DNA of 64,000 nt from Vibrio ishigakensis. GTDB taxonomy: Bacteria; Pseudomonadota; Gammaproteobacteria; Enterobacterales; Vibrionaceae. The stretch spans positions 186,001 through 250,000 of the forward strand of contig NZ_AP024882.1 of NCBI RefSeq assembly GCF_024347675.1, read 5' to 3'. Position 1 is the first letter of the stretch. Each line of letters begins with the position of its first letter. A model generated the notes under the pieces. It was not told the origin of the DNA, searched no databases, and saw only the letters and a program-made list of their open reading frames with translations. The position numbers and the translations under genes were made by a program. Positions 1 through 64,000 of the stretch are shown piece by piece.

Positions 1-594
1 TGCAGGGATACCTAGTTTATCGAGCAAAACACCTGTACCTCCAGCAAGCAAGAATGCCAGAAGAAATGCGCTTACATTAAACCCGAGAGGTTGCTCTAGA
101 AGACCACCGCTCGATTGCTGGGAAACCAAAAGCCCCGACAGCAAGATAAGGAATATCAATCGAAAGGTATGTACGAAGATGACCTTCGCTGACGGCGTTT
201 TCTGTGATTCATTGAGCACCATAACCGCCGCCATAGCTCCCGGAATCGAAGCCAATAGACTGTCGCTCTTACTCCAAGAAAAGCGTTGCAGTAGCCAGTA
301 TCCACAAAGCACCTGAAGGCTCATACACACTACTAGCCCTATCAACATAGTCAGTGGAAACCCAGTGGCAAAGAATGATGGTGGGATCAAGCCTCCTACA
401 CTGAGCCCGAGAGCGAGCTGAACAAAGATAAGCGTATGAGTAGGAACCTTGGTTTTTATCCCCCACTTACTCAAAAGAATAATGGCAATAATACTGCCAA
501 ACATCTCACCTAGCGGCACCGACAACAGCACAAATAGCGCTGAGGATGCAAAGGCGATAGCTAGAGTTGAGACAGAGTTTAGTGAAGGCTTCAA
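1..594 (-). CDS. AbrB-family membrane protein (partial, N-terminal part)
   Basis: The minus strand is open from a TTG at 594 to the window edge, 198 codons, so the C-terminus is missing. It is very hydrophobic, with several membrane helices separated by short polar loops. One loop reads SIPGAMAAVMVL, close to the IPGG(M/L)xEM element repeated in AbrB/COG3180 proteins, a family of duplicated membrane domains whose E. coli member was named for an effect on aidB expression. The transported substrate of the family is not established. An in-frame stop lies seven codons upstream of the TTG, and GGA about nine bases before it is the only Shine-Dalgarno-like sequence, so a start at TTG is the best choice but not certain. 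Confidence 0.7.
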   Translation of the reverse strand, partial: MKPSLNSVSTLAIAFASSALFVLLSVPLGEMFGSIIAIILLSKWGIKTKVPTHTLIFVQLALGLSVGGLIPPSFFATGFPLTMLIGLVVCMSLQVLCGYWLLQRFSWSKSDSLLASIPGAMAAVMVLNESQKTPSAKVIFVHTFRLIFLILLSGLLVSQQSSGGLLEQPLGFNVSAFLLAFLLAGGTGVLLDKLGIPA

Positions 595-767
595 ATCAAA
601 CAGTCCATGTTAAAAGTGAAGCGCTAGCATATCAGAGCAATAATTATGCGTCCGATTTCAAGTGTGACAATGAGATACAGAATGAGTTAGTGAGTGTTTA
701 CAAGCTATTGATAATACTGACACTACTGGATATCTTGTAGTTAAACCTCACGAAAAATAAGCATACA

Positions 768-1595
768 ATGAAGGGATCTATCTTAATCACAGGCTGCAGC
801 AGTGGCATAGGTTATCACTGCGCAAAGGAACTGCACCAAGCGGGCTATCAGGTTATCGCTAGCTGTCGAAATCCTGAAGATGTCGAAAGACTGCAAGCCG
901 AAGGAATGGTCTGTGTCGAATTGGATGTGACCAAGCCCGAATCAATACAAACGGCCCTTGAGCAGACCCTTGAGATTAGCGGCGGTAAACTCGATGCTCT
1001 GTTCAACAACGCCGCTTATGGTCAATGTGGTGCCCTTGAAGACCTGCCTACTGATGCCCTGCGAGCCCAATTTGAAACTAACGTCTTTGGCTGGCACGAA
1101 CTCACCAAAGCGGTTATTCCTGTGATGCTCAAGCAAGGCCATGGCAAGATTATTCAAAACAGCTCAGTGCTTGGATTAGTGGCAATGAAATATCGCGGCG
1201 CATACAACGCCAGTAAGTTTGCCTTAGAGGGTTACACCGACACTCTACGTCTAGAGTTAATGGACACTAACCTTTCTATTAGCCTTATCGAACCTGGCCC
1301 AATTGTGAGTAAATTCCGTGAAAATGCACTAAAAGCATTTCAAAGTACGATAGATGCGGATAACTCCAGACACAGCAAAAACTATCAAAACACCATTGAA
1401 CGCTTATCGAAAGAATCGCCAACCAATGGCTTTACCCTGCCACCGGATGCCGTGACAGACAGAGTTATTGAGATCCTAGAAAGCAACAAGCCGAAAGCCC
1501 GCTATTACGTTACCAAGCCAACCTATATCTTCGGCTTCTTACGTCGCGTTCTCTCAGCCAGATTGTTAGACAAACTGCTAGTAAAGAGTGACTAG
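768..1595 (+). CDS. Short-chain dehydrogenase/reductase (SDR)
   Basis: A 275-residue classical SDR, probably a cytoplasmic NAD(P)H-dependent oxidoreductase. The glycine-rich cofactor motif TGCSSGIG is at about residues 8-15, NNAAYG (the NNAG element) at about 85, the catalytic Ser in QNSSVLG, and YNASK holding the active-site Tyr and Lys at about 145. The region following YxxxK (EPGPIVSKF) is the usual PG motif. Length and layout resemble the YbbO-type SDRs of enterobacteria and vibrios. The substrate cannot be read from sequence. It is monocistronic and converges on the CobW-type gene only 7 bases away. Confidence 0.9.
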   Translation: MKGSILITGCSSGIGYHCAKELHQAGYQVIASCRNPEDVERLQAEGMVCVELDVTKPESIQTALEQTLEISGGKLDALFNNAAYGQCGALEDLPTDALRAQFETNVFGWHELTKAVIPVMLKQGHGKIIQNSSVLGLVAMKYRGAYNASKFALEGYTDTLRLELMDTNLSISLIEPGPIVSKFRENALKAFQSTIDADNSRHSKNYQNTIERLSKESPTNGFTLPPDAVTDRVIEILESNKPKARYYVTKPTYIFGFLRRVLSARLLDKLLVKSD

Positions 1596-1604
1596 ATCAC
1601 TCTT
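1584..1604. terminator. Shared hairpin between convergent genes
   Basis: An 8-bp perfect stem (AAGAGTGA / TCACTCTT) with a 5-base loop overlaps the stop codons of both the SDR and the CobW-type gene. The T-tract is weak on both strands, so it may serve as a bidirectional terminator of modest strength. Confidence 0.5.
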
Positions 1605-2580
1605 ACTTGGTGTTCGATATCTTCAGCAAGATCTCCTCAAGCTGATCCCAAGGCATAGGCTGTGCGTCAATTACCTCGATTCTGGATTCAAACCCATCTA
1701 ATGTAAGTTCGTTGACAGACAGCACACCATCAGCCTTATTGAATGCATAACACCCTTTATCGGTGTTCATAACCGCTTTTATACGGTCAGCAGTAAGCTC
1801 GTTTAACAGTGAGAATAGGTTATCAAAGTTAAACACCAGCTCTGCACCGAATAACCACCCACATGAGAAGTAGCCCTGTCCTTTGTTTTCTTTTCGGATG
1901 TGGCTTTGGTTAGGTGGTAGTTGGAACTGCGGTTCTAGTGCAGCATGATGATGGTGATGCTCTTCAATATCATCATTCTCATTTGGTTTAATGTGCATAT
2001 CCAAAAGTGAGAGTTCAATATCACCACGTGTAGCGGTAACAATCGTGGTATTGATGTCCTGCGCTTGAAGCCAGTCATACATATCTTTGATTTGAGCTGT
2101 CGATGCCAGTTCATGCTTATTGGCTACGATGATATCCGCTACTTCCAATTGTTGCTTAAAGTTGGAGTTAGAGGTGTATTTCTCGTCTTCATAATACCTA
2201 GCATCGCTCAGTGTCAGCGTCGTACGTATTTCGATGTATGGACTGAATTGAGCAGATGACAGAGTAGCCATGATTTGCTTGGGATGCCCTAATCCAGTTG
2301 GCTCTATGATTAGCCTATCTGGATTCTCACGTAATAGTGCAGTAATCGCTACGCTAGTAGGAACACCTGCTGTACAACAAATGCAACCGCCGGGTACTTC
2401 TTTGATAAGAGCACCACTATCAGACATCATGGCCCCGTCGATACCTATCTCACCAAACTCATTCACGAGCACCGCCCAGTTTTCGTCGGCGGGCTTATTT
2501 TTTAAAAGATTAAGAATAGTGGTGGTTTTTCCAGTTCCGAGAAAACCAGTGATGATGTTGGTAGGTACTTTACGAGTCAC
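1603..2580 (-). CDS. yjiA: CobW/YjiA-type GTPase, metal chaperone family
   Basis: A 325-residue G3E GTPase of the COG0523 family, whose members deliver or insert metals (cobalt, zinc, nickel). The Walker A motif GFLGTGKTT is near residue 12, the metal-binding GGCICC (CxCC) near residue 65, a Walker B/switch region follows (IIEPTGLG), and NKHE is the guanine-specificity motif. The C-terminal half holds the CobW_C domain. A run HHHHH lies around residue 208 between the two domains; histidine-rich linkers are common in zinc or nickel members and suggest metal buffering. Assignment to the YjiA branch rests on length and architecture. No Zur-type site was recognised upstream. Confidence 0.85.
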   Translation of the reverse strand: MTRKVPTNIITGFLGTGKTTTILNLLKNKPADENWAVLVNEFGEIGIDGAMMSDSGALIKEVPGGCICCTAGVPTSVAITALLRENPDRLIIEPTGLGHPKQIMATLSSAQFSPYIEIRTTLTLSDARYYEDEKYTSNSNFKQQLEVADIIVANKHELASTAQIKDMYDWLQAQDINTTIVTATRGDIELSLLDMHIKPNENDDIEEHHHHHAALEPQFQLPPNQSHIRKENKGQGYFSCGWLFGAELVFNFDNLFSLLNELTADRIKAVMNTDKGCYAFNKADGVLSVNELTLDGFESRIEVIDAQPMPWDQLEEILLKISNTK

Positions 2581-2639
2581 AAGGATACTTCTTGATTTGA
2601 GAGTAAGAACTCGAGTCTACAAAAAGTACCGCAAAAGAA

Positions 2640-2666
2640 AAAGCCCGGTAGCAGTTACCGGGCTTT
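2640..2666 (-). terminator. Rho-independent terminator of the 39-aa gene
   Basis: The stem AAAGCCCGGTA / TACCGGGCTTT (11 bp) has a 5-base loop. On the minus strand it is followed by a T-rich tract (TTTTTCTTTTG), so it ends transcription coming from the small gene at 2807 rather than rightward transcription. Confidence 0.8.
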
Positions 2667-2687
2667 AGAGTCTGTTGAGCGTCTAGA

Positions 2688-2807
2688 TTAACGAATATTC
2701 AGTACCGATGACCAAATATCCTGTGAGTGCGCCATAAGCGAAGAAAACATAAAGAACATTGCTACAACTATCAATGCTGACATTATCGCGTACTCAACTA
2801 CTTTCAT
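2688..2807 (-). CDS. 39-residue membrane peptide
   Basis: A 39-codon frame with a strong Shine-Dalgarno (AAAGGTGAG) 5-6 bases before ATG and its own terminator 20 bases after the stop. The peptide begins MKVVEYAIMSALIVVAMFF and is one hydrophobic helix followed by a short polar tail (AHSQDIWSSVLNIR). The VEYAI..ALIVV core resembles the mature helix of Flp-type IVb pilins (normally G/xxxxEY plus a hydrophobic run) but the basic leader before the processing site is missing. It could be a stand-alone single-pass membrane peptide or a shortened pilin-like subunit. No tad/flp genes are nearby. Confidence 0.6.
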   Translation of the reverse strand: MKVVEYAIMSALIVVAMFFMFSSLMAHSQDIWSSVLNIR

Positions 2808-3037
2808 TAATCTCACCTTTATTACGTGCTAGAAACTGAGGCGCGATTATACTGGCATTGATTGAAATTTAAACAGGTTATTGTGTATCTATATGTGCAA
2901 TCTAAGATACCATTTTTGGTTTATGAGTGCGCGAGCTTAGAGGTGCATCAGCCAACCAATAAGTCATACAATTAAGTGGTACACATCGACACTTGTGGAG
3001 GAAAGAGGTTTGAAGGCCGTTTGCTCCAGAAAACACA

Positions 3038-3059
3038 AAGGCGCAACGAATTGCGCCTT
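3038..3059 (-). terminator. Terminator-like hairpin
   Basis: A 9-bp perfect stem with the loop CGAA. The following bases on the minus strand (TGTGTTTTC) are moderately T-rich. It lies 65 bases beyond the stop of the 33-codon frame at 3124-3225, so it may end that transcript. Confidence 0.45.
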
Positions 3060-3123
3060 CTTAACGTCTCGTTACTCAATCGTGAGTCTGCGAATCTCGC
3101 GGTCACTTTAACCCGGAGATATA

Positions 3124-3225
3124 TTAACGAGTGTTGAAGTATTTGAAGCTCTTCAGCCTTGGAACAATAACCTTATTGTCGTGAAGATCAAACGAGGGAC
3201 CGATAATGTGTTCCTCTGAGTAACC
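3124..3225 (-). pseudogene. 33-codon open frame without start, possible gene remnant
   Basis: Between two in-frame stops the minus strand encodes 33 residues with an unremarkable, protein-like composition (GYSEEHIIGPSFDLHDNK...KSFKYFNTR). There is no ATG, GTG or TTG at its beginning. A downstream hairpin at 3038-3059 is placed as a terminator would be. It may be the C-terminal end of a decayed gene; I do not recognise the family, and chance cannot be excluded. Confidence 0.2.
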
Positions 3226-3376
3226 TTACACCTAAAGCATGGCTCAAATTGGTGAAACTGCAAGAATTACCAAAAAATGAAATTTTAATTACCGTTTTGA
3301 TCATGGAATAAATCAGACAATTAAGGTTTAATATGCAACGGATTAACTACAACAATTAAAATAAGAGACCCCATCA

Positions 3377-4336
3377 GTGCTTCGTAGATTCAATCGCTTC
3401 CAGCATATTCCACCCTCACAGGCGGCGCTAGCGCTGGGTATTATCGGTTTGGGTCAAGCGTGGTCTCTCTATATTCCTACCGTTGGTGGTGCTATACGTC
3501 CATATCTGGTCGTCATTGGCGCACTTTTGTTGATCCCAGTACTTCTCAAATATTTCCTTAATCCGAAGATATTTCTGGCTGATATTCGCCACCCGCTAAA
3601 TGGTAGCCTTATGGCTCCAATGAGTATGGCGCTGTTGGTTTTGTGCGATTATGTGGCCACTGTTTTTCCAGAGCCTGCGCATTATCTTTGGCTCGCCTCA
3701 TTAAGCCTCCATCTACTAATGATGGTTCTGTTTTTTGGCTTTCAGTTTGCTGACTTTAAGATGGCGAATATTGTACCTAGCTGGTTTCTCTATCCGGTTG
3801 GGGTAATCAGCAGTACTTTGGCGGGTTCAGGTTTAGGTCATATCACCTTCTCACAGAATATGGCGAATCTATGTATCGCCATCTATTTTGTAATGCTTCC
3901 TGTCGTGCTGTATCGATTAGTGTTCTTAGGCAAACTTCCAAGGCGTGCGCGCCCTACACTGGCTATTATGGCCGCACCAATCAACCTGACATTGGCCGCC
4001 TATCTGGTAAACTTCCCTGAGCCTGACCCTATTCTGGCGGGAGCACTGGCGGGTATCGCTATCACCATGACGGTACTGGTGTTCCTGTGTTACTTCAATC
4101 TGCTCAGACTGAACTTTCAGCCCTCTATTGCAGCAGTAACCTTCCCATCAGTGATCAGTGCTATCGCTATGTCACGTCTGACCACTTGGTTTAAAGACTC
4201 TCACCCAAACTGGTATTGGCTACATAACTTCGGCATGTTCGAACTCACCATAGCCACATTGCTGGTTGTCTGGGTATCCGCTGGCTATTTAGTCATGTAC
4301 TGGCCAGAACGATTCAAAACAAAAACGGAGCACTAA
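3377..4336 (+). CDS. TehA/TDT-family (SLAC1-like) transporter
   Basis: A 319-residue inner-membrane protein with about ten predicted helices, the size and layout of the tellurite-resistance/dicarboxylate transporter family (TehA, Mae1, plant SLAC1 anion channels). Features such as HPLNGSLMAPMSMALL early on and LAGSGLGHITFS in the middle fit the family. TehA homologues act as anion channels; the physiological substrate here is unknown. The start is GTG with AAGAGA about 9 bases upstream. It is monocistronic, with its own terminator overlapping the stop codon. No tehB methyltransferase is adjacent. Confidence 0.8.
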   Translation: MLRRFNRFQHIPPSQAALALGIIGLGQAWSLYIPTVGGAIRPYLVVIGALLLIPVLLKYFLNPKIFLADIRHPLNGSLMAPMSMALLVLCDYVATVFPEPAHYLWLASLSLHLLMMVLFFGFQFADFKMANIVPSWFLYPVGVISSTLAGSGLGHITFSQNMANLCIAIYFVMLPVVLYRLVFLGKLPRRARPTLAIMAAPINLTLAAYLVNFPEPDPILAGALAGIAITMTVLVFLCYFNLLRLNFQPSIAAVTFPSVISAIAMSRLTTWFKDSHPNWYWLHNFGMFELTIATLLVVWVSAGYLVMYWPERFKTKTEH

Positions 4337-4350
4337 GTGCTCCGTTTTTA
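4322..4350 (+). terminator. Terminator overlapping the TehA-like stop codon
   Basis: A 12-bp perfect stem AAAACGGAGCAC / GTGCTCCGTTTT whose 3-base loop is the stop codon TAA, followed by further T. The A-tract on the left means it could also act for folE on the minus strand. Confidence 0.85.
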
Positions 4351-4371
4351 TATTCGTTAATTTGCTACTTA

Positions 4372-5025
4372 TTAGCGCAAACCGTGCAAAAACTCATGGC
4401 GAGTTGCGGCATTAGATTTGAATATACCGCCCAGTGCTGTAGTAGTAGTTTCGCTGGTTGCATCCATCACACCGCGAGATTTCACACAGTAGTGAGTCGC
4501 ATCGATAGTGACCGCTACATCATCACTACCCAGCAGTGTTTGCAGTGCAACTAAGATTTGCTGAGTCATGCGCTCTTGGACTTGAGGGCGCTGAGCGAAG
4601 AAGCGAACGATACGGTTAATCTTTGAGAGACCAATGATCTTGCCACGAGGGATATAAGCTACCGCTGCGCGACCATCGATGGTAACTAGGTGATGCTCAC
4701 AAGTGCTGGTCAGCGTGATGTCTTTCACTCGAACCATCTCGCTAACATCCATCTTGTTTTCGATAACGGTGATCTTAGGGAAGCGAGTGTAATCAAGACC
4801 AGAGAAGATCTCGTCTACATACATCTTGGCGATGCGGTGCGGAGTCTCTTGCAGAGAGTCGTCAGTAAGATCCAGTTGAAGTAGACCAAGAATCTCACGC
4901 ATATGATATTCAATGCGCTCTTTCTTCTCGTCTGAACTTAGATCATTTTGCACCATAGGTGTTTCAAGGCCACGGGCCTCAAGTGCTTGTTTTACCAACA
5001 AAGCCGATTCACTCAAACCTGACAT
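4372..5025 (-). CDS. folE: GTP cyclohydrolase I
   Basis: A 217-residue protein catalysing GTP to 7,8-dihydroneopterin triphosphate, the first step of tetrahydrofolate biosynthesis, as a cytoplasmic homodecamer. The signature [20 protein letters not shown] contains the zinc ligands Cys and His (CEHH). It is followed by GLSKINRIV, then RPQVQERMT and the third zinc ligand in HYCVKSRG. Length matches E. coli FolE (222). It is divergent from moeA across 175 bases. Confidence 0.97.
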
Positions 5026-5200
5026 CGTTTAGCGTCTCCTGTACAACTCTTTGCTCAATACGGCCAATAATTCCGCAATGGCGTGAGAGGATACTCGTAT
5101 TTTGCATAAATTACATCTTCTATTTACCGTAAGCGGTATTGTGGCTGGCGACATCATGCTAAAGTTTCATTTTTAATACATGTGAAACAAAGGATAAATC

Positions 5201-6445
5201 ATGGGCTGTTGTGACGCTCCTGGGTTGATGCCAATTGAAGAGGCAATGCCAATCATTCTAAAAAATACCCCTGTTGTTACCGAGACCGAAACTCTGGCAA
5301 TAGAGGATGCAATTGGCCGAGTATTGGCACACGATGTCAGCTCTCCCCTTAATGTCCCGCCTTTTGATAACTCAGCAATGGACGGCTACGCAGTTCGTAT
5401 TGCCGACCTAAATCGTTCGCTAACCATGCCACTTGTAGGTAAGTCATTCGCTGGTGCTCCATTTAATAACGAATGGCCAACGGACAGCTGCGTACGCATC
5501 ATGACCGGTGCTCAAATCCCTGAAGGGTGTGACGCTGTGATTATGCAAGAAGATGTAACCGCAGATGGCGAGAGCATCACTTTCAATGTTGAGCTAGGCT
5601 CGGTGAAGCCCCAGCAACATATCCGCCCTACCGGTGACGACATCAAAACCGGTCAGCTAGCTCTTGAAAAAGGCACACGCCTATCTGCGCGCGACCTTCC
5701 TATGCTGGCCTCTTTGGGCGTTGCTACGGTAGACGTATTTCGTAAGCCAATCGTGGCTGTATTCTCGACAGGTGATGAGTTAAAACCAGTTGGTACTGAG
5801 CTACAAGCCGGTGAGATCTACGACAGCAACCGCTATGGTATGCGCCCACTGTTCGACAAGTTCGGTTGTGAAGTGATTGACCTGGGTATCATCCCTGACA
5901 ACGAAGAGCTTCTTCATCAAGCGTTTGAAAAAGCCAAATCCGTTGCTGATGTGGTGGTCACCTCAGGCGGCGTAAGCGTAGGTGAAGCGGACTACACCAA
6001 GGATATCCTTGAGCAACAAGGTGAAATCAGCTTCTGGAAGCTAGCGATTAAACCAGGTAAGCCATTCGCGTTTGGTTCACTGGGTGACGCCCTATTCTGC
6101 GGCCTTCCAGGTAACCCAGTGTCAGCCTTTGTGACCTCTTATGTTTTGGTTCAGCCTTTGATTGCGAAGCTAAGCGGTGAGAGCCAATGGAAAGAAGCAC
6201 CAAGCATCTCTGCTATCTCTAAATCTGCATTCAAGAAGCGTCCGGGTCGCGCCGATTATCAGCGTGCTATCTTCTCAGTGAATCAAGACGGTCAACTTGA
6301 GGTAGAAAGCACGGGTAATCAGAGTTCAGGTGCATTCCGTTCGATGAGCCTTGCCAACTGTTTTGCCATCCTTGAGCGTGAGCGCGGCCATGTAGAGATT
6401 GGCGAAACTGTTCAAATTCAACCATTTAGCTCAGTGATGTACTAA
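5201..6445 (+). CDS. moeA: Molybdopterin molybdenumtransferase MoeA
   Basis: A 414-residue enzyme that inserts molybdate into adenylylated molybdopterin in molybdenum cofactor synthesis. The N-terminal half has the family pattern NVPPFDNSAMDGYAVR at about residue 50 and RIMTGAQIPEGCDAV. The central MoCF-binding domain shows STGDEL, YDSNRYG and TSGGVSVGEADYTK, and GLPGNPVSAFV follows at about 310. The first residues contain CC (MGCCDAPG), as in other gamma-proteobacterial copies. Its stop overlaps the moeB start by one base (TAATG), so the two are translationally coupled. Confidence 0.96.
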   Translation: MGCCDAPGLMPIEEAMPIILKNTPVVTETETLAIEDAIGRVLAHDVSSPLNVPPFDNSAMDGYAVRIADLNRSLTMPLVGKSFAGAPFNNEWPTDSCVRIMTGAQIPEGCDAVIMQEDVTADGESITFNVELGSVKPQQHIRPTGDDIKTGQLALEKGTRLSARDLPMLASLGVATVDVFRKPIVAVFSTGDELKPVGTELQAGEIYDSNRYGMRPLFDKFGCEVIDLGIIPDNEELLHQAFEKAKSVADVVVTSGGVSVGEADYTKDILEQQGEISFWKLAIKPGKPFAFGSLGDALFCGLPGNPVSAFVTSYVLVQPLIAKLSGESQWKEAPSISAISKSAFKKRPGRADYQRAIFSVNQDGQLEVESTGNQSSGAFRSMSLANCFAILERERGHVEIGETVQIQPFSSVMY

Positions 6446-7194
6446 TGGATATATTAAGCGACGAAGAACTGCTTCGTTATAATCGTCAGATCATCTTGCG
6501 TTCGTTTGATTTCGAAGGACAAGAAACCCTGAAGCAGAGTTCAGTTTTGCTTATTGGTGCCGGTGGCCTAGGTTGTGCCACCAGCCCATACCTAGTTTCA
6601 GCAGGTATTGGCAAACTCACCATTGTCGACTTTGATGATATCGAGCTGTCTAACCTGCAGCGTCAGATCCTACATACTGAAAAAGATGTGGGTCGTCGTA
6701 AGGTAGACTCTGCTAAAGAGAGCCTCGCAGCCATCAATAGTCTGTGTGACATCCAAGCCATCCATGAAAAGCTGGACGATGCCAAGTTAGAGGCGCTTAT
6801 CCAAGAGCACAGTTTAGTTATTGATGCTACCGATAATCTAGATACCCGCAATCAGATAAACCGCCTCTGTTTTAAACACAAAACACCGCTCGTTTCGGGT
6901 GCTGCGATTCGCCTTGAGGGTCAGGTGATTAGCTTTACCTATGGCGAAGGTGAACCTTGTTATCAATGTCTAAGCTCTTTATTTGGTGATGCCAACCTGA
7001 GCTGCGTTGAAGCGGGAATTCTATCTCCTGTGGTCGGTGTGATTGGCAGTATGCAGGCGTTGGAAGCGATTCGCGTGCTGACTAAGCTGGGCGAGGTCTC
7101 CAGTGGCAAGCTTCTGATACTGGATGCACTGAACCTAAAATGGCGAGAGTTTAACCTTCCTAAGCAACAAAACTGTAAGGTTTGTGGCACATGA
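6445..7194 (+). CDS. moeB: Molybdopterin-synthase adenylyltransferase MoeB
   Basis: A 249-residue E1-like enzyme that adenylates the C-terminal glycine of MoaD so sulfur can be loaded for molybdopterin synthesis. The ATP-binding GAGGLGC is at about residue 38, followed by DFDDIELSNLQRQ. Zinc-binding cysteine pairs are CYQC near residue 171 and CKVC at the C-terminus. The family signature D..DN.DTR (ATDNLDTRNQIN) is intact. It is encoded directly after moeA in one operon. Confidence 0.96.
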   Translation: MDILSDEELLRYNRQIILRSFDFEGQETLKQSSVLLIGAGGLGCATSPYLVSAGIGKLTIVDFDDIELSNLQRQILHTEKDVGRRKVDSAKESLAAINSLCDIQAIHEKLDDAKLEALIQEHSLVIDATDNLDTRNQINRLCFKHKTPLVSGAAIRLEGQVISFTYGEGEPCYQCLSSLFGDANLSCVEAGILSPVVGVIGSMQALEAIRVLTKLGEVSSGKLLILDALNLKWREFNLPKQQNCKVCGT

Positions 7195-7287
7195 TTCTCA
7201 GCTAAACGTTTGCACTGGTCACACCTTACATTCTTGCAATAAAAACCATTCACAAACGCTCTAGATTAGCTTAGATTAGTCCAAACA

Positions 7288-7335
7288 CCTCCCCACTGGG
7301 ACGCAAAGGAGGCCTTTACCTCCTTTGTTTTAATC
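7288..7335 (+). promoter_or_regulatory. Leader with two mutually exclusive hairpins before tal
   Basis: GGAGG at 7308-7312 can pair upstream with CCTCC at 7288-7292, or, as AAAGGAGG (7305-7312), downstream with CCTCCTTT (7319-7326). The second, longer hairpin is followed by GTTTTAATCTT and looks like an intrinsic terminator. It may simply end the moeAB transcript, but the alternative pairing is the layout of an attenuator. The bases GGGACGCAAAG at 7298-7308 match a conserved element of GEMM (cyclic-di-GMP) riboswitches, though the rest of that fold was not recognised. Confidence 0.4.
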
Positions 7336-7354
7336 TTGATTAGGATGAACAAGA

Positions 7355-8311
7355 ATGAGCAATAAACTACAACAACTTCGCTCTCAAACTGTTGTTGTTG
7401 CCGATACAGGTGACATCGAGGCGATTGCAAAATATCGTCCAGAAGATGCAACAACTAACCCTTCTCTAGTTCTTAAAGCTGCAGGCCTTGACCACTATCA
7501 ACCCCTAATTGATAGCGTTGTAGCAGAAGCAAAACAGAAGTTTGACAACATCGATGCACAAGTAGCATTTGCAAGTGACTACCTAGCAGTGAAGATCGGC
7601 CTAGAAATCCTAAAAGTGGTACCAGGTCGCGTTTCTACAGAAGTAGACTCTCGCCTATCTTACGACACTGAAGGCAGCATCGAGCGTGCACGCAACATCA
7701 TCAAGATGTACGAAGCGGAAGGCATCAATAAAGAACGTATTCTTATTAAGCTTGCTTCTACTTGGCAAGGTATCCGCGCGGCAGAGCAACTAGAGAAAGA
7801 AGGCATCAACTGTAACCTGACTCTACTATTCTCATTCGCTCAGGCTCAGGCTTGTGCTGAAGCAGGTGTTTACCTGATCTCTCCTTTCGTTGGCCGTATC
7901 ATGGACTGGTACAAGGCGAAAGAAGGTCGTTCGTTTGAAGCGGCTGAAGACCCAGGCGTACTGTCTGTAACTAAGATCTACAACTACTACAAAGAGCACG
8001 GCTACAACACTGTCGTTATGGGCGCAAGCTTCCGTAACACGGGCGAGATCCTAGAGCTAGCTGGCTGCGACCGTCTAACTATCAGCCCTCAGCTTCTAGA
8101 AGAGCTAGAGCAAGCAAAAGGAGTTGTTGAGACCAAGCTAGTAGACAATGGCGCAACTAAAGAGCGTCCTGCTCCGCTAACTCACTCTCAGTTCCTATGG
8201 GATCACAACCAAGACCCAATGGCGATTGAAAAACTAGCGGAAGGCATTCGTCAGTTCGCTGTTGACCAAGAGAAACTGGAAGACATGCTAAAAGCGCGAC
8301 TAGCTGGCTAA
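7355..8311 (+). CDS. tal: Transaldolase B
   Basis: A 318-residue enzyme of the non-oxidative pentose phosphate pathway that moves a dihydroxyacetone unit between sedoheptulose 7-phosphate and glyceraldehyde 3-phosphate. The N-terminal [13 protein letters not shown] motif holds the catalytic Asp/Asn region. The Schiff-base lysine lies in [12 protein letters not shown] at about residue 132, and [11 protein letters not shown] and GRIMDWYK follow. Length equals E. coli TalB. Codon use is strongly biased, as expected for a highly expressed gene. No tkt gene follows; a terminator closes the unit. Confidence 0.97.
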
Positions 8312-8335
8312 TCCCACCTAGAACCCTAGATTTAG

Positions 8336-8362
8336 AGCCTCAGCAATGCTGGGGCTTTTTTG
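8336..8362 (+). terminator. Terminator of tal
   Basis: A 9-bp stem AGCCTCAGC / GCTGGGGCT (one T-G pair), loop AAT, then six T. Confidence 0.85.
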
Positions 8363-8430
8363 TTTCTTGCCACTAGCAAAATGCAGGTCTAGTTTTTATT
8401 GAGTACCCAGAACACTCAAGGAGAAGCTAG

Positions 8431-8637
8431 ATGCCACATCACACCTATAAGATGACCGAGCTTGTCGGCTCATCACCAAATGGAATTGAAGACGCTATCA
8501 ACAACGCGGTAGAAAAAGCCAGCAAGAGTGTACACAACATGCGTTGGTTCGAGATGCAGGAAGTGCGAGGTCATATCGATGACGGCAAGGTGGCCCACTG
8601 GCAGGTGACCATCAAGATTGGCTTCACCCTAGATTAA
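8431..8637 (+). CDS. Dodecin family flavin-binding protein
   Basis: A 68-residue protein matching the dodecin size and pattern (HTYKMTELVGSSPNGIEDAINNAVEKAS, then the W of NMRWFEM and VTIKIGF at the end). Dodecins form hollow dodecamers that bind and store flavins, the Trp stacking on the isoalloxazine ring. The start ATG has AAGGAG 7 bases upstream. It is monocistronic. Confidence 0.92.
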   Translation: MPHHTYKMTELVGSSPNGIEDAINNAVEKASKSVHNMRWFEMQEVRGHIDDGKVAHWQVTIKIGFTLD

Positions 8638-8643
8638 ATATAG

Positions 8644-8669
8644 AAAAAGCGCCCTAGGGCGCTTTTCTT
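8644..8669. terminator. Bidirectional terminator, dodecin / aminotransferase
   Basis: A 10-bp perfect stem AAAAGCGCCC / GGGCGCTTTT with a 2-base spacer. T-rich tracts occur on both strands, so it serves both convergent genes. Confidence 0.85.
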
Positions 8670-8672
8670 TTG

Positions 8673-9896
8673 TTAACAGCAGCAGCCTTTTGAGACTTCA
8701 ATAGCTTGAGCACTTGCTCGGCAAGGCTTGCTATTTATTGCTGTTACCAAACGCTGCAATGATGCCTCTAGCTTTTCTCGTGGCACGGCGAAGTTCATGC
8801 GATAGAAGTTGGGGTCAGACTCTCCAAACCAAGTGCCTGGGGTTAGTGCGAGCTTTGCCTTTTTGACCAACAGAGACTTCAACTGCCCTGCTTCTAAGTT
8901 CAACTCAGTAAAATCAAACCAGATCTGGTTAGTTCCTTGAGGCTTGTATGCCTTAACTTGAGGAGCATTAGTTTTTAGGTAATCAAGGATAAAATCACGG
9001 TTCGCATTGGTGTACTTAAGGTAGCCATCAAACCATTCTTCACCCTTCTCATAAGCAGCGATAGTGGCGTAGGTAGTTAGGGCATTACCATGGTCTAGCG
9101 CCAACGAGCTAACCATGTCGGCAATCTCTGACTTCATCTCAAAGCTGTTGGTATAGATAAAGCCAACCGAGATGCTGTTAAGACCAAAGTTTTTCGCTGG
9201 AGAGCCAATAATCGAAATGATATTAGGGTAATCGAACTCTAGGATACTGGTGAACTTCTGCTTATCGAACACGATATCTGCATGCACCTCATCGCTCACT
9301 ACGACTACATCGTATTTATTAGCAATGCTAACCAGTTTCTCCATCTCAGCATAAGACCACACACGACCAACAGGGTTATGTGGATTACACAGCAAAACCA
9401 TCTTCGCTTTGCCTGAAGCAAGCTTTGCCTCAAAGTCGACAAAGTCTACCTCATATCGCTCCCCATCCGCTTTTAGGGGGTTAGCAACAACCTTGCGACC
9501 TGCTGACTCAATCAAGCGACGGAACTGATGATACACAGGGGTTTGGATAAGCACTCCATCGCCTTTTTCTGTGTACTGGCGGATAAGAAGACCAATAGCA
9601 CTTAGCACACCTGGCACTTGAACAAAGTTCTCTGGGTTAAGTTCTAGAGCATGGCGGCGCCTATTCCAATCAGCAATGGCATTGAAAGCACGCTTTGAGT
9701 CGAACTCATAAGAGTACAGCTCGCGGCTCACCAAACGTTGCAATTCATCGGTGATCGGCTGTGCAATCGGGAAGTCCATATCCGCGATCCAATAAGAATC
9801 TAGGTCAGTGGCACCATAGATGTTATTGAGCATGTTCGCGTCATGTTTGATGAAATTATGCTGATTTTCTTTCTGCTTTGCTTCGATTTTAAACAC
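8673..9896 (-). CDS. PatB/MalY-type PLP aminotransferase (C-S lyase)
   Basis: A fold-type I PLP enzyme close to MalY and PatB, which cleave C-S bonds of cystathionine or cysteine conjugates. It has the family feature WIADMDF near the N-terminus, NPHNPVGRVW, SDEVHADIVF, and SPAKNFGLNS with the PLP lysine. The C-terminus ends unusually in KGCCC, a cysteine cluster. The frame can be read from a GTG at 9926 but that codon has no usable ribosome binding site. GTG at 9896 (MFKIEAKQ) has GGGAA about 6 bases upstream and is preferred. In E. coli MalY also modulates the maltose regulator MalT; no such role is shown here. Confidence 0.85.
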   Translation of the reverse strand: MFKIEAKQKENQHNFIKHDANMLNNIYGATDLDSYWIADMDFPIAQPITDELQRLVSRELYSYEFDSKRAFNAIADWNRRRHALELNPENFVQVPGVLSAIGLLIRQYTEKGDGVLIQTPVYHQFRRLIESAGRKVVANPLKADGERYEVDFVDFEAKLASGKAKMVLLCNPHNPVGRVWSYAEMEKLVSIANKYDVVVVSDEVHADIVFDKQKFTSILEFDYPNIISIIGSPAKNFGLNSISVGFIYTNSFEMKSEIADMVSSLALDHGNALTTYATIAAYEKGEEWFDGYLKYTNANRDFILDYLKTNAPQVKAYKPQGTNQIWFDFTELNLEAGQLKSLLVKKAKLALTPGTWFGESDPNFYRMNFAVPREKLEASLQRLVTAINSKPCRASAQAIEVSKGCCC

Positions 9897-9970
9897 AGTT
9901 TGTTCCCATTCTAATAATTGATACACCTATAAGACGGAACAGTTCGAGAAAAGACGAAATATTTTTAAAA

Positions 9971-10001
9971 AATAAAAAAAGACCTCCATTTGGGAGGTCT
10001 T
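9971..10001 (-). terminator. Terminator of the fruBKA operon
   Basis: On the minus strand a 9-bp stem AAGACCTCC / GGAGGTCTT with a 5-base loop is followed by a long T-rich run (positions 9980 down to about 9962). It lies 18 bases beyond the fruA stop. Confidence 0.9.
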
Positions 10002-10018
10002 CAATAGAAATTTAAGAA

Positions 10019-11740
10019 TTAAGCGCTAACTAGCTCTGTCTTCTCGCTACGCTTTTTAAGAAACGCATAGCCAAAGCCTGTTACTGCTGTACCTGCTGCG
10101 ATTGCTACTAGGTACATAAGTACTGGAGAAATAGCATTCGGGATAAGCAGAACGAACAGACCACCATGTGGTGCCATTAGTTTTGCACCGAATAGCATAG
10201 ATAGAGCACCGGTTAGTGCGCCGCCCGCCATACATGCAGGGATAACGCGCATTGGGTCTTTCGCTGCAAATGGGATAGCACCCTCAGAGATAAAGCACAG
10301 ACCCAGTACAAACGACGCCTTACCTGCTTCACGCTCGCTTTGGTCGAACTTGCTCTTAGCAATGAAGGTAGCAAGGCCCATACCTAGCGCAGGAACCATA
10401 CCTGCAGCCATGATAGCCGCCATAGGGGCATAGGTTTGTGAGGCTAGAAGGCCTACACCAAACGCATACGCTGCCTTGTTAACCGGACCGCCAAGGTCAA
10501 AACACATCATAGCGCCAAGAAGCACGCCCAGTAGAACTGCACTGTCAGAACCCATGTTGTTCAGGAAATCTGTCAGGCCATTCATGATGCCAGATACTGG
10601 GCCACCCACGATGTAGATCATCACAAGGCCAGTGAACAAAGTCGCTACAAATGGAATGATCAAGATAGGTTTAAGTGCCTCCATCGACTGTGGAAGGCTA
10701 ACCTTTTCAGCCAGGAACTTAGCTGCATAACCTGCAATAAAACCTGCTGCGATACCACCAAGGAAACCTGCACCTGTTGAGCTTGCAAGCATACCGCCCA
10801 CAAGACCTGGAGCTAGACCCGGACGATCTGCAATAGAAAATGCAATGTAACCCGCAAGCACAGGGATCATAAGCGCGAACGCAGAGCCGCCACCGATAGT
10901 CATCAAGGCCTCAGCCAGTGTGCCCTGCTCTTTAAATGCCTCGATACCAAATACGAAAGAAAGAGCGATGATAAGGCCACCTGCAACCACTACAGGAAGC
11001 ATGTGCGATACACCCGTCATCAGGTGCTTATAGGCACCCTTCTTCTCTTCTGTCGCACTTGATTGGCTAGTGCCCGAGTGTTGATAAACGCTCGCTTCAA
11101 CAAAGGCTTTGTCCATCTCTTCAGCGGTTTTCTTCAGTGCTGGACCCGTTTTGGTACGGTACATCTTCTTGCCATTGAAGCGATCTAATGGAACTTCGAT
11201 GTCAGCTGCGATAATCACAAGATCCGCATCAGCGATTTCTTGGTCCGTCAGTTGGTTCTTGGCACCTACAGAGCCGCGTGTCTCAACCTTGATTTGGTGA
11301 CCTCGACGCTTACCTTCCTCTTCAAGGGCTTCTGCCGCCATAAAGGTGTGTGCAACGCCAGTTGGACATGCTGTGATAGCAACAATCTTCTTGGTTTCCG
11401 AACTCGCAGTCGCCTTAGCTTCTGACTCAGCAAGAACCTCAGCTTTCTCACTAGCGCTGTTTAGAAACGCCACAGAATCAGCGGTAACCTCATTGATTAC
11501 ACCTTGATAAAGCTTCTTTCCTGCAAAGCGCGATAAATCGATAGCCACATCAGAAGCCACTACCACTAGGTCGGCTTGTTCGATGTCGCTGGTTGATAAT
11601 GGTGTAGAGTCGATAACGCTAGACTGGCATTCAACCTTAGCATTCCAACCCAGCTTAGCAGCTGCTTGCTCTAGTAGACCTGCCGCTAGGATGCTGTTCG
11701 CAACACCACTAGGACAAGCTGTAATCATTACGATATTCAT
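10019..11740 (-). CDS. fruA: Fructose-specific PTS enzyme IIBC
   Basis: A 573-residue inner-membrane permease that imports fructose and phosphorylates it to fructose 1-phosphate. Two tandem IIB domains precede the membrane part, as in E. coli FruA. The first begins MNIVMITACPSGVANS (degenerate IIB') and the second has the phosphocysteine in ITACPTGVAHT near residue 125. The IIC domain runs from about 230 to the end with about ten membrane segments and the GG(P/A)VNKAAYAFG and GFLGGIAAGF motifs. It is the third gene of fruB-fruK-fruA. Confidence 0.95.
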   Translation of the reverse strand: MNIVMITACPSGVANSILAAGLLEQAAAKLGWNAKVECQSSVIDSTPLSTSDIEQADLVVVASDVAIDLSRFAGKKLYQGVINEVTADSVAFLNSASEKAEVLAESEAKATASSETKKIVAITACPTGVAHTFMAAEALEEEGKRRGHQIKVETRGSVGAKNQLTDQEIADADLVIIAADIEVPLDRFNGKKMYRTKTGPALKKTAEEMDKAFVEASVYQHSGTSQSSATEEKKGAYKHLMTGVSHMLPVVVAGGLIIALSFVFGIEAFKEQGTLAEALMTIGGGSAFALMIPVLAGYIAFSIADRPGLAPGLVGGMLASSTGAGFLGGIAAGFIAGYAAKFLAEKVSLPQSMEALKPILIIPFVATLFTGLVMIYIVGGPVSGIMNGLTDFLNNMGSDSAVLLGVLLGAMMCFDLGGPVNKAAYAFGVGLLASQTYAPMAAIMAAGMVPALGMGLATFIAKSKFDQSEREAGKASFVLGLCFISEGAIPFAAKDPMRVIPACMAGGALTGALSMLFGAKLMAPHGGLFVLLIPNAISPVLMYLVAIAAGTAVTGFGYAFLKKRSEKTELVSA

Positions 11741-11757
11741 ATTAGGGAACCTTTTTC

Positions 11758-12711
11758 TCAGAGCTGGATAACTTTTGTTTCTTGTTGGATTTGTTGTAAT
11801 TGTTGTTGGCTAGGTACGCCTACGCCTACTTGGCTAACTGCTAGTGCAGACAAAGCGGTAGCGAAGCGAATAAGTTCTGTTTTTGGCATCTGTTGCATCT
11901 GCCCCCAGCAAAGCCCAGCAACTAGGGTATCGCCCGCGCCTACAGTGCTAACCACTTGCATACGTGGTGGCTGGGACTGAATCCACTCACCTTGGTTTAG
12001 CCACATCACGCCTTCAGCGCCCATAGAGACAACCACGTTCTGGATGCCTTGCTCACCAAGAGACTCGGCAGCGACTTTACACTGCTCAGGCGTTTCTAGC
12101 TTTTCACCGACAAAGTCACTTAACTCTTCATCGTTCGGCTTGATAAGCCAAGGCTTGGCAGCAATGCCTGCTTTTAACGCAGCTTTGCTACTATCGAAGA
12201 ATACCTTCTTGCCTAATTGGTTTAGCTTTTCAATCCAAGCTGCACACATCTCTGGGGTTACCCCCCCCGGAAGACTACCCGCAATCACAAAATAGTCGTG
12301 GGTTTCAGCTAGGTTAAATAGCGTTTGCTCAAAGCGCGCGACCTCATCTTCACTCACCTGAACGCCCGGAAAGTTGATGTCACTCACGTCACCACTTTCT
12401 TCCACCAACTTAACGTTGATACGAGTAGCACCACTTACCTCGACGAATTCATTACGAACGCCGATCTGCTCAAACAGCTGATGGAAAAGTTCTGGGTTGT
12501 CTTTACCAAGAAAGCCAGTAACCGTCACATCAGCGCCAAGTTCACTTAAAACCTTAGCTACGTTTACTCCCTTGCCAGCAGCATGCAGATTGCTTTTCTC
12601 AACTAGGCTCACAGAACCTTGGTTGAGGCTTTGCAGACTGCCTGTAAGGTCCAACGCTGGATTTAGAGTAATAGTGACAACCTTATTGGTTTTCATCTCT
12701 GACATAACCAC
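11758..12711 (-). CDS. fruK: 1-phosphofructokinase
   Basis: A 317-residue PfkB-family sugar kinase phosphorylating fructose 1-phosphate to fructose 1,6-bisphosphate. The N-terminal TLNPALDLTG, the AAGKGVNVAKVL substrate motif and the C-terminal GAGDTLVAG with the catalytic Asp are intact. The pattern ITLNPA..LT is typical of FruK rather than PfkB itself. It sits 3 bases after fruB and 17 bases before fruA, so it is cotranscribed. Intracellular fructose 1-phosphate, its substrate, is the known inducer of Cra. Confidence 0.95.
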   Translation of the reverse strand: MVMSEMKTNKVVTITLNPALDLTGSLQSLNQGSVSLVEKSNLHAAGKGVNVAKVLSELGADVTVTGFLGKDNPELFHQLFEQIGVRNEFVEVSGATRINVKLVEESGDVSDINFPGVQVSEDEVARFEQTLFNLAETHDYFVIAGSLPGGVTPEMCAAWIEKLNQLGKKVFFDSSKAALKAGIAAKPWLIKPNDEELSDFVGEKLETPEQCKVAAESLGEQGIQNVVVSMGAEGVMWLNQGEWIQSQPPRMQVVSTVGAGDTLVAGLCWGQMQQMPKTELIRFATALSALAVSQVGVGVPSQQQLQQIQQETKVIQL

Positions 12712-12714
12712 TCC

Positions 12715-13845
12715 TTAGCCTTCACCCAGACCAGATTCGATAGCCTTACCGATAGACGCTAAAGCCTCGGCCGCATCGCTACCTTCAGCGGTGAATTGAA
12801 GCTGATGACCATGTTTAACACCTAGGGCAATCACCTTCATCAAGCTTTTGGCATTTACTACCTTGCCGTCACCATCTAGGTTGGCAACGCGGATGTTGGA
12901 CTCAAATTTCTTACACTCTGCAACCAGCATAGCGCCCGGTCTTGCGTGCAGGCCGTGTGCATTTTTGATCTTAAAGATTGCGCTATTGCCAGCTTCAGAG
13001 GCTGCTTCAGTTTCCCCGCCAGTTAATAGCGAAACAATGGTAGGGATGTCAGCATCAAGTAGCTTGCTCTGACTACCATCGAAAACCAGCTTTGAAACGT
13101 TGGATAGAATATTTGCGTGAGCGCCATTACAAGCTGCGAAGGTGATAAGACCTTTTACCGCTTGGCCGTCTAATTCGAACTCACTCGCGCTAGAGACAAA
13201 TGATACGCCAGTGCGTGAAACTCCCTTATCGCTACCGACCAACCAAAGACCGTTACCAAGAGCGGTCGGTGCTTTAGTTACGATATCAGCAACAAACTCA
13301 CTGCTCGCACACTCATTATTCTTAAGAAGACCAGCGGCTACCGCGCTCAACTGAACCATATCCGTTGCTGGGAAACCCAGCTGAATGGTCGATGCATCAA
13401 ATTCCACCTCGAGCTGAACCTCACCATTAAGCAAACCAATAATCTCATCAGCATCTTTTGCATCACGCAGACGCTCTTGAATACCGTCAGCACCGAGAAC
13501 CTTAGTCAGCTGCTTTAGGATATCTAGGTGCTCATCAGATTTAGCCGCAATACCGATTGCCACATAAGCCTGATTACCATCGCCCCAATCTACACCTTGA
13601 GGGAAGTGATGAACCGCAACGCCTGTGGTCTTAACCATAGAACGGGTATCCGTGGTGCCGTGAGGGATGGCGATACCATTTCCAAGGAAGGTTGAATTCT
13701 GGTTTTCTCGGTTAAGCATGCCTTCTACATAGCCCTGCTCTACCAGACCTTTATCAGTCAGACTGGCAGCGATAGCCTTGATTGCAGAAAACTTGTCTTG
13801 CGCTGATTGCGACAAGCTAATGTCATTGGTGGTTAGTTTAAGCAT
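12715..13845 (-). CDS. fruB: Fructose PTS diphosphoryl transfer protein (IIA-M-HPr)
   Basis: A 376-residue cytoplasmic protein relaying phosphate from enzyme I to FruA. The N-terminal IIA-Fru domain (about 1-145) has the phosphohistidine in GIAIPHGTTD at residue 62. A middle M domain follows, and a C-terminal HPr-like domain carries NAHGLHARPGAML with its phosphohistidine at about residue 300. The HPr-like Ser region (VNAKSLMKVIALG) is present. It is first in the operon. Upstream, Cra-type palindromes lie between it and the divergent cra gene. Confidence 0.95.
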   Translation of the reverse strand: MLKLTTNDISLSQSAQDKFSAIKAIAASLTDKGLVEQGYVEGMLNRENQNSTFLGNGIAIPHGTTDTRSMVKTTGVAVHHFPQGVDWGDGNQAYVAIGIAAKSDEHLDILKQLTKVLGADGIQERLRDAKDADEIIGLLNGEVQLEVEFDASTIQLGFPATDMVQLSAVAAGLLKNNECASSEFVADIVTKAPTALGNGLWLVGSDKGVSRTGVSFVSSASEFELDGQAVKGLITFAACNGAHANILSNVSKLVFDGSQSKLLDADIPTIVSLLTGGETEAASEAGNSAIFKIKNAHGLHARPGAMLVAECKKFESNIRVANLDGDGKVVNAKSLMKVIALGVKHGHQLQFTAEGSDAAEALASIGKAIESGLGEG

Positions 13846-13918
13846 GGTTGCTTCTCCAGCTTTACTTGTTTAGCTAGGTTCAAGCCTAGCGAATATTTTA
13901 ATTTGTTCACCCTGCTGA

Positions 13919-13934
13919 ACTGAATCGATTCAGC
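13919..13934. promoter_or_regulatory. Cra (FruR) operator 1
   Basis: ACTGAATCGATTCAGC, with the inverted core TGAATCGATTCA at 13921-13932, about 75 bases upstream of fruB. It is the best of three copies and the likely repression site for fruBKA. Confidence 0.8.
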
Positions 13935-14000
13935 AAATAACTATTCTTATGTTGTTCTGTTCAACAATTCCCAATTAAGTGTGTATTTCATTTCGTAAAA

Positions 14001-14020
14001 TGAGTGAGCTGTGTCACTTA
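14001..14020. promoter_or_regulatory. Possible CRP site in the fruB-cra intergenic region
   Basis: TGAGTGA-N6-TCACTTA is a symmetric sequence close to the CRP consensus TGTGA-N6-TCACA (one mismatch in each half). Catabolite activation of PTS operons is common, but this is a pattern match only. Confidence 0.35.
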
Positions 14021-14029
14021 ACAAGATTT

Positions 14030-14045
14030 GCTGAATCCTTTCAGC
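14030..14045. promoter_or_regulatory. Cra operator 2
   Basis: GCTGAATCCTTTCAGC, sharing the outer arms GCTGAA/TTCAGC with the other copies and differing in the centre. Confidence 0.7.
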
Positions 14046-14052
14046 TTTTATA

Positions 14053-14067
14053 CTGAATCGGTTCAGC
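14053..14067. promoter_or_regulatory. Cra operator 3
   Basis: CTGAATCGGTTCAGC, about 73 bases upstream of cra and 8 bases from copy 2. It is suited to autoregulation of cra or to cooperative binding with copy 2. Confidence 0.75.
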
Positions 14068-14138
14068 ATATAATTCAAATGGAATTTAGATCATTAGTGG
14101 CGGAATTTGATCCGGTGCACAAAAGATAGGGCGAATCA

Positions 14139-15119
14139 ATGACTCTCGATGAGATAGCAAAACTGGCTGGTGTATCCAAAACCACCGCGAGTTATGTCAT
14201 AAATGGCAAAGCACAGAAGTATCGCATCAGCGAAAAGACCCAGCGTAAGGTCATGGCAGTGGTTGATGAGCATAACTATCGCCCAGACCACGCGGCCTCA
14301 TCCCTGCGCGCTGGAAACTCTCGCTCTTTTGGTTTGATCATCCCAGATCTTGAAAACACCAGTTACGCCCGCCTAGCCAAACTGCTCGAGCAGAATTCCC
14401 GAAAAGCAGGCTACCAAATCCTGATCGCGTGTTCCGATGATGATCCAGACACAGAGCAAAAGGTAGCGGATACCCTGATTAGTCGCCGCATCGATGCCCT
14501 ATTCGTTGCCAGTACCATGCCCAACGCCAGCGAGTACTATCAAAGACTACAAAACAGTGGTACTCCGGTTATCGCCCTCGACCGTGCCATGAATGACGAA
14601 CACTTCAGCTGCGTGATTAGCGAAGACTTCGACGCTGCCCATGATCTCACACGCTCCCTTATCTCATCTAAGATACAAAGTATGGGCCTAATCGGTGCCC
14701 TACCGGAACTGCAAGTATCCAAAGAACGTGAGCAGGGGTTTCGCTCCGTATGTCAGCAAGAAGGGTATGAGACACAAGTAAACTATGGTCATCACTTCTC
14801 CCGAGAAGAAGGTAAGAAGCTTTTCTCTGACTGGGTAAAAAAAGGCTGTGTTCCAGATGCGGTAATCACCACCTCATACACCCTGCTCGAAGGCATTCTG
14901 GATGTAATGCTGGAAAAGCCTGAATTGATGAACAAGGTTAAGCTCGGCACCTTCGGTGACAACCGCTTGCTGGACTTTCTACCAATCAAAATCAACTCTC
15001 TACCGCAGCAGTTTGAATTGATTGCGGACAGCGCAATGGAGTTGGCGTTGAATGCTTCAGCGAAGAGGTATAACCCTGGGGTGGAGTTGGTTCCTAGAAA
15101 GATTGTGGTTAGAAAATAG
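14139..15119 (+). CDS. cra: Catabolite repressor/activator Cra (FruR)
   Basis: A 326-residue LacI-family regulator. The N-terminal helix-turn-helix reads MTLDEIAKLAGVSKTTASYVINGK and is followed by the hinge region (RPDHAASSLRAGNSRSFGLIIPD). The rest is a periplasmic-binding-protein-like ligand domain, which in Cra senses fructose 1-phosphate (and possibly fructose 1,6-bisphosphate). It is divergent from fruBKA with three palindromes between, the standard Vibrio arrangement. Length is close to E. coli Cra (334). Confidence 0.93.
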   Translation: MTLDEIAKLAGVSKTTASYVINGKAQKYRISEKTQRKVMAVVDEHNYRPDHAASSLRAGNSRSFGLIIPDLENTSYARLAKLLEQNSRKAGYQILIACSDDDPDTEQKVADTLISRRIDALFVASTMPNASEYYQRLQNSGTPVIALDRAMNDEHFSCVISEDFDAAHDLTRSLISSKIQSMGLIGALPELQVSKEREQGFRSVCQQEGYETQVNYGHHFSREEGKKLFSDWVKKGCVPDAVITTSYTLLEGILDVMLEKPELMNKVKLGTFGDNRLLDFLPIKINSLPQQFELIADSAMELALNASAKRYNPGVELVPRKIVVRK

Positions 15120-15415
15120 CGGTGAGCTTTAAGCTGTCAGCTTTCAGAGGGTTGATTACGATGTTGGATGTTTGCTTTTAAACAGTTGAGTTTCGAAGTC
15201 ATGAAGATCCCGACTAAGAGCCAGCCGGGATGACGTTCATTATTGATTTACGGAGCTATTTCCCTGCGTCATCCCGGAAATTGCAACGCAATTATCCGGG
15301 ATCTGTTTGAGCACCCAACCATATCGAAGCCACTCAAATTAAACGTATACACTATCTCCATAGCGAAAGAGCCAAAAACTGACAGCTGATCGCTCAAAAC
15401 TGACAGCTCCGCCCC
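15120..15415. repeat. Intergenic repeats (two palindromes and TGTCAG repeats)
   Basis: No gene. Two members of a dispersed palindrome lie at 15206-15234 and 15268-15304. Their outer arms are GTCATCCCGG and CCGGGATC, and the inner stem differs: the second has AATTGC / GCAATT around the loop AAC. Near both ends are copies of a shorter element, AGCTGTCAG / CTGACAGCT (15132-15140, about 15378-15387 and 15399-15407). Further copies of the palindrome occur at 42256-42280 plus 43708-43719, and at 43743-43780. Confidence 0.75.
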
Positions 15416-15976
15416 CTACCACTTAACAATACCCTTAGTCACCTTAATCCCCCCAACCAAAGTTGAACCGCCAAGGTCCTTCGCCAGCCTCATCAAGGTA
15501 TCGTGAAAGCCATTATTTGGAAACGCATCCTCGACCTGTTTAATGGTTTCCTTACTCAACCCCTTGCGCACCATACCCATGGAAGCATCAATCCAGTCCG
15601 CCTTGCGGCACGCTTCTATGACTTTCTGATGGGCACCCTTATAGGGGGTGATCTTATGATGCCAATGAATCGCGCCTTGCAATTCATCTGGGTCGAGCCC
15701 CCAACCGAACTCTTCATTGTCTTTCAGAGCCACTGCCTCAGACGGCTCTAGATAAGCAAGCTCATGGTCTGTCCAAAGGCCTATATCGTGGTAGACAAAA
15801 GCGGTCTCGACAATCTGCTCTAGCTCCGGATCGTTGCCAAGAAAGTGCATGGCGTAGGTGATGGTGCGGTATACATGATTGCGATAGCCAAGATAATCAT
15901 CGCCAATCAAATGCTTATAACGTGAAAAGAGCTCTTCCACTCGTGGGCGTTCTAATTTTATTTCTATCTGCGACAT
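15416..15976 (-). CDS. HD-domain protein, putative phosphohydrolase
   Basis: A 186-residue cytoplasmic protein with an HD metal-binding pattern: H in YRTITYAMHFL, the HD pair in VYHDIGLWTD at about residue 67, and a later histidine pair in IHWHHKITPYKG. Members of this small HD group are predicted metal-dependent phosphohydrolases acting on nucleotides or related substrates. The substrate here is unknown. It is alone on this strand between repeat-rich DNA and the YoaK-like gene. Confidence 0.75.
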   Translation of the reverse strand: MSQIEIKLERPRVEELFSRYKHLIGDDYLGYRNHVYRTITYAMHFLGNDPELEQIVETAFVYHDIGLWTDHELAYLEPSEAVALKDNEEFGWGLDPDELQGAIHWHHKITPYKGAHQKVIEACRKADWIDASMGMVRKGLSKETIKQVEDAFPNNGFHDTLMRLAKDLGGSTLVGGIKVTKGIVKW

Positions 15977-16142
15977 CTTCCCTGCTCATTCGGTGATATT
16001 CCTAAAAACAATATAGAAGCTGACCTTTAATCGATAAAGGAACTAACAATCACTATCTGAAGAAAACTTACCTTCCATCAAAACAGGTGCAAAAAGCGGC
16101 GCTAGAATACGGCATCTTTTGAACAGTGACTCGAGGCATAGC

Positions 16143-16811
16143 GTGATTACAAGGTTACCTAGATGGGTGGAATATGGGGCTTTCTTGCTGGCTTTTATTG
16201 CCGGAACCATTAACGCTATCGGGCTTCTAGGCATCGACCATCAGTCTGTGTCACACCTTTCAGGTACTGCAACCCTGTTTGGTACTAAACTGCTCACCTC
16301 TCCTCTATCAAAGAGTTTGCATCTTGCCGGTGTGATTGCCTCTTTCTTCATAGGTTCGGCCATTTCTGGTTTTGTACTTAAATCTTCATCGTTGAAGTTA
16401 AAGCGTCACTACGAGATACCCCTACTGCTTGAGGCTCTGCTAATTTTCATCACCCTATATCTGCTAACTACCGATAGCGGTTATGGTGACTTCACCGCAT
16501 CTATGGCATGCGGCCTGCAAAATGCCATGGTCACCACCTATAGTGGTGCCGTGGTGCGTACCACCCACCTTACCGGTATTATCACCGACCTTGGGCTTAT
16601 GTTTGGCCACTACCTGAGGGGCGAGAGCATCAACAAGAGAAAGCTCATATTGTTTAGCTTGATCAGCCTAGGCTTTATTTTTGGCGGTACAGTTGGCGCT
16701 TTGCTTTTCAACGCCATTCTATTTCACGCACTGCTTCTACCTGGGGTTCTATGTGTGCTTATCGCGCTCTGCTATCGCTATTATGTGAAAACACATCCAG
16801 ATATTGAATAA
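16143..16811 (+). CDS. YoaK/DUF1275 family membrane protein
   Basis: A membrane protein of about 222 residues with six predicted helices, matching DUF1275 (YoaK). The diagnostic stretch NAMVTTYSGAVVRTTHLTGIITDLG lies in the middle. Function in the family is not established. The frame is open from a TTG at 16119, but GTG at 16143 has GAGG seven bases upstream and starts directly at the membrane protein (ITRLPRWVEYG), so it is preferred. Confidence 0.8.
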   Translation: MITRLPRWVEYGAFLLAFIAGTINAIGLLGIDHQSVSHLSGTATLFGTKLLTSPLSKSLHLAGVIASFFIGSAISGFVLKSSSLKLKRHYEIPLLLEALLIFITLYLLTTDSGYGDFTASMACGLQNAMVTTYSGAVVRTTHLTGIITDLGLMFGHYLRGESINKRKLILFSLISLGFIFGGTVGALLFNAILFHALLLPGVLCVLIALCYRYYVKTHPDIE

Positions 16812-16873
16812 ACGCCAGAAACGACAAATCACGCAGTTAAGCGTTTGTATTTTAGAAAAAAGGGAGTTTAAAA

Positions 16874-16900
16874 ATTGGAGCGTGCAGCGGGAATCGAACC
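16874..16900. other. attL of the tRNA-Gly island (27-bp direct repeat)
   Basis: 27 bases here are identical to 35671-35697 and contain the 3' end of tRNA-Gly (T-arm through CCA). The flanking bases differ on both sides. This is the truncated tRNA copy expected at the far end of an element that integrated into the tRNA 3' end. Confidence 0.92.
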
Positions 16901-17046
16901 AGAAGCACTACCCATTAAAACCATATAAATCACTGATAAAACAGTTAGTTAAGCAAAAGTCAAAATAGCTTTTGTTGGTTATTATCTGCCAAATGTACCA
17001 CTTGATCGTTTCACTTTCAATTAAACTGGAGTTAAAAGAAAGACAT

Positions 17047-17075
17047 AAAAAAAAGCACATAAAGTGCTTTTTTTT
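17047..17075 (-). terminator. Terminator of the left integrase
   Basis: The hairpin GCAC / GTGC is extended by eight A-T pairs on each side, so either strand ends in T8. It lies 16 bases beyond the integrase stop on the minus strand. Confidence 0.8.
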
Positions 17076-17090
17076 AAGATTCAGTTACCT

Positions 17091-18095
17091 CTAGAAGGAT
17101 ATGTTTAAGCTACTTGTGTTCCTCTGCTCCTTAAATGCCAAACCTCCACGAATATTGTTTTGCCAGAGTAGATAGTTACTTTCCATAACTTTTACACTTG
17201 TCTGTCCACAATGGTCAGCAACATCGACCTTTCGCATACCAGCATTAATACTGTTATTGACGAAAGTATGTCGTGCTACCTTGCTGCCCCTAAACTCTAC
17301 ATTTGCCAACTCAAAGTATTTACTCAAGGCATGGTAATATTGCACACTACTCTTCCACGGTTGCTGAGTTGTGGGAGCAACGAAGAAGAAATCTTCTGTC
17401 ACTTCTCCATCTCGTGTCATGAACGTCATCTTGCACGTTTTTCCTTGAAGGAGCTGCTGTTTCAGAATTTTGGTAGAGAGTTCTGTTAGTGAAATTACTC
17501 TAATTGATTTCTCCGTCTTTGGTTGCTTCAACTCTCCACCGACAATAGAGTATTTAATCTTAAGAGTTTGTTCTTCAGGGTCAAAACCAGAAACAGTAGC
17601 TCCAAAGATCTCACCAGTTCGTAGGCCTTCCTCAGACGCTAATATAAAACTTTGAACTACAAAATCATCAGTAGCACGAGCAGACAGTTTTAGTAGTTCA
17701 TCACGTGAGTACGGATGTACATACTTTTGATCATTTGCTCCCTTAACTTTGATTTTTCCTTCGTTGAAAGGGCTACTCTTCAGATCTCGACTCTCAAGGT
17801 AAAGCTCAAAAACTTTTTTCAACATGAGCAAAACGTGTTTTCTGGTTTTTTTTGCGTAGCCCACTTTTGAGTTGCGACTAGTTTTACAACGCTTTAGAGT
17901 TTCGTTTAAGAACGAGTTTAGCATCGATGCTGTAACATTCTTCACGTATTCATCTAAGAATGGGCAGTGTCTCTCCACAATTAAAATTGCGTCGAAGTAG
18001 CCTTTTTTAGTGCTTGTCGTTAGCGAGTCATCCTCGTCTATTTTTTTTCTGAGCTTCATGAGGCTCGTTTTCATCTTGTCCCTAGTTAGACGCAT
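17091..18095 (-). CDS. Tyrosine recombinase, left-end integrase
   Basis: A 334-residue site-specific recombinase. The N-terminal SAM-like/core-binding half (about 1-130) is followed by the catalytic domain: first Arg in EEGLRTGEIFG, the beta-hairpin Lys in KTEKSIRVI, second Arg in KVARHTFVNNSINAG, His in DHCGQTS and the nucleophile Tyr in MESNYLLW. The usual HxxR box reads KxxR here, a substitution tolerated in some members. It is orientated toward the left attachment site 190 bases away, with its own terminator. It is unlike the right-end enzyme in length and motifs. Confidence 0.85.
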   Translation of the reverse strand: MRLTRDKMKTSLMKLRKKIDEDDSLTTSTKKGYFDAILIVERHCPFLDEYVKNVTASMLNSFLNETLKRCKTSRNSKVGYAKKTRKHVLLMLKKVFELYLESRDLKSSPFNEGKIKVKGANDQKYVHPYSRDELLKLSARATDDFVVQSFILASEEGLRTGEIFGATVSGFDPEEQTLKIKYSIVGGELKQPKTEKSIRVISLTELSTKILKQQLLQGKTCKMTFMTRDGEVTEDFFFVAPTTQQPWKSSVQYYHALSKYFELANVEFRGSKVARHTFVNNSINAGMRKVDVADHCGQTSVKVMESNYLLWQNNIRGGLAFKEQRNTSSLNISF

Positions 18096-18115
18096 TTTCG
18101 ATTCTCTTCTTCGTT

Positions 18116-18663
18116 ATTAGTATCGTTACAACCTGCGCAGGAAGTGAATTCAAGTTATTAATATTGAGCGATATACGCAACGAAATACTCCCAAAAACAG
18201 ATGGAAAAAAACAAAAATGAGAAGCATCTCTGATTTTTCAAGGAATAACCATTTGACTTATCCGACATAAAATGAATCGGTCGGGATTTAAACCCTATAA
18301 AAATATGAATGGTACGATTGGAGAGGGACGCTCTTAATATTTATTCCAAACAACATACAACCCTTAAAATACCATTAGGCATTTGTTTATCTCTTGGAGA
18401 TTAATTATTTCCTCACAAAGCCACCCCCTTCTTGTGATGCAAAAAAACACAAAATGGTCATCGTACATTTTTCAACTAGTGATTTTTGACCTCAGAGTAA
18501 TTCTGAATAAAAAATAGCGTCAGACCAGAAACAAATTAAGAGTGTAAATCTTTGCCGACTGCTATGTACTAAACGTGCCGGCGTCCTCTGACTTTGTTTT
18601 ATGAATGAACTCAATTATTTCAGGTCAATCACTAACAATTCAGAAAAAATAGAAGGAATAAAA
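18116..18663. other. Non-coding, A+T-rich stretch upstream of the RepA-like gene
   Basis: About 550 bases lie between the left integrase (transcribed away) and the RepA-like start. Both promoters must be here. Because a replication-type ATPase follows, an origin is conceivable, but I saw no iteron array or strong inverted repeat. Confidence 0.4.
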
Positions 18664-19764
18664 ATGAAAGAACAACTCAACCTCTTTCCAATCACACCTC
18701 TCGCAGAGGACAAAGAAATAAAGATCGGTGAGATGCTTCTTAGCAAAGGCTCGACCAACTTTGAATTCAAAACCGAATGGTTAATCAAGGGACTTTTGCC
18801 GAGTGAATCTCTATGTATGCTCTGTGCGGCTCACAGTACACTAAAAACATTTACCGCATTAGACCTATCTTGTGCTATTTCAACAGGTCTAAGCTGGAAT
18901 GGCCGAAAAACAAGAAAGAGTAAGGTTCTCTACATCGCAGCAGAGGGACAGAAAGGAATAAGTAAACGAATCAAAGCGTGGGAGATAGCTAATCAAGAAC
19001 TAGCTGATGATGTTCTTGTCCTAGGCAGAAGTGTTGAAATAACAAACGCATTACAGATGCGAAACCTCATCCAGATCGTAAAAGAAACTAGCTCTGAGGA
19101 CGGTTCAAAGATAGAGCTTGTAGTCATCGACACCTTGTCCCAATGCCTTGTTGGAGATGAAAACTCATCAAGGGATATGACGGCCTTCATCAGAGCCTGC
19201 AGCGAACTAAGACACGAAGCTGGTGTTTCTGTATTAATCGTTCACCACGCGGGCAAAGACGCGAGTAAAGGCCCGAGAGGCCACAGCTCACTTCCGAGCA
19301 ACATAGAAGCCATGTTTAGAGTGACACACAACAAAAAACGAGAGAACTCGGTTATCTTTCACAACGACAAACAAAAGGACATGGATACTGCGGACAAAAT
19401 AACACTTGATTTTTCAGTAGTTGACCTAGGCATCTCTGATGATGAAGGTGAGCCAGTAACTTCTCTAGCAAGGTTTTGTAGCAACGGCGACACACAACAC
19501 CAACCAAGAAATAGTAAAACATATACTCAACCAGAGAGCGATGACCACAAGATAATTTCGTTTCTTCGCAGTTTCAGCTCGGGAGAAGCCACAAGAGGAT
19601 CACTAAAAAAACACTTCTTCGGTGAAAACGGTCCGTTAGACCCTAGGCAACGTCAAAACTTTAAAAGAATTCTTGATAAGTTACGTGATGATGAACTTGT
19701 GACTGTTAAACAAGCTAGCGAAAGAGCCCATGACTCCGACCTTATCTCAATAAACATCCACTAG
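18664..19764 (+). CDS. RepA-like AAA ATPase (hexameric helicase family)
   Basis: About 366 residues resembling the RecA-fold RepA/AAA_25 ATPases of plasmids, phages and integrative elements (RSF1010 RepA type), which unwind origin DNA. The P-loop is SEL..CAAHSTLKTFTALDLS, a variant lacking the usual glycines but keeping the K-T pair. VLYIAAEGQKG is the next motif, VVIDTLSQC is Walker B, and IVHHAGKD a sensor-like element. The frame is open from ATG 18601, but ATG 18664 has GAAGGA six bases upstream and is preferred. A role in excised-circle replication is inference. Confidence 0.7.
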   Translation: MKEQLNLFPITPLAEDKEIKIGEMLLSKGSTNFEFKTEWLIKGLLPSESLCMLCAAHSTLKTFTALDLSCAISTGLSWNGRKTRKSKVLYIAAEGQKGISKRIKAWEIANQELADDVLVLGRSVEITNALQMRNLIQIVKETSSEDGSKIELVVIDTLSQCLVGDENSSRDMTAFIRACSELRHEAGVSVLIVHHAGKDASKGPRGHSSLPSNIEAMFRVTHNKKRENSVIFHNDKQKDMDTADKITLDFSVVDLGISDDEGEPVTSLARFCSNGDTQHQPRNSKTYTQPESDDHKIISFLRSFSSGEATRGSLKKHFFGENGPLDPRQRQNFKRILDKLRDDELVTVKQASERAHDSDLISINIH

Positions 19765-19765
19765 T

Positions 19766-19806
19766 GTGACATATAGCCCCCCCTAAAAGGGGGCGTTATA
19801 TGTCAC
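19766..19806. repeat. Long inverted repeat after the RepA-like gene
   Basis: GTGACATATA ... TATATGTCAC forms ten outer pairs, continued by GCCCCC / GGGGGC inside with a two-base offset, around a short A-rich loop. No T-tract follows on the plus strand. It starts 2 bases after the repA-like stop. It could be a terminator, an RNA-stability element, or a replication or transfer origin structure. Confidence 0.65.
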
Positions 19807-19847
19807 AAGTGAAACAGAGCACCAAACTAAACATAAACCTAAACTAA

Positions 19848-20156
19848 ATGGATAACCCTATGACCAAACTCTTTATTGAAGCAGGCATGCACGAACTCTA
19901 CACAACAGAAGAAATGTTGCAAATAGAAGATCTTTTCGAGAATTGCGGACATCGCGCCGAACTTAAGAACACACTGATGAACATCTACATCTACAACTAC
20001 ACGGTAGACGTCAATCCGGAGCTCGGCTCACTCCTGCGCTACATGACCAAGCACCAACTAGCAGGTCTAATTACAATAATGCGCATGTTCGGCAGTCATT
20101 TTTATGAGCTGTATGAGATTCTCCCTCCCAAATACCATGACATCATGTTTAAGTAA
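19848..20156 (+). CDS. Hypothetical protein, 102 aa
   Basis: A 102-residue, probably soluble helical protein (MTKLFIEAGMHELYTTEEM..., ending KYHDIMFK). I do not recognise a family. It lies 83 bases after the RepA-like gene beyond the inverted repeat, on the same strand, so it may be a replication- or transfer-associated accessory. An alternative start is the ATG four codons in, at 19860; neither start has a clear Shine-Dalgarno. Confidence 0.5.
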   Translation: MDNPMTKLFIEAGMHELYTTEEMLQIEDLFENCGHRAELKNTLMNIYIYNYTVDVNPELGSLLRYMTKHQLAGLITIMRMFGSHFYELYEILPPKYHDIMFK

Positions 20157-20286
20157 GTAATTGCTGAACAAGTCTATCTCGAAAGGAGCTGGTTGTAGGT
20201 GCTATCTACAATCAGTTTTTTTATCTTTCATCAGAGCACATTTCAGCTACTTATTCGCTTTGAAAGGATTCTGCGGCCACACAAAA

Positions 20287-21558
20287 TTAAGCATGCGTAT
20301 CGAGCTCCATAAGTAACTCACTAAGTTTCTCCGCCTTTTTACCTTTTACAAAGTTATCTAGTAACTCCAATGGTTCAACGTAAACACACTTGATTGGAGG
20401 ATACATTTCATCCTCTGTGTTACCAGTTTCTCTATTTAACATATGGACAGACTCTAACGGGCCTCGCCCCGGAAAAACAAAGAAATTCCGTACACTTGCA
20501 GTTGGACAATATACTGATAACGCCTTAGCGTAAAAGAATTGCTTAACTAAGTCTGGCCACCCCGGAGCACTTCCCAGCCCTTGAGCCTCATAATACTTTG
20601 CATCGACAACTGCAAAAATATCACTATCTGGAAGCCTTAGAACAGTATCAGTTCTTTGACCTTTATTCGCAGCAATCTTTATGTCCCCATCGATAAAACG
20701 GTATGCTGGTACAGGGAGCAACTTATTCACTGGAAAATTCCACTTTAAAGTTTTATCCAACATATGCTCCCACATTGTATGAAAGTGCCGTATCCCTAAA
20801 ACACTATCACTTTTTTCTCGCCCATGAACCGATTTTAAATAGTCACGCAACAGCTTGAGCAACCTGATATCTCTGTCCGAATAAACACGCTCCAGCTCAA
20901 AGTTAATTGCCTCTATTTGATGCCAAAGTTCCCCCTTCGGCTCAGACACTGTTTGAATATCTTGTGCAATAGACAGGTCTGACCCTGTCACAATCCACGC
21001 ATACGAAGAGTCAAGCTCACGAATGACTGAAGCATGAATTCTAGCTACCTCACAATCCGATACGTAGCGCCGTTTAGAACCGAGGATGTCAAGATATACT
21101 GGCCCACCTCTTCCATGATAGGCTACTTGCTGCGAAATGGTTTTTTTCCAATCAGGCTTACCCGAGTTGATTACTCGCTCAGACAATCTCTGAGAATATA
21201 GGCCGTTTGCACAATAATCTTCAAGTAAGCCAGAGATCAAAGCTAATTTATGGTGTCCAAACCAACCTTCACCATCCTCGAGCGCTTCTATAACGCTTGA
21301 GCGGTCCTGTGTGTAACGATAAATAGCTCTAATCAGAGATGCAGATAGGCGAAAGCAACTCTTGGTACCTGAATGAGGCAAACTCGAGTTCCGAGGAAAA
21401 AATACGTTTACCCCCTGCCCTGAGACTACCACACCGCAAAAAGAAACTTTATTATCACCGCTCTGGATAACACCATTTGCAAGCATGACCTCTTTCAAAT
21501 GCTCAGGCAATAACCCAACTAACACTCGGTCAGTGTAGAGATTAAGCTCAATCGCCAT
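20287..21558 (-). CDS. LlaJI/McrC-like restriction endonuclease subunit
   Basis: 423 residues. The C-terminal half shows a PD-(D/E)XK nuclease core: Glu in TMWEHMLD (264), Asp in RTDTVLRL (304) and D-A-K in VVDAKYYE (319-321). The N-terminal part is the McrC/LlaJI-specific region. In LlaJI and McrBC systems this subunit cuts DNA after the AAA+ GTPase partner loads and translocates. It overlaps the McrB-like gene by 11 bases, so the two are coupled. The DNA-cytosine methyltransferase next door argues for a LlaJI-like type II restriction-modification set rather than a stand-alone type IV McrBC. Confidence 0.82.
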   Translation of the reverse strand: MAIELNLYTDRVLVGLLPEHLKEVMLANGVIQSGDNKVSFCGVVVSGQGVNVFFPRNSSLPHSGTKSCFRLSASLIRAIYRYTQDRSSVIEALEDGEGWFGHHKLALISGLLEDYCANGLYSQRLSERVINSGKPDWKKTISQQVAYHGRGGPVYLDILGSKRRYVSDCEVARIHASVIRELDSSYAWIVTGSDLSIAQDIQTVSEPKGELWHQIEAINFELERVYSDRDIRLLKLLRDYLKSVHGREKSDSVLGIRHFHTMWEHMLDKTLKWNFPVNKLLPVPAYRFIDGDIKIAANKGQRTDTVLRLPDSDIFAVVDAKYYEAQGLGSAPGWPDLVKQFFYAKALSVYCPTASVRNFFVFPGRGPLESVHMLNRETGNTEDEMYPPIKCVYVEPLELLDNFVKGKKAEKLSELLMELDTHA

Positions 21559-23197
21559 CGCTAATTACTTCAGGCTCAATAGGAACAATCGCACACTCAC
21601 TTAGTTTGCTCTCTAACGCTTCATTGAAGACAGCTGCGCCTTGCTCATAAGCACTAATAAGTTGACCAAAATTTGTGATCGACGTTGTTGTGCCCTTCAC
21701 TTCCGCAGACTCGCGGAAAATTACTGTATGTTGGCCATGTCGAAGTACGTCATCCCAAAGATACATCAGCAGTTTGCCTTTGAGGATATGGTCTGAACCA
21801 GATTTAAATTCATTTTCGCCAATAAATCGATGACCAAGAAGACGATCTTCGGCAATACGCTCAGAAACTAATAAGCTGTTGATAGCCTTGCTAAAATCAG
21901 CCCAAGACACCGTACAACTTTCAACACCATCGATACCATTAATGTTTACAGTTAACTCTCCCTTGGATGCTTTTGAGTAATCGATCCTCAGGTATTCAAA
22001 CTCCCAACGACGCTTGAAAGCTGTGTCCATAGGCATTACTGCTTGATCGCTACTATTCATTGTTGCAAGCAAAGATAAGTTCGAGGGTAACTTGATTTTT
22101 TTGCTAGAAAAAGCACCGCTGGTGTGACTATTAAGATAGTTGAGCAAGTCAGGATCTGATATATCAATAGCATAAGTGCTGGTGCCATCCTCCTCTCGAT
22201 CTAACAGCTGGAATATTTCGCCGAATACTGCCGCGGCAGCAGCCCTGTTAATCTCCTCAATCACCAAGTTGTAAGGGTTCGATGGATCATTCACAGCTTT
22301 AATCAGTGCTTCTGTAAATGGACCTGCTCGAAATTGGTACGTTACACTACCACCCTCCATAACAGGCTTTAAACAACCAACAAAGTCACTATATTGGGTA
22401 TCAGGATGAAAAACCGTTCGTATTAATTGTTTCTCATCTAGCCCCTGTTTTAACGAATAACTTTTACCAGTACCGGGTGCACCATAGTAAATTTTGTTAT
22501 GACCTGTCGTAATCGAACTCACAGTAGTCGATGAACCAAGACTTGGAGCTATTTCACTAGGGTCCTCAGCACTTAGGCTATCGATAAGGCTTCGTACTGA
22601 TTCCTCTTCTATGTATATTGCTATAAAGTGTTCAAGCTTTCCTGCTGTATCATTAATTAGCTTGCAAATAGACGTCACGCATGAGGCTATATAGTCACTT
22701 GGTTTTCGATTCAGTTTTTTACCGCTGAGTCCATCTCCTTTTCTATCAAGCCATACTTCACCAGACAGAAAATCATTGAACCTACTTCTATCGTCAACAT
22801 CTGAGAAGTTTTCATTAACGTAAGTATCAATTATGGCAACTTGCCCTGCATCAATCTCATCACGCCACAGAAGTGCAGGAAGGGCTCTCATCGTTGAATC
22901 TTCCAAGAGCCTCTTAAGCTCTTGAGCGTGAATAGCGTAATCTTGTAAAGCTGCAATGATACTTCGACAATGGCGAATTCTAGCAAACCAGTTAAACGGC
23001 AAATATGCGGCCTGTGAATTGCTATTCGTTATCTTGATAAGATTATCTTGTAAAACAGGAGAGTAGCTGGAATAAGCAGCTCGATAAACTTCAAATAGCT
23101 GCGTTTTAGCGTCATTATCAAATTTTAACTCTGTAGAAAGATTGTCAGAGACAGATTCTTCTGCTTGCCTCTTCAACAGTGCAAGATCCTGCAACAT
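21548..23197 (-). CDS. McrB-like AAA+ GTPase, restriction motor subunit
   Basis: About 549 residues. The N-terminal ~235 residues are the variable region expected to bind DNA. The AAA+ module has Walker A IYYGAPGTGKS near residue 240, Walker B LVIEEINRAAAAAVFGEIFQLLDRE, and the McrB-type sensor LLATMNSSDQAVMPMDTAFKRRWEF (MNxxD signature and arginine finger). GTP hydrolysis drives translocation in this family. The frame is open from GTG 23227, but ATG 23197 has AGGA eight bases upstream and leaves a 74-base divergent promoter region to the methyltransferase. Confidence 0.88.
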   Translation of the reverse strand: MLQDLALLKRQAEESVSDNLSTELKFDNDAKTQLFEVYRAAYSSYSPVLQDNLIKITNSNSQAAYLPFNWFARIRHCRSIIAALQDYAIHAQELKRLLEDSTMRALPALLWRDEIDAGQVAIIDTYVNENFSDVDDRSRFNDFLSGEVWLDRKGDGLSGKKLNRKPSDYIASCVTSICKLINDTAGKLEHFIAIYIEEESVRSLIDSLSAEDPSEIAPSLGSSTTVSSITTGHNKIYYGAPGTGKSYSLKQGLDEKQLIRTVFHPDTQYSDFVGCLKPVMEGGSVTYQFRAGPFTEALIKAVNDPSNPYNLVIEEINRAAAAAVFGEIFQLLDREEDGTSTYAIDISDPDLLNYLNSHTSGAFSSKKIKLPSNLSLLATMNSSDQAVMPMDTAFKRRWEFEYLRIDYSKASKGELTVNINGIDGVESCTVSWADFSKAINSLLVSERIAEDRLLGHRFIGENEFKSGSDHILKGKLLMYLWDDVLRHGQHTVIFRESAEVKGTTTSITNFGQLISAYEQGAAVFNEALESKLSECAIVPIEPEVISDGD

Positions 23198-23235
23198 ACC
23201 GATTCCTGTTTGCATCAACAAAAACACAGTGCTAT

Positions 23236-23262
23236 TATCGCCGGGTTAAAAACCGGATAAGT
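23236..23262. promoter_or_regulatory. Possible operator between restriction and methylase genes
   Basis: TATCGCCGGGTT-AAA-AACCGGATA is an imperfect inverted repeat (one extra G) centred between the two divergent starts. The methyltransferase has an N-terminal helix-turn-helix, and fused HTH-methyltransferases such as M.SsoII and M.EcoRII repress their own promoters, so this is the natural candidate target. Confidence 0.45.
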
Positions 23263-23271
23263 GGCTGTGTG

Positions 23272-24594
23272 ATGAGTGAAATTTTAGATAAAGCGCAATA
23301 TATCAAAAACCTAAGAAAAAAACTGGGACTTGGGGCTACAGAACTAGCAAACTTACTGGGCATGAACTCTAGTGGTGATCGAACTATTCGTGGCTGGGAA
23401 AAGGGTGAACACGAACCAACAAAAGTAAAATGGGCTGCCATCGAAGCACTAGAGGCTAACTTAAAAGCACACTACGACAATGCACCATTGAAGTTCGACG
23501 CTAGCGTCACACCAAAATTCAAATTCATCGATCTATTTGCGGGGATTGGCGGAATTCGCTATCCATTTCAAAAATTAGGTGGACAGTGTGTCTTTACCTC
23601 AGAGTGGGACAAGTTCGCTCAAAAAACCTACCTAGCAAATTATGGAGAGATGCCAAACGGCGACATTACACAAATTAAAGCTACTGAGATACCAGACCAC
23701 GATATCTTACTGGGGGGGTTTCCTTGCCAAGCTTTCTCACAAGCCGGTTTAAAACAGGGATTCAGCGATACTCGTGGAACCATGTTCTTTGAAATCCAAC
23801 GTATACTTGCAGAGAAGAAGCCAAAGGCTTTTCTTTTAGAAAACGTAAAGCAGTTACAAGGGCACGACAAAGGGCGAACTCTCAAAACTATCAGGGCAAT
23901 CCTCGAAGGCAACCATGAGCATGAATTGCCAGATGATATATTACTCAGTGATGAAACACGACAAGCTCTATCCCGAAAGCTAAATTACTGGGTCGATATA
24001 AAAGTTCTTCGTGCTGCCGATTTTGGGGCTCCTCAAAATAGGGAAAGGGTGTTCATCATTGGTTTTGATAAGGATCAGTTTCCTGATGTGAGCTTTGATG
24101 AAGAATTCAACTGGCCAATTGCACCGAAAACACCAACTAGAGTGGGTAATATACTTCAGTCAGCAATAGAGCTAACTGACGATGAGACTCGCAACGGTAA
24201 AGATCGATTTACTATTTCTGACAAATTGTGGATCGGCCACAAAAAGCGTAAAGAAGAACACAAAACCAAAGGAAATGGATTCGGCTACTCACTTTTCACA
24301 CATGAAAGTGAATATACAAATACAATCAGTGCCAGATATTACAAAGACGGTTCAGAGATCCTCATAGACCAAACTTTTATAAATAAAAACCCTCGAAAAC
24401 TTACTCCTCGTGAGTGCGCTCGACTACAAGGTTTTCCTGAGGAGTTCATTGTTGATGCAGTATCACAAGGGCAAATATACAAACAATTTGGTAACTCAGT
24501 TTGTATGAACGTAATCCATGCTGTAGCGAAACAAATGACAATAACTTTAGACAACATCAACGCTATCGATGAAGCAAATCTTAAAGCCAGTTAA
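23272..24594 (+). CDS. HTH-fused DNA cytosine-5 methyltransferase
   Basis: 440 residues. Residues about 5-60 form an XRE-like helix-turn-helix (LRKKLGLGATELANLLGMN...IRGWEKGE). The C5-methyltransferase follows: motif I DLFAGIGGI (87-95), motif IV GGFPCQAFSQAG with the catalytic Cys 152, motif VI ENVKQL, motif VIII QNRERVFIIG, and motifs IX/X RKLTPRECARLQGFP and QFGNSV. The target recognition domain is the stretch before motif IX. It probably protects the DNA against the divergent McrB/LlaJI-like nuclease and controls expression through its HTH. The frame extends upstream to 23179, but that would overlap the motor gene; ATG 23272 fits domain boundaries. Confidence 0.93.
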   Translation: MSEILDKAQYIKNLRKKLGLGATELANLLGMNSSGDRTIRGWEKGEHEPTKVKWAAIEALEANLKAHYDNAPLKFDASVTPKFKFIDLFAGIGGIRYPFQKLGGQCVFTSEWDKFAQKTYLANYGEMPNGDITQIKATEIPDHDILLGGFPCQAFSQAGLKQGFSDTRGTMFFEIQRILAEKKPKAFLLENVKQLQGHDKGRTLKTIRAILEGNHEHELPDDILLSDETRQALSRKLNYWVDIKVLRAADFGAPQNRERVFIIGFDKDQFPDVSFDEEFNWPIAPKTPTRVGNILQSAIELTDDETRNGKDRFTISDKLWIGHKKRKEEHKTKGNGFGYSLFTHESEYTNTISARYYKDGSEILIDQTFINKNPRKLTPRECARLQGFPEEFIVDAVSQGQIYKQFGNSVCMNVIHAVAKQMTITLDNINAIDEANLKAS

Positions 24595-24628
24595 GACTTA
24601 GATACAGCCTTCTGCATAGACAAGAGAT

Positions 24629-24660
24629 AGCCCAGCGTCACATAGATTCTGGGCTGTTTG
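24629..24660 (+). terminator. Terminator after the methyltransferase
   Basis: A stem AGCCCAG / CTGGGCT with a 13-base loop followed by GTTTG. It lies 35 bases after the stop, between convergent genes. Confidence 0.6.
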
Positions 24661-24684
24661 TACGAGCTAGTGTTGCTATCTAAC

Positions 24685-25035
24685 TTATAGGCAATCTGCA
24701 GAAAAATCCGGAGAACTATCAAGAATCTTCTTGGCGATCTCTCGGATAATTAATTTAGCTTTTTCATCAACATCATTGTTAACTTCGTCCAAACTCAAAG
24801 CTGGCTCAGCGCAATCTATAATGATCTGTTGAAGTAAGCTCAAAGACATAATATTTTTTCGTATTGTCTCTTGTAGCCACACAAAACGCGGATTGCTGGC
24901 TCGCATACTCTCTTTAGAGATAAAGCCGGCTCTTACGCAATAGTCCAATACCCTCGAATAAATATTTTCTAACCTTGCATCTTGCCTAGAAAGTGAGGCT
25001 GACAAGTTCTTCTCAAAATGTAGTGAATAGTTCAT
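24685..25035 (-). CDS. Hypothetical protein, 116 aa
   Basis: A 116-residue, probably soluble and helical protein (MNYSLHFEKNLSASLSRQDARLENIYSRVLDYC...). No family recognised. It converges on the methyltransferase and diverges from the relaxase-like gene. The sequence between 25036 and 25240 upstream has a G-rich tract and no other frame, so it probably holds both promoters. A small mobilisation accessory next to the relaxase is possible. Confidence 0.5.
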   Translation of the reverse strand: MNYSLHFEKNLSASLSRQDARLENIYSRVLDYCVRAGFISKESMRASNPRFVWLQETIRKNIMSLSLLQQIIIDCAEPALSLDEVNNDVDEKAKLIIREIAKKILDSSPDFSADCL

Positions 25036-25240
25036 AGTGCTTTCTCTTCAACATATAAATTTATGTCAGAAATCACAAATCTATTTAAAGGGGGGAGTTA
25101 AGAGGGGTCTCCCATCTTGCCAGTGACATCACCTAGCGAAGCGATGGGGTTGTCCTATCTGGAATGAGGCATCAAAATAATTGCTTAGTATTTAATTAGT
25201 TGCACTCAGCTAATTAAAAATCCTACAGTTATTGAAAACC

Positions 25241-26092
25241 ATGCTTAAAAACTGGACAGTTACAACACAGGCAGTAAAAAACGCAACCGCTGGAGTAATG
25301 ATTAGAGAAAAATACCTATTATCAAAATCTCATCCAAACCACAAAAACACTGAGCGAATCTTAAACCTCCTAGGTAACCAAAAAACATCTCAGCGCATAG
25401 CCATTGCAGGTGAACATTTTCGTACAACTCAGATGTTAAACAACAAAGGTGGTAGACCTTTACAGAGTTATGCAATGGAGTTTTGCCTTACTATGCCACA
25501 AGGGTACAGACCGACTCCAGAACAATGGAGAAGCATAGTACGTGACATTTGTATTACTGTAGCCAAAAAGCTAGAACTTACTGATGTTGAATTTGAGCAT
25601 TTCAAAACACGGCTGAGAGCTGTTGTTCATCAACAAAAACAGCAAGGTTTAGGAGCTGGCGACCATGTCCATTTGATAATGCCCAAGATAGTTGGAGCAC
25701 GTATTTTGAAGGAGTTGCAGCGTAAACAGGTCACGAGACTGATTAAACAATCATTTAACTCAGCAGTTCTAGAACATACAGGATACGACTACACACAGTA
25801 TGTTCCAAAAGCAACTGGCAGAGGTAAGCGGCTAGATGAATGGCAGTATCAGCAGCAGGAAGCAAAGAGAGCATTGAAAATTCAGAGGTTAGTTACCAAG
25901 TTACAAAATCAATCTGATAAGTGGTTCAAGGCTTTCTCAAAGAATGACGAGAAACAACTTAACCGTCAGTTCAATAGGTTAATCAAAACATTTGAAGAAC
26001 TTGCCAGTCTATCTCCTGATGAAGTAACTTCTAAAAACATTTCTCTTTTGAAGAAAGACATACAAAAGAAAAGTAATAGAGATATTATCTAA
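25241..26092 (+). CDS. Candidate HUH relaxase / mobilisation protein
   Basis: About 283 residues, basic, with GAGDHVHLIMPKI at about residue 145: a His-x-His flanked by hydrophobics, as in the HUH metal site of relaxases and rolling-circle initiators. Candidate catalytic tyrosines lie in EHTGYDYTQYVP shortly after. The C-terminal third is charged and helical. The N-terminal region (MLKNWTVTTQAVKNATAGVMIREKYLLS) is typical of mobilisation proteins carried by small Vibrio elements. If correct, the island could be mobilised by a helper conjugative element. The frame opens at TTG 25232, but ATG 25241 is used here. Confidence 0.5.
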   Translation: MLKNWTVTTQAVKNATAGVMIREKYLLSKSHPNHKNTERILNLLGNQKTSQRIAIAGEHFRTTQMLNNKGGRPLQSYAMEFCLTMPQGYRPTPEQWRSIVRDICITVAKKLELTDVEFEHFKTRLRAVVHQQKQQGLGAGDHVHLIMPKIVGARILKELQRKQVTRLIKQSFNSAVLEHTGYDYTQYVPKATGRGKRLDEWQYQQQEAKRALKIQRLVTKLQNQSDKWFKAFSKNDEKQLNRQFNRLIKTFEELASLSPDEVTSKNISLLKKDIQKKSNRDII

Positions 26093-26123
26093 ACACTAGT
26101 TATGTTTGGCTAAGTCGTAAGCA

Positions 26124-26163
26124 GGAACACGAGTAAGTACCTTTTTCTTGCTCGTGTTGTTCT
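26124..26163 (+). terminator. Terminator after the relaxase-like gene
   Basis: An 8-bp stem AACACGAG / CTCGTGTT, extendable with AAG / CTT, around a T-rich loop, then GTTCT. The rest of 26164-26316 shows nothing recognisable. Confidence 0.55.
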
Positions 26164-26316
26164 ACACCCCAAAGTTGCTCTTCGATTGTGGGCAAGTTTA
26201 CCCTGCGTCATGCTAAACTCTGTCTCGAATTCATCCGTTAATGGTAACTACCTATCTTACTTGTAGAATAACTCATGTAGTAGCTATCAATAAATCTAAA
26301 CAGATATTACACTAGC

Positions 26317-28380
26317 CTATCGAAAGCTAAAACCTTCTCGTTTCGCCTTCTCTTCTATATTTATTATTTCTCTGCACTGCAGTGGAGAAGGTATTTTCCT
26401 TGTCTGCTGTACGGTATCTGCTATTTTGAGAAGGCTAACTTCCTTCTCAGAAAGCATAAAACTATCCTTATTCCAGTCAAGTATCATTCCCCAATACTCC
26501 TCTTTGGATTTAATAAGTACATACTCTTGGGCTTCTATCCCATTGTCTATTTTCTTTGTTGCAACAGCATCTTCCTTTCGATTACGCTCTTTATGCATTT
26601 CTATGACAAAAGACTTAAGGTTAATATCATAAGGGATGGACATTTCACTCTCTATTCTTGTCCAACAAGCTTCTTTTTTACAATATTGAGTTACGTTTTC
26701 GTTACCTGCTTTTTCTTTTATATTGTAATTAACCTTTTCCGCTATCAACAATAAATTATCCAACACAGGCTTTGGTACTTCTTGTAAATTCCAAATTTTT
26801 GAAAAGTCCAGTTGTAGCCCTTTCGCTTCTAAAATACTTGTGAACTTAGCTATTGCATAAGTTACAATGTTAGCCTTGTAACCGCCATACCACGAGTCTC
26901 TCTGAGCTGCTACTTCTCTATCCAAACCTTTAAAAATTATAGCCTTAGCTACTAAATCTTTAAAGTAGACTTCGTTAAAGCTAAGTTCACTTTTTTTCCA
27001 TTCTTTACCAATCTTTTCAGCAAATAGAGTAAAGTTTTTTTGAGCTCCTAAGCTTACTAAATGTGGTTTTTTTTCAAAGCTCATCTGGTATTTAGCTAAG
27101 TCAGTTTTTGTGATGACTTGTCCTCGAGGATTTAATTTCTCGAACTTATCTTGATCAGTTTTTGTTCCGCTGTTTTTCGCAGTTAAATATTGTCCTCTAG
27201 CGCGCTCATAAAACCATTGAGTTTGTCTATGACTTCCAACGGCACTTGGAGCAAAAAGCCGACGAGAAAGCTTCTCCATCTCCCGGTGGAAAGGCGAATT
27301 TGAAAAGAAATCAGCTGCATTTACTTTATTTTGTGTATTCGCAAACTCAGATATCCGTGGGACTAAATCCTCTATTTCCTCTGGTTTTACTACAGTTAAT
27401 TTAACTTGAACATATACCTTACTAAGATCTGAACCGTCTTTTTTGTAAGTATTGAAAATAGACGCTGTAGTCTGACCTCCATTTACTATTTGGAGATCTT
27501 TAATTGCAACAATTTCATTTGGGTTTGATTCGCTAAAATACAACGATTCTGCTGTTGCTGTTAGGCCATTATTAAAGGCAAAGAATAATTCCGGTTCTTT
27601 TTGAATAGTCTTCCTCATCCCTTTATTAGTATTGCCACGGAACTGCAAAAAAGTTCTAACATTTTGTTCTAGTAGCCTTTCACCATGGTTCTCATATAGC
27701 TCAGCTAGTATCTTCCCATTTAACATAAATAGGTAAGACTGATGATTATCCGCTGGCTCAAATGCCTTTAAACATGGAATTGTAGTAGCAAAATCATTCT
27801 GTATATCAATGTATAAGGGTTGCTTTCCAAATTTTGATGTTTCAATATTATATAGTTTTGTTAAATCCCAAATTTGATGAATAACGTTGATTCCATTTAC
27901 ATCAGGAATAGTGAAATCTTTGAATCTATCGCTCAACTCTAGGTTCGAAACAACAATAAACTTCAATCCCGTAATATAATCTTGCTTTGTGTTAATTAAC
28001 TGAATCAAATTATATGCTAATTCAGTCTCCTCTAAGCTATTTATAAAGTCACTTTTTAGTGAGTACTTGAAGAACTTCTCCAATCTTTTATATAATTTCT
28101 GTGTTTCAGATTTGGTCAAGGTACTATAGGACTCTGAAAACTTAGATATAATAAGGGTTAATACTCCGTTTTCATCTGAGTAATCATACGCATCTACTTT
28201 TATACCCAATCTATCTTTCTTGAAACCACAAGGTTCATAATTTTCAATTACCCCCTCATCTACCAATGTATCACAAATATTCTCAACAAAGTTTTCCTCT
28301 TCAAACCCTGTTGAAACTAATGCACCGGCATAGATATCTTGAAGATGCTTGTCAAAGAATTCGGTTAATTCATTATTCAT
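26317..28380 (-). CDS. AIPR-family abortive phage infection protein
   Basis: A 687-residue cytoplasmic protein. The AIPR (abortive infection phage resistance) core lies at about residues 220-480, with the signature LQIVNGGQTTASIF and the following ISEFANTQNKVNAADFFSN, then PFHREMEKLSRRL and QTQWFYERARGQY. The N-terminal ~200 residues look like a nuclease-related domain. It is the last gene of the ATPase-Z1-DUF4420-AIPR operon and overlaps the preceding gene by 4 bases. In MZA-type systems this is probably the effector, but its biochemical activity is not settled. Confidence 0.88.
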   Translation of the reverse strand: MNNELTEFFDKHLQDIYAGALVSTGFEEENFVENICDTLVDEGVIENYEPCGFKKDRLGIKVDAYDYSDENGVLTLIISKFSESYSTLTKSETQKLYKRLEKFFKYSLKSDFINSLEETELAYNLIQLINTKQDYITGLKFIVVSNLELSDRFKDFTIPDVNGINVIHQIWDLTKLYNIETSKFGKQPLYIDIQNDFATTIPCLKAFEPADNHQSYLFMLNGKILAELYENHGERLLEQNVRTFLQFRGNTNKGMRKTIQKEPELFFAFNNGLTATAESLYFSESNPNEIVAIKDLQIVNGGQTTASIFNTYKKDGSDLSKVYVQVKLTVVKPEEIEDLVPRISEFANTQNKVNAADFFSNSPFHREMEKLSRRLFAPSAVGSHRQTQWFYERARGQYLTAKNSGTKTDQDKFEKLNPRGQVITKTDLAKYQMSFEKKPHLVSLGAQKNFTLFAEKIGKEWKKSELSFNEVYFKDLVAKAIIFKGLDREVAAQRDSWYGGYKANIVTYAIAKFTSILEAKGLQLDFSKIWNLQEVPKPVLDNLLLIAEKVNYNIKEKAGNENVTQYCKKEACWTRIESEMSIPYDINLKSFVIEMHKERNRKEDAVATKKIDNGIEAQEYVLIKSKEEYWGMILDWNKDSFMLSEKEVSLLKIADTVQQTRKIPSPLQCREIINIEEKAKREGFSFR

Positions 28381-29336
28381 AGCATTAACTCACTTTCGTT
28401 AATTATAAAACTTGAAATGTCGTCTAAGTTAATAGAATAAGTCACATCACTTATACATCTTGGAACTTCTTGACGGCTAATTTTGGGGAAACTGTCATTC
28501 ACAATATAGAAAGTTCCTGAACTTAATATAAATTTATGATCATCATATTTTTCATTATAAATGTATCCAATAGACAATAGTTTCTCTTCAAATTCATCTA
28601 TTTTCTCGATACTTCCACTATCAATCAGCTTAGACTTTATTTTTTCTATTAACTCTGGAAGACTTTCTATGCCTTCATCATAACTGCGAGCTGGAGAAAT
28701 AACTAAAACATAGAGGTAAAGTTTATCAAGTAGCTTATCTAACTGTGTTTCAGAAGATATTTTAATTTTAGGATGACTAGTCCCTGTTTTACATTTAATT
28801 TCAAAGGCTGCGTCTGACAAGCAGAAGTCTTGGTTAGAACCGAGTGGTCCCGTCCAAAATTCAATAGCCTCGGCTGCGGTAAACCCTTTACAATCACACA
28901 AATAACTATTTATAAAGTATAGCTCACCAATTAATCCTTTTATTTTTTCAGTAGATAATAACCCATCATTGCTTTTCTTTAGAAACTTCTGCCATTTATC
29001 AATTCGCTCTAAAATTGTGCTATGGGTATAATAATCTAAACTCTCGATCTTACCTATAATATCCTTACATAATGAATAGAAAAGCGATGCATTATGTTTG
29101 TTTCTTAATCTTAGTATGACTGATTCATCATCGATAGCAATATCAGTGTCCATCCCTGTTAACTCGGGCTTCCTTAGTTTAGCCTTAGGTTTTGCGTTAG
29201 AAAATGCCTTAAAACAGTAATTCCCGTTACTATCTACAAACCACCATGCATTTACGTAACTAGATTTAGTAGCTCTAATCTTCTTATTATTATCTAGAGC
29301 AAACCAAGGTAATGTAGAGCTTTCATTAATCATCAT
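28377..29336 (-). CDS. PD-(D/E)XK motif protein, DUF4420 type
   Basis: 319 residues. The core reads IKGLIGELYFINSYL (Glu), FWTGPLGSNQDFCL (the Asp of the PD position) and AFEIKCKTG (E-x-K), a PD-(D/E)XK nuclease arrangement at about residues 125-195. This is the DUF4420 pattern found between Z1 and AIPR genes. It overlaps the Z1 gene by 11 bases upstream and the AIPR gene by 4 bases downstream. A DNA-cleavage role is predicted from the fold. Confidence 0.85.
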   Translation of the reverse strand: MMINESSTLPWFALDNNKKIRATKSSYVNAWWFVDSNGNYCFKAFSNAKPKAKLRKPELTGMDTDIAIDDESVILRLRNKHNASLFYSLCKDIIGKIESLDYYTHSTILERIDKWQKFLKKSNDGLLSTEKIKGLIGELYFINSYLCDCKGFTAAEAIEFWTGPLGSNQDFCLSDAAFEIKCKTGTSHPKIKISSETQLDKLLDKLYLYVLVISPARSYDEGIESLPELIEKIKSKLIDSGSIEKIDEFEEKLLSIGYIYNEKYDDHKFILSSGTFYIVNDSFPKISRQEVPRCISDVTYSINLDDISSFIINESELML

Positions 29337-32082
29337 ACTCTTCTTCTAAGTCATAATCTGAATAAATTTCTTTCCAATATTGCGTATTAACAATATATTC
29401 TACTTGATTTTCCTTGAGTAGAGCTTCGTGATCTTCTAACTTAGGAAAAGACAGCGCCCAAAATACAATACCATCGCTCCCAATGCATTCTTGCAACTGG
29501 GAGTCCTCCTTCTTGGAGTCCTCCTCCTTAGACTCCTTTTCTTTGACATCTAATACCGATATGATCAATAAAGGTTTTGTTCTCAAAGTTCTATAGTCTC
29601 GACCAGACAAACTAACATCATCGTTAGCATGGTTACTTGATTTCTTTTTTTTCTTTAGGCTTTCTATGTCATTTGTTGTCAAACCAGCACTTTCCCAGTT
29701 TGGCGAAACAAATGTACTATTACTTGAAATTATCTCTTTTCTTATACTATTAAACACAGCGGTTCGTTTAGCTGCAGAAATATTCAATTCACCATCACGA
29801 GTTTCTAATTTTAAACTTAAACTTTCTTTACCTTTGCTAGGACTAACTATCAATAAATCAAGTAAATCATACTTTTTCTCGATATAGTCACTTATTGCAT
29901 TAGGTTCAGACTGCATTGATGCAGGGTGATTCCTAAACGCTTGAATGAAATTAACAGCATCTTCATTGGAAATGTCTTTGACAAATACTCCGGGAGACTT
30001 AATATTCGCATCAACGTTGGTATTACCAATAACACTTTTGATAAACCTTCTTAGTAACGCATGATTTTCATTGACCGACTTTTTAGTAGCTAAGAGCTTT
30101 TCTGTTTGGACTAGGCGCCCAGAAAGCGAAATACTCTGAGTAAATTTATTACCGGTACGCATCTTGTTCCTAGCAGTAACCATTAGTGATTCTGGATGCG
30201 CTCTGACTGCTAGACCAAACTCTAATGGACTCATTCTAGCTTGTTCCATTCTAGAAAAGTCTGCCCGTAACTCATTTGTAGCCGCAGAAATGTGCCTATA
30301 CCAGCTTATTGCTTCAGGAGCCATGTAAACACGGCAAATGTCTTCGAAGTTTGGTCTATATCCAAACCAGCGTCCCTGCTGTTGCAAAGTGTCATACATC
30401 TGGCTGTTACGCATAAAGTAGCTAACGGTCAACCCTTCTAACGTCAGTCCACGTGACAAGCTGAGGCCACCAACAGCAATGATAGTCCTTCCGCTAGGGT
30501 ACCTCTCTTTATCATAATCTAATGGCTCAGCATTTATTGAGCCATTAACTTCAATCACTTTCAAAGGCGCGATAGAAGCTTTGAGTTGGGATTGAACCTC
30601 TGCCCATACAAATTCAACATCGCTGTACTCTTTTAAAAACGTAGCTTTCAATTGTCTAATGCTTTTGTTTCTTATTGCAATGTCCGGCTCTTTTGCATAA
30701 TGATTTAGTATGTCGTTGCTTAAAGACTTGATGTAATTAAAAACTAAAATTTTTAAATTCGATTGGACATCAGTAAATCTACTAACATTAATCAACATCG
30801 AGTTATTTTTCCCAAATTGACCTCTTAATAACCGTATCGCTTTAGTTATAACGAAACAATTAATAGCTTCCATTAAGCTAATCGGCAATTCAGTTGGAAC
30901 AAAATCTTTCTTGTGAGACATAGGAATATGCTCTTCACAATCAACAACTTCTCTTACAATATCTAATTCGCTGTTATCACCAAAAATCTTATCAGGTCCA
31001 ATGTAATTTGATGGAGCATCTAGATTCAATATAAAATCTCTTGGGAAAAGGTCATCATGCTCCATTTCCTCAGTGGTTTCTGGGTCTATAAATATATTAG
31101 CGAAAGGGGTTGCTGTGTATCCTACGTACGTATTTTTTCTAAACAACCCTATTATTTCTCTAATTTTAGAATTTATCGCCGTAGGATCATCATCCTCTTT
31201 ATTTGTATTAATAGAAGCATGATCAGCTTCATCATCAATAAGAAGCATTGGAACATCATCTAAGTTGAGGTTATTATTTTTGAACCACTTGATAACATTA
31301 TTCAAAATACTTTTGTTTTTCTTTAACACTAGAACGACGGGTTCTTTGAACCCATCAATACTAGCCTTGAAACTGTTTGCGGCTGCTGTATCAAAATCTT
31401 CTGATGTAGTAAGTGATACAGGAAAACGCTTAGATTGTTCTGAGCGTTCCAAACCAACACCTACAAGCTTCAAATTTTTATTCGCATCTAAATATCTTGT
31501 ACTATCTCTACCAATGAAGCCTTCATCTATACGCTCTTGTGTTTGGGCTCTTAATGCACTTAATATCCCAGCAAGTACAATAATTACTTTATAACCGGCA
31601 TCTGCGGCCTTGGTTATTAAACCTGTGTAGTTAGCAGTTTTCCCGCTTTGAACGTGACCAACTACAAGACCTTTCCTTGACCACTGTCCATCATCATCAG
31701 GATTCTGGCAGTTATCTAAGATTTTATTGGTAACTAAATCTATTTTTCCAGCCACTTTGGGGCTAAACCCAGAGTTTATTAAGTGCTTTTCATATCTATT
31801 CCAGTAGTACCAATTGATGTCAGCTTTGCATTCGTCTAGCCAAGGAATATGATCTCGATTTCTAAATAGAGTTCCTTCTCCCATTTCTTGAGAGAACAAT
31901 GATTCAAAATATGCTATGACTTCTTCAATTTCATTATGGTATATTTCTTCCCCATGCATTATTTTGAAGAATCCACTTGTATTATTAACTATATCTCTTA
32001 TGTCACCGTCAACAAGCTCTGTTGATTTAGTTTCAATAAAAGGAAGAACTGTTTTTTTGAAATTTTCTATCTTGTTATTCAT
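29326..32082 (-). CDS. Z1-domain superfamily II helicase/ATPase
   Basis: 918 residues. Walker A GHVQSGKTANYTGLI begins at residue 142, the DEAD-box-like LLIDDEADHAS is near 285, motif III is GYTATPFANI, and the Z1 domain follows with VGGLSLSRGLTLEGLTVSYF and motif VI QQGRWFGYRP. The C-terminal region (about 650-918) is charged, with the acidic tail EKESKEEDSKKEDSQ. Z1 proteins are predicted to remodel or translocate DNA alongside MORC/MutL-type ATPases. It starts 8 bases after the GHKL ATPase gene. Confidence 0.92.
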   Translation of the reverse strand: MNNKIENFKKTVLPFIETKSTELVDGDIRDIVNNTSGFFKIMHGEEIYHNEIEEVIAYFESLFSQEMGEGTLFRNRDHIPWLDECKADINWYYWNRYEKHLINSGFSPKVAGKIDLVTNKILDNCQNPDDDGQWSRKGLVVGHVQSGKTANYTGLITKAADAGYKVIIVLAGILSALRAQTQERIDEGFIGRDSTRYLDANKNLKLVGVGLERSEQSKRFPVSLTTSEDFDTAAANSFKASIDGFKEPVVLVLKKNKSILNNVIKWFKNNNLNLDDVPMLLIDDEADHASINTNKEDDDPTAINSKIREIIGLFRKNTYVGYTATPFANIFIDPETTEEMEHDDLFPRDFILNLDAPSNYIGPDKIFGDNSELDIVREVVDCEEHIPMSHKKDFVPTELPISLMEAINCFVITKAIRLLRGQFGKNNSMLINVSRFTDVQSNLKILVFNYIKSLSNDILNHYAKEPDIAIRNKSIRQLKATFLKEYSDVEFVWAEVQSQLKASIAPLKVIEVNGSINAEPLDYDKERYPSGRTIIAVGGLSLSRGLTLEGLTVSYFMRNSQMYDTLQQQGRWFGYRPNFEDICRVYMAPEAISWYRHISAATNELRADFSRMEQARMSPLEFGLAVRAHPESLMVTARNKMRTGNKFTQSISLSGRLVQTEKLLATKKSVNENHALLRRFIKSVIGNTNVDANIKSPGVFVKDISNEDAVNFIQAFRNHPASMQSEPNAISDYIEKKYDLLDLLIVSPSKGKESLSLKLETRDGELNISAAKRTAVFNSIRKEIISSNSTFVSPNWESAGLTTNDIESLKKKKKSSNHANDDVSLSGRDYRTLRTKPLLIISVLDVKEKESKEEDSKKEDSQLQECIGSDGIVFWALSFPKLEDHEALLKENQVEYIVNTQYWKEIYSDYDLEEEYDD

Positions 32083-32090
32083 AGTGACTA

Positions 32091-33578
32091 TCAGCTAAAT
32101 AATTTATCAATTTGTTTTATTGCTTGGCTTTGATTCGAGTGGAATGGCTCCATACCAATTATCATAGCTCTAAAGCTATCATGATCTAATTGGGCGTAGA
32201 TATTTCTAAGATATCCAATACTTTCGTATACTTGCTTGTCATCCAATTCTTGCTTATCAAATTTTTCAGTCTTGCTAGCGTATTCACTATAGAAATGCTC
32301 TGCAGGGAATCCAGTACTGATAGAATCGATTAGATTGTATAATTTTCGTTGCGTTTCTGAATCAAGAGAATCACTGATATCTTGAATAAGAGGATGCTCT
32401 TTATTTATTAAATATTCATATGAGTTAGATTTTTGTATTCTTTCCCAAATTGGGTATGTCACATTTCTTACTTGTTTATACCCTTTTTGTTTTATAACTT
32501 TTCTACCACTATACTCTATGTTGCTGATTATATTTCTGAGTTCGTTTCTTACTGAAATAGGAGGTGCAGCATTAGCTTTTTTAACGTCAATTTTCCAAAT
32601 GCTATCTAGTTCATTTGTAATATCCACTCTTATTCTAATAAGCTTATTTAGCTCCGACTTAGGTATAACCCTAAACCAGTTGGCTTTTATAATGAGTCTT
32701 TTATTCCGATATACATAGAACCCCTGATTTTGAAAGTAACCCTCTTTTCCACCATAGAGTTCATATTTTTCAGATGATACTTTTGAGTGATGAGGAAGGA
32801 CGTAGGGCTGAACTTTTACCTTCGAGTTATTGATATTTATAGTTTTTTCAGTTAACTCCACGGTCGCTACTTCATCTCGACAAAATGGATCGTAAGCCTC
32901 TAATTTATCATTGTTAAACAGTATAACTATTGGCTTATTTTTTCCTTCCTTAGCATCCAGAAATCGATGAAATGTTAAAGATATGTGCTCTCTGGCATTA
33001 CTCATTAGTTCATTAAATTTTGTTTCCTTAATTTCCTCAGAATCAAAATTATCTATTCTGTCGAGCTTTTTCCAAAGTACAACGGTCCCACTATCCTCAT
33101 TGTTTAATAGCTTTACTGCTTGGATCAATTGTTCATTTTCTTGGAAGTCGTCTGTACCTAGAATATTCAATTGCCAGCCATTGTGGCTAGTCGCGATTTC
33201 ATCCAAATCCCACTGCATGGCAGATAGAGTGTTATCTTTTTTAGTTATTACAGTTAGTTGACGTGCTTGCGAGAAAGAGGCTGTTTTCAATCCAAGCCCA
33301 AATCGACCCAAATCATCTTTACTTCGAGTATTAAGTGGATTCTTGCTACCTAACTTCATTGCCTCTAACAACTCTTGATACGTCATACCTGTACCGTTGT
33401 CGAATATCTGCACCCATGCTTTGCCATTCAAGTACTCAAAATCAACATGGATTAGGGATGCCTCTGCACTGATACTATTGTCTAGAATATCGGATAGTGC
33501 TGTTTCCATGGAATACCCGATATCACGAAGTGATTCTAAGAGCGAACTAGGTGAAGGTTCCAATGTAAAATGTTTCAT
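32091..33578 (-). CDS. MORC/MutL-type GHKL ATPase of an MZA-type system
   Basis: About 495 residues. The GHKL (Bergerat) ATP-binding fold shows motif I SDILDNSISAEA, motif II IFDNGTGMTYQEL and motif III LGRFGLGLKTASFSQ within the first ~120 residues. The N-terminal RDIGYSMETAL is typical of the prokaryotic MORC-like group. The C-terminal half has no recognised nuclease motif. These ATPases are thought to clamp or loop DNA and recruit the Z1 partner. The frame opens at TTG 33599, but ATG 33578 begins at the conserved N-terminus (MKHFTLEPSPSSLL). It is the first gene of the four-gene operon. Confidence 0.9.
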   Translation of the reverse strand: MKHFTLEPSPSSLLESLRDIGYSMETALSDILDNSISAEASLIHVDFEYLNGKAWVQIFDNGTGMTYQELLEAMKLGSKNPLNTRSKDDLGRFGLGLKTASFSQARQLTVITKKDNTLSAMQWDLDEIATSHNGWQLNILGTDDFQENEQLIQAVKLLNNEDSGTVVLWKKLDRIDNFDSEEIKETKFNELMSNAREHISLTFHRFLDAKEGKNKPIVILFNNDKLEAYDPFCRDEVATVELTEKTININNSKVKVQPYVLPHHSKVSSEKYELYGGKEGYFQNQGFYVYRNKRLIIKANWFRVIPKSELNKLIRIRVDITNELDSIWKIDVKKANAAPPISVRNELRNIISNIEYSGRKVIKQKGYKQVRNVTYPIWERIQKSNSYEYLINKEHPLIQDISDSLDSETQRKLYNLIDSISTGFPAEHFYSEYASKTEKFDKQELDDKQVYESIGYLRNIYAQLDHDSFRAMIIGMEPFHSNQSQAIKQIDKLFS

Positions 33579-33599
33579 ATAAAATATTTTCTCACTCAA

Positions 33600-34154
33600 T
33601 TAAATAAAGCATATCAGTACGCAAAGACATTAATATATGAATTGACCATAGAAACATGATTCGGTTCATATAATGGAGTTCCTCGTTATGTAACATTCAT
33701 TTACGGGCACTATCACATTCGTACTAGAACACTCTTAGATACTACTTAAGTATTTCTCAAATTACTTATCACTATACGCCACAGCTAATGTTCTCTTCTA
33801 CAGCATTTCACCTAAATTACTCTCAATAGGGACAAATACTGTCTTTTTAACAAATAATTGTACTGGCTATACATATAATAGTTCCCACCATTATTATAAA
33901 GTACCTCGTATCTATAAGTTTGTCTATTCTTGATTCTTACACGGTTGTTGGCGTTGTTGACTGACTAGTTAATCCTTTAGTAGCTTCTACGCTCTAGTTC
34001 TATGTAACAGGTAAAAGGGTGCAAACAGGCAAAGTCAAAGTGAAACCTTAAAGTTCGATTTATCAGTCAGATTTGCAAACAGTTCACACATTCGGATTTC
34101 ACGGCAGGACACAAACTCAGAGCTCGCGATTTTATTTAGACCAAGCTAAACCAA
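33600..34154. other. A+T-rich upstream region of the MZA-type operon
   Basis: About 550 bases without a gene on either strand. The operon promoter should lie in its left part; on the minus strand TATGCTTTATTT near 33610 offers a -10-like sequence, but no clear -35 was seen. No helix-turn-helix regulator gene is present. Confidence 0.4.
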
Positions 34155-34284
34155 ATTGCAGGTATTGCAGGTATTGCAGGTATTGCAGGTATTGCAGGTA
34201 TTGCAGGTATTGCAGGTATTGCAGGTATTGCAGGTATTGCAGGTATTGCAGGTATTGCAGGTATTGCAGGTATTGCAGGTATTG
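34155..34284. repeat. Tandem array, 14 x 9 bp (ATTGCAGGT)
   Basis: Fourteen perfect copies of ATTGCAGGT (34155-34280) plus the partial copy ATTG. The array is uninterrupted, so it is recent or actively maintained. Because 9 is a multiple of 3 every frame through it stays open, producing spurious repeat-rich frames on both strands (YCR and LQY repeats) that I do not regard as genes. It lies 22 bases beyond the stop codon of the right integrase. Copy number is likely to vary between strains. Confidence 0.97.
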
Positions 34285-34306
34285 TCGACTAATTCCTAAA
34301 GTCGTT

Positions 34307-35608
34307 CTAGTCGTTTCTAGCAAAAACCTTAAACTCAATCCGGTTTACTGCCAGTTGCAATCGCACCAAGCTGACCCGCTTACCATAGCGCCCATAAGTC
34401 ATTGTTTGTTTGGTATGACCAACAATATCAGCAATTTCGTTCTCTGCGATACCTTCTGATTGTGCAGTATCTATGAAGGTATGACGTAGCCCATGGAGAG
34501 TCGGACGATCCTTGCCGTGAAAACCCTGTTGAGTCAATACTTTAGCAAACCGTTTCCCAAATTGTTCAGACCAACAATTATTTTGACCATATGGTTTTAT
34601 ATCGAATAGTTTTTTCTGATATGTTTCAGCACGTTGATTTACATAGTCAAGGAATCCAAGACTCAACAACTTATTATGTAATGGCACATGTCTTATCGAA
34701 GCGCGGCTTTTGATACTCTTGCCATCATTCTCATTTATGCTGATACACCAAATATCCCCCAACTTCACCACGTCCTTCGTACTCAGTTGACAAATTTCAC
34801 TAACTCTAGCACCAGTGAATAACAAGAGGTGCGGGATCCAGTAGTCCTCCAACTTTTTTTGATAGTTGAGATGAGAATCATTTGATCCTATAACGCCTGT
34901 GAAATTATCGTGAGAAAACAGTCTACCCAGCTCTTGTCTGCGCCACTTTCGGCGCTGTTCTGATGCTAGCCGACCATCTGACTTCGCCTTAACTAATCCG
35001 AATGGATTGGCTCTGGCATACTCCATCAATATAAGCCAATTGTAGAACTGCTTTATCGCTGCTAGATAGTCTCTGACCGTCTTCGCAGATAAACGTTTCT
35101 CATACAGTTTTTTCAAAAACCCGCTAGCTTCTCTTGCAGTTATTTCTTCAAATGGTTTATCAGTTGCTTGGATTAATGATTGTATCCGCGAGCGCATTAG
35201 GCCTAGGTTTTTCGGTTTAACTCCCTCAGCTTGTTTAAAGTCAATAAAGCGGGTAACTAAATCCTCTCGGGAAGGATTGGTATGTACTTTCCTATCTTGT
35301 TGCTTCTCTACGGGTTGATTGTGAGCAGGCAGGATTCCCTCAGATAAAAAGGAATTGCAGGCGATCAGATTTAACTCTTCCTTCAATGAGCTAATAAAAG
35401 TTTTAGCGTCGAGATCGCTTTCCTTCATAGCTCTAGCGATGAGGGTTCGGGCTTTTTGTAGTATTAGAAGAGATCTATCAATGGCGGTACTACGAGACTT
35501 AGTTCGCAGAGAAAACCTTACTTCGGCAGGGCATCCACTAACTGCCAGTTTTTTGGGTAGGTAAATTCTAGAATAGTAGTTCGAATTACGATTCTTAAAC
35601 ATGTACAT
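34307..35608 (-). CDS. Tyrosine recombinase, right-end integrase
   Basis: A 433-residue phage-type integrase. The N-terminal ~110 residues are an arm-binding domain (YYSRIYLPKKL...), and a SAM-like domain follows (REDLVTRFIDFKQAEGV). The catalytic domain is complete: Arg in FTGARVSEICQL, Lys in KSRASIRHVPL, HxxR in TLHGLRHTFIDTA, His in IVGHTKQTM and Tyr in TYGRYGKRV. It begins 65 bases from tRNA-Gly and reads away from it, the usual position for the enzyme that integrates at that tRNA. It is the most likely integrase of the island. Confidence 0.93.
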   Translation of the reverse strand: MYMFKNRNSNYYSRIYLPKKLAVSGCPAEVRFSLRTKSRSTAIDRSLLILQKARTLIARAMKESDLDAKTFISSLKEELNLIACNSFLSEGILPAHNQPVEKQQDRKVHTNPSREDLVTRFIDFKQAEGVKPKNLGLMRSRIQSLIQATDKPFEEITAREASGFLKKLYEKRLSAKTVRDYLAAIKQFYNWLILMEYARANPFGLVKAKSDGRLASEQRRKWRRQELGRLFSHDNFTGVIGSNDSHLNYQKKLEDYWIPHLLLFTGARVSEICQLSTKDVVKLGDIWCISINENDGKSIKSRASIRHVPLHNKLLSLGFLDYVNQRAETYQKKLFDIKPYGQNNCWSEQFGKRFAKVLTQQGFHGKDRPTLHGLRHTFIDTAQSEGIAENEIADIVGHTKQTMTYGRYGKRVSLVRLQLAVNRIEFKVFARND

Positions 35609-35670
35609 CGTGACACCTTGGCGTTCTAGGTACAGACTACTTTGCTTAAGCTGTTGAAAATAATGATAAT

Positions 35671-35747
<77 letters not shown>

Positions 35748-35966
35748 ATCATCGTGAAGACAATTTCAATATGCCACATCTGGTTGAAAAGAAAAGCCCT
35801 AAATCGACGACAAGTGATTGTTTACTCGTTTTTTATTCTACTTGAACAAACCTTGCTCACTTATTCACAAACACACACCATTAACACTCTAGCTACAAAT
35901 TGACTCAAAGTCCGTTTTACTTCAGCATGTGCCTAATTATTAACATGGAAGACACTTAGAACAGTT

Positions 35967-36326
35967 ATGAAACTTATCCGAATAATTCTTGGCAAGATCA
36001 TCTTGCTACTCGATTTTGTATTCACCCCGCGCGGTGTAAAGCGCTCCGAAGATGCTCAGCTACAGGCTGACAGCAAAGCCAACGACCTCACCCTATATCA
36101 ATTTGAAGCCTGCCCTTTTTGTGTGAAGGTCCGTCGTGAAATGAAGCGTCAATCGGTAAAGATCGCGCTTAAGGATGCGAAGAAAGATGAGACAGCTCGC
36201 GAAGAGTTACTGTCAGGCGGCGGTCGCGTAAAGGTGCCTTGCCTCAAGATCAACAAAGATGGCCAAGAGACTTGGATGTACGAGTCTTCAGATATTGTTG
36301 CTTACCTGCAAAAAGAGTTCGCCTAG
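35967..36326 (+). CDS. Membrane-anchored glutaredoxin-like protein
   Basis: 119 residues. An N-terminal hydrophobic segment (LIRIILGKIILLLDFVF, about 3-19) is followed by a glutaredoxin domain with the active site CPFC at about residues 51-54 (FEACPFCVKVRREM) and the cis-proline loop VKVPCLKI, ending in a helix with SSDIVAYLQKEF. It would reduce disulfides or glutathione mixed disulfides near the inner membrane. The N-terminal segment could be a membrane anchor with the domain facing the cytoplasm. It is monocistronic. Confidence 0.85.
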   Translation: MKLIRIILGKIILLLDFVFTPRGVKRSEDAQLQADSKANDLTLYQFEACPFCVKVRREMKRQSVKIALKDAKKDETAREELLSGGGRVKVPCLKINKDGQETWMYESSDIVAYLQKEFA

Positions 36327-36347
36327 TCACTTTTCTCTAGACAAAAA

Positions 36348-36373
36348 AATACGCCCTATAGTTGGGGCGTATT
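36348..36373. terminator. Hairpin after the glutaredoxin gene
   Basis: A stem AATACGCCC / GGGCGTATT with an 8-base loop. The A-run on its left gives a better T-tract on the minus strand than on the plus strand, so it may act for minus-strand transcription too. Confidence 0.65.
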
Positions 36374-36544
36374 CATACTATCTTGTCTTTTTCTATATTC
36401 CCTATAGACAATCACAAATCCAATCTGAACAATTTTGACGCTTAACCAGATCATACTTGTCCTCATGCATTCACAGGGATTATAAATAATATGTAACCAG
36501 ATGTGTAGGTTAGATGTGAAACTTACCTATTAAGGGGTATAAGA

Positions 36545-36763
36545 ATGTTCAAAACAGATAAGAGCAAAGTCAAAGAGCTATTGATAGCCACGCGCTTTGG
36601 CGTGTCTGCATCAGAGATGGCTACCATCATAGGCGTTGATCCCGTAAAAGCACTCAAGATCATTCGTCAACTCAAAGAAGAAGGGGAAGACATTCAGAGC
36701 TTGGGAGAAGGCAATAACCCTGAACTGCTGGTGCTCTACTCTATCGGTGAGATAGAAAACTAG
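36545..36763 (+). CDS. Small helix-turn-helix-like protein, 72 aa
   Basis: 72 residues, preceded by a good Shine-Dalgarno (AAGGGG, 8 bases). The segment FGVSASEMATIIGVDPVKALKIIRQLKEEGEDI has the spacing of a winged-helix or helix-turn-helix DNA-binding motif (helix, turn at GV, recognition helix, then a wing-like tail). No family is recognised by name. It could be a small transcription factor. Confidence 0.6.
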   Translation: MFKTDKSKVKELLIATRFGVSASEMATIIGVDPVKALKIIRQLKEEGEDIQSLGEGNNPELLVLYSIGEIEN

Positions 36764-36948
36764 TTAAAACAAAATGTTACAAGCGCTGTCGGTAATTTAT
36801 TTGAATTTAGTCTTTGCTGTCCTATTTTGCTGATATTCCCCTGACTTATCAGTGTTTTAATGTATTGATAAAAATTACAAAACAAAAATGAACCAATAAC
36901 GACTACAACCAGTACCAATATTGTCAGCAATTTTGCTAGGAAAGGATT

Positions 36949-37200
36949 ATGCATAGACTCAACCAAAAAAGCTTGTCCGCTTTAGACTCCATTTTGCAAG
37001 ACCTCGGCGAACTCTCCTCAGAAGAAGCCCTTGCTACCTTGATGTGCGGCTTAAACATCGTCTCAGAATACACCTTCGACCTCGATCAGATTGATGAAGG
37101 CAAAGTTCTCACCACAGTACAAAACGCAGAAACTCAGATTCAGATCATCAAATCCAGCCTCAAACAGCCCTCTCCTATTCAAGAGGACATGGCGGTTTAG
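36949..37200 (+). CDS. Hypothetical protein, 83 aa
   Basis: 83 residues, start supported by AAAGGA six bases upstream. It is acidic and mostly helical (LNQKSLSALDSILQDLGELSSEEALATLMCGLNIV...), with no signal peptide or membrane helix. No family recognised. It lies 185 bases after the small HTH-like gene and before the hairpin-controlled micro-gene and enolase. Confidence 0.6.
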   Translation: MHRLNQKSLSALDSILQDLGELSSEEALATLMCGLNIVSEYTFDLDQIDEGKVLTTVQNAETQIQIIKSSLKQPSPIQEDMAV

Positions 37201-37224
37201 TCACCCAACTCCTCTCACTTTCAT

Positions 37225-37276
37225 CCTCTTCTACACTTTAGGTCTGATTTGCCAAAAGCAGGCCGTGTAGAAGAGG
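37225..37276 (+). promoter_or_regulatory. Hairpin sequestering the ribosome binding site of the 53-aa gene
   Basis: CCTCTTCTACAC (37225-37236) and GTGTAGAAGAGG (37265-37276) form a perfect 12-bp stem around a 28-base loop. The 3' arm contains most of the Shine-Dalgarno AGAGGAG of the gene that starts at 37283, so the folded RNA would hide it. This is the geometry of a thermosensor or ligand-controlled translational switch. There is no T-tract, so it is not an intrinsic terminator. Confidence 0.6.
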
Positions 37277-37282
37277 AGACAT

Positions 37283-37444
37283 ATGCCTCCCCGAAAGTAC
37301 CTTTTAAGTCTGCTCAAAATAAAAAAGCGGTACGTAACTTTCCAAACTTGCAACCCAGGTGATATTGATTATCACTTGCAACAAGGCTACATTGGTGAAC
37401 ACGAAGTAAGGCCGAACTTTAAGCAAAATAACTGTTTCTACTAA
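37283..37444 (+). CDS. 53-residue basic protein upstream of enolase
   Basis: ATG is preceded by AGGAGA five bases upstream, and the stop is 14 bases before the enolase start, which has its own AGGAG. The product begins MPPRKYLLSLLKIKKRYV and ends QNNCFY; it is basic at the N-terminus and has no membrane helix. No family recognised. It could be a functional small protein or a leader whose translation is coupled to enolase synthesis. The 12-bp hairpin covering its ribosome binding site suggests that translation here is regulated. Confidence 0.6.
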   Translation: MPPRKYLLSLLKIKKRYVTFQTCNPGDIDYHLQQGYIGEHEVRPNFKQNNCFY

Positions 37445-37458
37445 CCAGGAGATAATCC

Positions 37459-38745
37459 ATGGATTTTTCAATTGAGAACATAGTCGCCCGCGAAATACTC
37501 GATTCACGCGGCAATCCAACCGTTGAAGTAGATGTAACACTATTCTGTGGCGTTCAAGCCCGCGCCTCAGCGCCATCAGGGGCTAGTACAGGTTCAAGAG
37601 AAGCGCTAGAGCTAAGAGATGGTGATGACAGATTTGGTGGTAAAGGTGTGGCGCAAGCGGTCAACTTTGTGAATACCGAAATTGCGCAAGCCTTACTTGG
37701 TATGGACTCACGCGAACAGCGCAAGATAGACACTACTATGATTGAGTTGGATGGCACAGAAAACAAAGCACGCTTTGGCGCCAATGCCATACTCGCTGTA
37801 TCCATTGCAGTGGTTAAAGCAGCTGCACTGGCAGCGGAAGTCCCTTTATATCGCTATATCGGTGGCGTATCCGCTAACGTCCTACCTGTTCCTTGCATGA
37901 ACATACTTAATGGCGGTGTGCACGCTCGCTGGCAAGGACCTGATTTCCAAGAATATATGATTGCCCCTATCGGCGCTTCTTCTATGCGAGAAGCCGTTCA
38001 ATGGGGTAGCGAAGTGTATCAAGCCCTGCGCAAAGTGCTGCTCGATCAAGGCTATTCCACCGGTGTTGGTGATGAGGGTGGCTTTGCACCTAAGGTAAAC
38101 TCAAACAAAGAACCCCTTGAACTGATTGTTCAGGGCATTAAGGCAGCGGGCCTGCGTCCGGGTGAAGATGTAGGTATTTGCTTAGACCCTGCCTCGAGTG
38201 AGTTCTTTGAAGATGGAGGTTATCAGCTTCATTCAGAGAACCGCAAACTCAGCTCGGCGGAGATGATCGACTACTATGCTGCACTTGTAGACGAGTTCCC
38301 TATCATTCTTATCGAGGATGGATTAGCCGAAGATGACTGGGACAACTGGCCTCTGCTCAACCAAAAACTTGGTAGCCGTATTGAGATTGTCGGTGATGAC
38401 CTCTTTGTGACCAACACCAAATACATAGCCAAAGGCATCGATTTAGGCGCAGCGAATTCGGCCCTTATCAAACTAAACCAGATCGGCTCTCTGACCGAGA
38501 CCATAGACTCGGTAAACCTATGTTACTCAGCGAACTGGGGCGCTTTTGTTTCTCACCGCTCGGGTGAAACAGTAGACAGTTTCATCGCCGATATGACGGT
38601 AGGTTTGAGCACGGGTCACTTAAAAACCGGTGCTCCATGCCGGGGCGAACGCGTTGAGAAATACAACCAATTGATGCGTATCGAGGATGAACTGGGAAGT
38701 TCTGCCCGATTTGCTGGTCGTGGAGCATTTCAAAACCTCGACTAA
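37459..38745 (+). CDS. eno: Second, divergent enolase
   Basis: A 428-residue enolase (2-phosphoglycerate to phosphoenolpyruvate). Present are the lid loop PSGASTGSREALELRDGD, the catalytic Glu pair (FQEYM and VGDEGGF), the Mg ligands in LDPASSEF, IEDGL and VGDDLF, Lys in LIKLNQIGS, SHRSGET, and KTGAPCRGER. Two places differ from standard enolases. The loop normally reading GGEHADNN is GGVHARWQG, and the phosphate-binding Ser or Thr after Arg (SRS/SRT) is Gly (CRG). The standard Vibrio enolase is encoded next to pyrG, which is absent here, so this should be a paralogue, perhaps with altered substrate or conditions of use. Confidence 0.85.
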   Translation: MDFSIENIVAREILDSRGNPTVEVDVTLFCGVQARASAPSGASTGSREALELRDGDDRFGGKGVAQAVNFVNTEIAQALLGMDSREQRKIDTTMIELDGTENKARFGANAILAVSIAVVKAAALAAEVPLYRYIGGVSANVLPVPCMNILNGGVHARWQGPDFQEYMIAPIGASSMREAVQWGSEVYQALRKVLLDQGYSTGVGDEGGFAPKVNSNKEPLELIVQGIKAAGLRPGEDVGICLDPASSEFFEDGGYQLHSENRKLSSAEMIDYYAALVDEFPIILIEDGLAEDDWDNWPLLNQKLGSRIEIVGDDLFVTNTKYIAKGIDLGAANSALIKLNQIGSLTETIDSVNLCYSANWGAFVSHRSGETVDSFIADMTVGLSTGHLKTGAPCRGERVEKYNQLMRIEDELGSSARFAGRGAFQNLD

Positions 38746-38756
38746 CCACTAAAAAT

Positions 38757-38783
38757 AGAAAAGGCGCTTCAAGCGCCTTTTTT
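38757..38783. terminator. Bidirectional terminator, enolase / Crp-Fnr regulator
   Basis: The stem AAAAGGCGC / GCGCCTTTT with loop TTCAA and flanking A and T runs overlaps the stop codon of the convergent regulator gene. Confidence 0.85.
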
Positions 38784-39405
38784 AATCACCAGCTAGCTCA
38801 TCTCGATAGGCCTTGAGACCTTGGATAGAGCTTACTTGAAGTTTTCGACTCTCTGAATCAAGGATCCCCATTCCCTTTAGTTCCTTACAGAAACGAATCA
38901 CAGTGGTGGTGTCTGTACCACTGTATTCTCCGACCTCTCGATAGGTCCACTGATATTCAGGATGATTGTCGAATAGATGATAAATGGCATCCATGATCCT
39001 AACCTTGGCGCTGTTTGAGGTCATCTGAGTCAAACGGTTCTCGGCCTCGCCTAACTCATAACATACACCTCGCACCAAAAAGCCCGAGAGATTACTCGAT
39101 ACGCTATCTAGCTCGGTAAAGGTGCTGAGATTTACCTGAAGTAACTCACTTGGCAACATGGCTCTTGCGGTAGAGCGATAGTCTTGCTTGGTGAACAGTG
39201 AGCGATACCCAAAGAAGTAACCAGGGCCATAGATACGCAGCAGGCTCTCTTTGCCTGATTCTGTGGTTTGGTAGAGACCTATCAGTCCAGATTTAACATA
39301 AAAGAATCCTCTGGTTGGGGCACCGTTTCGGTACACCACTTGATGCTTGGCATAGTCACGCTCATCCGTATAAGCGGTAACCTCTTGCAACACCTGATTG
39401 ATCAT
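38782..39405 (-). CDS. Crp/Fnr-family transcriptional regulator
   Basis: 207 residues. The N-terminal cyclic-nucleotide-binding-like beta-roll (about 15-115; GAPTRGFFYVKSGLIGLYQ, RIYGPGYFFGYRSLF) is followed by a long helix and a C-terminal winged helix (TYREVGEYSGTDTTTVIRFCKELKGMGIL). There is no N-terminal cysteine cluster, so it is not an FNR-type oxygen sensor, and the canonical cAMP-binding residues are not obvious. It converges on the enolase gene and diverges from the TSUP exporter. Confidence 0.85.
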   Translation of the reverse strand: MINQVLQEVTAYTDERDYAKHQVVYRNGAPTRGFFYVKSGLIGLYQTTESGKESLLRIYGPGYFFGYRSLFTKQDYRSTARAMLPSELLQVNLSTFTELDSVSSNLSGFLVRGVCYELGEAENRLTQMTSNSAKVRIMDAIYHLFDNHPEYQWTYREVGEYSGTDTTTVIRFCKELKGMGILDSESRKLQVSSIQGLKAYRDELAGD

Positions 39406-39539
39406 ACTAACTATTACTTCCTAAATGAGACCGAGCCCAGAGTTTAACAGCTTTTGCGAGCCATTTATGATCGTCACTATAAATCATTGAGAGTGTTCAA
39501 ATTTAAACTCTTGTCATCTGATTTTTGAAGTGACAATCC

Positions 39540-40367
39540 ATGCTTCCCGACATCTCCTTTTTGTATGAAATCTTAGCTAGCGGCGACGTAATGCTTAAGC
39601 TAGCTATTGGCTTTACCTTCGGCCTCAGTCTTGGGCTCACCGGCGTTGGTGGTGGGGTGCTACTCATCCCGCTTTTACAGTTTGTGCTTGGGATGCATAC
39701 GGTACTTGCAGTAGGCACCGCAAGCATTATTGCTTCCATAGTGAAGCTCAGTGCTGCTGCTACCCATGTAAAACAGCGCAACGTCGAATGGCAACAGGTC
39801 GGCCTGATGTTTTTAGGCGCTGTGCCTCTAACCCTTATCAGCACTCAAGTGATCGTGACTCTCAATGGCAATCCAAACTATCAGGTGGCGCTGAACCAAG
39901 CCGTTCAGGCCATGATAGTGCTGGTGATGTTGGCGTCACTGCTACTAGTAATTCGAAAGTATCGCTCGGAGCATAAAGCTGTTGAAATAAAAGCGATCAG
40001 CAAACCCAAGCGACGCACCTCTCTTCTGTCTGGGATGTTTTGTGGTTCTCTGCTTGGCTCAACGGGCGTTGGAGGTGGGGTGATACTTCTACCTCTGCTC
40101 AACTCGGTGATCGGCGTGAATATCAAGCGCGCTGTGGGCTCGTCGGTGGTGTTATCCCTGATGCTGTCTGCCATCACCGCCTGGAATTACACCAAGAATG
40201 GCCAAGGAGATATGGCGACCGCTGCTATCCTAGTAACCGGGTCAATCGCCAGCATTCCATTAACCAATTACCTACTAAAGCGCATCAGCGACCAAAGCGT
40301 TTATCGCATTACCATTGGCGTTATCGCGCTAAGCCTAATTATAACTATTGCAACTGAGGTTCTATAG
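39540..40367 (+). CDS. TSUP-family (TauE/SafE) anion exporter
   Basis: A 275-residue inner-membrane protein with two homologous halves, each beginning with a glycine-rich motif: GLSLGLTGVGGGVLLIPLLQ at about 25-44 and GSLLGSTGVGGGVILLPLLN at about 168-187. That duplication defines the TSUP/TauE-SafE family, which moves sulfite, sulfonates or other small anions. The glycosidase gene starts at the base after its stop codon, so the two are translationally coupled. A link to release of an anionic group from a glycan is possible but not shown. Confidence 0.88.
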   Translation: MLPDISFLYEILASGDVMLKLAIGFTFGLSLGLTGVGGGVLLIPLLQFVLGMHTVLAVGTASIIASIVKLSAAATHVKQRNVEWQQVGLMFLGAVPLTLISTQVIVTLNGNPNYQVALNQAVQAMIVLVMLASLLLVIRKYRSEHKAVEIKAISKPKRRTSLLSGMFCGSLLGSTGVGGGVILLPLLNSVIGVNIKRAVGSSVVLSLMLSAITAWNYTKNGQGDMATAAILVTGSIASIPLTNYLLKRISDQSVYRITIGVIALSLIITIATEVL

Positions 40368-42236
40368 ATGCAACGTACCCTACACGCACCTCTGTCGGGC
40401 AAGATTTCCCCGACAGGCTGGATTAAACAGCAACTGGAATTTGACCTTAACCAAGGTTTTGTCGGCGCACTCGACAACCTAGTGCCAGACCTCATCGTCG
40501 AAGATGATATCTACAACTCTCATCGCCTTACCAGCAAAGATAAAGCGAAAGATGTCGGCGCTGTGGCACAAGATGCCGACTGGGAAGTTCAGTACCTATG
40601 GTGGAATTCGGAAACCCAATCGAACTGGTGGGATGGTTATGTGCGCCATGCGCTGCTTGTGGGCGACGCCCTGCACAAGCAGAAGGTTGAGAATTACATC
40701 GAGCGTATCTTAGCGAGCCAGGATGAAGACGGTTATCTCGGTATCTATGCACCGGATCTGCGTTACAAAGCCAAGGGTGAGAATGGCGAGCTATGGGCGC
40801 AAGCGTCACTGCTGCGCGTGTTACTTGGTTATTACGAACACACTCAACGTCAAGATGTGCTTGATGCGGTAATCCGCTCGGTCAGCCGTACCATGCAGGC
40901 TTGGCCTATTGGTAAAAGTCACCCATTTAACGTCTCTGAGCCCTATGCAGGGGTTGGTCATGGCTTGGTTTACACCGATGTTCTTGATCGTCTTTTCGAC
41001 TACACCCAGGATAGCCAATACCTAGACTATGCTAACTTCCTGTATCTGGATTTTTGCCAATACGAGCTATGTGATAACGACATCATGTGGGGTAATCTAC
41101 TGGATGAAGAATATAAATTCCAAGGGCACGCGGTTCATACATGGGAGCACCTGCGTCCGCTAGTAGTGTCCTGCTTTGCCTCAAACAGTCCACTACTAAT
41201 GCAAGGTCTAGAGGCCTTCTTGAAGCGCCTACCTAATTACCTCACCCCATCGGGTGCGCCAATTGGTGATGAATTCATTCTGGGTAAATACGTTGATTCA
41301 ACCAAGGTTGGCTATGAATACTGTTCACTACAAGAGTGGCTAGATTCACTGATTATCCTGACTCGCAATAGTGGTGACCTCAACTGGCTCGACGAAGTAG
41401 AGAAGATCTTCTTCAACGCTGCCTTAGGCGCTCGTCACCCTGATGGCAAAGGTATCGCCTACCTCAAGACAGACAACTCTTATTCCATGACCGGTGATGC
41501 AGGCTGTCATGAATGTGGCGGCACAGTGCATGAGGTGCAAACCCGCTATAAATACTCCCCAACTCACCAAGAAGCGGCGGTATGTTGCGTACCAAACGCG
41601 GGACGTATTACCCCATACTTTGTGAAATCAATGTGGCTTGAACAAGAAGAGGGAGTATTGAAGGCGCTGTATGGCCCAAGCATCTTCCAAACTGAAATCC
41701 AAGGCATCAAGGTTGAATTTGAAGAGGTCTCTACCTATCCGACCGAACTCAACTCCACTATCCATGTGCGCAGTGAAAAGCCTGTTAACTTCACCCTAAG
41801 CCTACGTGTACCAAACTGGGCAGAGACTGTGCTTATTGACGGTGAGCAAGTTAGAGTGCAAAACGGTATGGTTGCGCTTAGCCAAGAGTGGCATGAAGCG
41901 AGCCTAGATATCGAGTTTATTACCACACCTAAAACACACTTAGACCAGCAAGGTGAGCGCTTCTTCAGCTACGGTCCTTTGGTGTATGCCCTGCCTCTTG
42001 AGTCTGAGCAGGAAATCGAGCGCGAGTTCTTACAAGGCCGCTTTGCGGATCGTAAATATCAAATGAAAGAAGAGTTTGTACCACTGACGCTTGGTGAAGA
42101 GCAACAACCGATTCTAAATGAGGTAAACAAGGTTTCTTTGTGTGGTCACAGGACACCGAGTTTGAGTGTTGGAGGGCTGAACTTAAGGCCGATGGCTGAG
42201 ACTATTTTGAGGCAGGTTACGTTTGCTGGGGAATGA
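40368..42236 (+). CDS. GH127-type glycoside hydrolase (beta-L-arabinofuranosidase family)
   Basis: 622 residues, with no signal peptide, so cytoplasmic. It matches the GH127 family (DUF1680): the alpha/alpha barrel has YWWNSETQSNWWDGYVRH, and the zinc/cysteine active site appears as GCHECGGTVHE followed about 60 residues later by AAVCCVPNAGR, corresponding to the Glu-Cys and Cys-Cys ligands described for HypBA1. Family members release L-arabinofuranose, but others act on different sugars, so the substrate stays open. It is cotranscribed with TSUP. Confidence 0.82.
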   Translation: MQRTLHAPLSGKISPTGWIKQQLEFDLNQGFVGALDNLVPDLIVEDDIYNSHRLTSKDKAKDVGAVAQDADWEVQYLWWNSETQSNWWDGYVRHALLVGDALHKQKVENYIERILASQDEDGYLGIYAPDLRYKAKGENGELWAQASLLRVLLGYYEHTQRQDVLDAVIRSVSRTMQAWPIGKSHPFNVSEPYAGVGHGLVYTDVLDRLFDYTQDSQYLDYANFLYLDFCQYELCDNDIMWGNLLDEEYKFQGHAVHTWEHLRPLVVSCFASNSPLLMQGLEAFLKRLPNYLTPSGAPIGDEFILGKYVDSTKVGYEYCSLQEWLDSLIILTRNSGDLNWLDEVEKIFFNAALGARHPDGKGIAYLKTDNSYSMTGDAGCHECGGTVHEVQTRYKYSPTHQEAAVCCVPNAGRITPYFVKSMWLEQEEGVLKALYGPSIFQTEIQGIKVEFEEVSTYPTELNSTIHVRSEKPVNFTLSLRVPNWAETVLIDGEQVRVQNGMVALSQEWHEASLDIEFITTPKTHLDQQGERFFSYGPLVYALPLESEQEIEREFLQGRFADRKYQMKEEFVPLTLGEEQQPILNEVNKVSLCGHRTPSLSVGGLNLRPMAETILRQVTFAGE

Positions 42237-42255
42237 TTAAGGTTCGCTGGTAAGA

Positions 42256-42280
42256 AGATCCCGGATAACTACTTCGTAGT
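42256..42280. repeat. Dispersed palindrome, left half, interrupted by the IS
   Basis: AGATCCCGGAT-AACTAC-TTC-GTAGT, continued after the insertion element at 43705 as AGTTTCCGGGATGAC. Joined with one copy of AGT it forms a near-perfect hairpin (CCCGGA.AACTAC / GTAGTT.TCCGGG), so the element inserted at the right-hand base of the inner stem. Confidence 0.85.
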
Positions 42281-42311
42281 TGAAGTGCCCCCTTAAAGTT
42301 AGACATTTCTC

Positions 42312-43112
42312 TTAAGCAACTTTCAAGGCTTGGTTTCGATATTCTATCGGAGTCAGGCCTTTCAGTTTCACTTTGATTCGCTCAGTGTTGTAGTAATGGA
42401 TGTACTCTTTGATGCTTCTAATCAAGTCATCCGCGTTGTCGAAGTCCCGACCATGATACATCTCCGTTTTAAGTAGACCGAAGAAGTTTTCCGCCACAGC
42501 ATTGTCTAGGCAATTGCCCTTTCGAGACATGCTTTGTTCTATTCCACGTTCTCTTAGCATCCTGACGTACAACTTGTGTTTATACTGCCAACCTTGATCA
42601 CTGTGTAGTAATGGCTGAGTTCCTTTTGGGAGCTTGTTAATCGCAGCTTTCAACATATCTAGTACCAGCGGAAGTCGAACATGTTTTGTCACCTGATAAG
42701 ACACCACTTCTTGATTGAAGAGGTCGATGACAGGTGATAGGTAGACCTTCTGTCCTTTGACCTTAAACTCTGTAACATCAGTAACCCACTTCTCATCTGG
42801 CTTGGATGCAAAGAAGTTTCGGTCGAGCTTATTCGGTGCTGCATAAGCTAACTCTCCTTTATGGGAGCGATACTTTTTCGGTCTAACAGTGGATTTAAGT
42901 CCTAGCTCTCTCATTAATTTGTAGACCGTTTTATGGTTTATTTGAATGCCCCTATTTCGCAAGGTCCAGTAGATACGTCGATAACCGTAACGACCTTTAT
43001 GCTGATAAAAGATACGAGTAATAAGCTCACGCTCACTAGCATAGTTCGAGGGTTTCTGAGCCACCTTTACTTGGTAGTAAAACACACTCCGAGCAAGTTT
43101 TATCGCTCGCAA
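42312..43112 (-). CDS. IS3-family transposase OrfB (DDE integrase core)
   Basis: 266 residues from the first ATG. HTH_21-like YGYRRIYWTLRNRGIQINHKTV precedes the rve catalytic core: Asp in KWVTDVTEFKV, Asp in LLHSDQGWQYKH, and Glu in GNCLDNAVAENFFGLLK (DDE). In this family OrfB is normally made as an OrfAB fusion by -1 frameshifting, so the ATG used here may not be a real start; the open frame extends upstream toward orfA. Confidence 0.92.
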   Translation of the reverse strand: MRAIKLARSVFYYQVKVAQKPSNYASERELITRIFYQHKGRYGYRRIYWTLRNRGIQINHKTVYKLMRELGLKSTVRPKKYRSHKGELAYAAPNKLDRNFFASKPDEKWVTDVTEFKVKGQKVYLSPVIDLFNQEVVSYQVTKHVRLPLVLDMLKAAINKLPKGTQPLLHSDQGWQYKHKLYVRMLRERGIEQSMSRKGNCLDNAVAENFFGLLKTEMYHGRDFDNADDLIRSIKEYIHYYNTERIKVKLKGLTPIEYRNQALKVA

Positions 43113-43153
43113 TAGGTACTTAAGAGGATGATCAGGCTTTAGAGCTAAAACAG

Positions 43154-43657
43154 TCAGCGCTTTTTCTTGGTTTGTCCTTCTTTTTCCAGTCTTAGCTCCT
43201 TCAACTTTTTTAAAACCGCATTCTCCGCACGAAGATATAGAAGCTCCTCTTTTAGCTCCTCTAATGTCATCTCATCGTCTGGTTTGTTGGTAGTGTGCGA
43301 TTTAGATTTCATAGTGGCTCGTCCTCGCGATCTTGGCTCAAGCCCTACGACACCAGAGTCTTGGTACTGGTGAAGCCACCTAGATAAAGCAGATGGAGTA
43401 GAGAGGTTGAGCACAGCGCTTGTTTTATTGATCGACCAGTTGTTTTCCCACATTAGGCATAAAGCGTCGAACTTCGCTTTCGCTGTTGTGAGGTGTTTAT
43501 GAAGAAACGCTTGCTCGCCATTCTCTTCATAGACACGCGTCCAGTATCGTATTTGTCTGGAGTTGACATTAAATATCTTAGCGAGTGCTCTAGACGATAT
43601 TCCGTCACTGCATTGCTTCGCTACCGATAGTTTAAACTCTCTGCTGTATTTGGACAT
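43154..43657 (-). CDS. IS3-family transposase OrfA (DNA-binding)
   Basis: About 167 residues. Two helix-turn-helix units (KYSREFKLSVAKQCSDGISSRALAKIF and NWSINKTSAVLNLSTPSALSRWLHQY) are followed by a leucine-zipper-like coiled coil (LEELKEELLYLRAENAVLKKLKEL), typical of the IS150 group. The 3' end carries the A-rich stretch AAGAAAAAG just before the stop, a plausible slippery site for a -1 shift into orfB. ATG at 43657 (MSKYSREFKL) is preferred over GTG 43669. Confidence 0.88.
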   Translation of the reverse strand: MSKYSREFKLSVAKQCSDGISSRALAKIFNVNSRQIRYWTRVYEENGEQAFLHKHLTTAKAKFDALCLMWENNWSINKTSAVLNLSTPSALSRWLHQYQDSGVVGLEPRSRGRATMKSKSHTTNKPDDEMTLEELKEELLYLRAENAVLKKLKELRLEKEGQTKKKR

Positions 43658-43704
43658 AAAAAGACCCACAATAATTGGTTGTCCAACTATTGGGGGTCAG
43701 TTCA

Positions 43705-43780
43705 AGTTTCCGGGATGACATTGTTAAAACGCAAAGATTTTCGTCATACCGGAATTTCTGAAAGAAATATCCGGTATCTG
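43705..43780. repeat. Palindrome right half and a second dispersed palindrome
   Basis: 43705-43719 completes the IS-interrupted hairpin. 43743-43780 is another member: GTCATACCGGAA-TTTCT-GAA-AGAAA-TATCCGGTATC. The outer arms are related to the copies at 15206-15304 while the inner stem is different but still self-complementary. It ends 2 bases before the mannosidase stop codon. Confidence 0.8.
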
Positions 43781-43782
43781 TA

Positions 43783-46700
43783 TTACTGCTGAACCACTCG
43801 AAGCGTCTTCACCTCAAACGGCGTAAACACAAGCTCAACCTTGCCTTCACTGGCATCAAGTAACGCTGTCAACTCCTCCATCATATTGACTTCACTCACC
43901 TCAGAACCGAAGTAGCTCACATCAACAGACGCCGTTTGCTTTTCACCATGCGTTTCAAACAAGCGAACAATAATCCCTTTGCCATCTTCAGCAGGCTTCA
44001 AGGTTTCAATCACCACAGCGCTGTTGTCGCAATTCACAACCTGAGTGCTGGATAACAGTGAACCTTGCTTAACCGCAATAGGCGCTGCTACTAGATCTCT
44101 TAGCGCATAACCCTGCTCTACCACACCACCCTGTTTGTAATCGCCAGCGTGGGTGAAGATAGAATAACTAAAGCTGTGCTCACCAATGTCACCAAAGTTG
44201 TTCTCGGTGAAGTCAGCATCTTGCGGGTGACCAAACTCAGAGCCCGGTTTTTTCTGCGAGCGTAGCAAGGTGATCTCAAGCTCTTGGTCTTTTACGCGGT
44301 AGCCATACTTGGCGTCCGCCATTATCGCAATACCTTGCTCACCATCACTCACATCCACCCAGCGGTGTGCGGGAATCTCATCCTTGGCCATGGCAAAGCT
44401 ATCGTCGCTATGGGTTGGTCTATCGATAACGCCAAACTGGATATTGCACTGCGCATCCCTTGCCTCGACCGTGATTGGGAAGTTTGCCTTGAGCGATACA
44501 TCCTGTTCTTGCCAATCGACATGGGTATTAAAATCAATGCGACTGCTGCCTTCAAGGATACAGATCTCTTGAGTGAGCATAGAATCGCCATAGCGATATA
44601 CCTGCTTGACCACAGCGTTCGGTCCACGGGTAAAAGCACTGGTTTCCACAAGCTCAAGGGAAGATGACTCTCCGTTTCTGTAGTCATCAGCAAAGTCCCA
44701 CGCGGCATATTGAGTGGCGCGTTCTTTGTAGGCCGTCAAAAGATTAGCCATAGGTTTAGAGATGAATTCTCGATTCAGCTCCTTATTGAACACTGAGACT
44801 ATCTGCCCAGCTCTGTTGAACTCCACCTTCAATTGGCTATTTTCAAGGCACAGTGGCGATGCGCTTGGCGCAATAAACTCGGCGCTGTTTGGTTCAATCA
44901 CTTTATAACCCATAGCTGGCACACAAACCTGTTGCCAGTTGCCTTCGAGCTCCAGCCACTGATTGCGTGAGAATGGCGACAGATTGTAAAGCATATAAGG
45001 CTTTGCAAAAGATGAGGTATTGATGCCTGCTTCAAGCTTAGCTTTTTGCAGGTCAATCAGCTCTTTAGCTTTGGTGGTTAATCTAACGTAATCCACCTCT
45101 GCTTCCTGATAGACCCGTACGATCGAAGAGCCCGGCAGAATATCGTGGAATTGCAGGGTTAATGTATCTTTCCAAAGGCTATCCAACTCAGATTTGATAC
45201 TAAAATCGCCATTGATAGTCATCAAGGACTCCAACTGTCCAAGCAGAAACTCCATATCACGATTGCCCTGCTTGGTGCGAGATTCGGTAGTAAAACAGCC
45301 TTGGTGCGCCTCGAAATAGAGCTCGCCCTGCATGACGGGTAACTTGTCTCGGTAGCTATCTACCCTCTCAAAGAACGCATTAACACGGCCGTTTTTAGCT
45401 TGAGGCAAACCGTCGAGATTTTGAATACGCTGAAAACGCTCAATATGCTCTTCGGCAGGACCACCGCCGCCATCTCCGACACCATAAACCATCAAGGCTT
45501 CTGGGCAGATCTCTTTCTCTTTATAGTTGGCTTCAAGCTTAAGTGAAGAAGTCGCGCGAGCACGGCTATCATAGGTGTCTTCAGGGAAGTTGTGCATGAT
45601 GACCTCTGAGCCATCTAACCCCTGCCAGCGGAACATATGGTGTGGAAAAGGGTTCACCTTATTCTGAGACAGCTTTTGCGAGGCAATATATTTAACCCCA
45701 GATTTAGCCAAGATCTGTGGCAGTGCTGCGGTAAAGCCAAATACATCCGGCTCCCACAGATAATCAACGCTCTGCCCGAAATGCTGCTCAGTAAATTTGC
45801 GACCGTACATGATCTGACGGATCAGAGACTCACCACTGACTAGATTCAAATCTGATTCCACCCAAAAGCAGCCTTGAAGCTCAAAGCGCCCCTGCTTAAC
45901 TTGATGTTGGATCTGCTTAAACAGTTGTGGATGGTCTTCCTTCACCCACTCAAACAGCTGATACTGGCTCGCTCCAAACAGATAATCCGGGTACTTTTCA
46001 AGATTAGCCACAGCGGTGGTAAAGGTGCGCATCGCCTTACGTCTGCCCTCTCTGAGCGGCCACATCCACGCAAGATCCAAATGCGCATGCCCGGTAGCGG
46101 TAATATCTACGCTGCCTTGTCTAGCCGGTTCATCATAAACCTCTGAGAGAATGGCCCGGCACTGCTCTATTTCATCTTTTGAGTATTCAACCAAGGTTTG
46201 GTCGACACGTTGCATAAGCTGAATAAAGCGCTCAAAGCGAGCGTCATTATTCTCTAAAGTCAGACTTTGAGTGGCCTGCGCACCTTTAGGCTGATGAGAA
46301 ACAAAGCCTTCATCCCCCTTAATCCAATCAATCAAAACTTCGAGGTCATAATAGAGTGCTTTGAGCTCACTATTACAGGATCCAAGATGCGCATCGGTAA
46401 TAATACCGCCGTTTTGTACGTAACCAAACAGGTCGTTACAACCCGCATCTACCCACATCTCAAACTTATCGCCCGCCATTTGATCCAGTTCAACCACCCA
46501 CTTACCTGGTTTATCTGGCGGGATACCATAAGAAGACATCTTGTTGGTGATGCCACGAACTGGATTGCCTAGGCTATCAAACACTAGACCCTCTCCACCT
46601 ACATCCACCATAAGCACTAGCTCATCTTGATATGCTGGCACCGGGCCCGAGAGCTTAAACCACGCACAATCAAACAGACCACCCCAGCTATCACCTATGG

Positions 46701-46854
46701 TGAGTTCTCGATATTCTCCTTGAGCTTTATCGGTAAACGAGAGCGGTTCTTTAGAGAGCCACCCCTCTATCTTCAGCTCTGTGAGCGGCTGATAGATTTG
46801 GTGCCCGACCCTGTTTAGGAGCGCTGTAATATTATCTGGTACAGAAATCGACAT
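43783..46854 (-). CDS. GH38 alpha-mannosidase
   Basis: 1023 residues, no signal peptide, so cytoplasmic. The GH38 catalytic domain starts near residue 250 with GHAHLDLAWMWPLREG (zinc-binding His and Asp). WEPDVFGFTAALPQIL holds the catalytic nucleophile Asp, and QFHDILPGSSI is the middle-domain motif with the last zinc His. A C-terminal beta-domain follows. Family members hydrolyse alpha-mannosides. It is the last gene of the TrmB-esterase-SemiSWEET-GH38 run, starting 4 bases after the SemiSWEET stop. Confidence 0.93.
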   Translation of the reverse strand: MSISVPDNITALLNRVGHQIYQPLTELKIEGWLSKEPLSFTDKAQGEYRELTIGDSWGGLFDCAWFKLSGPVPAYQDELVLMVDVGGEGLVFDSLGNPVRGITNKMSSYGIPPDKPGKWVVELDQMAGDKFEMWVDAGCNDLFGYVQNGGIITDAHLGSCNSELKALYYDLEVLIDWIKGDEGFVSHQPKGAQATQSLTLENNDARFERFIQLMQRVDQTLVEYSKDEIEQCRAILSEVYDEPARQGSVDITATGHAHLDLAWMWPLREGRRKAMRTFTTAVANLEKYPDYLFGASQYQLFEWVKEDHPQLFKQIQHQVKQGRFELQGCFWVESDLNLVSGESLIRQIMYGRKFTEQHFGQSVDYLWEPDVFGFTAALPQILAKSGVKYIASQKLSQNKVNPFPHHMFRWQGLDGSEVIMHNFPEDTYDSRARATSSLKLEANYKEKEICPEALMVYGVGDGGGGPAEEHIERFQRIQNLDGLPQAKNGRVNAFFERVDSYRDKLPVMQGELYFEAHQGCFTTESRTKQGNRDMEFLLGQLESLMTINGDFSIKSELDSLWKDTLTLQFHDILPGSSIVRVYQEAEVDYVRLTTKAKELIDLQKAKLEAGINTSSFAKPYMLYNLSPFSRNQWLELEGNWQQVCVPAMGYKVIEPNSAEFIAPSASPLCLENSQLKVEFNRAGQIVSVFNKELNREFISKPMANLLTAYKERATQYAAWDFADDYRNGESSSLELVETSAFTRGPNAVVKQVYRYGDSMLTQEICILEGSSRIDFNTHVDWQEQDVSLKANFPITVEARDAQCNIQFGVIDRPTHSDDSFAMAKDEIPAHRWVDVSDGEQGIAIMADAKYGYRVKDQELEITLLRSQKKPGSEFGHPQDADFTENNFGDIGEHSFSYSIFTHAGDYKQGGVVEQGYALRDLVAAPIAVKQGSLLSSTQVVNCDNSAVVIETLKPAEDGKGIIVRLFETHGEKQTASVDVSYFGSEVSEVNMMEELTALLDASEGKVELVFTPFEVKTLRVVQQ

Positions 46855-46858
46855 AAGA

Positions 46859-47140
46859 TTACTCCTTACACAAAGCTGGCTTTTTCAGGGTGTGTTTTAT
46901 CTTGATGATCCAGATGATGCTTGCCAGCAATAAGGTAATGGCATTGGCGAGCATCACAGGAATGTCAGAAACGATGTAGCCATAGGTCATCCACAAGAAG
47001 ACACCCATAATAAAGATGGTGTACATACCAAGGGAAATAGACGAGGTATCTTTGGTTTTAAGAATATGGATAACTTGGGGAATAAAAGCGCAGGTGGTAC
47101 AAGTGGCCGCAATATATCCGAGGACAATTTCGTTAATCAT
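46859..47140 (-). CDS. SemiSWEET-type sugar transporter
   Basis: About 93 residues with three predicted membrane helices and the PQ motif in FIPQVIHILKTKDTSSISLGMY. This is the half-size SWEET (MtN3/PQ-loop) architecture that dimerises to pass mono- or disaccharides. The frame runs upstream to 47194, but ATG 47140 has GGAG eight bases upstream and begins the first helix directly (MINEIVLGYIAA). It lies between the esterase and mannosidase genes, consistent with sugar movement in this pathway. Confidence 0.87.
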   Translation of the reverse strand: MINEIVLGYIAATCTTCAFIPQVIHILKTKDTSSISLGMYTIFIMGVFLWMTYGYIVSDIPVMLANAITLLLASIIWIIKIKHTLKKPALCKE

Positions 47141-47219
47141 TTCATTTTCTCCAGGCGTCAGAAAATAGAGCCACCCTGCTGGAGAATGGCTCAAATTATA
47201 AAAGTGTTTAATTTAGAAA

Positions 47220-48041
47220 TTATTTAAAGAAGAAGCTCAGCATCTCAGGGTAGCGCTTGGCCCAAGCGGACTCGGTGTGTTGCGCTCCCTCATCAACAAT
47301 ATATTTAAGGTCGATGTTAGCCTTGGTTTCTAATAAAGCGTTGGCCTCATTAGAGCCATCAAGATAGATCTTCTCAAAACCGATACCACGACCACTGCTC
47401 TCTTGTGTGCCCATATCCATGTAGACCTGAATCTCTTGTTCAAGCTCAGTGGCTTGCAGGTAGTCAAACATGGCCGGCTTGTTGAACCAAAAGGCTGGAG
47501 AGAAAACCCCCGCTTTAGAAAACACATCCGGGCGCTGCATGATGCCGAACAAGCTAATAAAGCCACCCATAGAGCTACCCGCGATTACGGTATTGTCGCG
47601 CTCGGACTTAGTGCGGTAGGTTTGATCGATATAAGGCTTAAGGGTATCGGTAATAAACTCGATATAGCGAGCGCCATCGCCCCCGCTCTGATACACAAGA
47701 GGATCCCAATCCGACAAGATAAAATCTTGGTCCATCTTCCATGGTGAGTATTCATACATACGACATAGGCCATCAAACTCAGAGCCGTTGTCGATACCCA
47801 CAACAATAACGCCATCTTTGCCTTCAAAGAAGCTGTCTACATTGCGCGGGATCTCCCAGGTATCGCCACCATAAGAGATAGATGAATCAAATAGATTCTG
47901 ACCGTCATGCATATACACCACTGGGTAGTGGCTGTCAGAGTTGTGATAATCCTTCGGCAGATAAACGCGAATGGTTCTGGTGCGCCCCAACTGAGGCAGT
48001 TCAAAATTATCAATAACTAGGTAACGGTCTTTATCTAGCAT
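47220..48041 (-). CDS. Alpha/beta-hydrolase esterase (esterase D/IroE-like)
   Basis: 273 residues, no signal peptide. The N-terminal strand pattern TRTIRVYLPKDY and PVVYMHDGQNLFD, the nucleophile elbow IAGSSMGGFISL (Ser at about residue 148) and a C-terminal His in GAQHTESAW fit the putative-esterase family (PF00756). Members deacylate sugars, glutathione conjugates or siderophores. Here, next to a regulator and two sugar genes, removal of acyl groups from an imported oligosaccharide is likely. It starts 8 bases after the regulator stop. Confidence 0.85.
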   Translation of the reverse strand: MLDKDRYLVIDNFELPQLGRTRTIRVYLPKDYHNSDSHYPVVYMHDGQNLFDSSISYGGDTWEIPRNVDSFFEGKDGVIVVGIDNGSEFDGLCRMYEYSPWKMDQDFILSDWDPLVYQSGGDGARYIEFITDTLKPYIDQTYRTKSERDNTVIAGSSMGGFISLFGIMQRPDVFSKAGVFSPAFWFNKPAMFDYLQATELEQEIQVYMDMGTQESSGRGIGFEKIYLDGSNEANALLETKANIDLKYIVDEGAQHTESAWAKRYPEMLSFFFK

Positions 48042-48049
48042 GTCAGGTC

Positions 48050-48877
48050 CTATTTGTTGGACATCTTCTTCTCTTCATCCAGAACCATTTCGTTGGTCTG
48101 TTCATGAATCGTATTGATGCGGATTGGCTCTATCGCGGAGTTCTTCTCGTACTCGGTCAGATAGATGTCGTTATGAATATGTTCTGCGGTCATCTTCACC
48201 ATCAAGCGGTTGTTGGTATACAAGCCCTTGGTCTCTTCTCGATGAGAGAAGATAAGCGCCAAAGACATGTCCACCACCAGCATAAAGCGATGAGATGGGT
48301 ATAGGGTTTCTTCAATGTTGTGGCGCGAGAAAGACTCCATCTTTTCATGGGGTTTTTCGATGCGGTTGAACGAAAAGCCGATAACGCGCACGCCACGCTC
48401 GATGGCATCGCAGATCTCTTCTTTGAAGATGTTCAATCTGAAGTCTGAGTTCATATAGATCTCAACTTCAGCCTGATTAATCAGCTCTTTCGCCTTCTGT
48501 ACCACGTTGTCATAACCAGTGAGGTTATAAACAAATTCTTTCTCTTCCTGGAGCATCATCTTGGAGAGCTCTTTTTTCAGGAAGCCAATATTTTCAACCG
48601 TCTTCTTTTCGATCTGGCTAAATATCAAATCTGGAGACTTGGCCTCGTATTCTTTAGTGTCACCATCGGACATAAAGATATAACCATTGTTATAAAGGTT
48701 ATCGATCGAGGAGTAGACGGACGAGCGGGATAATGAAATTTCCTTGGCGATTTTATAGCCACTCGCTCGGCCGTTCTTGAGTAGATTGATATACACAAGC
48801 GCGTCTGTTTTGGTAAACCCAAAGTCCATTAGCTTTGTCACAAGATCTGGCACGGTTTGTCCTCTAAAACTATTCAC
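48050..48877 (-). CDS. TrmB-family sugar-responsive regulator
   Basis: 275 residues. The N-terminal winged helix (LMDFGFTKTDALVYINLLKNGRASGYKIAKEI, SRSSVYSSIDNLYNNGYI, about 12-75) is the TrmB HTH. It is followed by a coiled-coil dimerisation segment and a PLD-like sugar-binding C-terminal domain (EVEIYMNSDFRLN...). TrmB proteins repress or activate maltose/trehalose ABC systems. It is first in its operon and is the obvious candidate to bind the GTAGTA-N7-TACTAC palindromes found at the locus. Confidence 0.88.
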   Translation of the reverse strand: MNSFRGQTVPDLVTKLMDFGFTKTDALVYINLLKNGRASGYKIAKEISLSRSSVYSSIDNLYNNGYIFMSDGDTKEYEAKSPDLIFSQIEKKTVENIGFLKKELSKMMLQEEKEFVYNLTGYDNVVQKAKELINQAEVEIYMNSDFRLNIFKEEICDAIERGVRVIGFSFNRIEKPHEKMESFSRHNIEETLYPSHRFMLVVDMSLALIFSHREETKGLYTNNRLMVKMTAEHIHNDIYLTEYEKNSAIEPIRINTIHEQTNEMVLDEEKKMSNK

Positions 48878-49013
48878 AATCAGCCCTTTAGATTACCACT
48901 TAGTGCTGGGTGCGTCATGACGCCTAACCCATTGAATTCACACTTCACAATTATTCGATAATGATGCGGGCTCTAATAAACCTGCATAGGTATCGATTTT
49001 AAGGATTTAGGCT

Positions 49014-49045
49014 TGCTGCGCTCTTTACTCAGTGCACAGCAAGCG
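49014..49045 (-). terminator. Hairpin after the GH13 gene
   Basis: GCTTGCTG / CAGCAAGC stem with a long loop, just beyond the GH13 stop on the minus strand. The T-tract is poor, so it may be a stability element rather than a strong terminator. Confidence 0.45.
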
Positions 49046-49051
49046 ACTATT

Positions 49052-50827
49052 TTATTTACCTAAGATTTGATACCCGTATGGTGCAAGAGTCAGTTGTTGA
49101 CCGTTCACCTCTACCGATTTTTCTTGCTCTGAGTTATTCAGAACAAAAGTCAATCGGCCTCGTTGATACGCCACACAGCTGTCGTCTGCCACTTCGATCC
49201 AGTCGATAGACGCATCATTTAGCTCTGGATAGCCAAGGCGCATCTGGATCATCTCTTGAATGAAGGCTTTAAACTCAAGGTCTTGATTCTCTTCTTCCCA
49301 GATCATGCAGCGACGGTTTTGGTCGTAGGTCATGCCACGCTCGCCGGTCATACCGATCTCGCCACCGTAGTAGATACAAGGAGAACCTACTTGCGTGAAC
49401 ATAAACAGATAAGCCAGTTTTGCCTTGTCTTTATTCTCACCGCACAGGCTCATGATACGAGTGGTATCGTGACTATCTAGCAGGTTGAACATCGCCTTGT
49501 TCACGTTGCGTGGGTAAGACATATATGAACGGCTTACGTCATCAATGAAGCCTTGCTTGTTAGAAAGGTTCAGTGCAAAGAAGTCCGTTACCGCCTGAGT
49601 CATTGGGTAATTCATCAGTGAGTCATATTGCTCACCACGAAGCCACGCCATACCTTCATGCCAGATCTCACCTAGGATGTAGCAATCCGGCTTGATGCCT
49701 TTTACTACGCGGCGGAAGTCACGCCAGAACTCGTGGTCAACCTCATTGGCTACGTCCAAACGCCAGCCATCAATATCGAACTCTTCAACCCAGTGACGCG
49801 CTACATCTAGAAGATATGCACGACACTCTTCGTTCTCTGTGTTGAGCTTTGGCATCTCAAGTACGTTAGCGAAGGTCTCGTAGTTGAAGTTCCAAAAGTC
49901 CCACTCGCTCTTCGGCGTATCAGGGTAAACAGGGAACTCGTTGATCCAGAACCAGTCCGCATACTTAGACTCTTTGCCCTTCTCTACCACGTCTAGCCAT
50001 AGGGGAGATTGGTCACCGATGTGGTTGAATACTGCATCCAGCATCACCTTCATACCGCGCTTATGCGCCTCTTTGACTAGCGCCTTAAACGCTTCATTGC
50101 CACCGAAGTGTGGGTCTACATTGTAGTAATCCACAGTGTCATATTTGTGGTTAGCATTCGCGGTAAAGATTGGGCAGAAGTAAAGGCCGTTTACACCTAG
50201 GTCTTGCAGATAATCTAGCTTATCGATCACGCCCCATAGGTCACCGCCCATAAAGTTGAATGGGTCAGGGTCAGTGCCCCAAGGCTGAACCCCTTCTGGA
50301 GAGATCTCAGGACGACCGTTAGCAAAACGCTCAGGGAAGATCTGATACCAAACCGTCTTTTCTACCCACTTTGGCGTGTCTAGCACGTCACGTGGATTCA
50401 GATAAGGGAAGCAGAAGAAGTTACTGATGTTGCTGCACTCAGCCTCAGCTACTTTAGGGTCGCGGATATCCACAATACGCTTCTCGCCATAGATAATCTT
50501 CTCACCATCTTTACCCTCTAGGATGAAACCATAACGGGTACGACGCTTAGGTGGAGCGAACTCAGCGAACCAATGGTCGTGATGCTCAGTCTGACCTTCA
50601 AGCTCCATCTTCACCTCGTTGCCACCAACCCAGCCGTGTGCTTCACTGCCGCCAAGGTTACCCCCGTCTAGGCCACCTTCAGCCCAGTGGTAAGGGTCAC
50701 CAATCCACAGTACCACGCGCTCAACTTCGTTTTTCGCGGTGCGCAGTCTCAGGTGTAAAGTCTCTGTATCGAAGGCGTAAGCATCCGCACTCTTTGGCGT
50801 GTGCGCAATAGAGCTCTTAGTAATCAT
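49052..50827 (-). CDS. GH13 neopullulanase / cyclomaltodextrinase
   Basis: 591 residues, no signal peptide, so it acts in the cytoplasm on imported oligosaccharides. An N-terminal CBM34-like beta domain (about 1-125) precedes the GH13 barrel: VMLDAVFNHIG, DGWRLDVANEVDHEFW with the nucleophile Asp, LGEIWHEG with the acid/base Glu and LLDSHDTTR with the third Asp. The order CBM34 plus TIM barrel fits the neopullulanase/cyclomaltodextrinase/maltogenic amylase group. It is last in the binding protein-MalF-MalG-GH13 operon, 69 bases after the permease. Confidence 0.93.
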   Translation of the reverse strand: MITKSSIAHTPKSADAYAFDTETLHLRLRTAKNEVERVVLWIGDPYHWAEGGLDGGNLGGSEAHGWVGGNEVKMELEGQTEHHDHWFAEFAPPKRRTRYGFILEGKDGEKIIYGEKRIVDIRDPKVAEAECSNISNFFCFPYLNPRDVLDTPKWVEKTVWYQIFPERFANGRPEISPEGVQPWGTDPDPFNFMGGDLWGVIDKLDYLQDLGVNGLYFCPIFTANANHKYDTVDYYNVDPHFGGNEAFKALVKEAHKRGMKVMLDAVFNHIGDQSPLWLDVVEKGKESKYADWFWINEFPVYPDTPKSEWDFWNFNYETFANVLEMPKLNTENEECRAYLLDVARHWVEEFDIDGWRLDVANEVDHEFWRDFRRVVKGIKPDCYILGEIWHEGMAWLRGEQYDSLMNYPMTQAVTDFFALNLSNKQGFIDDVSRSYMSYPRNVNKAMFNLLDSHDTTRIMSLCGENKDKAKLAYLFMFTQVGSPCIYYGGEIGMTGERGMTYDQNRRCMIWEEENQDLEFKAFIQEMIQMRLGYPELNDASIDWIEVADDSCVAYQRGRLTFVLNNSEQEKSVEVNGQQLTLAPYGYQILGK

Positions 50828-50896
50828 ATTATTGTGTTTCCTAAATCTTTATTTTTCGGCGGGAATAGGGCCAACAGACCCTATCTGCCATTTCAT

Positions 50897-51736
50897 TTAT
50901 TCTTTTACTGCGCCACTGACGAGGCCTTTTGCAATATGTTTTTGGGTTGCAACAAACAGCAAGGTAATAGGTACCGCGACTAAAAGTGCGCCTGCGGTAA
51001 ATAGAGTGAAGTTCTCCGCGGAATTTGAGCGAATCCAGCTAAAGATACCGATAGCTAGGGTCATCTTCTCTTCACTACGCAATATCAGCGTTGGCAATAT
51101 GAAGTCCATCCAAGGTGCGGTGAATGACATCAATGCCACAAACACCAAGATAGGTTTTGCCAATGGAAGTATGATCTCAAAGAAGATGGTCAGGTGACCC
51201 GCGCCGTCAATCTTAGCCGCCTCATCCAACGAGGTTGGGATAGCATCAAAGTAGCCCTTAACCAACCAAGATAGGAATGGCAGACTGCCGGTCACGTACA
51301 CCAGTAGCAGGCCCCAGTAGCTATCAATAAGGTTCAGCTTAGAGAGCAGAACATAGATAGCCGTCATGGATAGAAACGCAGGGAACATCTGCAGTACTAG
51401 GATGCTTAGCATTACATTACGCTTTCCGCGAAAACGGTAGCGAGAGAATGTATACGCCGTGATGGTCACCAAAACTAGCGAGATAAGCATGTTTGCCACC
51501 GCTAGATAAAACGTATTCTTATACCACTGAATATAAGGTGTATCGTTCAGCAGGGTACGGTAGTGGTCCAGAGTAAAGTCAAAACCGGTAAAGGTTGAGC
51601 TAAACAGGTTGGTACCTGGCTTAAACGAAGCCAGAACCGTCCAGATTACCGGAGCCAACACCGCAATCGCATTCAAAGACAAAAAGATATAGACGAATAC
51701 GGTACTAATTTTTAGAGGTTTCTTAGTCGTCGACAT
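50897..51736 (-). CDS. MalG-type ABC sugar permease
   Basis: A 279-residue inner-membrane permease with six helices, of the MalG/CUT1 family. The EAA loop, SLDEAAKIDGAGHLTIFFEIILPLAKP, which couples to the ATPase, lies at about residue 175. The N-terminal region is LSLNAIAVLAPVIWTVLASFKPGTNLF. It is encoded 2 bases after the MalF-type gene. The matching ATPase is on the other side of the locus at 56754. Confidence 0.93.
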   Translation of the reverse strand: MSTTKKPLKISTVFVYIFLSLNAIAVLAPVIWTVLASFKPGTNLFSSTFTGFDFTLDHYRTLLNDTPYIQWYKNTFYLAVANMLISLVLVTITAYTFSRYRFRGKRNVMLSILVLQMFPAFLSMTAIYVLLSKLNLIDSYWGLLLVYVTGSLPFLSWLVKGYFDAIPTSLDEAAKIDGAGHLTIFFEIILPLAKPILVFVALMSFTAPWMDFILPTLILRSEEKMTLAIGIFSWIRSNSAENFTLFTAGALLVAVPITLLFVATQKHIAKGLVSGAVKE

Positions 51737-51738
51737 AA

Positions 51739-53025
51739 TTACATACCTACATCTTCTTTGAATGACTTCATTCTTCTAAATTGCCAAATCGCAATCGTAG
51801 AAAGGAACAAGAAAATAACTATCGAGACAACCGCTGCAATATGGTACTGCTGGAAGTCTAGGGTCAGTTTATAGATCCAAGTGATCAAGATATCTGTGTG
51901 ACCCGCGAAGCGATAATCTGGATTGATCGGACCGCCTTCTGTCAGCAGATAGATGGCACCGAAGTTATTAAAGTTGTGTGCGAAGGTCATCACCAGAGAT
52001 GGAGCTAGCTGGTTTAGAACCATAGGCAGGGTAATTTCTTTAAACTGCTGGAACTTACTCGCGCCATCTACTTCAGCTGCCTCATATAGGTCTGCTGGAA
52101 TGTTTGTCAGAGCGCTCGAGATCATCAGCATGAAATAAGGAGCACTTGCCCACACGCTTACCAGAATCACCGTCACCTTGGCCGTAAATGGGTCAGATAA
52201 GAATGCAATCGACTCCAGTCCTAGGCCATTTAGCATATTGTTTACCGGGCCCACCCCGTTAAGCAGCAGTCGGAACACCAACAGGGTTACGAACGCTGGA
52301 ATCGCGTATGGCAGGATGAAGATAAGACGCCAAGCTTTCTTGAACTTGATATCTTTGTTCTCAACCGCAAGGGCTAGGATGAAACCAAAACCAAAGGTAA
52401 ATACCGTCGCACACACCGCCCAGATAACTGTCCAAGTCGCAACGCCAAAGAAGGTGCCAGACCAGATTTTCAGTTCAAACAGAGCGACAAAGTTCTTAAA
52501 GCCAACCCAATCCACTAGGCTTCTCGGCGGAATATGATTCGGCGCTGAGTAGTTAGTAAAGGCCACCATTACCGTGATAGCGATTGGCAATATGATGAAC
52601 AGCAATGCGGCAGCGGCCGCTGGTGTTAGCATCAAGAAGGCAAAGTTCTTCTCGTACATGCGAACCCATTGCTGTTTCAGGGTTAGCTGGCGCTGGTCAT
52701 CCAGAGTCTTAGCATCATTGACGTTTGCTCGGTAAACCAAGGCAAACAGTGCGACGATCAAGATGGCTACCACACCTTCTACCAACATAAAGATCGAGTT
52801 ATCACCTTGGATAATGTCGAAGCCCTTACGCGTCTGGGCAACCTCGCCCAAGGTAATCAATCCTTTAATGGCAGTGAACAGGTCTATCGCAAAGTAAATA
52901 AAGACAATCTGGATAAATAGAAAGGCAAAACCCTTCAGGTAAGCACCGCTTCTTAATTGACTCCCCCCCATAATGAGCAGGGAGAGAGGCGCGCTAGGCG
53001 CCTCGTTCTTAGCAGTTAATTGCAT
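51739..53025 (-). CDS. MalF-type ABC sugar permease with N-terminal extension
   Basis: 428 residues. The first ~130 residues carry extra membrane segments (SQLRSGAYLKGFAFLFIQIVFIYF and LVEGVVAILIVALFALVY). The C-terminal part has the six-helix CUT1 permease with the EAA loop LYEAAEVDGASKFQQFKEITLPM. The extension resembles MdxF/GanP-type permeases of maltodextrin and galactan systems rather than E. coli MalF with its large periplasmic loop. It starts 18 bases after the binding-protein gene. Confidence 0.92.
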   Translation of the reverse strand: MQLTAKNEAPSAPLSLLIMGGSQLRSGAYLKGFAFLFIQIVFIYFAIDLFTAIKGLITLGEVAQTRKGFDIIQGDNSIFMLVEGVVAILIVALFALVYRANVNDAKTLDDQRQLTLKQQWVRMYEKNFAFLMLTPAAAAALLFIILPIAITVMVAFTNYSAPNHIPPRSLVDWVGFKNFVALFELKIWSGTFFGVATWTVIWAVCATVFTFGFGFILALAVENKDIKFKKAWRLIFILPYAIPAFVTLLVFRLLLNGVGPVNNMLNGLGLESIAFLSDPFTAKVTVILVSVWASAPYFMLMISSALTNIPADLYEAAEVDGASKFQQFKEITLPMVLNQLAPSLVMTFAHNFNNFGAIYLLTEGGPINPDYRFAGHTDILITWIYKLTLDFQQYHIAAVVSIVIFLFLSTIAIWQFRRMKSFKEDVGM

Positions 53026-53043
53026 AGGGAATAATCCAAATAA

Positions 53044-54270
53044 TTACTGTTGCATTGAGATTTGCTGCTCAACGATAGTTTGCGCCTTAGTCAGCACACC
53101 CTCTACGTCTTTACCGTTGTTCCATACCTCAGTAACAGCCGCAGCCATTGGTTGCCAGATATAGCCCATCTCAGGGATAGACGGCATTGCGTCAGCATGG
53201 AAGCCTTGGTTGATCACAGCCTGAGTCAGTGGCGTTGCACTCGACTCAATTTCTTTCATTACCGTTGCTACTGGTGGAATCGCACCCGTCATCTCATAGC
53301 GTTTTTCCGCCATCGCTTCTGACGATAGGAAGTCGGCAAATAGCTGAGAAGCGCGTGGGTATTCGGTAAAGGCAGACACTACCGCTAGGCGAACCGTTGA
53401 GAAGGTACGTGGGTGGTGACCATCAAGAGTAGGGATAGAGGTAACACCTAGATTGATGCCAGACTTCTTCAAACCTGCTTCTGCCCAAGGGCCATCAATA
53501 AGCGCAGCGACTTTACCTTCTTGGAACAGACCACGACGCACTTGCGGGTCAGTAAGGTCAGCGGAATTAGCGCTGTTCGCTTCTTTCAGCTTAAGCATCG
53601 CGGTTAGGCCCTGAACAGCACCTTCATTGGCAATACCTAGGTCTTGCGGGTTAGAGCCCTCATTACCAAACTCATAGCCACCGTTCATCGCGAAGAACAT
53701 ACGAGATTCGTAGTAGTTCTGTACGTTCCACAATAGTGCATATTTCTTCTGGCGAGAGTTATTAAAGGTCTTTGAGAACTCGATAATTTCTTCAAAGGTC
53801 TTTGGCTCTTCATTCAGCAGGTCTTTGTTGTAGTACATGGCCAGAGTTGCAAATGAGACTGGGAAGCCATAACCAACGTTGTTTGCTTTAGATGCCGCAA
53901 CCGCACCTGGAATCATTTCCTTTTCAATGCGATCTGTACTTACTAGGTTTTCCATTACGCCACCAGCAACAACTAGACGGCCTAAGGTATCGTGTTCGAT
54001 CTCTACTACATCACCTACTTGAGTAGTGCCACCATCTTGGATAAGACGGGTTGCAGTATCTACTGGAGATAGAGAGCGGAACGTAAATTCTACGTTGTAA
54101 CCATTTTGCTTATTAAATTCTTCAGCCGCGTACTTCATAAACTTGGTGCTAGCGCCGTGGTCAGCCCACACCATTAGTTTTGCATCAGCCTCTGGAACAA
54201 TTTCTTGAGCCATTGCCGAACCACAAATGCAGCTTGTCGCAAGCACGGCAGATAAGATGGCTTTCTTCAT
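53044..54270 (-). CDS. Periplasmic maltose-type sugar-binding protein
   Basis: 408 residues. The signal peptide MKKAILSAVLATSCICGSAMA is followed by a type-1 extracellular solute-binding protein: LMVWADHGASTKFMKYAAEEFNKQNG, VIEIEHDTLGRLV, GYGFPVSFATLAMYYNK and IDGPWAEAGLKKSG are MalE-like landmarks. It delivers oligosaccharide to the MalF/MalG permease. It is the first gene of the leftward transport operon and has a promoter at 54325-54353 with the palindromic operator over its start point. The shift of MalE DGP..W to a similar DGPW supports an alpha-glucan-like ligand. Confidence 0.92.
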   Translation of the reverse strand: MKKAILSAVLATSCICGSAMAQEIVPEADAKLMVWADHGASTKFMKYAAEEFNKQNGYNVEFTFRSLSPVDTATRLIQDGGTTQVGDVVEIEHDTLGRLVVAGGVMENLVSTDRIEKEMIPGAVAASKANNVGYGFPVSFATLAMYYNKDLLNEEPKTFEEIIEFSKTFNNSRQKKYALLWNVQNYYESRMFFAMNGGYEFGNEGSNPQDLGIANEGAVQGLTAMLKLKEANSANSADLTDPQVRRGLFQEGKVAALIDGPWAEAGLKKSGINLGVTSIPTLDGHHPRTFSTVRLAVVSAFTEYPRASQLFADFLSSEAMAEKRYEMTGAIPPVATVMKEIESSATPLTQAVINQGFHADAMPSIPEMGYIWQPMAAAVTEVWNNGKDVEGVLTKAQTIVEQQISMQQ

Positions 54271-54303
54271 TTTATGTTTTCCTTATTCGAACTTTGCAAT
54301 TTA

Positions 54304-54322
54304 GTAGTACACCCTGTACTCC
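54304..54322. promoter_or_regulatory. Palindromic operator 1 (binding-protein promoter)
   Basis: GTAGTA-CACCCTG-TACTCC: two of the six right-arm bases depart from the GTAGTA-N7-TACTAC consensus. It sits immediately downstream of the -10 at 54325-54330, so a bound protein would block transcription start of the binding-protein operon. Confidence 0.75.
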
Positions 54323-54618
54323 CAATTAAACTACCGGCTCAGTTATAGGTCAATGAAACTCTGCACCTATTAAAACAAAATTGTGATTTTCATCATCAAT
54401 TGCAGGCAATCACTTATTTAGAAACCTGATGAATATAAATAAACTGTGCACGAGAAATATTTGACCGCGTAGCACAAGAAAAACCAAATAAAAGGCGAAT
54501 TTCATTATTATCAAGCCCAAAAACGAGATCTCACGCATATATTCTGCTGACCGATCATGATGACTATCACATTATTCCGTTTATCGAAGTGACGAATAAA
54601 TCTACATCGAGAATTATA

Positions 54619-54637
54619 GTAGTACACCCTGTACCAC
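54619..54637. promoter_or_regulatory. Palindromic operator 2 (porin promoter)
   Basis: GTAGTA-CACCCTG-TACCAC, with the same 7-base spacer as operator 1. It overlaps the end of a -10-like TATAGT (54615-54620), 41 bases before the porin start. Confidence 0.75.
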
Positions 54638-54677
54638 CAAACCCTAATGTGAAACAGACCAAAACGGAACTCAAAGA

Positions 54678-55697
54678 ATGAACAAGTCAATCTTGTCTGT
54701 ACTGATTGCCAACGCAATCTATGCGCCCTATGCACTGGCTGACATCTACTCTACAGATGCTCAGTCAGCAGAGCAGGACTACTTCTCGGCGCTTATTGAC
54801 GGTACAGGGGGACATGTAGGTGCCTTCTTCGAAAAAGAAGACAAAAAGGTGTACAACGAGGACGGTAGCTTAAACGGTACCAACGAATATATTGAGAACA
54901 GCCTGATCACTGGCTTCCTTTATCAAAAGGATCTGCCATTTTCTCTTAACTACTCTTTTAAGCAGATCCAAAACACTTGGCGTAATGCTGAAGGCACCTT
55001 TACCCAAAAAGACGATGGTTTTCAGTTATCTACCAACCTTGCCTACCGTCACGGCTTTGGCAACGGCCTAAGCACTGGTCTAGGTTGGAAAACCGAGATT
55101 GAGCGCAGTACGCGTTACCAAAGCAACCTAAAGGGTGACCTCGATAAAGACCAACACCAGTTTTATACCTTTCTAGGTTACTGGAACAATGACTGGCGCG
55201 GCGGTTTCTACTCAGAGCTGAGCTACGGTCTACAAGACGACACTAACGAGCTGGATTCTGGTGACTGGGGTCGCAAAGATACAACCTATTACAAGGTTAT
55301 GCTGAAGCCATATAAAAACTTCGGTAACTTCTTTGTCGGCGTTGAGTTGTACTACGAAGATAAAGACACCGAGAGCAAGCGCAGCGGTCAGCACCTAGAG
55401 AACTTCAAGGAGTTCTATGTTGAGCCAGAAATCGCGTATCAGTTCGACTTCGGTGGACGCCTGTTCGTGAAACAGCGCTACACAGAGAAGACCACCACTC
55501 AAGCAAATGGCAACGAATACTTCGGCACAGTTAACAAGACCACTATCGGTTATCAACACAACATCAAAGATTGGATGGTTGGCGCCGAGGTTGAACTGTT
55601 CAACGAAGACAAAGAACAAGATGTGGGCGCCGGCAAGGTTGGCTCAGGTAACGAAGAGTACAACAAGCTGAAATTAATGGCTCAGTACCGCTTCTAA
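54678..55697 (+). CDS. KdgM-like oligosaccharide porin
   Basis: 339 residues. The signal peptide ends near ANAIYAPYALA. The rest alternates polar and hydrophobic residues as in a 12-stranded beta barrel and ends in aromatic F (LMAQYRF), the signal for outer-membrane assembly. Length and pattern (EQDYFSALIDGTGGHVGAFFE, FLGYWNNDWRGGFYSELSYG) resemble KdgM-family oligogalacturonate-specific porins, though other oligosaccharides are known substrates of such monomeric porins. It is first in the rightward operon and controlled by operator 2. Confidence 0.8.
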   Translation: MNKSILSVLIANAIYAPYALADIYSTDAQSAEQDYFSALIDGTGGHVGAFFEKEDKKVYNEDGSLNGTNEYIENSLITGFLYQKDLPFSLNYSFKQIQNTWRNAEGTFTQKDDGFQLSTNLAYRHGFGNGLSTGLGWKTEIERSTRYQSNLKGDLDKDQHQFYTFLGYWNNDWRGGFYSELSYGLQDDTNELDSGDWGRKDTTYYKVMLKPYKNFGNFFVGVELYYEDKDTESKRSGQHLENFKEFYVEPEIAYQFDFGGRLFVKQRYTEKTTTQANGNEYFGTVNKTTIGYQHNIKDWMVGAEVELFNEDKEQDVGAGKVGSGNEEYNKLKLMAQYRF

Positions 55698-55712
55698 TAA
55701 GGAAAAATAGTA

Positions 55713-56732
55713 ATGATCAAGGTCACTGATATAGCAGAACTGATAAACGGTCGCGTAAAGGGAAATAGCGAGCTCAATATAGATACATTAGTTGAACTTA
55801 CTCACCCTGAGCGTGGCGGATTAGCCATAGTTCGCCAGCCCAGTGACCTAAAAAAGGTTAAACAGAGTTTGGCGGATGCCATCATAGGTCCAGAGTCCAT
55901 CTGTGAAGACACAGATGCGACCGTGATAGTGATCGATAAGTTGAATGCAGACGCCATCAACTCTCTTTTAACCTGGTATAAGGTCAACAAATACCGTCTC
56001 GATGACCAAGGCAACACCTCTACCCTCCCCGATGTTTATATCGGCAAGCACACCACTATCGGTGAGAACTGCCACTTTAAACCTGGAGTGAAGATCATGA
56101 ACGGCGTGACTATCGGCAATAACGTCGCTATTCACGCTAACACAGTGATCAAAGAGGGTACGGTGATCGGCGATAACGTCACCATAGACTCTAACTGCTC
56201 TATCGGTAACTTCAGCTTTGAATACCTCACCGATGAGAAGGGTGAGTATGTCAGACTAGAGAGCGTTGGGCGCGTGGTGATTGAAGATGGCGTCGAGATC
56301 GGTTGTAACAACGCCATAGATAGAGGCACCTTAGGTGACACGGTTATAGGGGCGGGCACTAAGCTAGACAACCTTATCCAAATTGGTCACGACGTGAAGA
56401 TTGGACGCCACTGTCTATTGGTTTCGCAGGTGGGCATTGCAGGCTGGACCACCATAGAAGACAGAGTTTTGATCCATGGCCAGGTAGGCATCACAGGTGG
56501 CATCACCATAGGTCAAAACACCCGAATCAAGGCACAGGCCGGGGTAACCCGCTCATGCCCAGCAAACAGTCATCTCTCTGGTTACCCAGCACGAGAGACA
56601 AAAGAATATCTTAAGACGCTAGCGGTACTTAATGGTCTGGTTAAGAAACGCAAAAACAAGCCAGCGTCTGAACCATCAGCCCAAACCCAGAGCGAAAAGC
56701 CGGGTTGGCTAAACAAGATTTTTAAACATTAA
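55713..56732 (+). CDS. LpxD-like N-acyltransferase (hexapeptide repeats)
   Basis: 339 residues. It has an N-terminal uridine-binding-like domain (about 1-105), then a left-handed beta helix of hexapeptide repeats (TTIGENCHFKPGVKIMNGVTIGNNV..., TVIGAGTKLDNLIQIGHDVKIGRH with the catalytic His), then a helical tail. The layout is that of LpxD, which adds 3-hydroxy-fatty acid to UDP-acylglucosamine in lipid A synthesis. The canonical copy normally sits in the bamA-lpxD-fabZ-lpxA cluster; this one is between a porin and a sugar ABC ATPase, 15 bases after the porin. It is either a paralogue that modifies a different amino sugar or a secondary lipid A acyltransferase. Confidence 0.82.
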   Translation: MIKVTDIAELINGRVKGNSELNIDTLVELTHPERGGLAIVRQPSDLKKVKQSLADAIIGPESICEDTDATVIVIDKLNADAINSLLTWYKVNKYRLDDQGNTSTLPDVYIGKHTTIGENCHFKPGVKIMNGVTIGNNVAIHANTVIKEGTVIGDNVTIDSNCSIGNFSFEYLTDEKGEYVRLESVGRVVIEDGVEIGCNNAIDRGTLGDTVIGAGTKLDNLIQIGHDVKIGRHCLLVSQVGIAGWTTIEDRVLIHGQVGITGGITIGQNTRIKAQAGVTRSCPANSHLSGYPARETKEYLKTLAVLNGLVKKRKNKPASEPSAQTQSEKPGWLNKIFKH

Positions 56733-56753
56733 TTTCAGGTTGCGGAGCAAATC

Positions 56754-57875
56754 ATGGCAACGGTAAGCCTACGTAAAGTAGAAAAAGAATACGAAAACGG
56801 TTTTAAAGCAGTACATGGCATCGACCTTGATATCCAAGAAGGCGAGTTCATGGTATTTGTTGGTCCATCGGGTTGTGCAAAGTCGACTACACTTCGCATG
56901 GTAGCTGGCCTTGAAGAGATCTCAGGCGGCGAAATCCGTATCGGCGAAAAGGTAGTAAACGATCTAGCACCTAAAGATCGCGGCATCGCGATGGTGTTCC
57001 AGAACTACGCTCTTTATCCTCACAAAACCGTATATGACAACATGGCCTTTGGCCTAAAGATGCAGGGCAAAAGCAAAGAAGAGATCGAAGAGCGTGTAAC
57101 CGAGGCGGCAGAAAAGCTAGAGATCACTGACCTGCTCTCTCGTAAACCGAAAGAGATGTCTGGCGGTCAGCGTCAGCGTGTAGCGGTAGGCCGAGCCATC
57201 GTACGTAAACCAGACGTATTCTTGTTTGACGAACCGTTATCAAACCTAGATGCCAAGCTGCGTGTTTCAATGCGCGTTAAGATCGCTCAGTTGCACCAAT
57301 CTCTAAAAGAGGAAGGCAACCCAGCGACCATGATCTACGTAACCCACGATCAAACTGAGGCGCTAACTCTAGGCGATCGCATCTGCGTACTGAACAAAGG
57401 TGAGATCATGCAGGTGGATACGCCAGCCAACCTATATAACTACCCAGCGAACAAGTTCGTAGCAGGCTTTATCGGCTCACCAGCGATGAACCTAGTCGAT
57501 ACCGCGCTAAAAGAAGAAAACGGTAACTACTTTATCGAGTTGGCACCAGGCTCTCGCGTTGTGATCCCGACCCATAAAACCCACAAGTTCAGCCAGCATG
57601 TAAATACCAAGGTTTACTTTGGTATCCGCCCAGAGCACATCTCTATTGCAGAATCGGCGGATGAGCTAAACACCATCGAAGGCAAGTTGGCTGTGGTGGA
57701 AAACATGGGTAACGAGAAATATCTGCACTTCCGTGTGGGAGCCAACATCATTATCGCTCGTGTGTCTTGTGTAGATATCACCACTGCAGACATCGGCAAG
57801 AGCTTCTACTTCAACCTAGATACTAGCTTCTGCCATGTGTTCGACGGTGAACACGAAGAGAACATTTCCCTTTAA
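56754..57875 (+). CDS. MalK/UgpC-type ABC ATPase
   Basis: 373 residues. Walker [17 protein letters not shown] is near residue 37 (with Ala in place of the usual Gly before Lys), the Q-loop is [15 protein letters not shown], the signature is [15 protein letters not shown], Walker B is [17 protein letters not shown] and the H-loop is [17 protein letters not shown]-terminal OB-fold/TOBE regulatory domain from about 240 onward ([14 protein letters not shown]) is typical of MalK-like proteins. It powers the MalF/MalG permease encoded on the opposite strand. It is third in the rightward operon and is followed by a terminator. Confidence 0.94.
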
Positions 57876-57902
57876 TTTGTGACGCTTTACCCCCTATTTT
57901 TC

Positions 57903-57928
57903 GGAGAGCCTGAGTGCTCTCCTTTTTT
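57903..57928 (+). terminator. Terminator after the MalK-type gene
   Basis: A 7-bp stem GGAGAGC / GCTCTCC with a 6-base loop and T6. Confidence 0.9.
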
Positions 57929-58109
57929 ATGGGTAATATCTAATGATAAATACCATGCATATCATTTATAAAATATTATGATTTCCATGCATTATATTAA
58001 ATAGCTATGATTTCTGCATCAAACGAACACCGAGCCATCAAGGCTCAAGTTCAAAGTCTATTTCGATGTGCGTCTCGTACGTATATAAAAAGCTACTAAG
58101 GTGACGAAG

Positions 58110-59144
58110 ATGAAGAAACTGCTAATTGCGACAATACTGACCTCAATGACGGCTTCAACTGCTTGGGCTGCTCAAGAGATTAACCGTGATAACTATATCG
58201 AGGCAGAAACCTCAAAATATTTTGCGGTAACCGAAGCAAAAGCAACCGACGGTGTTAACAGCTGGCGTCATTTCCGAACTCCACCTAAGACCGAGGTTCA
58301 GCCTATCGTTCGTATGAACCGCGATACCATCTACTCTACTGCGGTAATCGACACTGAAAAGGGCGCAACCATCACACTGCCTGATTTCGGCGACCGTTTT
58401 GTAATGGTGCAGTTCACCGATGAAAAGCATGTAACCCAAGACCTTATTTACACTAAGGGCAACGAGACCATTCAGGTTCCAGAAACCACTAAGTTCCAAT
58501 TTGTAGTAGTGCGTGCTTACCTACCTGATTTGAACGACACGGCAGAGATCAAAGAGCTTAACAAGCTACAAGACCAACTAGTGATCACTGCTGCATCTAA
58601 AGATGACTACCCTATCTACGGTGGTTACGATCTTATGACTCTTGCTACCAAGTTAGAGCCTGTGAAGAAAGAAGTACTGCAAGAGATCGCAGCAGAGAAT
58701 GTTCCTGATTCAGCTCAGATGTTTGGTCTAGGTGAATACACCACTCCAGAGAAGCGTATCCAAGGTGCGGCTTACGGTTGGGGTGGCGCGACCTACAAAG
58801 ACAACGTATATCAGTACTCACCAAACTTTGCGTCTAACGAGTGTCATTCAACCACATTCGAAGACCCGAAAAACGAAGGCTTCTGGTCATTTACTGTGTA
58901 TAACGAAGATGGCTTTATGTTTAACGACGACGCAAGCTCAAACAGCGGCGTGGCTAAACCAAATGCTGATGGCACCTACACCATCTACTTTGGGTGTGAT
59001 GAAGAGAAATACGGAGCGAATAACATTCCTCTTGAAGGTCTGAAAGACGGTCAGGAATGGAACGTACTGGTACGCCAATACGCACCAACTGAAGAATTCC
59101 ATTACAAAAATATCGACCCGAGTAAAACCATCAAGCAGCTTTAA
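58110..59144 (+). CDS. Secreted DUF1254/DUF1214 protein
   Basis: 345 residues. The signal peptide MKKLLIATILTSMTASTAWA is cleaved before AQEINRD, so the protein is periplasmic. N-terminal DUF1254 (about 40-150: PIVRMNRDTIYSTAVIDTE) and C-terminal DUF1214 (about 250-345: GFWSFTVYNEDGFMFN, WNVLVRQYAPTEEF) are both present, a pair of unknown biochemical role. GTG 58101 is open too, but AAGGTG seven bases before ATG 58110 supports the latter. It has its own upstream region of about 180 bases, with no palindromic operator, and its own terminator, so its regulation may differ from that of its neighbours. Confidence 0.85.
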   Translation: MKKLLIATILTSMTASTAWAAQEINRDNYIEAETSKYFAVTEAKATDGVNSWRHFRTPPKTEVQPIVRMNRDTIYSTAVIDTEKGATITLPDFGDRFVMVQFTDEKHVTQDLIYTKGNETIQVPETTKFQFVVVRAYLPDLNDTAEIKELNKLQDQLVITAASKDDYPIYGGYDLMTLATKLEPVKKEVLQEIAAENVPDSAQMFGLGEYTTPEKRIQGAAYGWGGATYKDNVYQYSPNFASNECHSTTFEDPKNEGFWSFTVYNEDGFMFNDDASSNSGVAKPNADGTYTIYFGCDEEKYGANNIPLEGLKDGQEWNVLVRQYAPTEEFHYKNIDPSKTIKQL

Positions 59145-59167
59145 GACTGGGGTATTTACCCTGACCA

Positions 59168-59198
59168 AACAGCCCACTTCTTAGTGGGCTGTTTTTGT
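59168..59198 (+). terminator. Terminator after the DUF1254 gene
   Basis: An 11-bp stem AACAGCCCACT / AGTGGGCTGTT with loop TCTT, then T-rich sequence. Confidence 0.9.
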
Positions 59199-59340
59199 TT
59201 TCGAGGTACTCTACTCACTACAAAACTTTAACCCGATCACGGAGATTTTGTAGTAGCCAATCTGCTTATGATCGTCGCCATAAAATCTATGTCGCATTTC
59301 ACTACCTGAATTATGGTGACCATCTTTCTTTTGATTTACA

Positions 59341-59359
59341 GTAGTACACAAGATACTAC
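59341..59359. promoter_or_regulatory. Palindromic operator 3 (sulfatase promoter)
   Basis: GTAGTA-CACAAGA-TACTAC, a perfect 6+6 palindrome with a 7-base spacer, ending 14 bases before the sulfatase start codon. It is the best copy and defines the consensus. Confidence 0.8.
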
Positions 59360-59373
59360 TAACGAGAAAGACA

Positions 59374-60741
59374 ATGCAAAACAAGCAACCTAACGTGATT
59401 TTTATTGTTGCTGACCAATGGTCCACAGCAATGGCAGATGGCTCTGGTAAGAACGATTTTGTGCAGACCCCTGGCCTAGATACCCTAGCCGAAGAAGGCA
59501 AACGTTTTGAGCAAAGCTACAGCTCATACCCACTTTGCTGCCCAGCGCGTGCCAGTATGTTCACCGGCCTAATGCCTCACAACCACGGCCTTATCGATAA
59601 CGAAGAGATCATCGAGCATCAAACTGGCGAATTCCCGACTCCAGACAACTTCCTAGCCGATGCCAAGACCATGGGCGAAGCCTTTAAAGAAGCAGGTTAC
59701 GACACGGGTTTCTTCGGTAAAGAGCACGCGGCAGGTTACGGCTGGCGCGGTATCGATGAGCAAGGTAGCCTGAGCTACACAGGTGGTGGTTATCTAGCAG
59801 AAGGCTCTGTTTACGACACCATCTTTGCTAAAGACGCTATCGATTTCATCAAGAAAGATCGTGAGAATCCGTTCTATCTGACACTGTCATTCATCAACCC
59901 GCACGATATCTGTAAGACCCTAGGCGGCCCTGTTGGCGGTAAGAACATCTCAGATGCCATCTTCTTCTGCCGTAACGATGACGAGAAATTCCTGCGTAAT
60001 GAAGAGCGTAAGGGCCTTCCTGAGAACTTCTCTGACAAGTACATTGAGGGCATGATCAAGCACGAAGACTACATGTACAAAGAGCTTGAAGACCTTGATG
60101 AAAACTACTGGAAGCAGTTTATCTCCACCTATGGCCTGTTGATTGAAAAGACTGACTGGCTAGTTGCTTTGGTACTGGATCAACTTAAAAAACAAGGCAT
60201 CGACGATAACACTATCATCGTATTTACCTCAGACCACGGTGAAATGATGGGTAGCCATCGTCTGATCGCTAAGACGGTGTTCTACGAAGAGTCTGCCAAG
60301 ACGCCGATGATTATCCGTTACCCTGAATCAATCAAGGGTGGCGAGGTAGATAACCGCAACATGGTTTCTACCGTAGACATCATGCCTACCCTACTCGACC
60401 TATGTAATATCGAGATCCCAGATGGCATCGATGGCAAGAGCTTCAAACAGAGCTGTGTTGAGAGCGATGCCTTCACCCATGAAGAGGTGTTCTGTGAAAA
60501 CTACTTCTCTCGTATGTTCCGCTTTGAGAACTTCAAATATGTAGAGAGCTTGGTTTACGATAAGCACTACAAGATCCTTATCGACCTAGAGAAAGATTCA
60601 AAAGAGACCGAGAACCTGTTCAATACTCCTGGATACGAGGAAATCTCAGCCTTCGCCGAGAAGCGCATGCAAGAGTATATGCAGAAGAACAATCTCACCC
60701 TAGAGTTCAATGCAAAGAACCTAGTGAAAAAGAGCGCTTAA
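59374..60741 (+). CDS. Type I (formylglycine) sulfatase
   Basis: 455 residues, no signal peptide apparent, so probably cytoplasmic. The N-terminal metal site is VADQWSTAMADG, and the formylglycine motif is C-C-P-A-R at residues 55-59 (C-x-P-x-R), so Cys55 is the residue oxidised by the maturase. FFGKEHA and FVTSDHGE-like TSDHGEMMGSH complete the alkaline-phosphatase-superfamily active site. It should remove sulfate esters from imported sugars. The matching anaerobic maturase is the next gene. Confidence 0.93.
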   Translation: MQNKQPNVIFIVADQWSTAMADGSGKNDFVQTPGLDTLAEEGKRFEQSYSSYPLCCPARASMFTGLMPHNHGLIDNEEIIEHQTGEFPTPDNFLADAKTMGEAFKEAGYDTGFFGKEHAAGYGWRGIDEQGSLSYTGGGYLAEGSVYDTIFAKDAIDFIKKDRENPFYLTLSFINPHDICKTLGGPVGGKNISDAIFFCRNDDEKFLRNEERKGLPENFSDKYIEGMIKHEDYMYKELEDLDENYWKQFISTYGLLIEKTDWLVALVLDQLKKQGIDDNTIIVFTSDHGEMMGSHRLIAKTVFYEESAKTPMIIRYPESIKGGEVDNRNMVSTVDIMPTLLDLCNIEIPDGIDGKSFKQSCVESDAFTHEEVFCENYFSRMFRFENFKYVESLVYDKHYKILIDLEKDSKETENLFNTPGYEEISAFAEKRMQEYMQKNNLTLEFNAKNLVKKSA

Positions 60742-60750
60742 GCGTGATGA

Positions 60751-60772
60751 CCGCCTCGGGAAACCGGGGCGG
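60751..60772 (+). other. Intercistronic hairpin, sulfatase / maturase
   Basis: CCGCCTCGG-GAAA-CCGGGGCGG, a GC-rich stem with a GAAA tetraloop and no T-tract. It probably stabilises the upstream message rather than terminating. Confidence 0.6.
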
Positions 60773-60796
60773 AAACATAAAAATAATGAGTTAAAC

Positions 60797-61948
60797 ATGC
60801 AGCAAAAACCCTTCCATATGATGGCTAAGCCCGTTAGCCACCTGTGTAATCTCAAATGCGACTATTGCTTCTATCTTGAAAAAGAGGCCTATTATCCCGA
60901 TCAAGACAAGATGAGCATGGATGCCCTAGAGAACTATGTGAAGAACTACATCCAAGGGTCAAAACAAGCGCATGTGGACTTTGCTTGGCAAGGGGGAGAA
61001 CCTACCTTAGCTGGACTCGATTTCTACAAAGCTGCAGTGAAATTCCAGCAGCAATACGCCAACGGCAAAACCATCACCAACAGCTTCCAAACCAACGGTA
61101 TTGCTATCAATAAGCAATGGGCAAGCTTCTTTGCTGAGCATAATTTTCTGATAGGTATTTCGGTTGATGGTGATGCAACTATCCACGACAAGTACCGCAT
61201 CTCTACCAATGGTAAGCCCACCTTTGAGCGTGTACGCCACGTTATCGGGCTACTAAAAGAGCACGGTGTTCAGTTCAATACCCTCACCGTGGTCAACGAT
61301 GCAAACTGGAACAAGGGTAAACAGGTCTATCAGACCCTAAAAGAGCTTGGCTCCATGCATATGCAGTTTATTCCAGTGGTAGAGCAAGACCATGTGCACG
61401 ATGAGCGTTTCGAGCCGGGAGCCACCGAAAAGGTAACCCCTTTCTCAGTACCTAAAGCGGGCTATGGGACCTTTATTGCCGATATCTTTGATGAGTGGGT
61501 AAGGCATGACCTAGGTCGAATCTATGTGCAGTCATTCGAGATGCTACTGGCGCAAAAGCTTGGCTATCCATCGGGCCTGTGTATCTTCAGTAAGACCTGC
61601 GGTGACAACCTCATAATAGAAGCAAACGAAGATGTCTATTCCTGCGATCACTTCGTCTATCCAGAAAACAAAATCGGCAATATCCAAGACACACCACTGG
61701 ATGTCCTAGCCACCAGTGACAAGCAAGTCGCGTTTGGCAATCACAAATACGAGACTCTGACCGAGAAGTGTAAACAGTGCCCTTATCTAGAACGATGCTA
61801 TGGCGGCTGTCCTAAACAACGCATTGTAAAGACTGATGATGAGTTCCTGCACAATTACTTGTGTGAGTCGTATCAGCATATATTCCGCCATACTGATCCA
61901 ATTATGGATAATATGGCAAAACAGATAACAGCAAATAATCGAGCTTAG
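60797..61948 (+). CDS. Anaerobic sulfatase-maturating enzyme (radical SAM)
   Basis: 383 residues. The radical SAM cluster CxxxCxxC is at Cys17, Cys21 and Cys24 (HLCNLKCDYCFY), followed by AWQGGEPTLAG. The C-terminal SPASM region has further cysteines (SGLCIFSKTCGDN, VYSCDHFVYPENKIGN, CKQCPYLERCYGGCPKQR) for two auxiliary Fe-S clusters. It oxidises the sulfatase active-site cysteine to formylglycine without oxygen. It lies 55 bases after the sulfatase, the expected pair. Confidence 0.95.
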   Translation: MQQKPFHMMAKPVSHLCNLKCDYCFYLEKEAYYPDQDKMSMDALENYVKNYIQGSKQAHVDFAWQGGEPTLAGLDFYKAAVKFQQQYANGKTITNSFQTNGIAINKQWASFFAEHNFLIGISVDGDATIHDKYRISTNGKPTFERVRHVIGLLKEHGVQFNTLTVVNDANWNKGKQVYQTLKELGSMHMQFIPVVEQDHVHDERFEPGATEKVTPFSVPKAGYGTFIADIFDEWVRHDLGRIYVQSFEMLLAQKLGYPSGLCIFSKTCGDNLIIEANEDVYSCDHFVYPENKIGNIQDTPLDVLATSDKQVAFGNHKYETLTEKCKQCPYLERCYGGCPKQRIVKTDDEFLHNYLCESYQHIFRHTDPIMDNMAKQITANNRA

Positions 61949-62261
61949 TACTCTAGGCTCGAGAAATATATTTCAAAGTCCACTTCACTGTTATTTCTGT
62001 TTCTAATTGCCTGCTGTTCCCAACGCACCTAGGTTGGGAACATTCCCCACAATACCTAGCTTCCAGCCCAATCTTACTTACGGATTTACGATACTTTGTG
62101 GCGTAAATCCTAGATCGGTTTACCAAATAAAATCCTATATAAATTAAAGACTTGCTCTAATAACTCACTATTGGTTTAATTGCCTAAAACGAGTTAAATA
62201 AATATAAAATCTGCCTAAAATCGCCAATAGCAACTAGACTTTTACCTAGATTAAATGCATA

Positions 62262-62280
62262 GTAGTACACGATGAACGAC
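62262..62280. promoter_or_regulatory. Palindromic operator 4 (orphan, before the sRNA candidate)
   Basis: GTAGTA-CACGATG-AACGAC: the left arm and first spacer bases are conserved and the right arm has two mismatches. It lies 300 bases after the maturase gene and is not next to a protein start. Confidence 0.6.
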
Positions 62281-62503
62281 CACAGGAAACAGTGTAAAAT
62301 TCATCATTAGCTTTTTCATGAGTTATATTTTTTATCTACGCCGATTTGGGTCTTGGATAAGGTAACCATCAGGCTTAACGAGCATGCAACTGACTCGCTT
62401 AAGTCGAGCTTTGGACTCCCCCATAAGCTCAACAGCCTTCTTTCAAACCCAAACAGGCAAAGACTATTAGCGATTTTAGGGGGCCACTGGCCTCCCTTTT
62501 TTT
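62281..62503 (+). ncRNA. Candidate small RNA of the glycan regulon
   Basis: An approximately 220-base stretch between operator 4 and a strong terminator. It contains a weak 60-codon frame from a TTG (62353) that reads through the terminator and lacks a good ribosome binding site, so a non-coding transcript is the better explanation. Its sequence matched none of the small RNAs I know (Spot 42, Qrr, 6S, 4.5S, tmRNA). The 5' end is inferred from the operator position only. Confidence 0.4.
62479..62503 (+). terminator. Strong terminator of the sRNA candidate
   Basis: GGG-GGCC-ACT-GGCC-(T)-CCC forms a 7-bp stem with one bulge, followed by T7. Confidence 0.8.
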
Positions 62504-62924
62504 ATAAATTGCTCAACCCTCACACAAAACTGTAGTTTCCGGTCACCAGTTTTAAGCGATCCTTAGTGTTTTCATCTCAATTGCTCAGTAAGCCCCCTAA
62601 ACGAGATTTACTCTATATCAGTTTGATGTATCTCGTTTGAAAAGTGGCGGTTCAACACCATCACACAGAACTTATAGATACCTTATACGAATTTATTTTA
62701 ATTCATAAGCCATTGATATAAATAAGTTTATTTGGATTATTATAAAATAATATATAAGAATAACCAAAAGACCTATTGACGGCAATTATTGTTCTGATAA
62801 GATGCACACCACTTAAGCATACACAGTACGCATACAAGCAAAACGTACGTGGCATCGCAAATGATTTGGTCGAGCATAAAACAGATAATTTTATGTTTAA
62901 GAGGTTTTTGAAAGGGGTATCTTG

Positions 62925-63368
62925 GTGAAGAAACTACTTCTATTAGCGATATTAATGTCGGGTCATGTAATGGCGCATTCACATGCTCCAACAGAATTTG
63001 GTGGCAATGCTACAGATGATGACTTTATCAATGAAGCTCTAACCATCAATGGTATCCAACAGGTTCCGATCACCATCACTAACCTAAACAAATACCCCCA
63101 ACAATACGATGTGGTTGTTGAAAAAGTAAATATCGACAAAAAAACAGGTGAAGTAGAGGTTCTATCAACCAAAGTAGCCGGCCAAACATCGATTGTTTAC
63201 CCAAATGATTTTCGTAAGTTACCAATTACCGTTCAACTGGATCAAGGCGATTGGAACAAGCCTGTAACTTACAAAGTTTGTTCGATTTCAGTAGCAAACG
63301 ATGGAGATATGTTCAGATCAAAGATTTGTACATTGGCGAAGTTGTACTGGAAGAAAGATACATTTTAA
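62925..63368 (+). CDS. Secreted protein of unknown function, 147 aa
   Basis: 147 residues with a signal peptide (KKLLLLAILMSGHVMA) cleaved before HSHAPTEFGG. The rest looks like one beta-sandwich-type domain (QQVPITITNLNKYPQQYDVVVEKVNID, PVTYKVCSISVAND) with two cysteines near the C-terminus that could form a disulfide. GTG 62925 has AGGGG seven bases upstream and is chosen over TTG 62922. No family recognised; a periplasmic chaperone-like or surface-component role is possible. First of three secreted-protein genes. Confidence 0.65.
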   Translation: MKKLLLLAILMSGHVMAHSHAPTEFGGNATDDDFINEALTINGIQQVPITITNLNKYPQQYDVVVEKVNIDKKTGEVEVLSTKVAGQTSIVYPNDFRKLPITVQLDQGDWNKPVTYKVCSISVANDGDMFRSKICTLAKLYWKKDTF

Positions 63369-63378
63369 GGTCATTTAA

Positions 63379-63750
63379 ATGAAAAAATTAACTCTTGCAG
63401 TAGCGATTGCTCTCTTCGCAACTCCAGCCTTGAGCGATACAATCCGTACCTCAGATGGTATTTCGTGCTCATTCGACTCTGACGACTCTCCGTACGAAGT
63501 TCGTACCTATGCTGAGTCTGGTGCGAACGAGTACGACCAAAACGGATCAAATGATTATTACAATGGCTATGATGGCAACGATAACCGTGTAGGCATTGAA
63601 TTCACCTGGAAATTCGGAGCTCCAAAACGCCTTGATTGCGACAAGTTATATGCATTGGAACTTCGCACTAAAGAAGCAAAAGTAAAAGAGCTTGAGAAGA
63701 AAGTGGAAATGCTTGAATCCGCAGCGTCGCTTTCAAACGTTCAATGGTAA
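63379..63750 (+). CDS. Secreted protein with C-terminal coiled coil, 123 aa
   Basis: 123 residues. The signal peptide MKKLTLAVAIALFATPALS is followed by DTIRTSDG. The middle is rich in Asn, Tyr, Asp and Gly (NEYDQNGSNDYYNGYDGNDN). VGIEFTWKFG resembles an outer-membrane-like strand, and the C-terminus (ELRTKEAKVKELEKKVEMLES) is a short coiled coil. It follows 10 bases after the previous gene, same operon. Function unknown. Confidence 0.65.
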   Translation: MKKLTLAVAIALFATPALSDTIRTSDGISCSFDSDDSPYEVRTYAESGANEYDQNGSNDYYNGYDGNDNRVGIEFTWKFGAPKRLDCDKLYALELRTKEAKVKELEKKVEMLESAASLSNVQW

Positions 63751-63755
63751 GCCAT

Positions 63756-64000
63756 ATGAAGAAGTTAGTTTTATCCATCTCAATTCTGGCTTCATTTGGG
63801 GCAAATGCTTCAATGGACTTTAGTTCTAATGGTGTCTCATTCAGCACAAAAATTGAAGACTCATGCGGTATTCAAGTTCATGACGCAACCGGTGACATTA
63901 TTTTTGAAAATGGCAGTCGTATTATTTACGACGACACTGCCAAGTTTGAAGTAATGGCAAATACGTCCTCTGAACGAGCAAATGTAAGATTTACTAATGT
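63756..64000 (+). CDS. Secreted protein, C-terminus beyond the window
   Basis: 81 codons visible, running off the window edge. The signal peptide KKLVLSISILASFGANA precedes MDFSSNGVSFSTKIEDSCGIQVHD, and the visible part is rich in short beta strands. It begins 5 bases after the previous stop, so it belongs to the same operon. It may be a third surface-associated component; no family recognised. Confidence 0.6.
   Translation, partial: MKKLVLSISILASFGANASMDFSSNGVSFSTKIEDSCGIQVHDATGDIIFENGSRIIYDDTAKFEVMANTSSERANVRFTN

What the first reader, a model, noticed from the sequence alone, without database searches (positions are those of the whole stretch)
26317..33578. Four-gene MZA-type system: MORC-like ATPase, Z1 helicase, DUF4420 nuclease, AIPR
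Seen: GHKL motifs, Z1 helicase motifs, PD-(D/E)XK motif and the NGGQTT AIPR signature in four overlapping or abutting genes. Known: MORC/MutL-like ATPases with Z1 proteins were predicted as restriction-like systems, and the MutL-Z1-AIPR combination was reported as antiphage (MZA) in defence screens. The mechanism is not worked out. Here no methyltransferase lies inside the operon, so how self DNA is spared is open; the Dcm-type enzyme 1.7 kb beyond the operon's end may or may not serve both systems.
Basis: partly seen in the sequence, partly recalled or inferred. Interest (0 to 1): 0.75.

Follow-up and report, generated by a model that had tools for sequence, protein, structure and literature searches.

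The report
MZA-type defence operon lacking its methyltransferase
A four-gene bacterial defence operon of a recently named kind (MZA-like) sits in a mobile island without the DNA-marking enzyme that most of its relatives carry beside them, so it may borrow the mark of a neighbouring restriction system or work without one.

The parts
32091..33578 (-). Gene B: MORC/MutL-like GHKL ATPase (MzaB-like)
   Evidence: HATPase_c_3 2.5e-33; PADLOC MzaB 6e-84; best solved relatives by sequence MORC4 and MORC2, E 3.8e-06 and 3.5e-04. ATG at 33578 preferred over the TTG at 33599 listed.
29326..32082 (-). [not shown]
28377..29336 (-). Gene D: DUF4420 PD-(D/E)XK nuclease (MzaD-like)
   Evidence: DUF4420 6.5e-63; E138, D170, E179, K181, Q198 in 49 of 49 rows
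26317..28380 (-). Gene E: AIPR protein (MzaE-like); N-domain REase-like without E-x-K, then a possible ParB/sulfiredoxin-like domain carrying NGGQTT
   Evidence: AIPR 1.8e-101; AlphaFold2 model, pLDDT 83, pTM 0.47; fold matches; conservation
25232..26092 (+). Context: 286-aa ORF directly downstream of the core, the side on which 27 of 48 relatives carry the methyltransferase; resembles ORFs of 2.4-kb Pseudomonas plasmids
   Evidence: 34% identity over 91%; plasmid records; weak relaxase hit 0.038; sides counted
23269..24594 (+). Context: HTH-Dcm C5 methyltransferase of the LlaJI-type cassette (candidate donor of the self mark); start at the ATG is my choice, one search lists GTG 23179
   Evidence: DNA_methylase 8.6e-97; 62-73% identity to methyltransferases of six LlaJI-type loci; clade 100/98
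21548..23227 (-). Context: McrB-like R1 of the LlaJI-type cassette
   Evidence: AAA_5 1.5e-08; R1 homologs in 10 of 10 other LlaJI-type loci fetched
20287..21558 (-). Context: R2 nuclease of the LlaJI-type cassette
   Evidence: RE_LlaJI 3.4e-35
34307..35608 (-). Context: tyrosine integrase beside tRNA-Gly
   Evidence: Phage_integrase 7.5e-16; tRNA-Gly 35673-35747
17091..18095 (-). Context: second tyrosine integrase, at the left end of the island
   Evidence: Phage_integrase 1.1e-06
35668..35704 (.). Context: att-like repeat, right copy (3' end of tRNA-Gly)
   Evidence: 37 nt, 89% identical to 16871-16907
16871..16907 (.). Context: att-like repeat, left copy

Best explanation
[not shown]
Confidence: 0.45

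Rival explanations
1. The core needs no methyl mark. It senses a feature of phage replication (DNA ends, branched or modified DNA) and acts as an abortive or restrictive system; the methyltransferases beside its relatives are separate R-M neighbours or an added layer.
For: Two E. coli MZA loci (of 55 genomes with a match) carry mzaA-E with no C5 methyltransferase within the fetched 25.7 kb. AIPR is classed as abortive infection (Pfam names; PMC3506569 passages).
Against: 48 of 51 core loci carry a C5 methyltransferase, 35 of one family, 36 within 700 bp. E. coli has its own chromosomal Dcm (recalled; PF00145 rings in the E. coli control), which could stand in. Both E. coli stretches also begin inside a type I restriction gene, so other methylation systems are near.
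Confidence: 0.3
2. [not shown]
Against: R-N pairing is probably specific; the genes lie on different contigs; the PLD enzyme BfiI cuts without ATP (PMC4267653 passage); two rare genes in one genome can be chance.
Confidence: 0.1
3. A decaying orphan: the core lost its methyltransferase and survives only because it is silent or inactive.
For: The main-family methyltransferase is absent from the genome as held (two C5 methyltransferases, neither of that family). A near-identical protein P0121 departs from E after about residue 437, as a frameshift would give.
Against: All four ORFs are full length with catalytic residues kept; P0121 comes from a 4.3-kb contig and may be a sequence error.
Confidence: 0.15

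Closest known systems
'Type II' putative system of PMC9523054 (Nat Commun 2022; section 11 read)
   Different: Its core includes a cytosine methyltransferase; this operon has none of its own
MZA (mzaABCDE; PADLOC, NCBIfam; the paper cited for it, Gao 2020, is not held)
   Same: B, C, D, E homologs in the same order
   Different: No MzaA sigma factor; scores far below NCBIfam cut-offs
CglI / NgoAVII R-M (PMC4267653; abstract, passages, section 21)
   Different: There the nuclease is PLD-B3 and the system has three genes; here DUF4420, GHKL ATPase and AIPR
MORC/paraMORC R-M neighbourhoods (PMC2292703, passages)
   Same: GHKL ATPase with helicase and REase-fold nuclease, AIPR in the network; mostly cytosine methylases and Vsr nearby
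   Different: No methylase or Vsr in this operon
[not shown]
   Different: There EcoRII-like, and no AIPR or MORC gene named in the passage; here LlaJI-type
LlaJI R-M (PMC1459862, abstract), for the neighbouring cassette
   Same: McrB-like R1 and LlaJI R2 with C5 methyltransferase
   Different: One methyltransferase instead of two; R genes and M divergent

Membership tests
MZA (mzaABCDE) | MzaB-E homologs in order | tested here: met
   PADLOC hits for all four
MZA (mzaABCDE) | NCBIfam equivalog cut-offs for MzaB-E | tested here: not met
   331/850, 566/1500, 112/420, 333/1050 bits
MZA (mzaABCDE) | MzaA sigma factor gene upstream of B | tested here: not met
   Upstream gene is an integrase; no MzaA hit among the ten ORFs scanned; a sigma-seeded profile lists no window ORF
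[not shown]
Type II system of PMC9523054 | cytosine methyltransferase as a core gene | tested here: inconclusive
   None in the operon; the one 1.7 kb away groups with LlaJI-linked enzymes
[not shown]
CglI/NgoAVII R-M | PLD-B3 R-protein and its methyltransferase in the same operon | tested here: not met
   Not in the operon; an R-M pair of this type lies on the other contig
Antiphage system | protection against phage | not testable with these tools
   needs plaque assays
LlaJI-type R-M (neighbouring cassette) | R1 McrB-like, R2 RE_LlaJI, linked C5 methyltransferase | tested here: met
LlaJI-type R-M (neighbouring cassette) | two C5 methyltransferases, as in LlaJI itself | tested here: not met
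   one only in the cassette

The most novel reading that the evidence does not exclude
Probability: 0.2. Interest if true: 0.8.

Novelty: new variant of a known kind. Interest (0 to 1): 0.5.

Full report

SURROUNDINGS. A 37-nt repeat of the tRNA-Gly 3' end (16871-16907 and 35668-35704, 89%) brackets about 18.8 kb with an integrase at each end (34307-35608 and 17091-18095). GC content is 32-38% over the core (26-34 kb) against 47-48% at 14-16 kb and 37-40 kb. The island holds an AAA_25 gene, a LlaJI-type cassette (R2, McrB-like R1, divergent HTH-Dcm methyltransferase), a 116-aa ORF of unknown kind, a 286-aa ORF like those on 2.4-kb Pseudomonas plasmids, and the core.

VERDICT. How self DNA is spared is inferred, not shown.

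Noticed in passing
window 34155-34280: At least 14 head-to-tail copies of a 9-nt unit (ATTGCAGGT) just downstream of the integrase stop codon.
   Followed up: no
window 17091-18095 and 34307-35608: Two different tyrosine integrases, one at each end of the tRNA-Gly island, which may be a composite of two elements.
   Followed up: partly
protein P0121 (relative of window E 26317-28380): A 476-aa protein matches window E up to about residue 437 and then departs, as a frameshifted copy in a near-identical strain or a sequence error would.
   Followed up: partly
[not shown]
   Followed up: partly
L003 7633-8352: HhH-GPD glycosylase gene beside the methyltransferase of a core locus, where others have Vsr.
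   Followed up: no
L010 12940-15067: Methyltransferase, NgoFVII C-terminal DNA-binding domain without its nuclease domain, and Vsr in line with the core; the fragment could be a site reader.
   Followed up: partly
L050 and L053: LlaJI-type loci with a MORC-like ATPase in the same run of genes; an SNF2 helicase also confirmed in L050.
   Followed up: partly
L006 14558-16102: The main-family methyltransferase has DrmMII (DISARM) as its best PADLOC hit, 1.3e-95.
   Followed up: no
L058 (E. coli G1/2): An IS421 (IS4-like) transposase gene lies between two pieces of the mzaB region of an otherwise annotated MZA locus.
   Followed up: no
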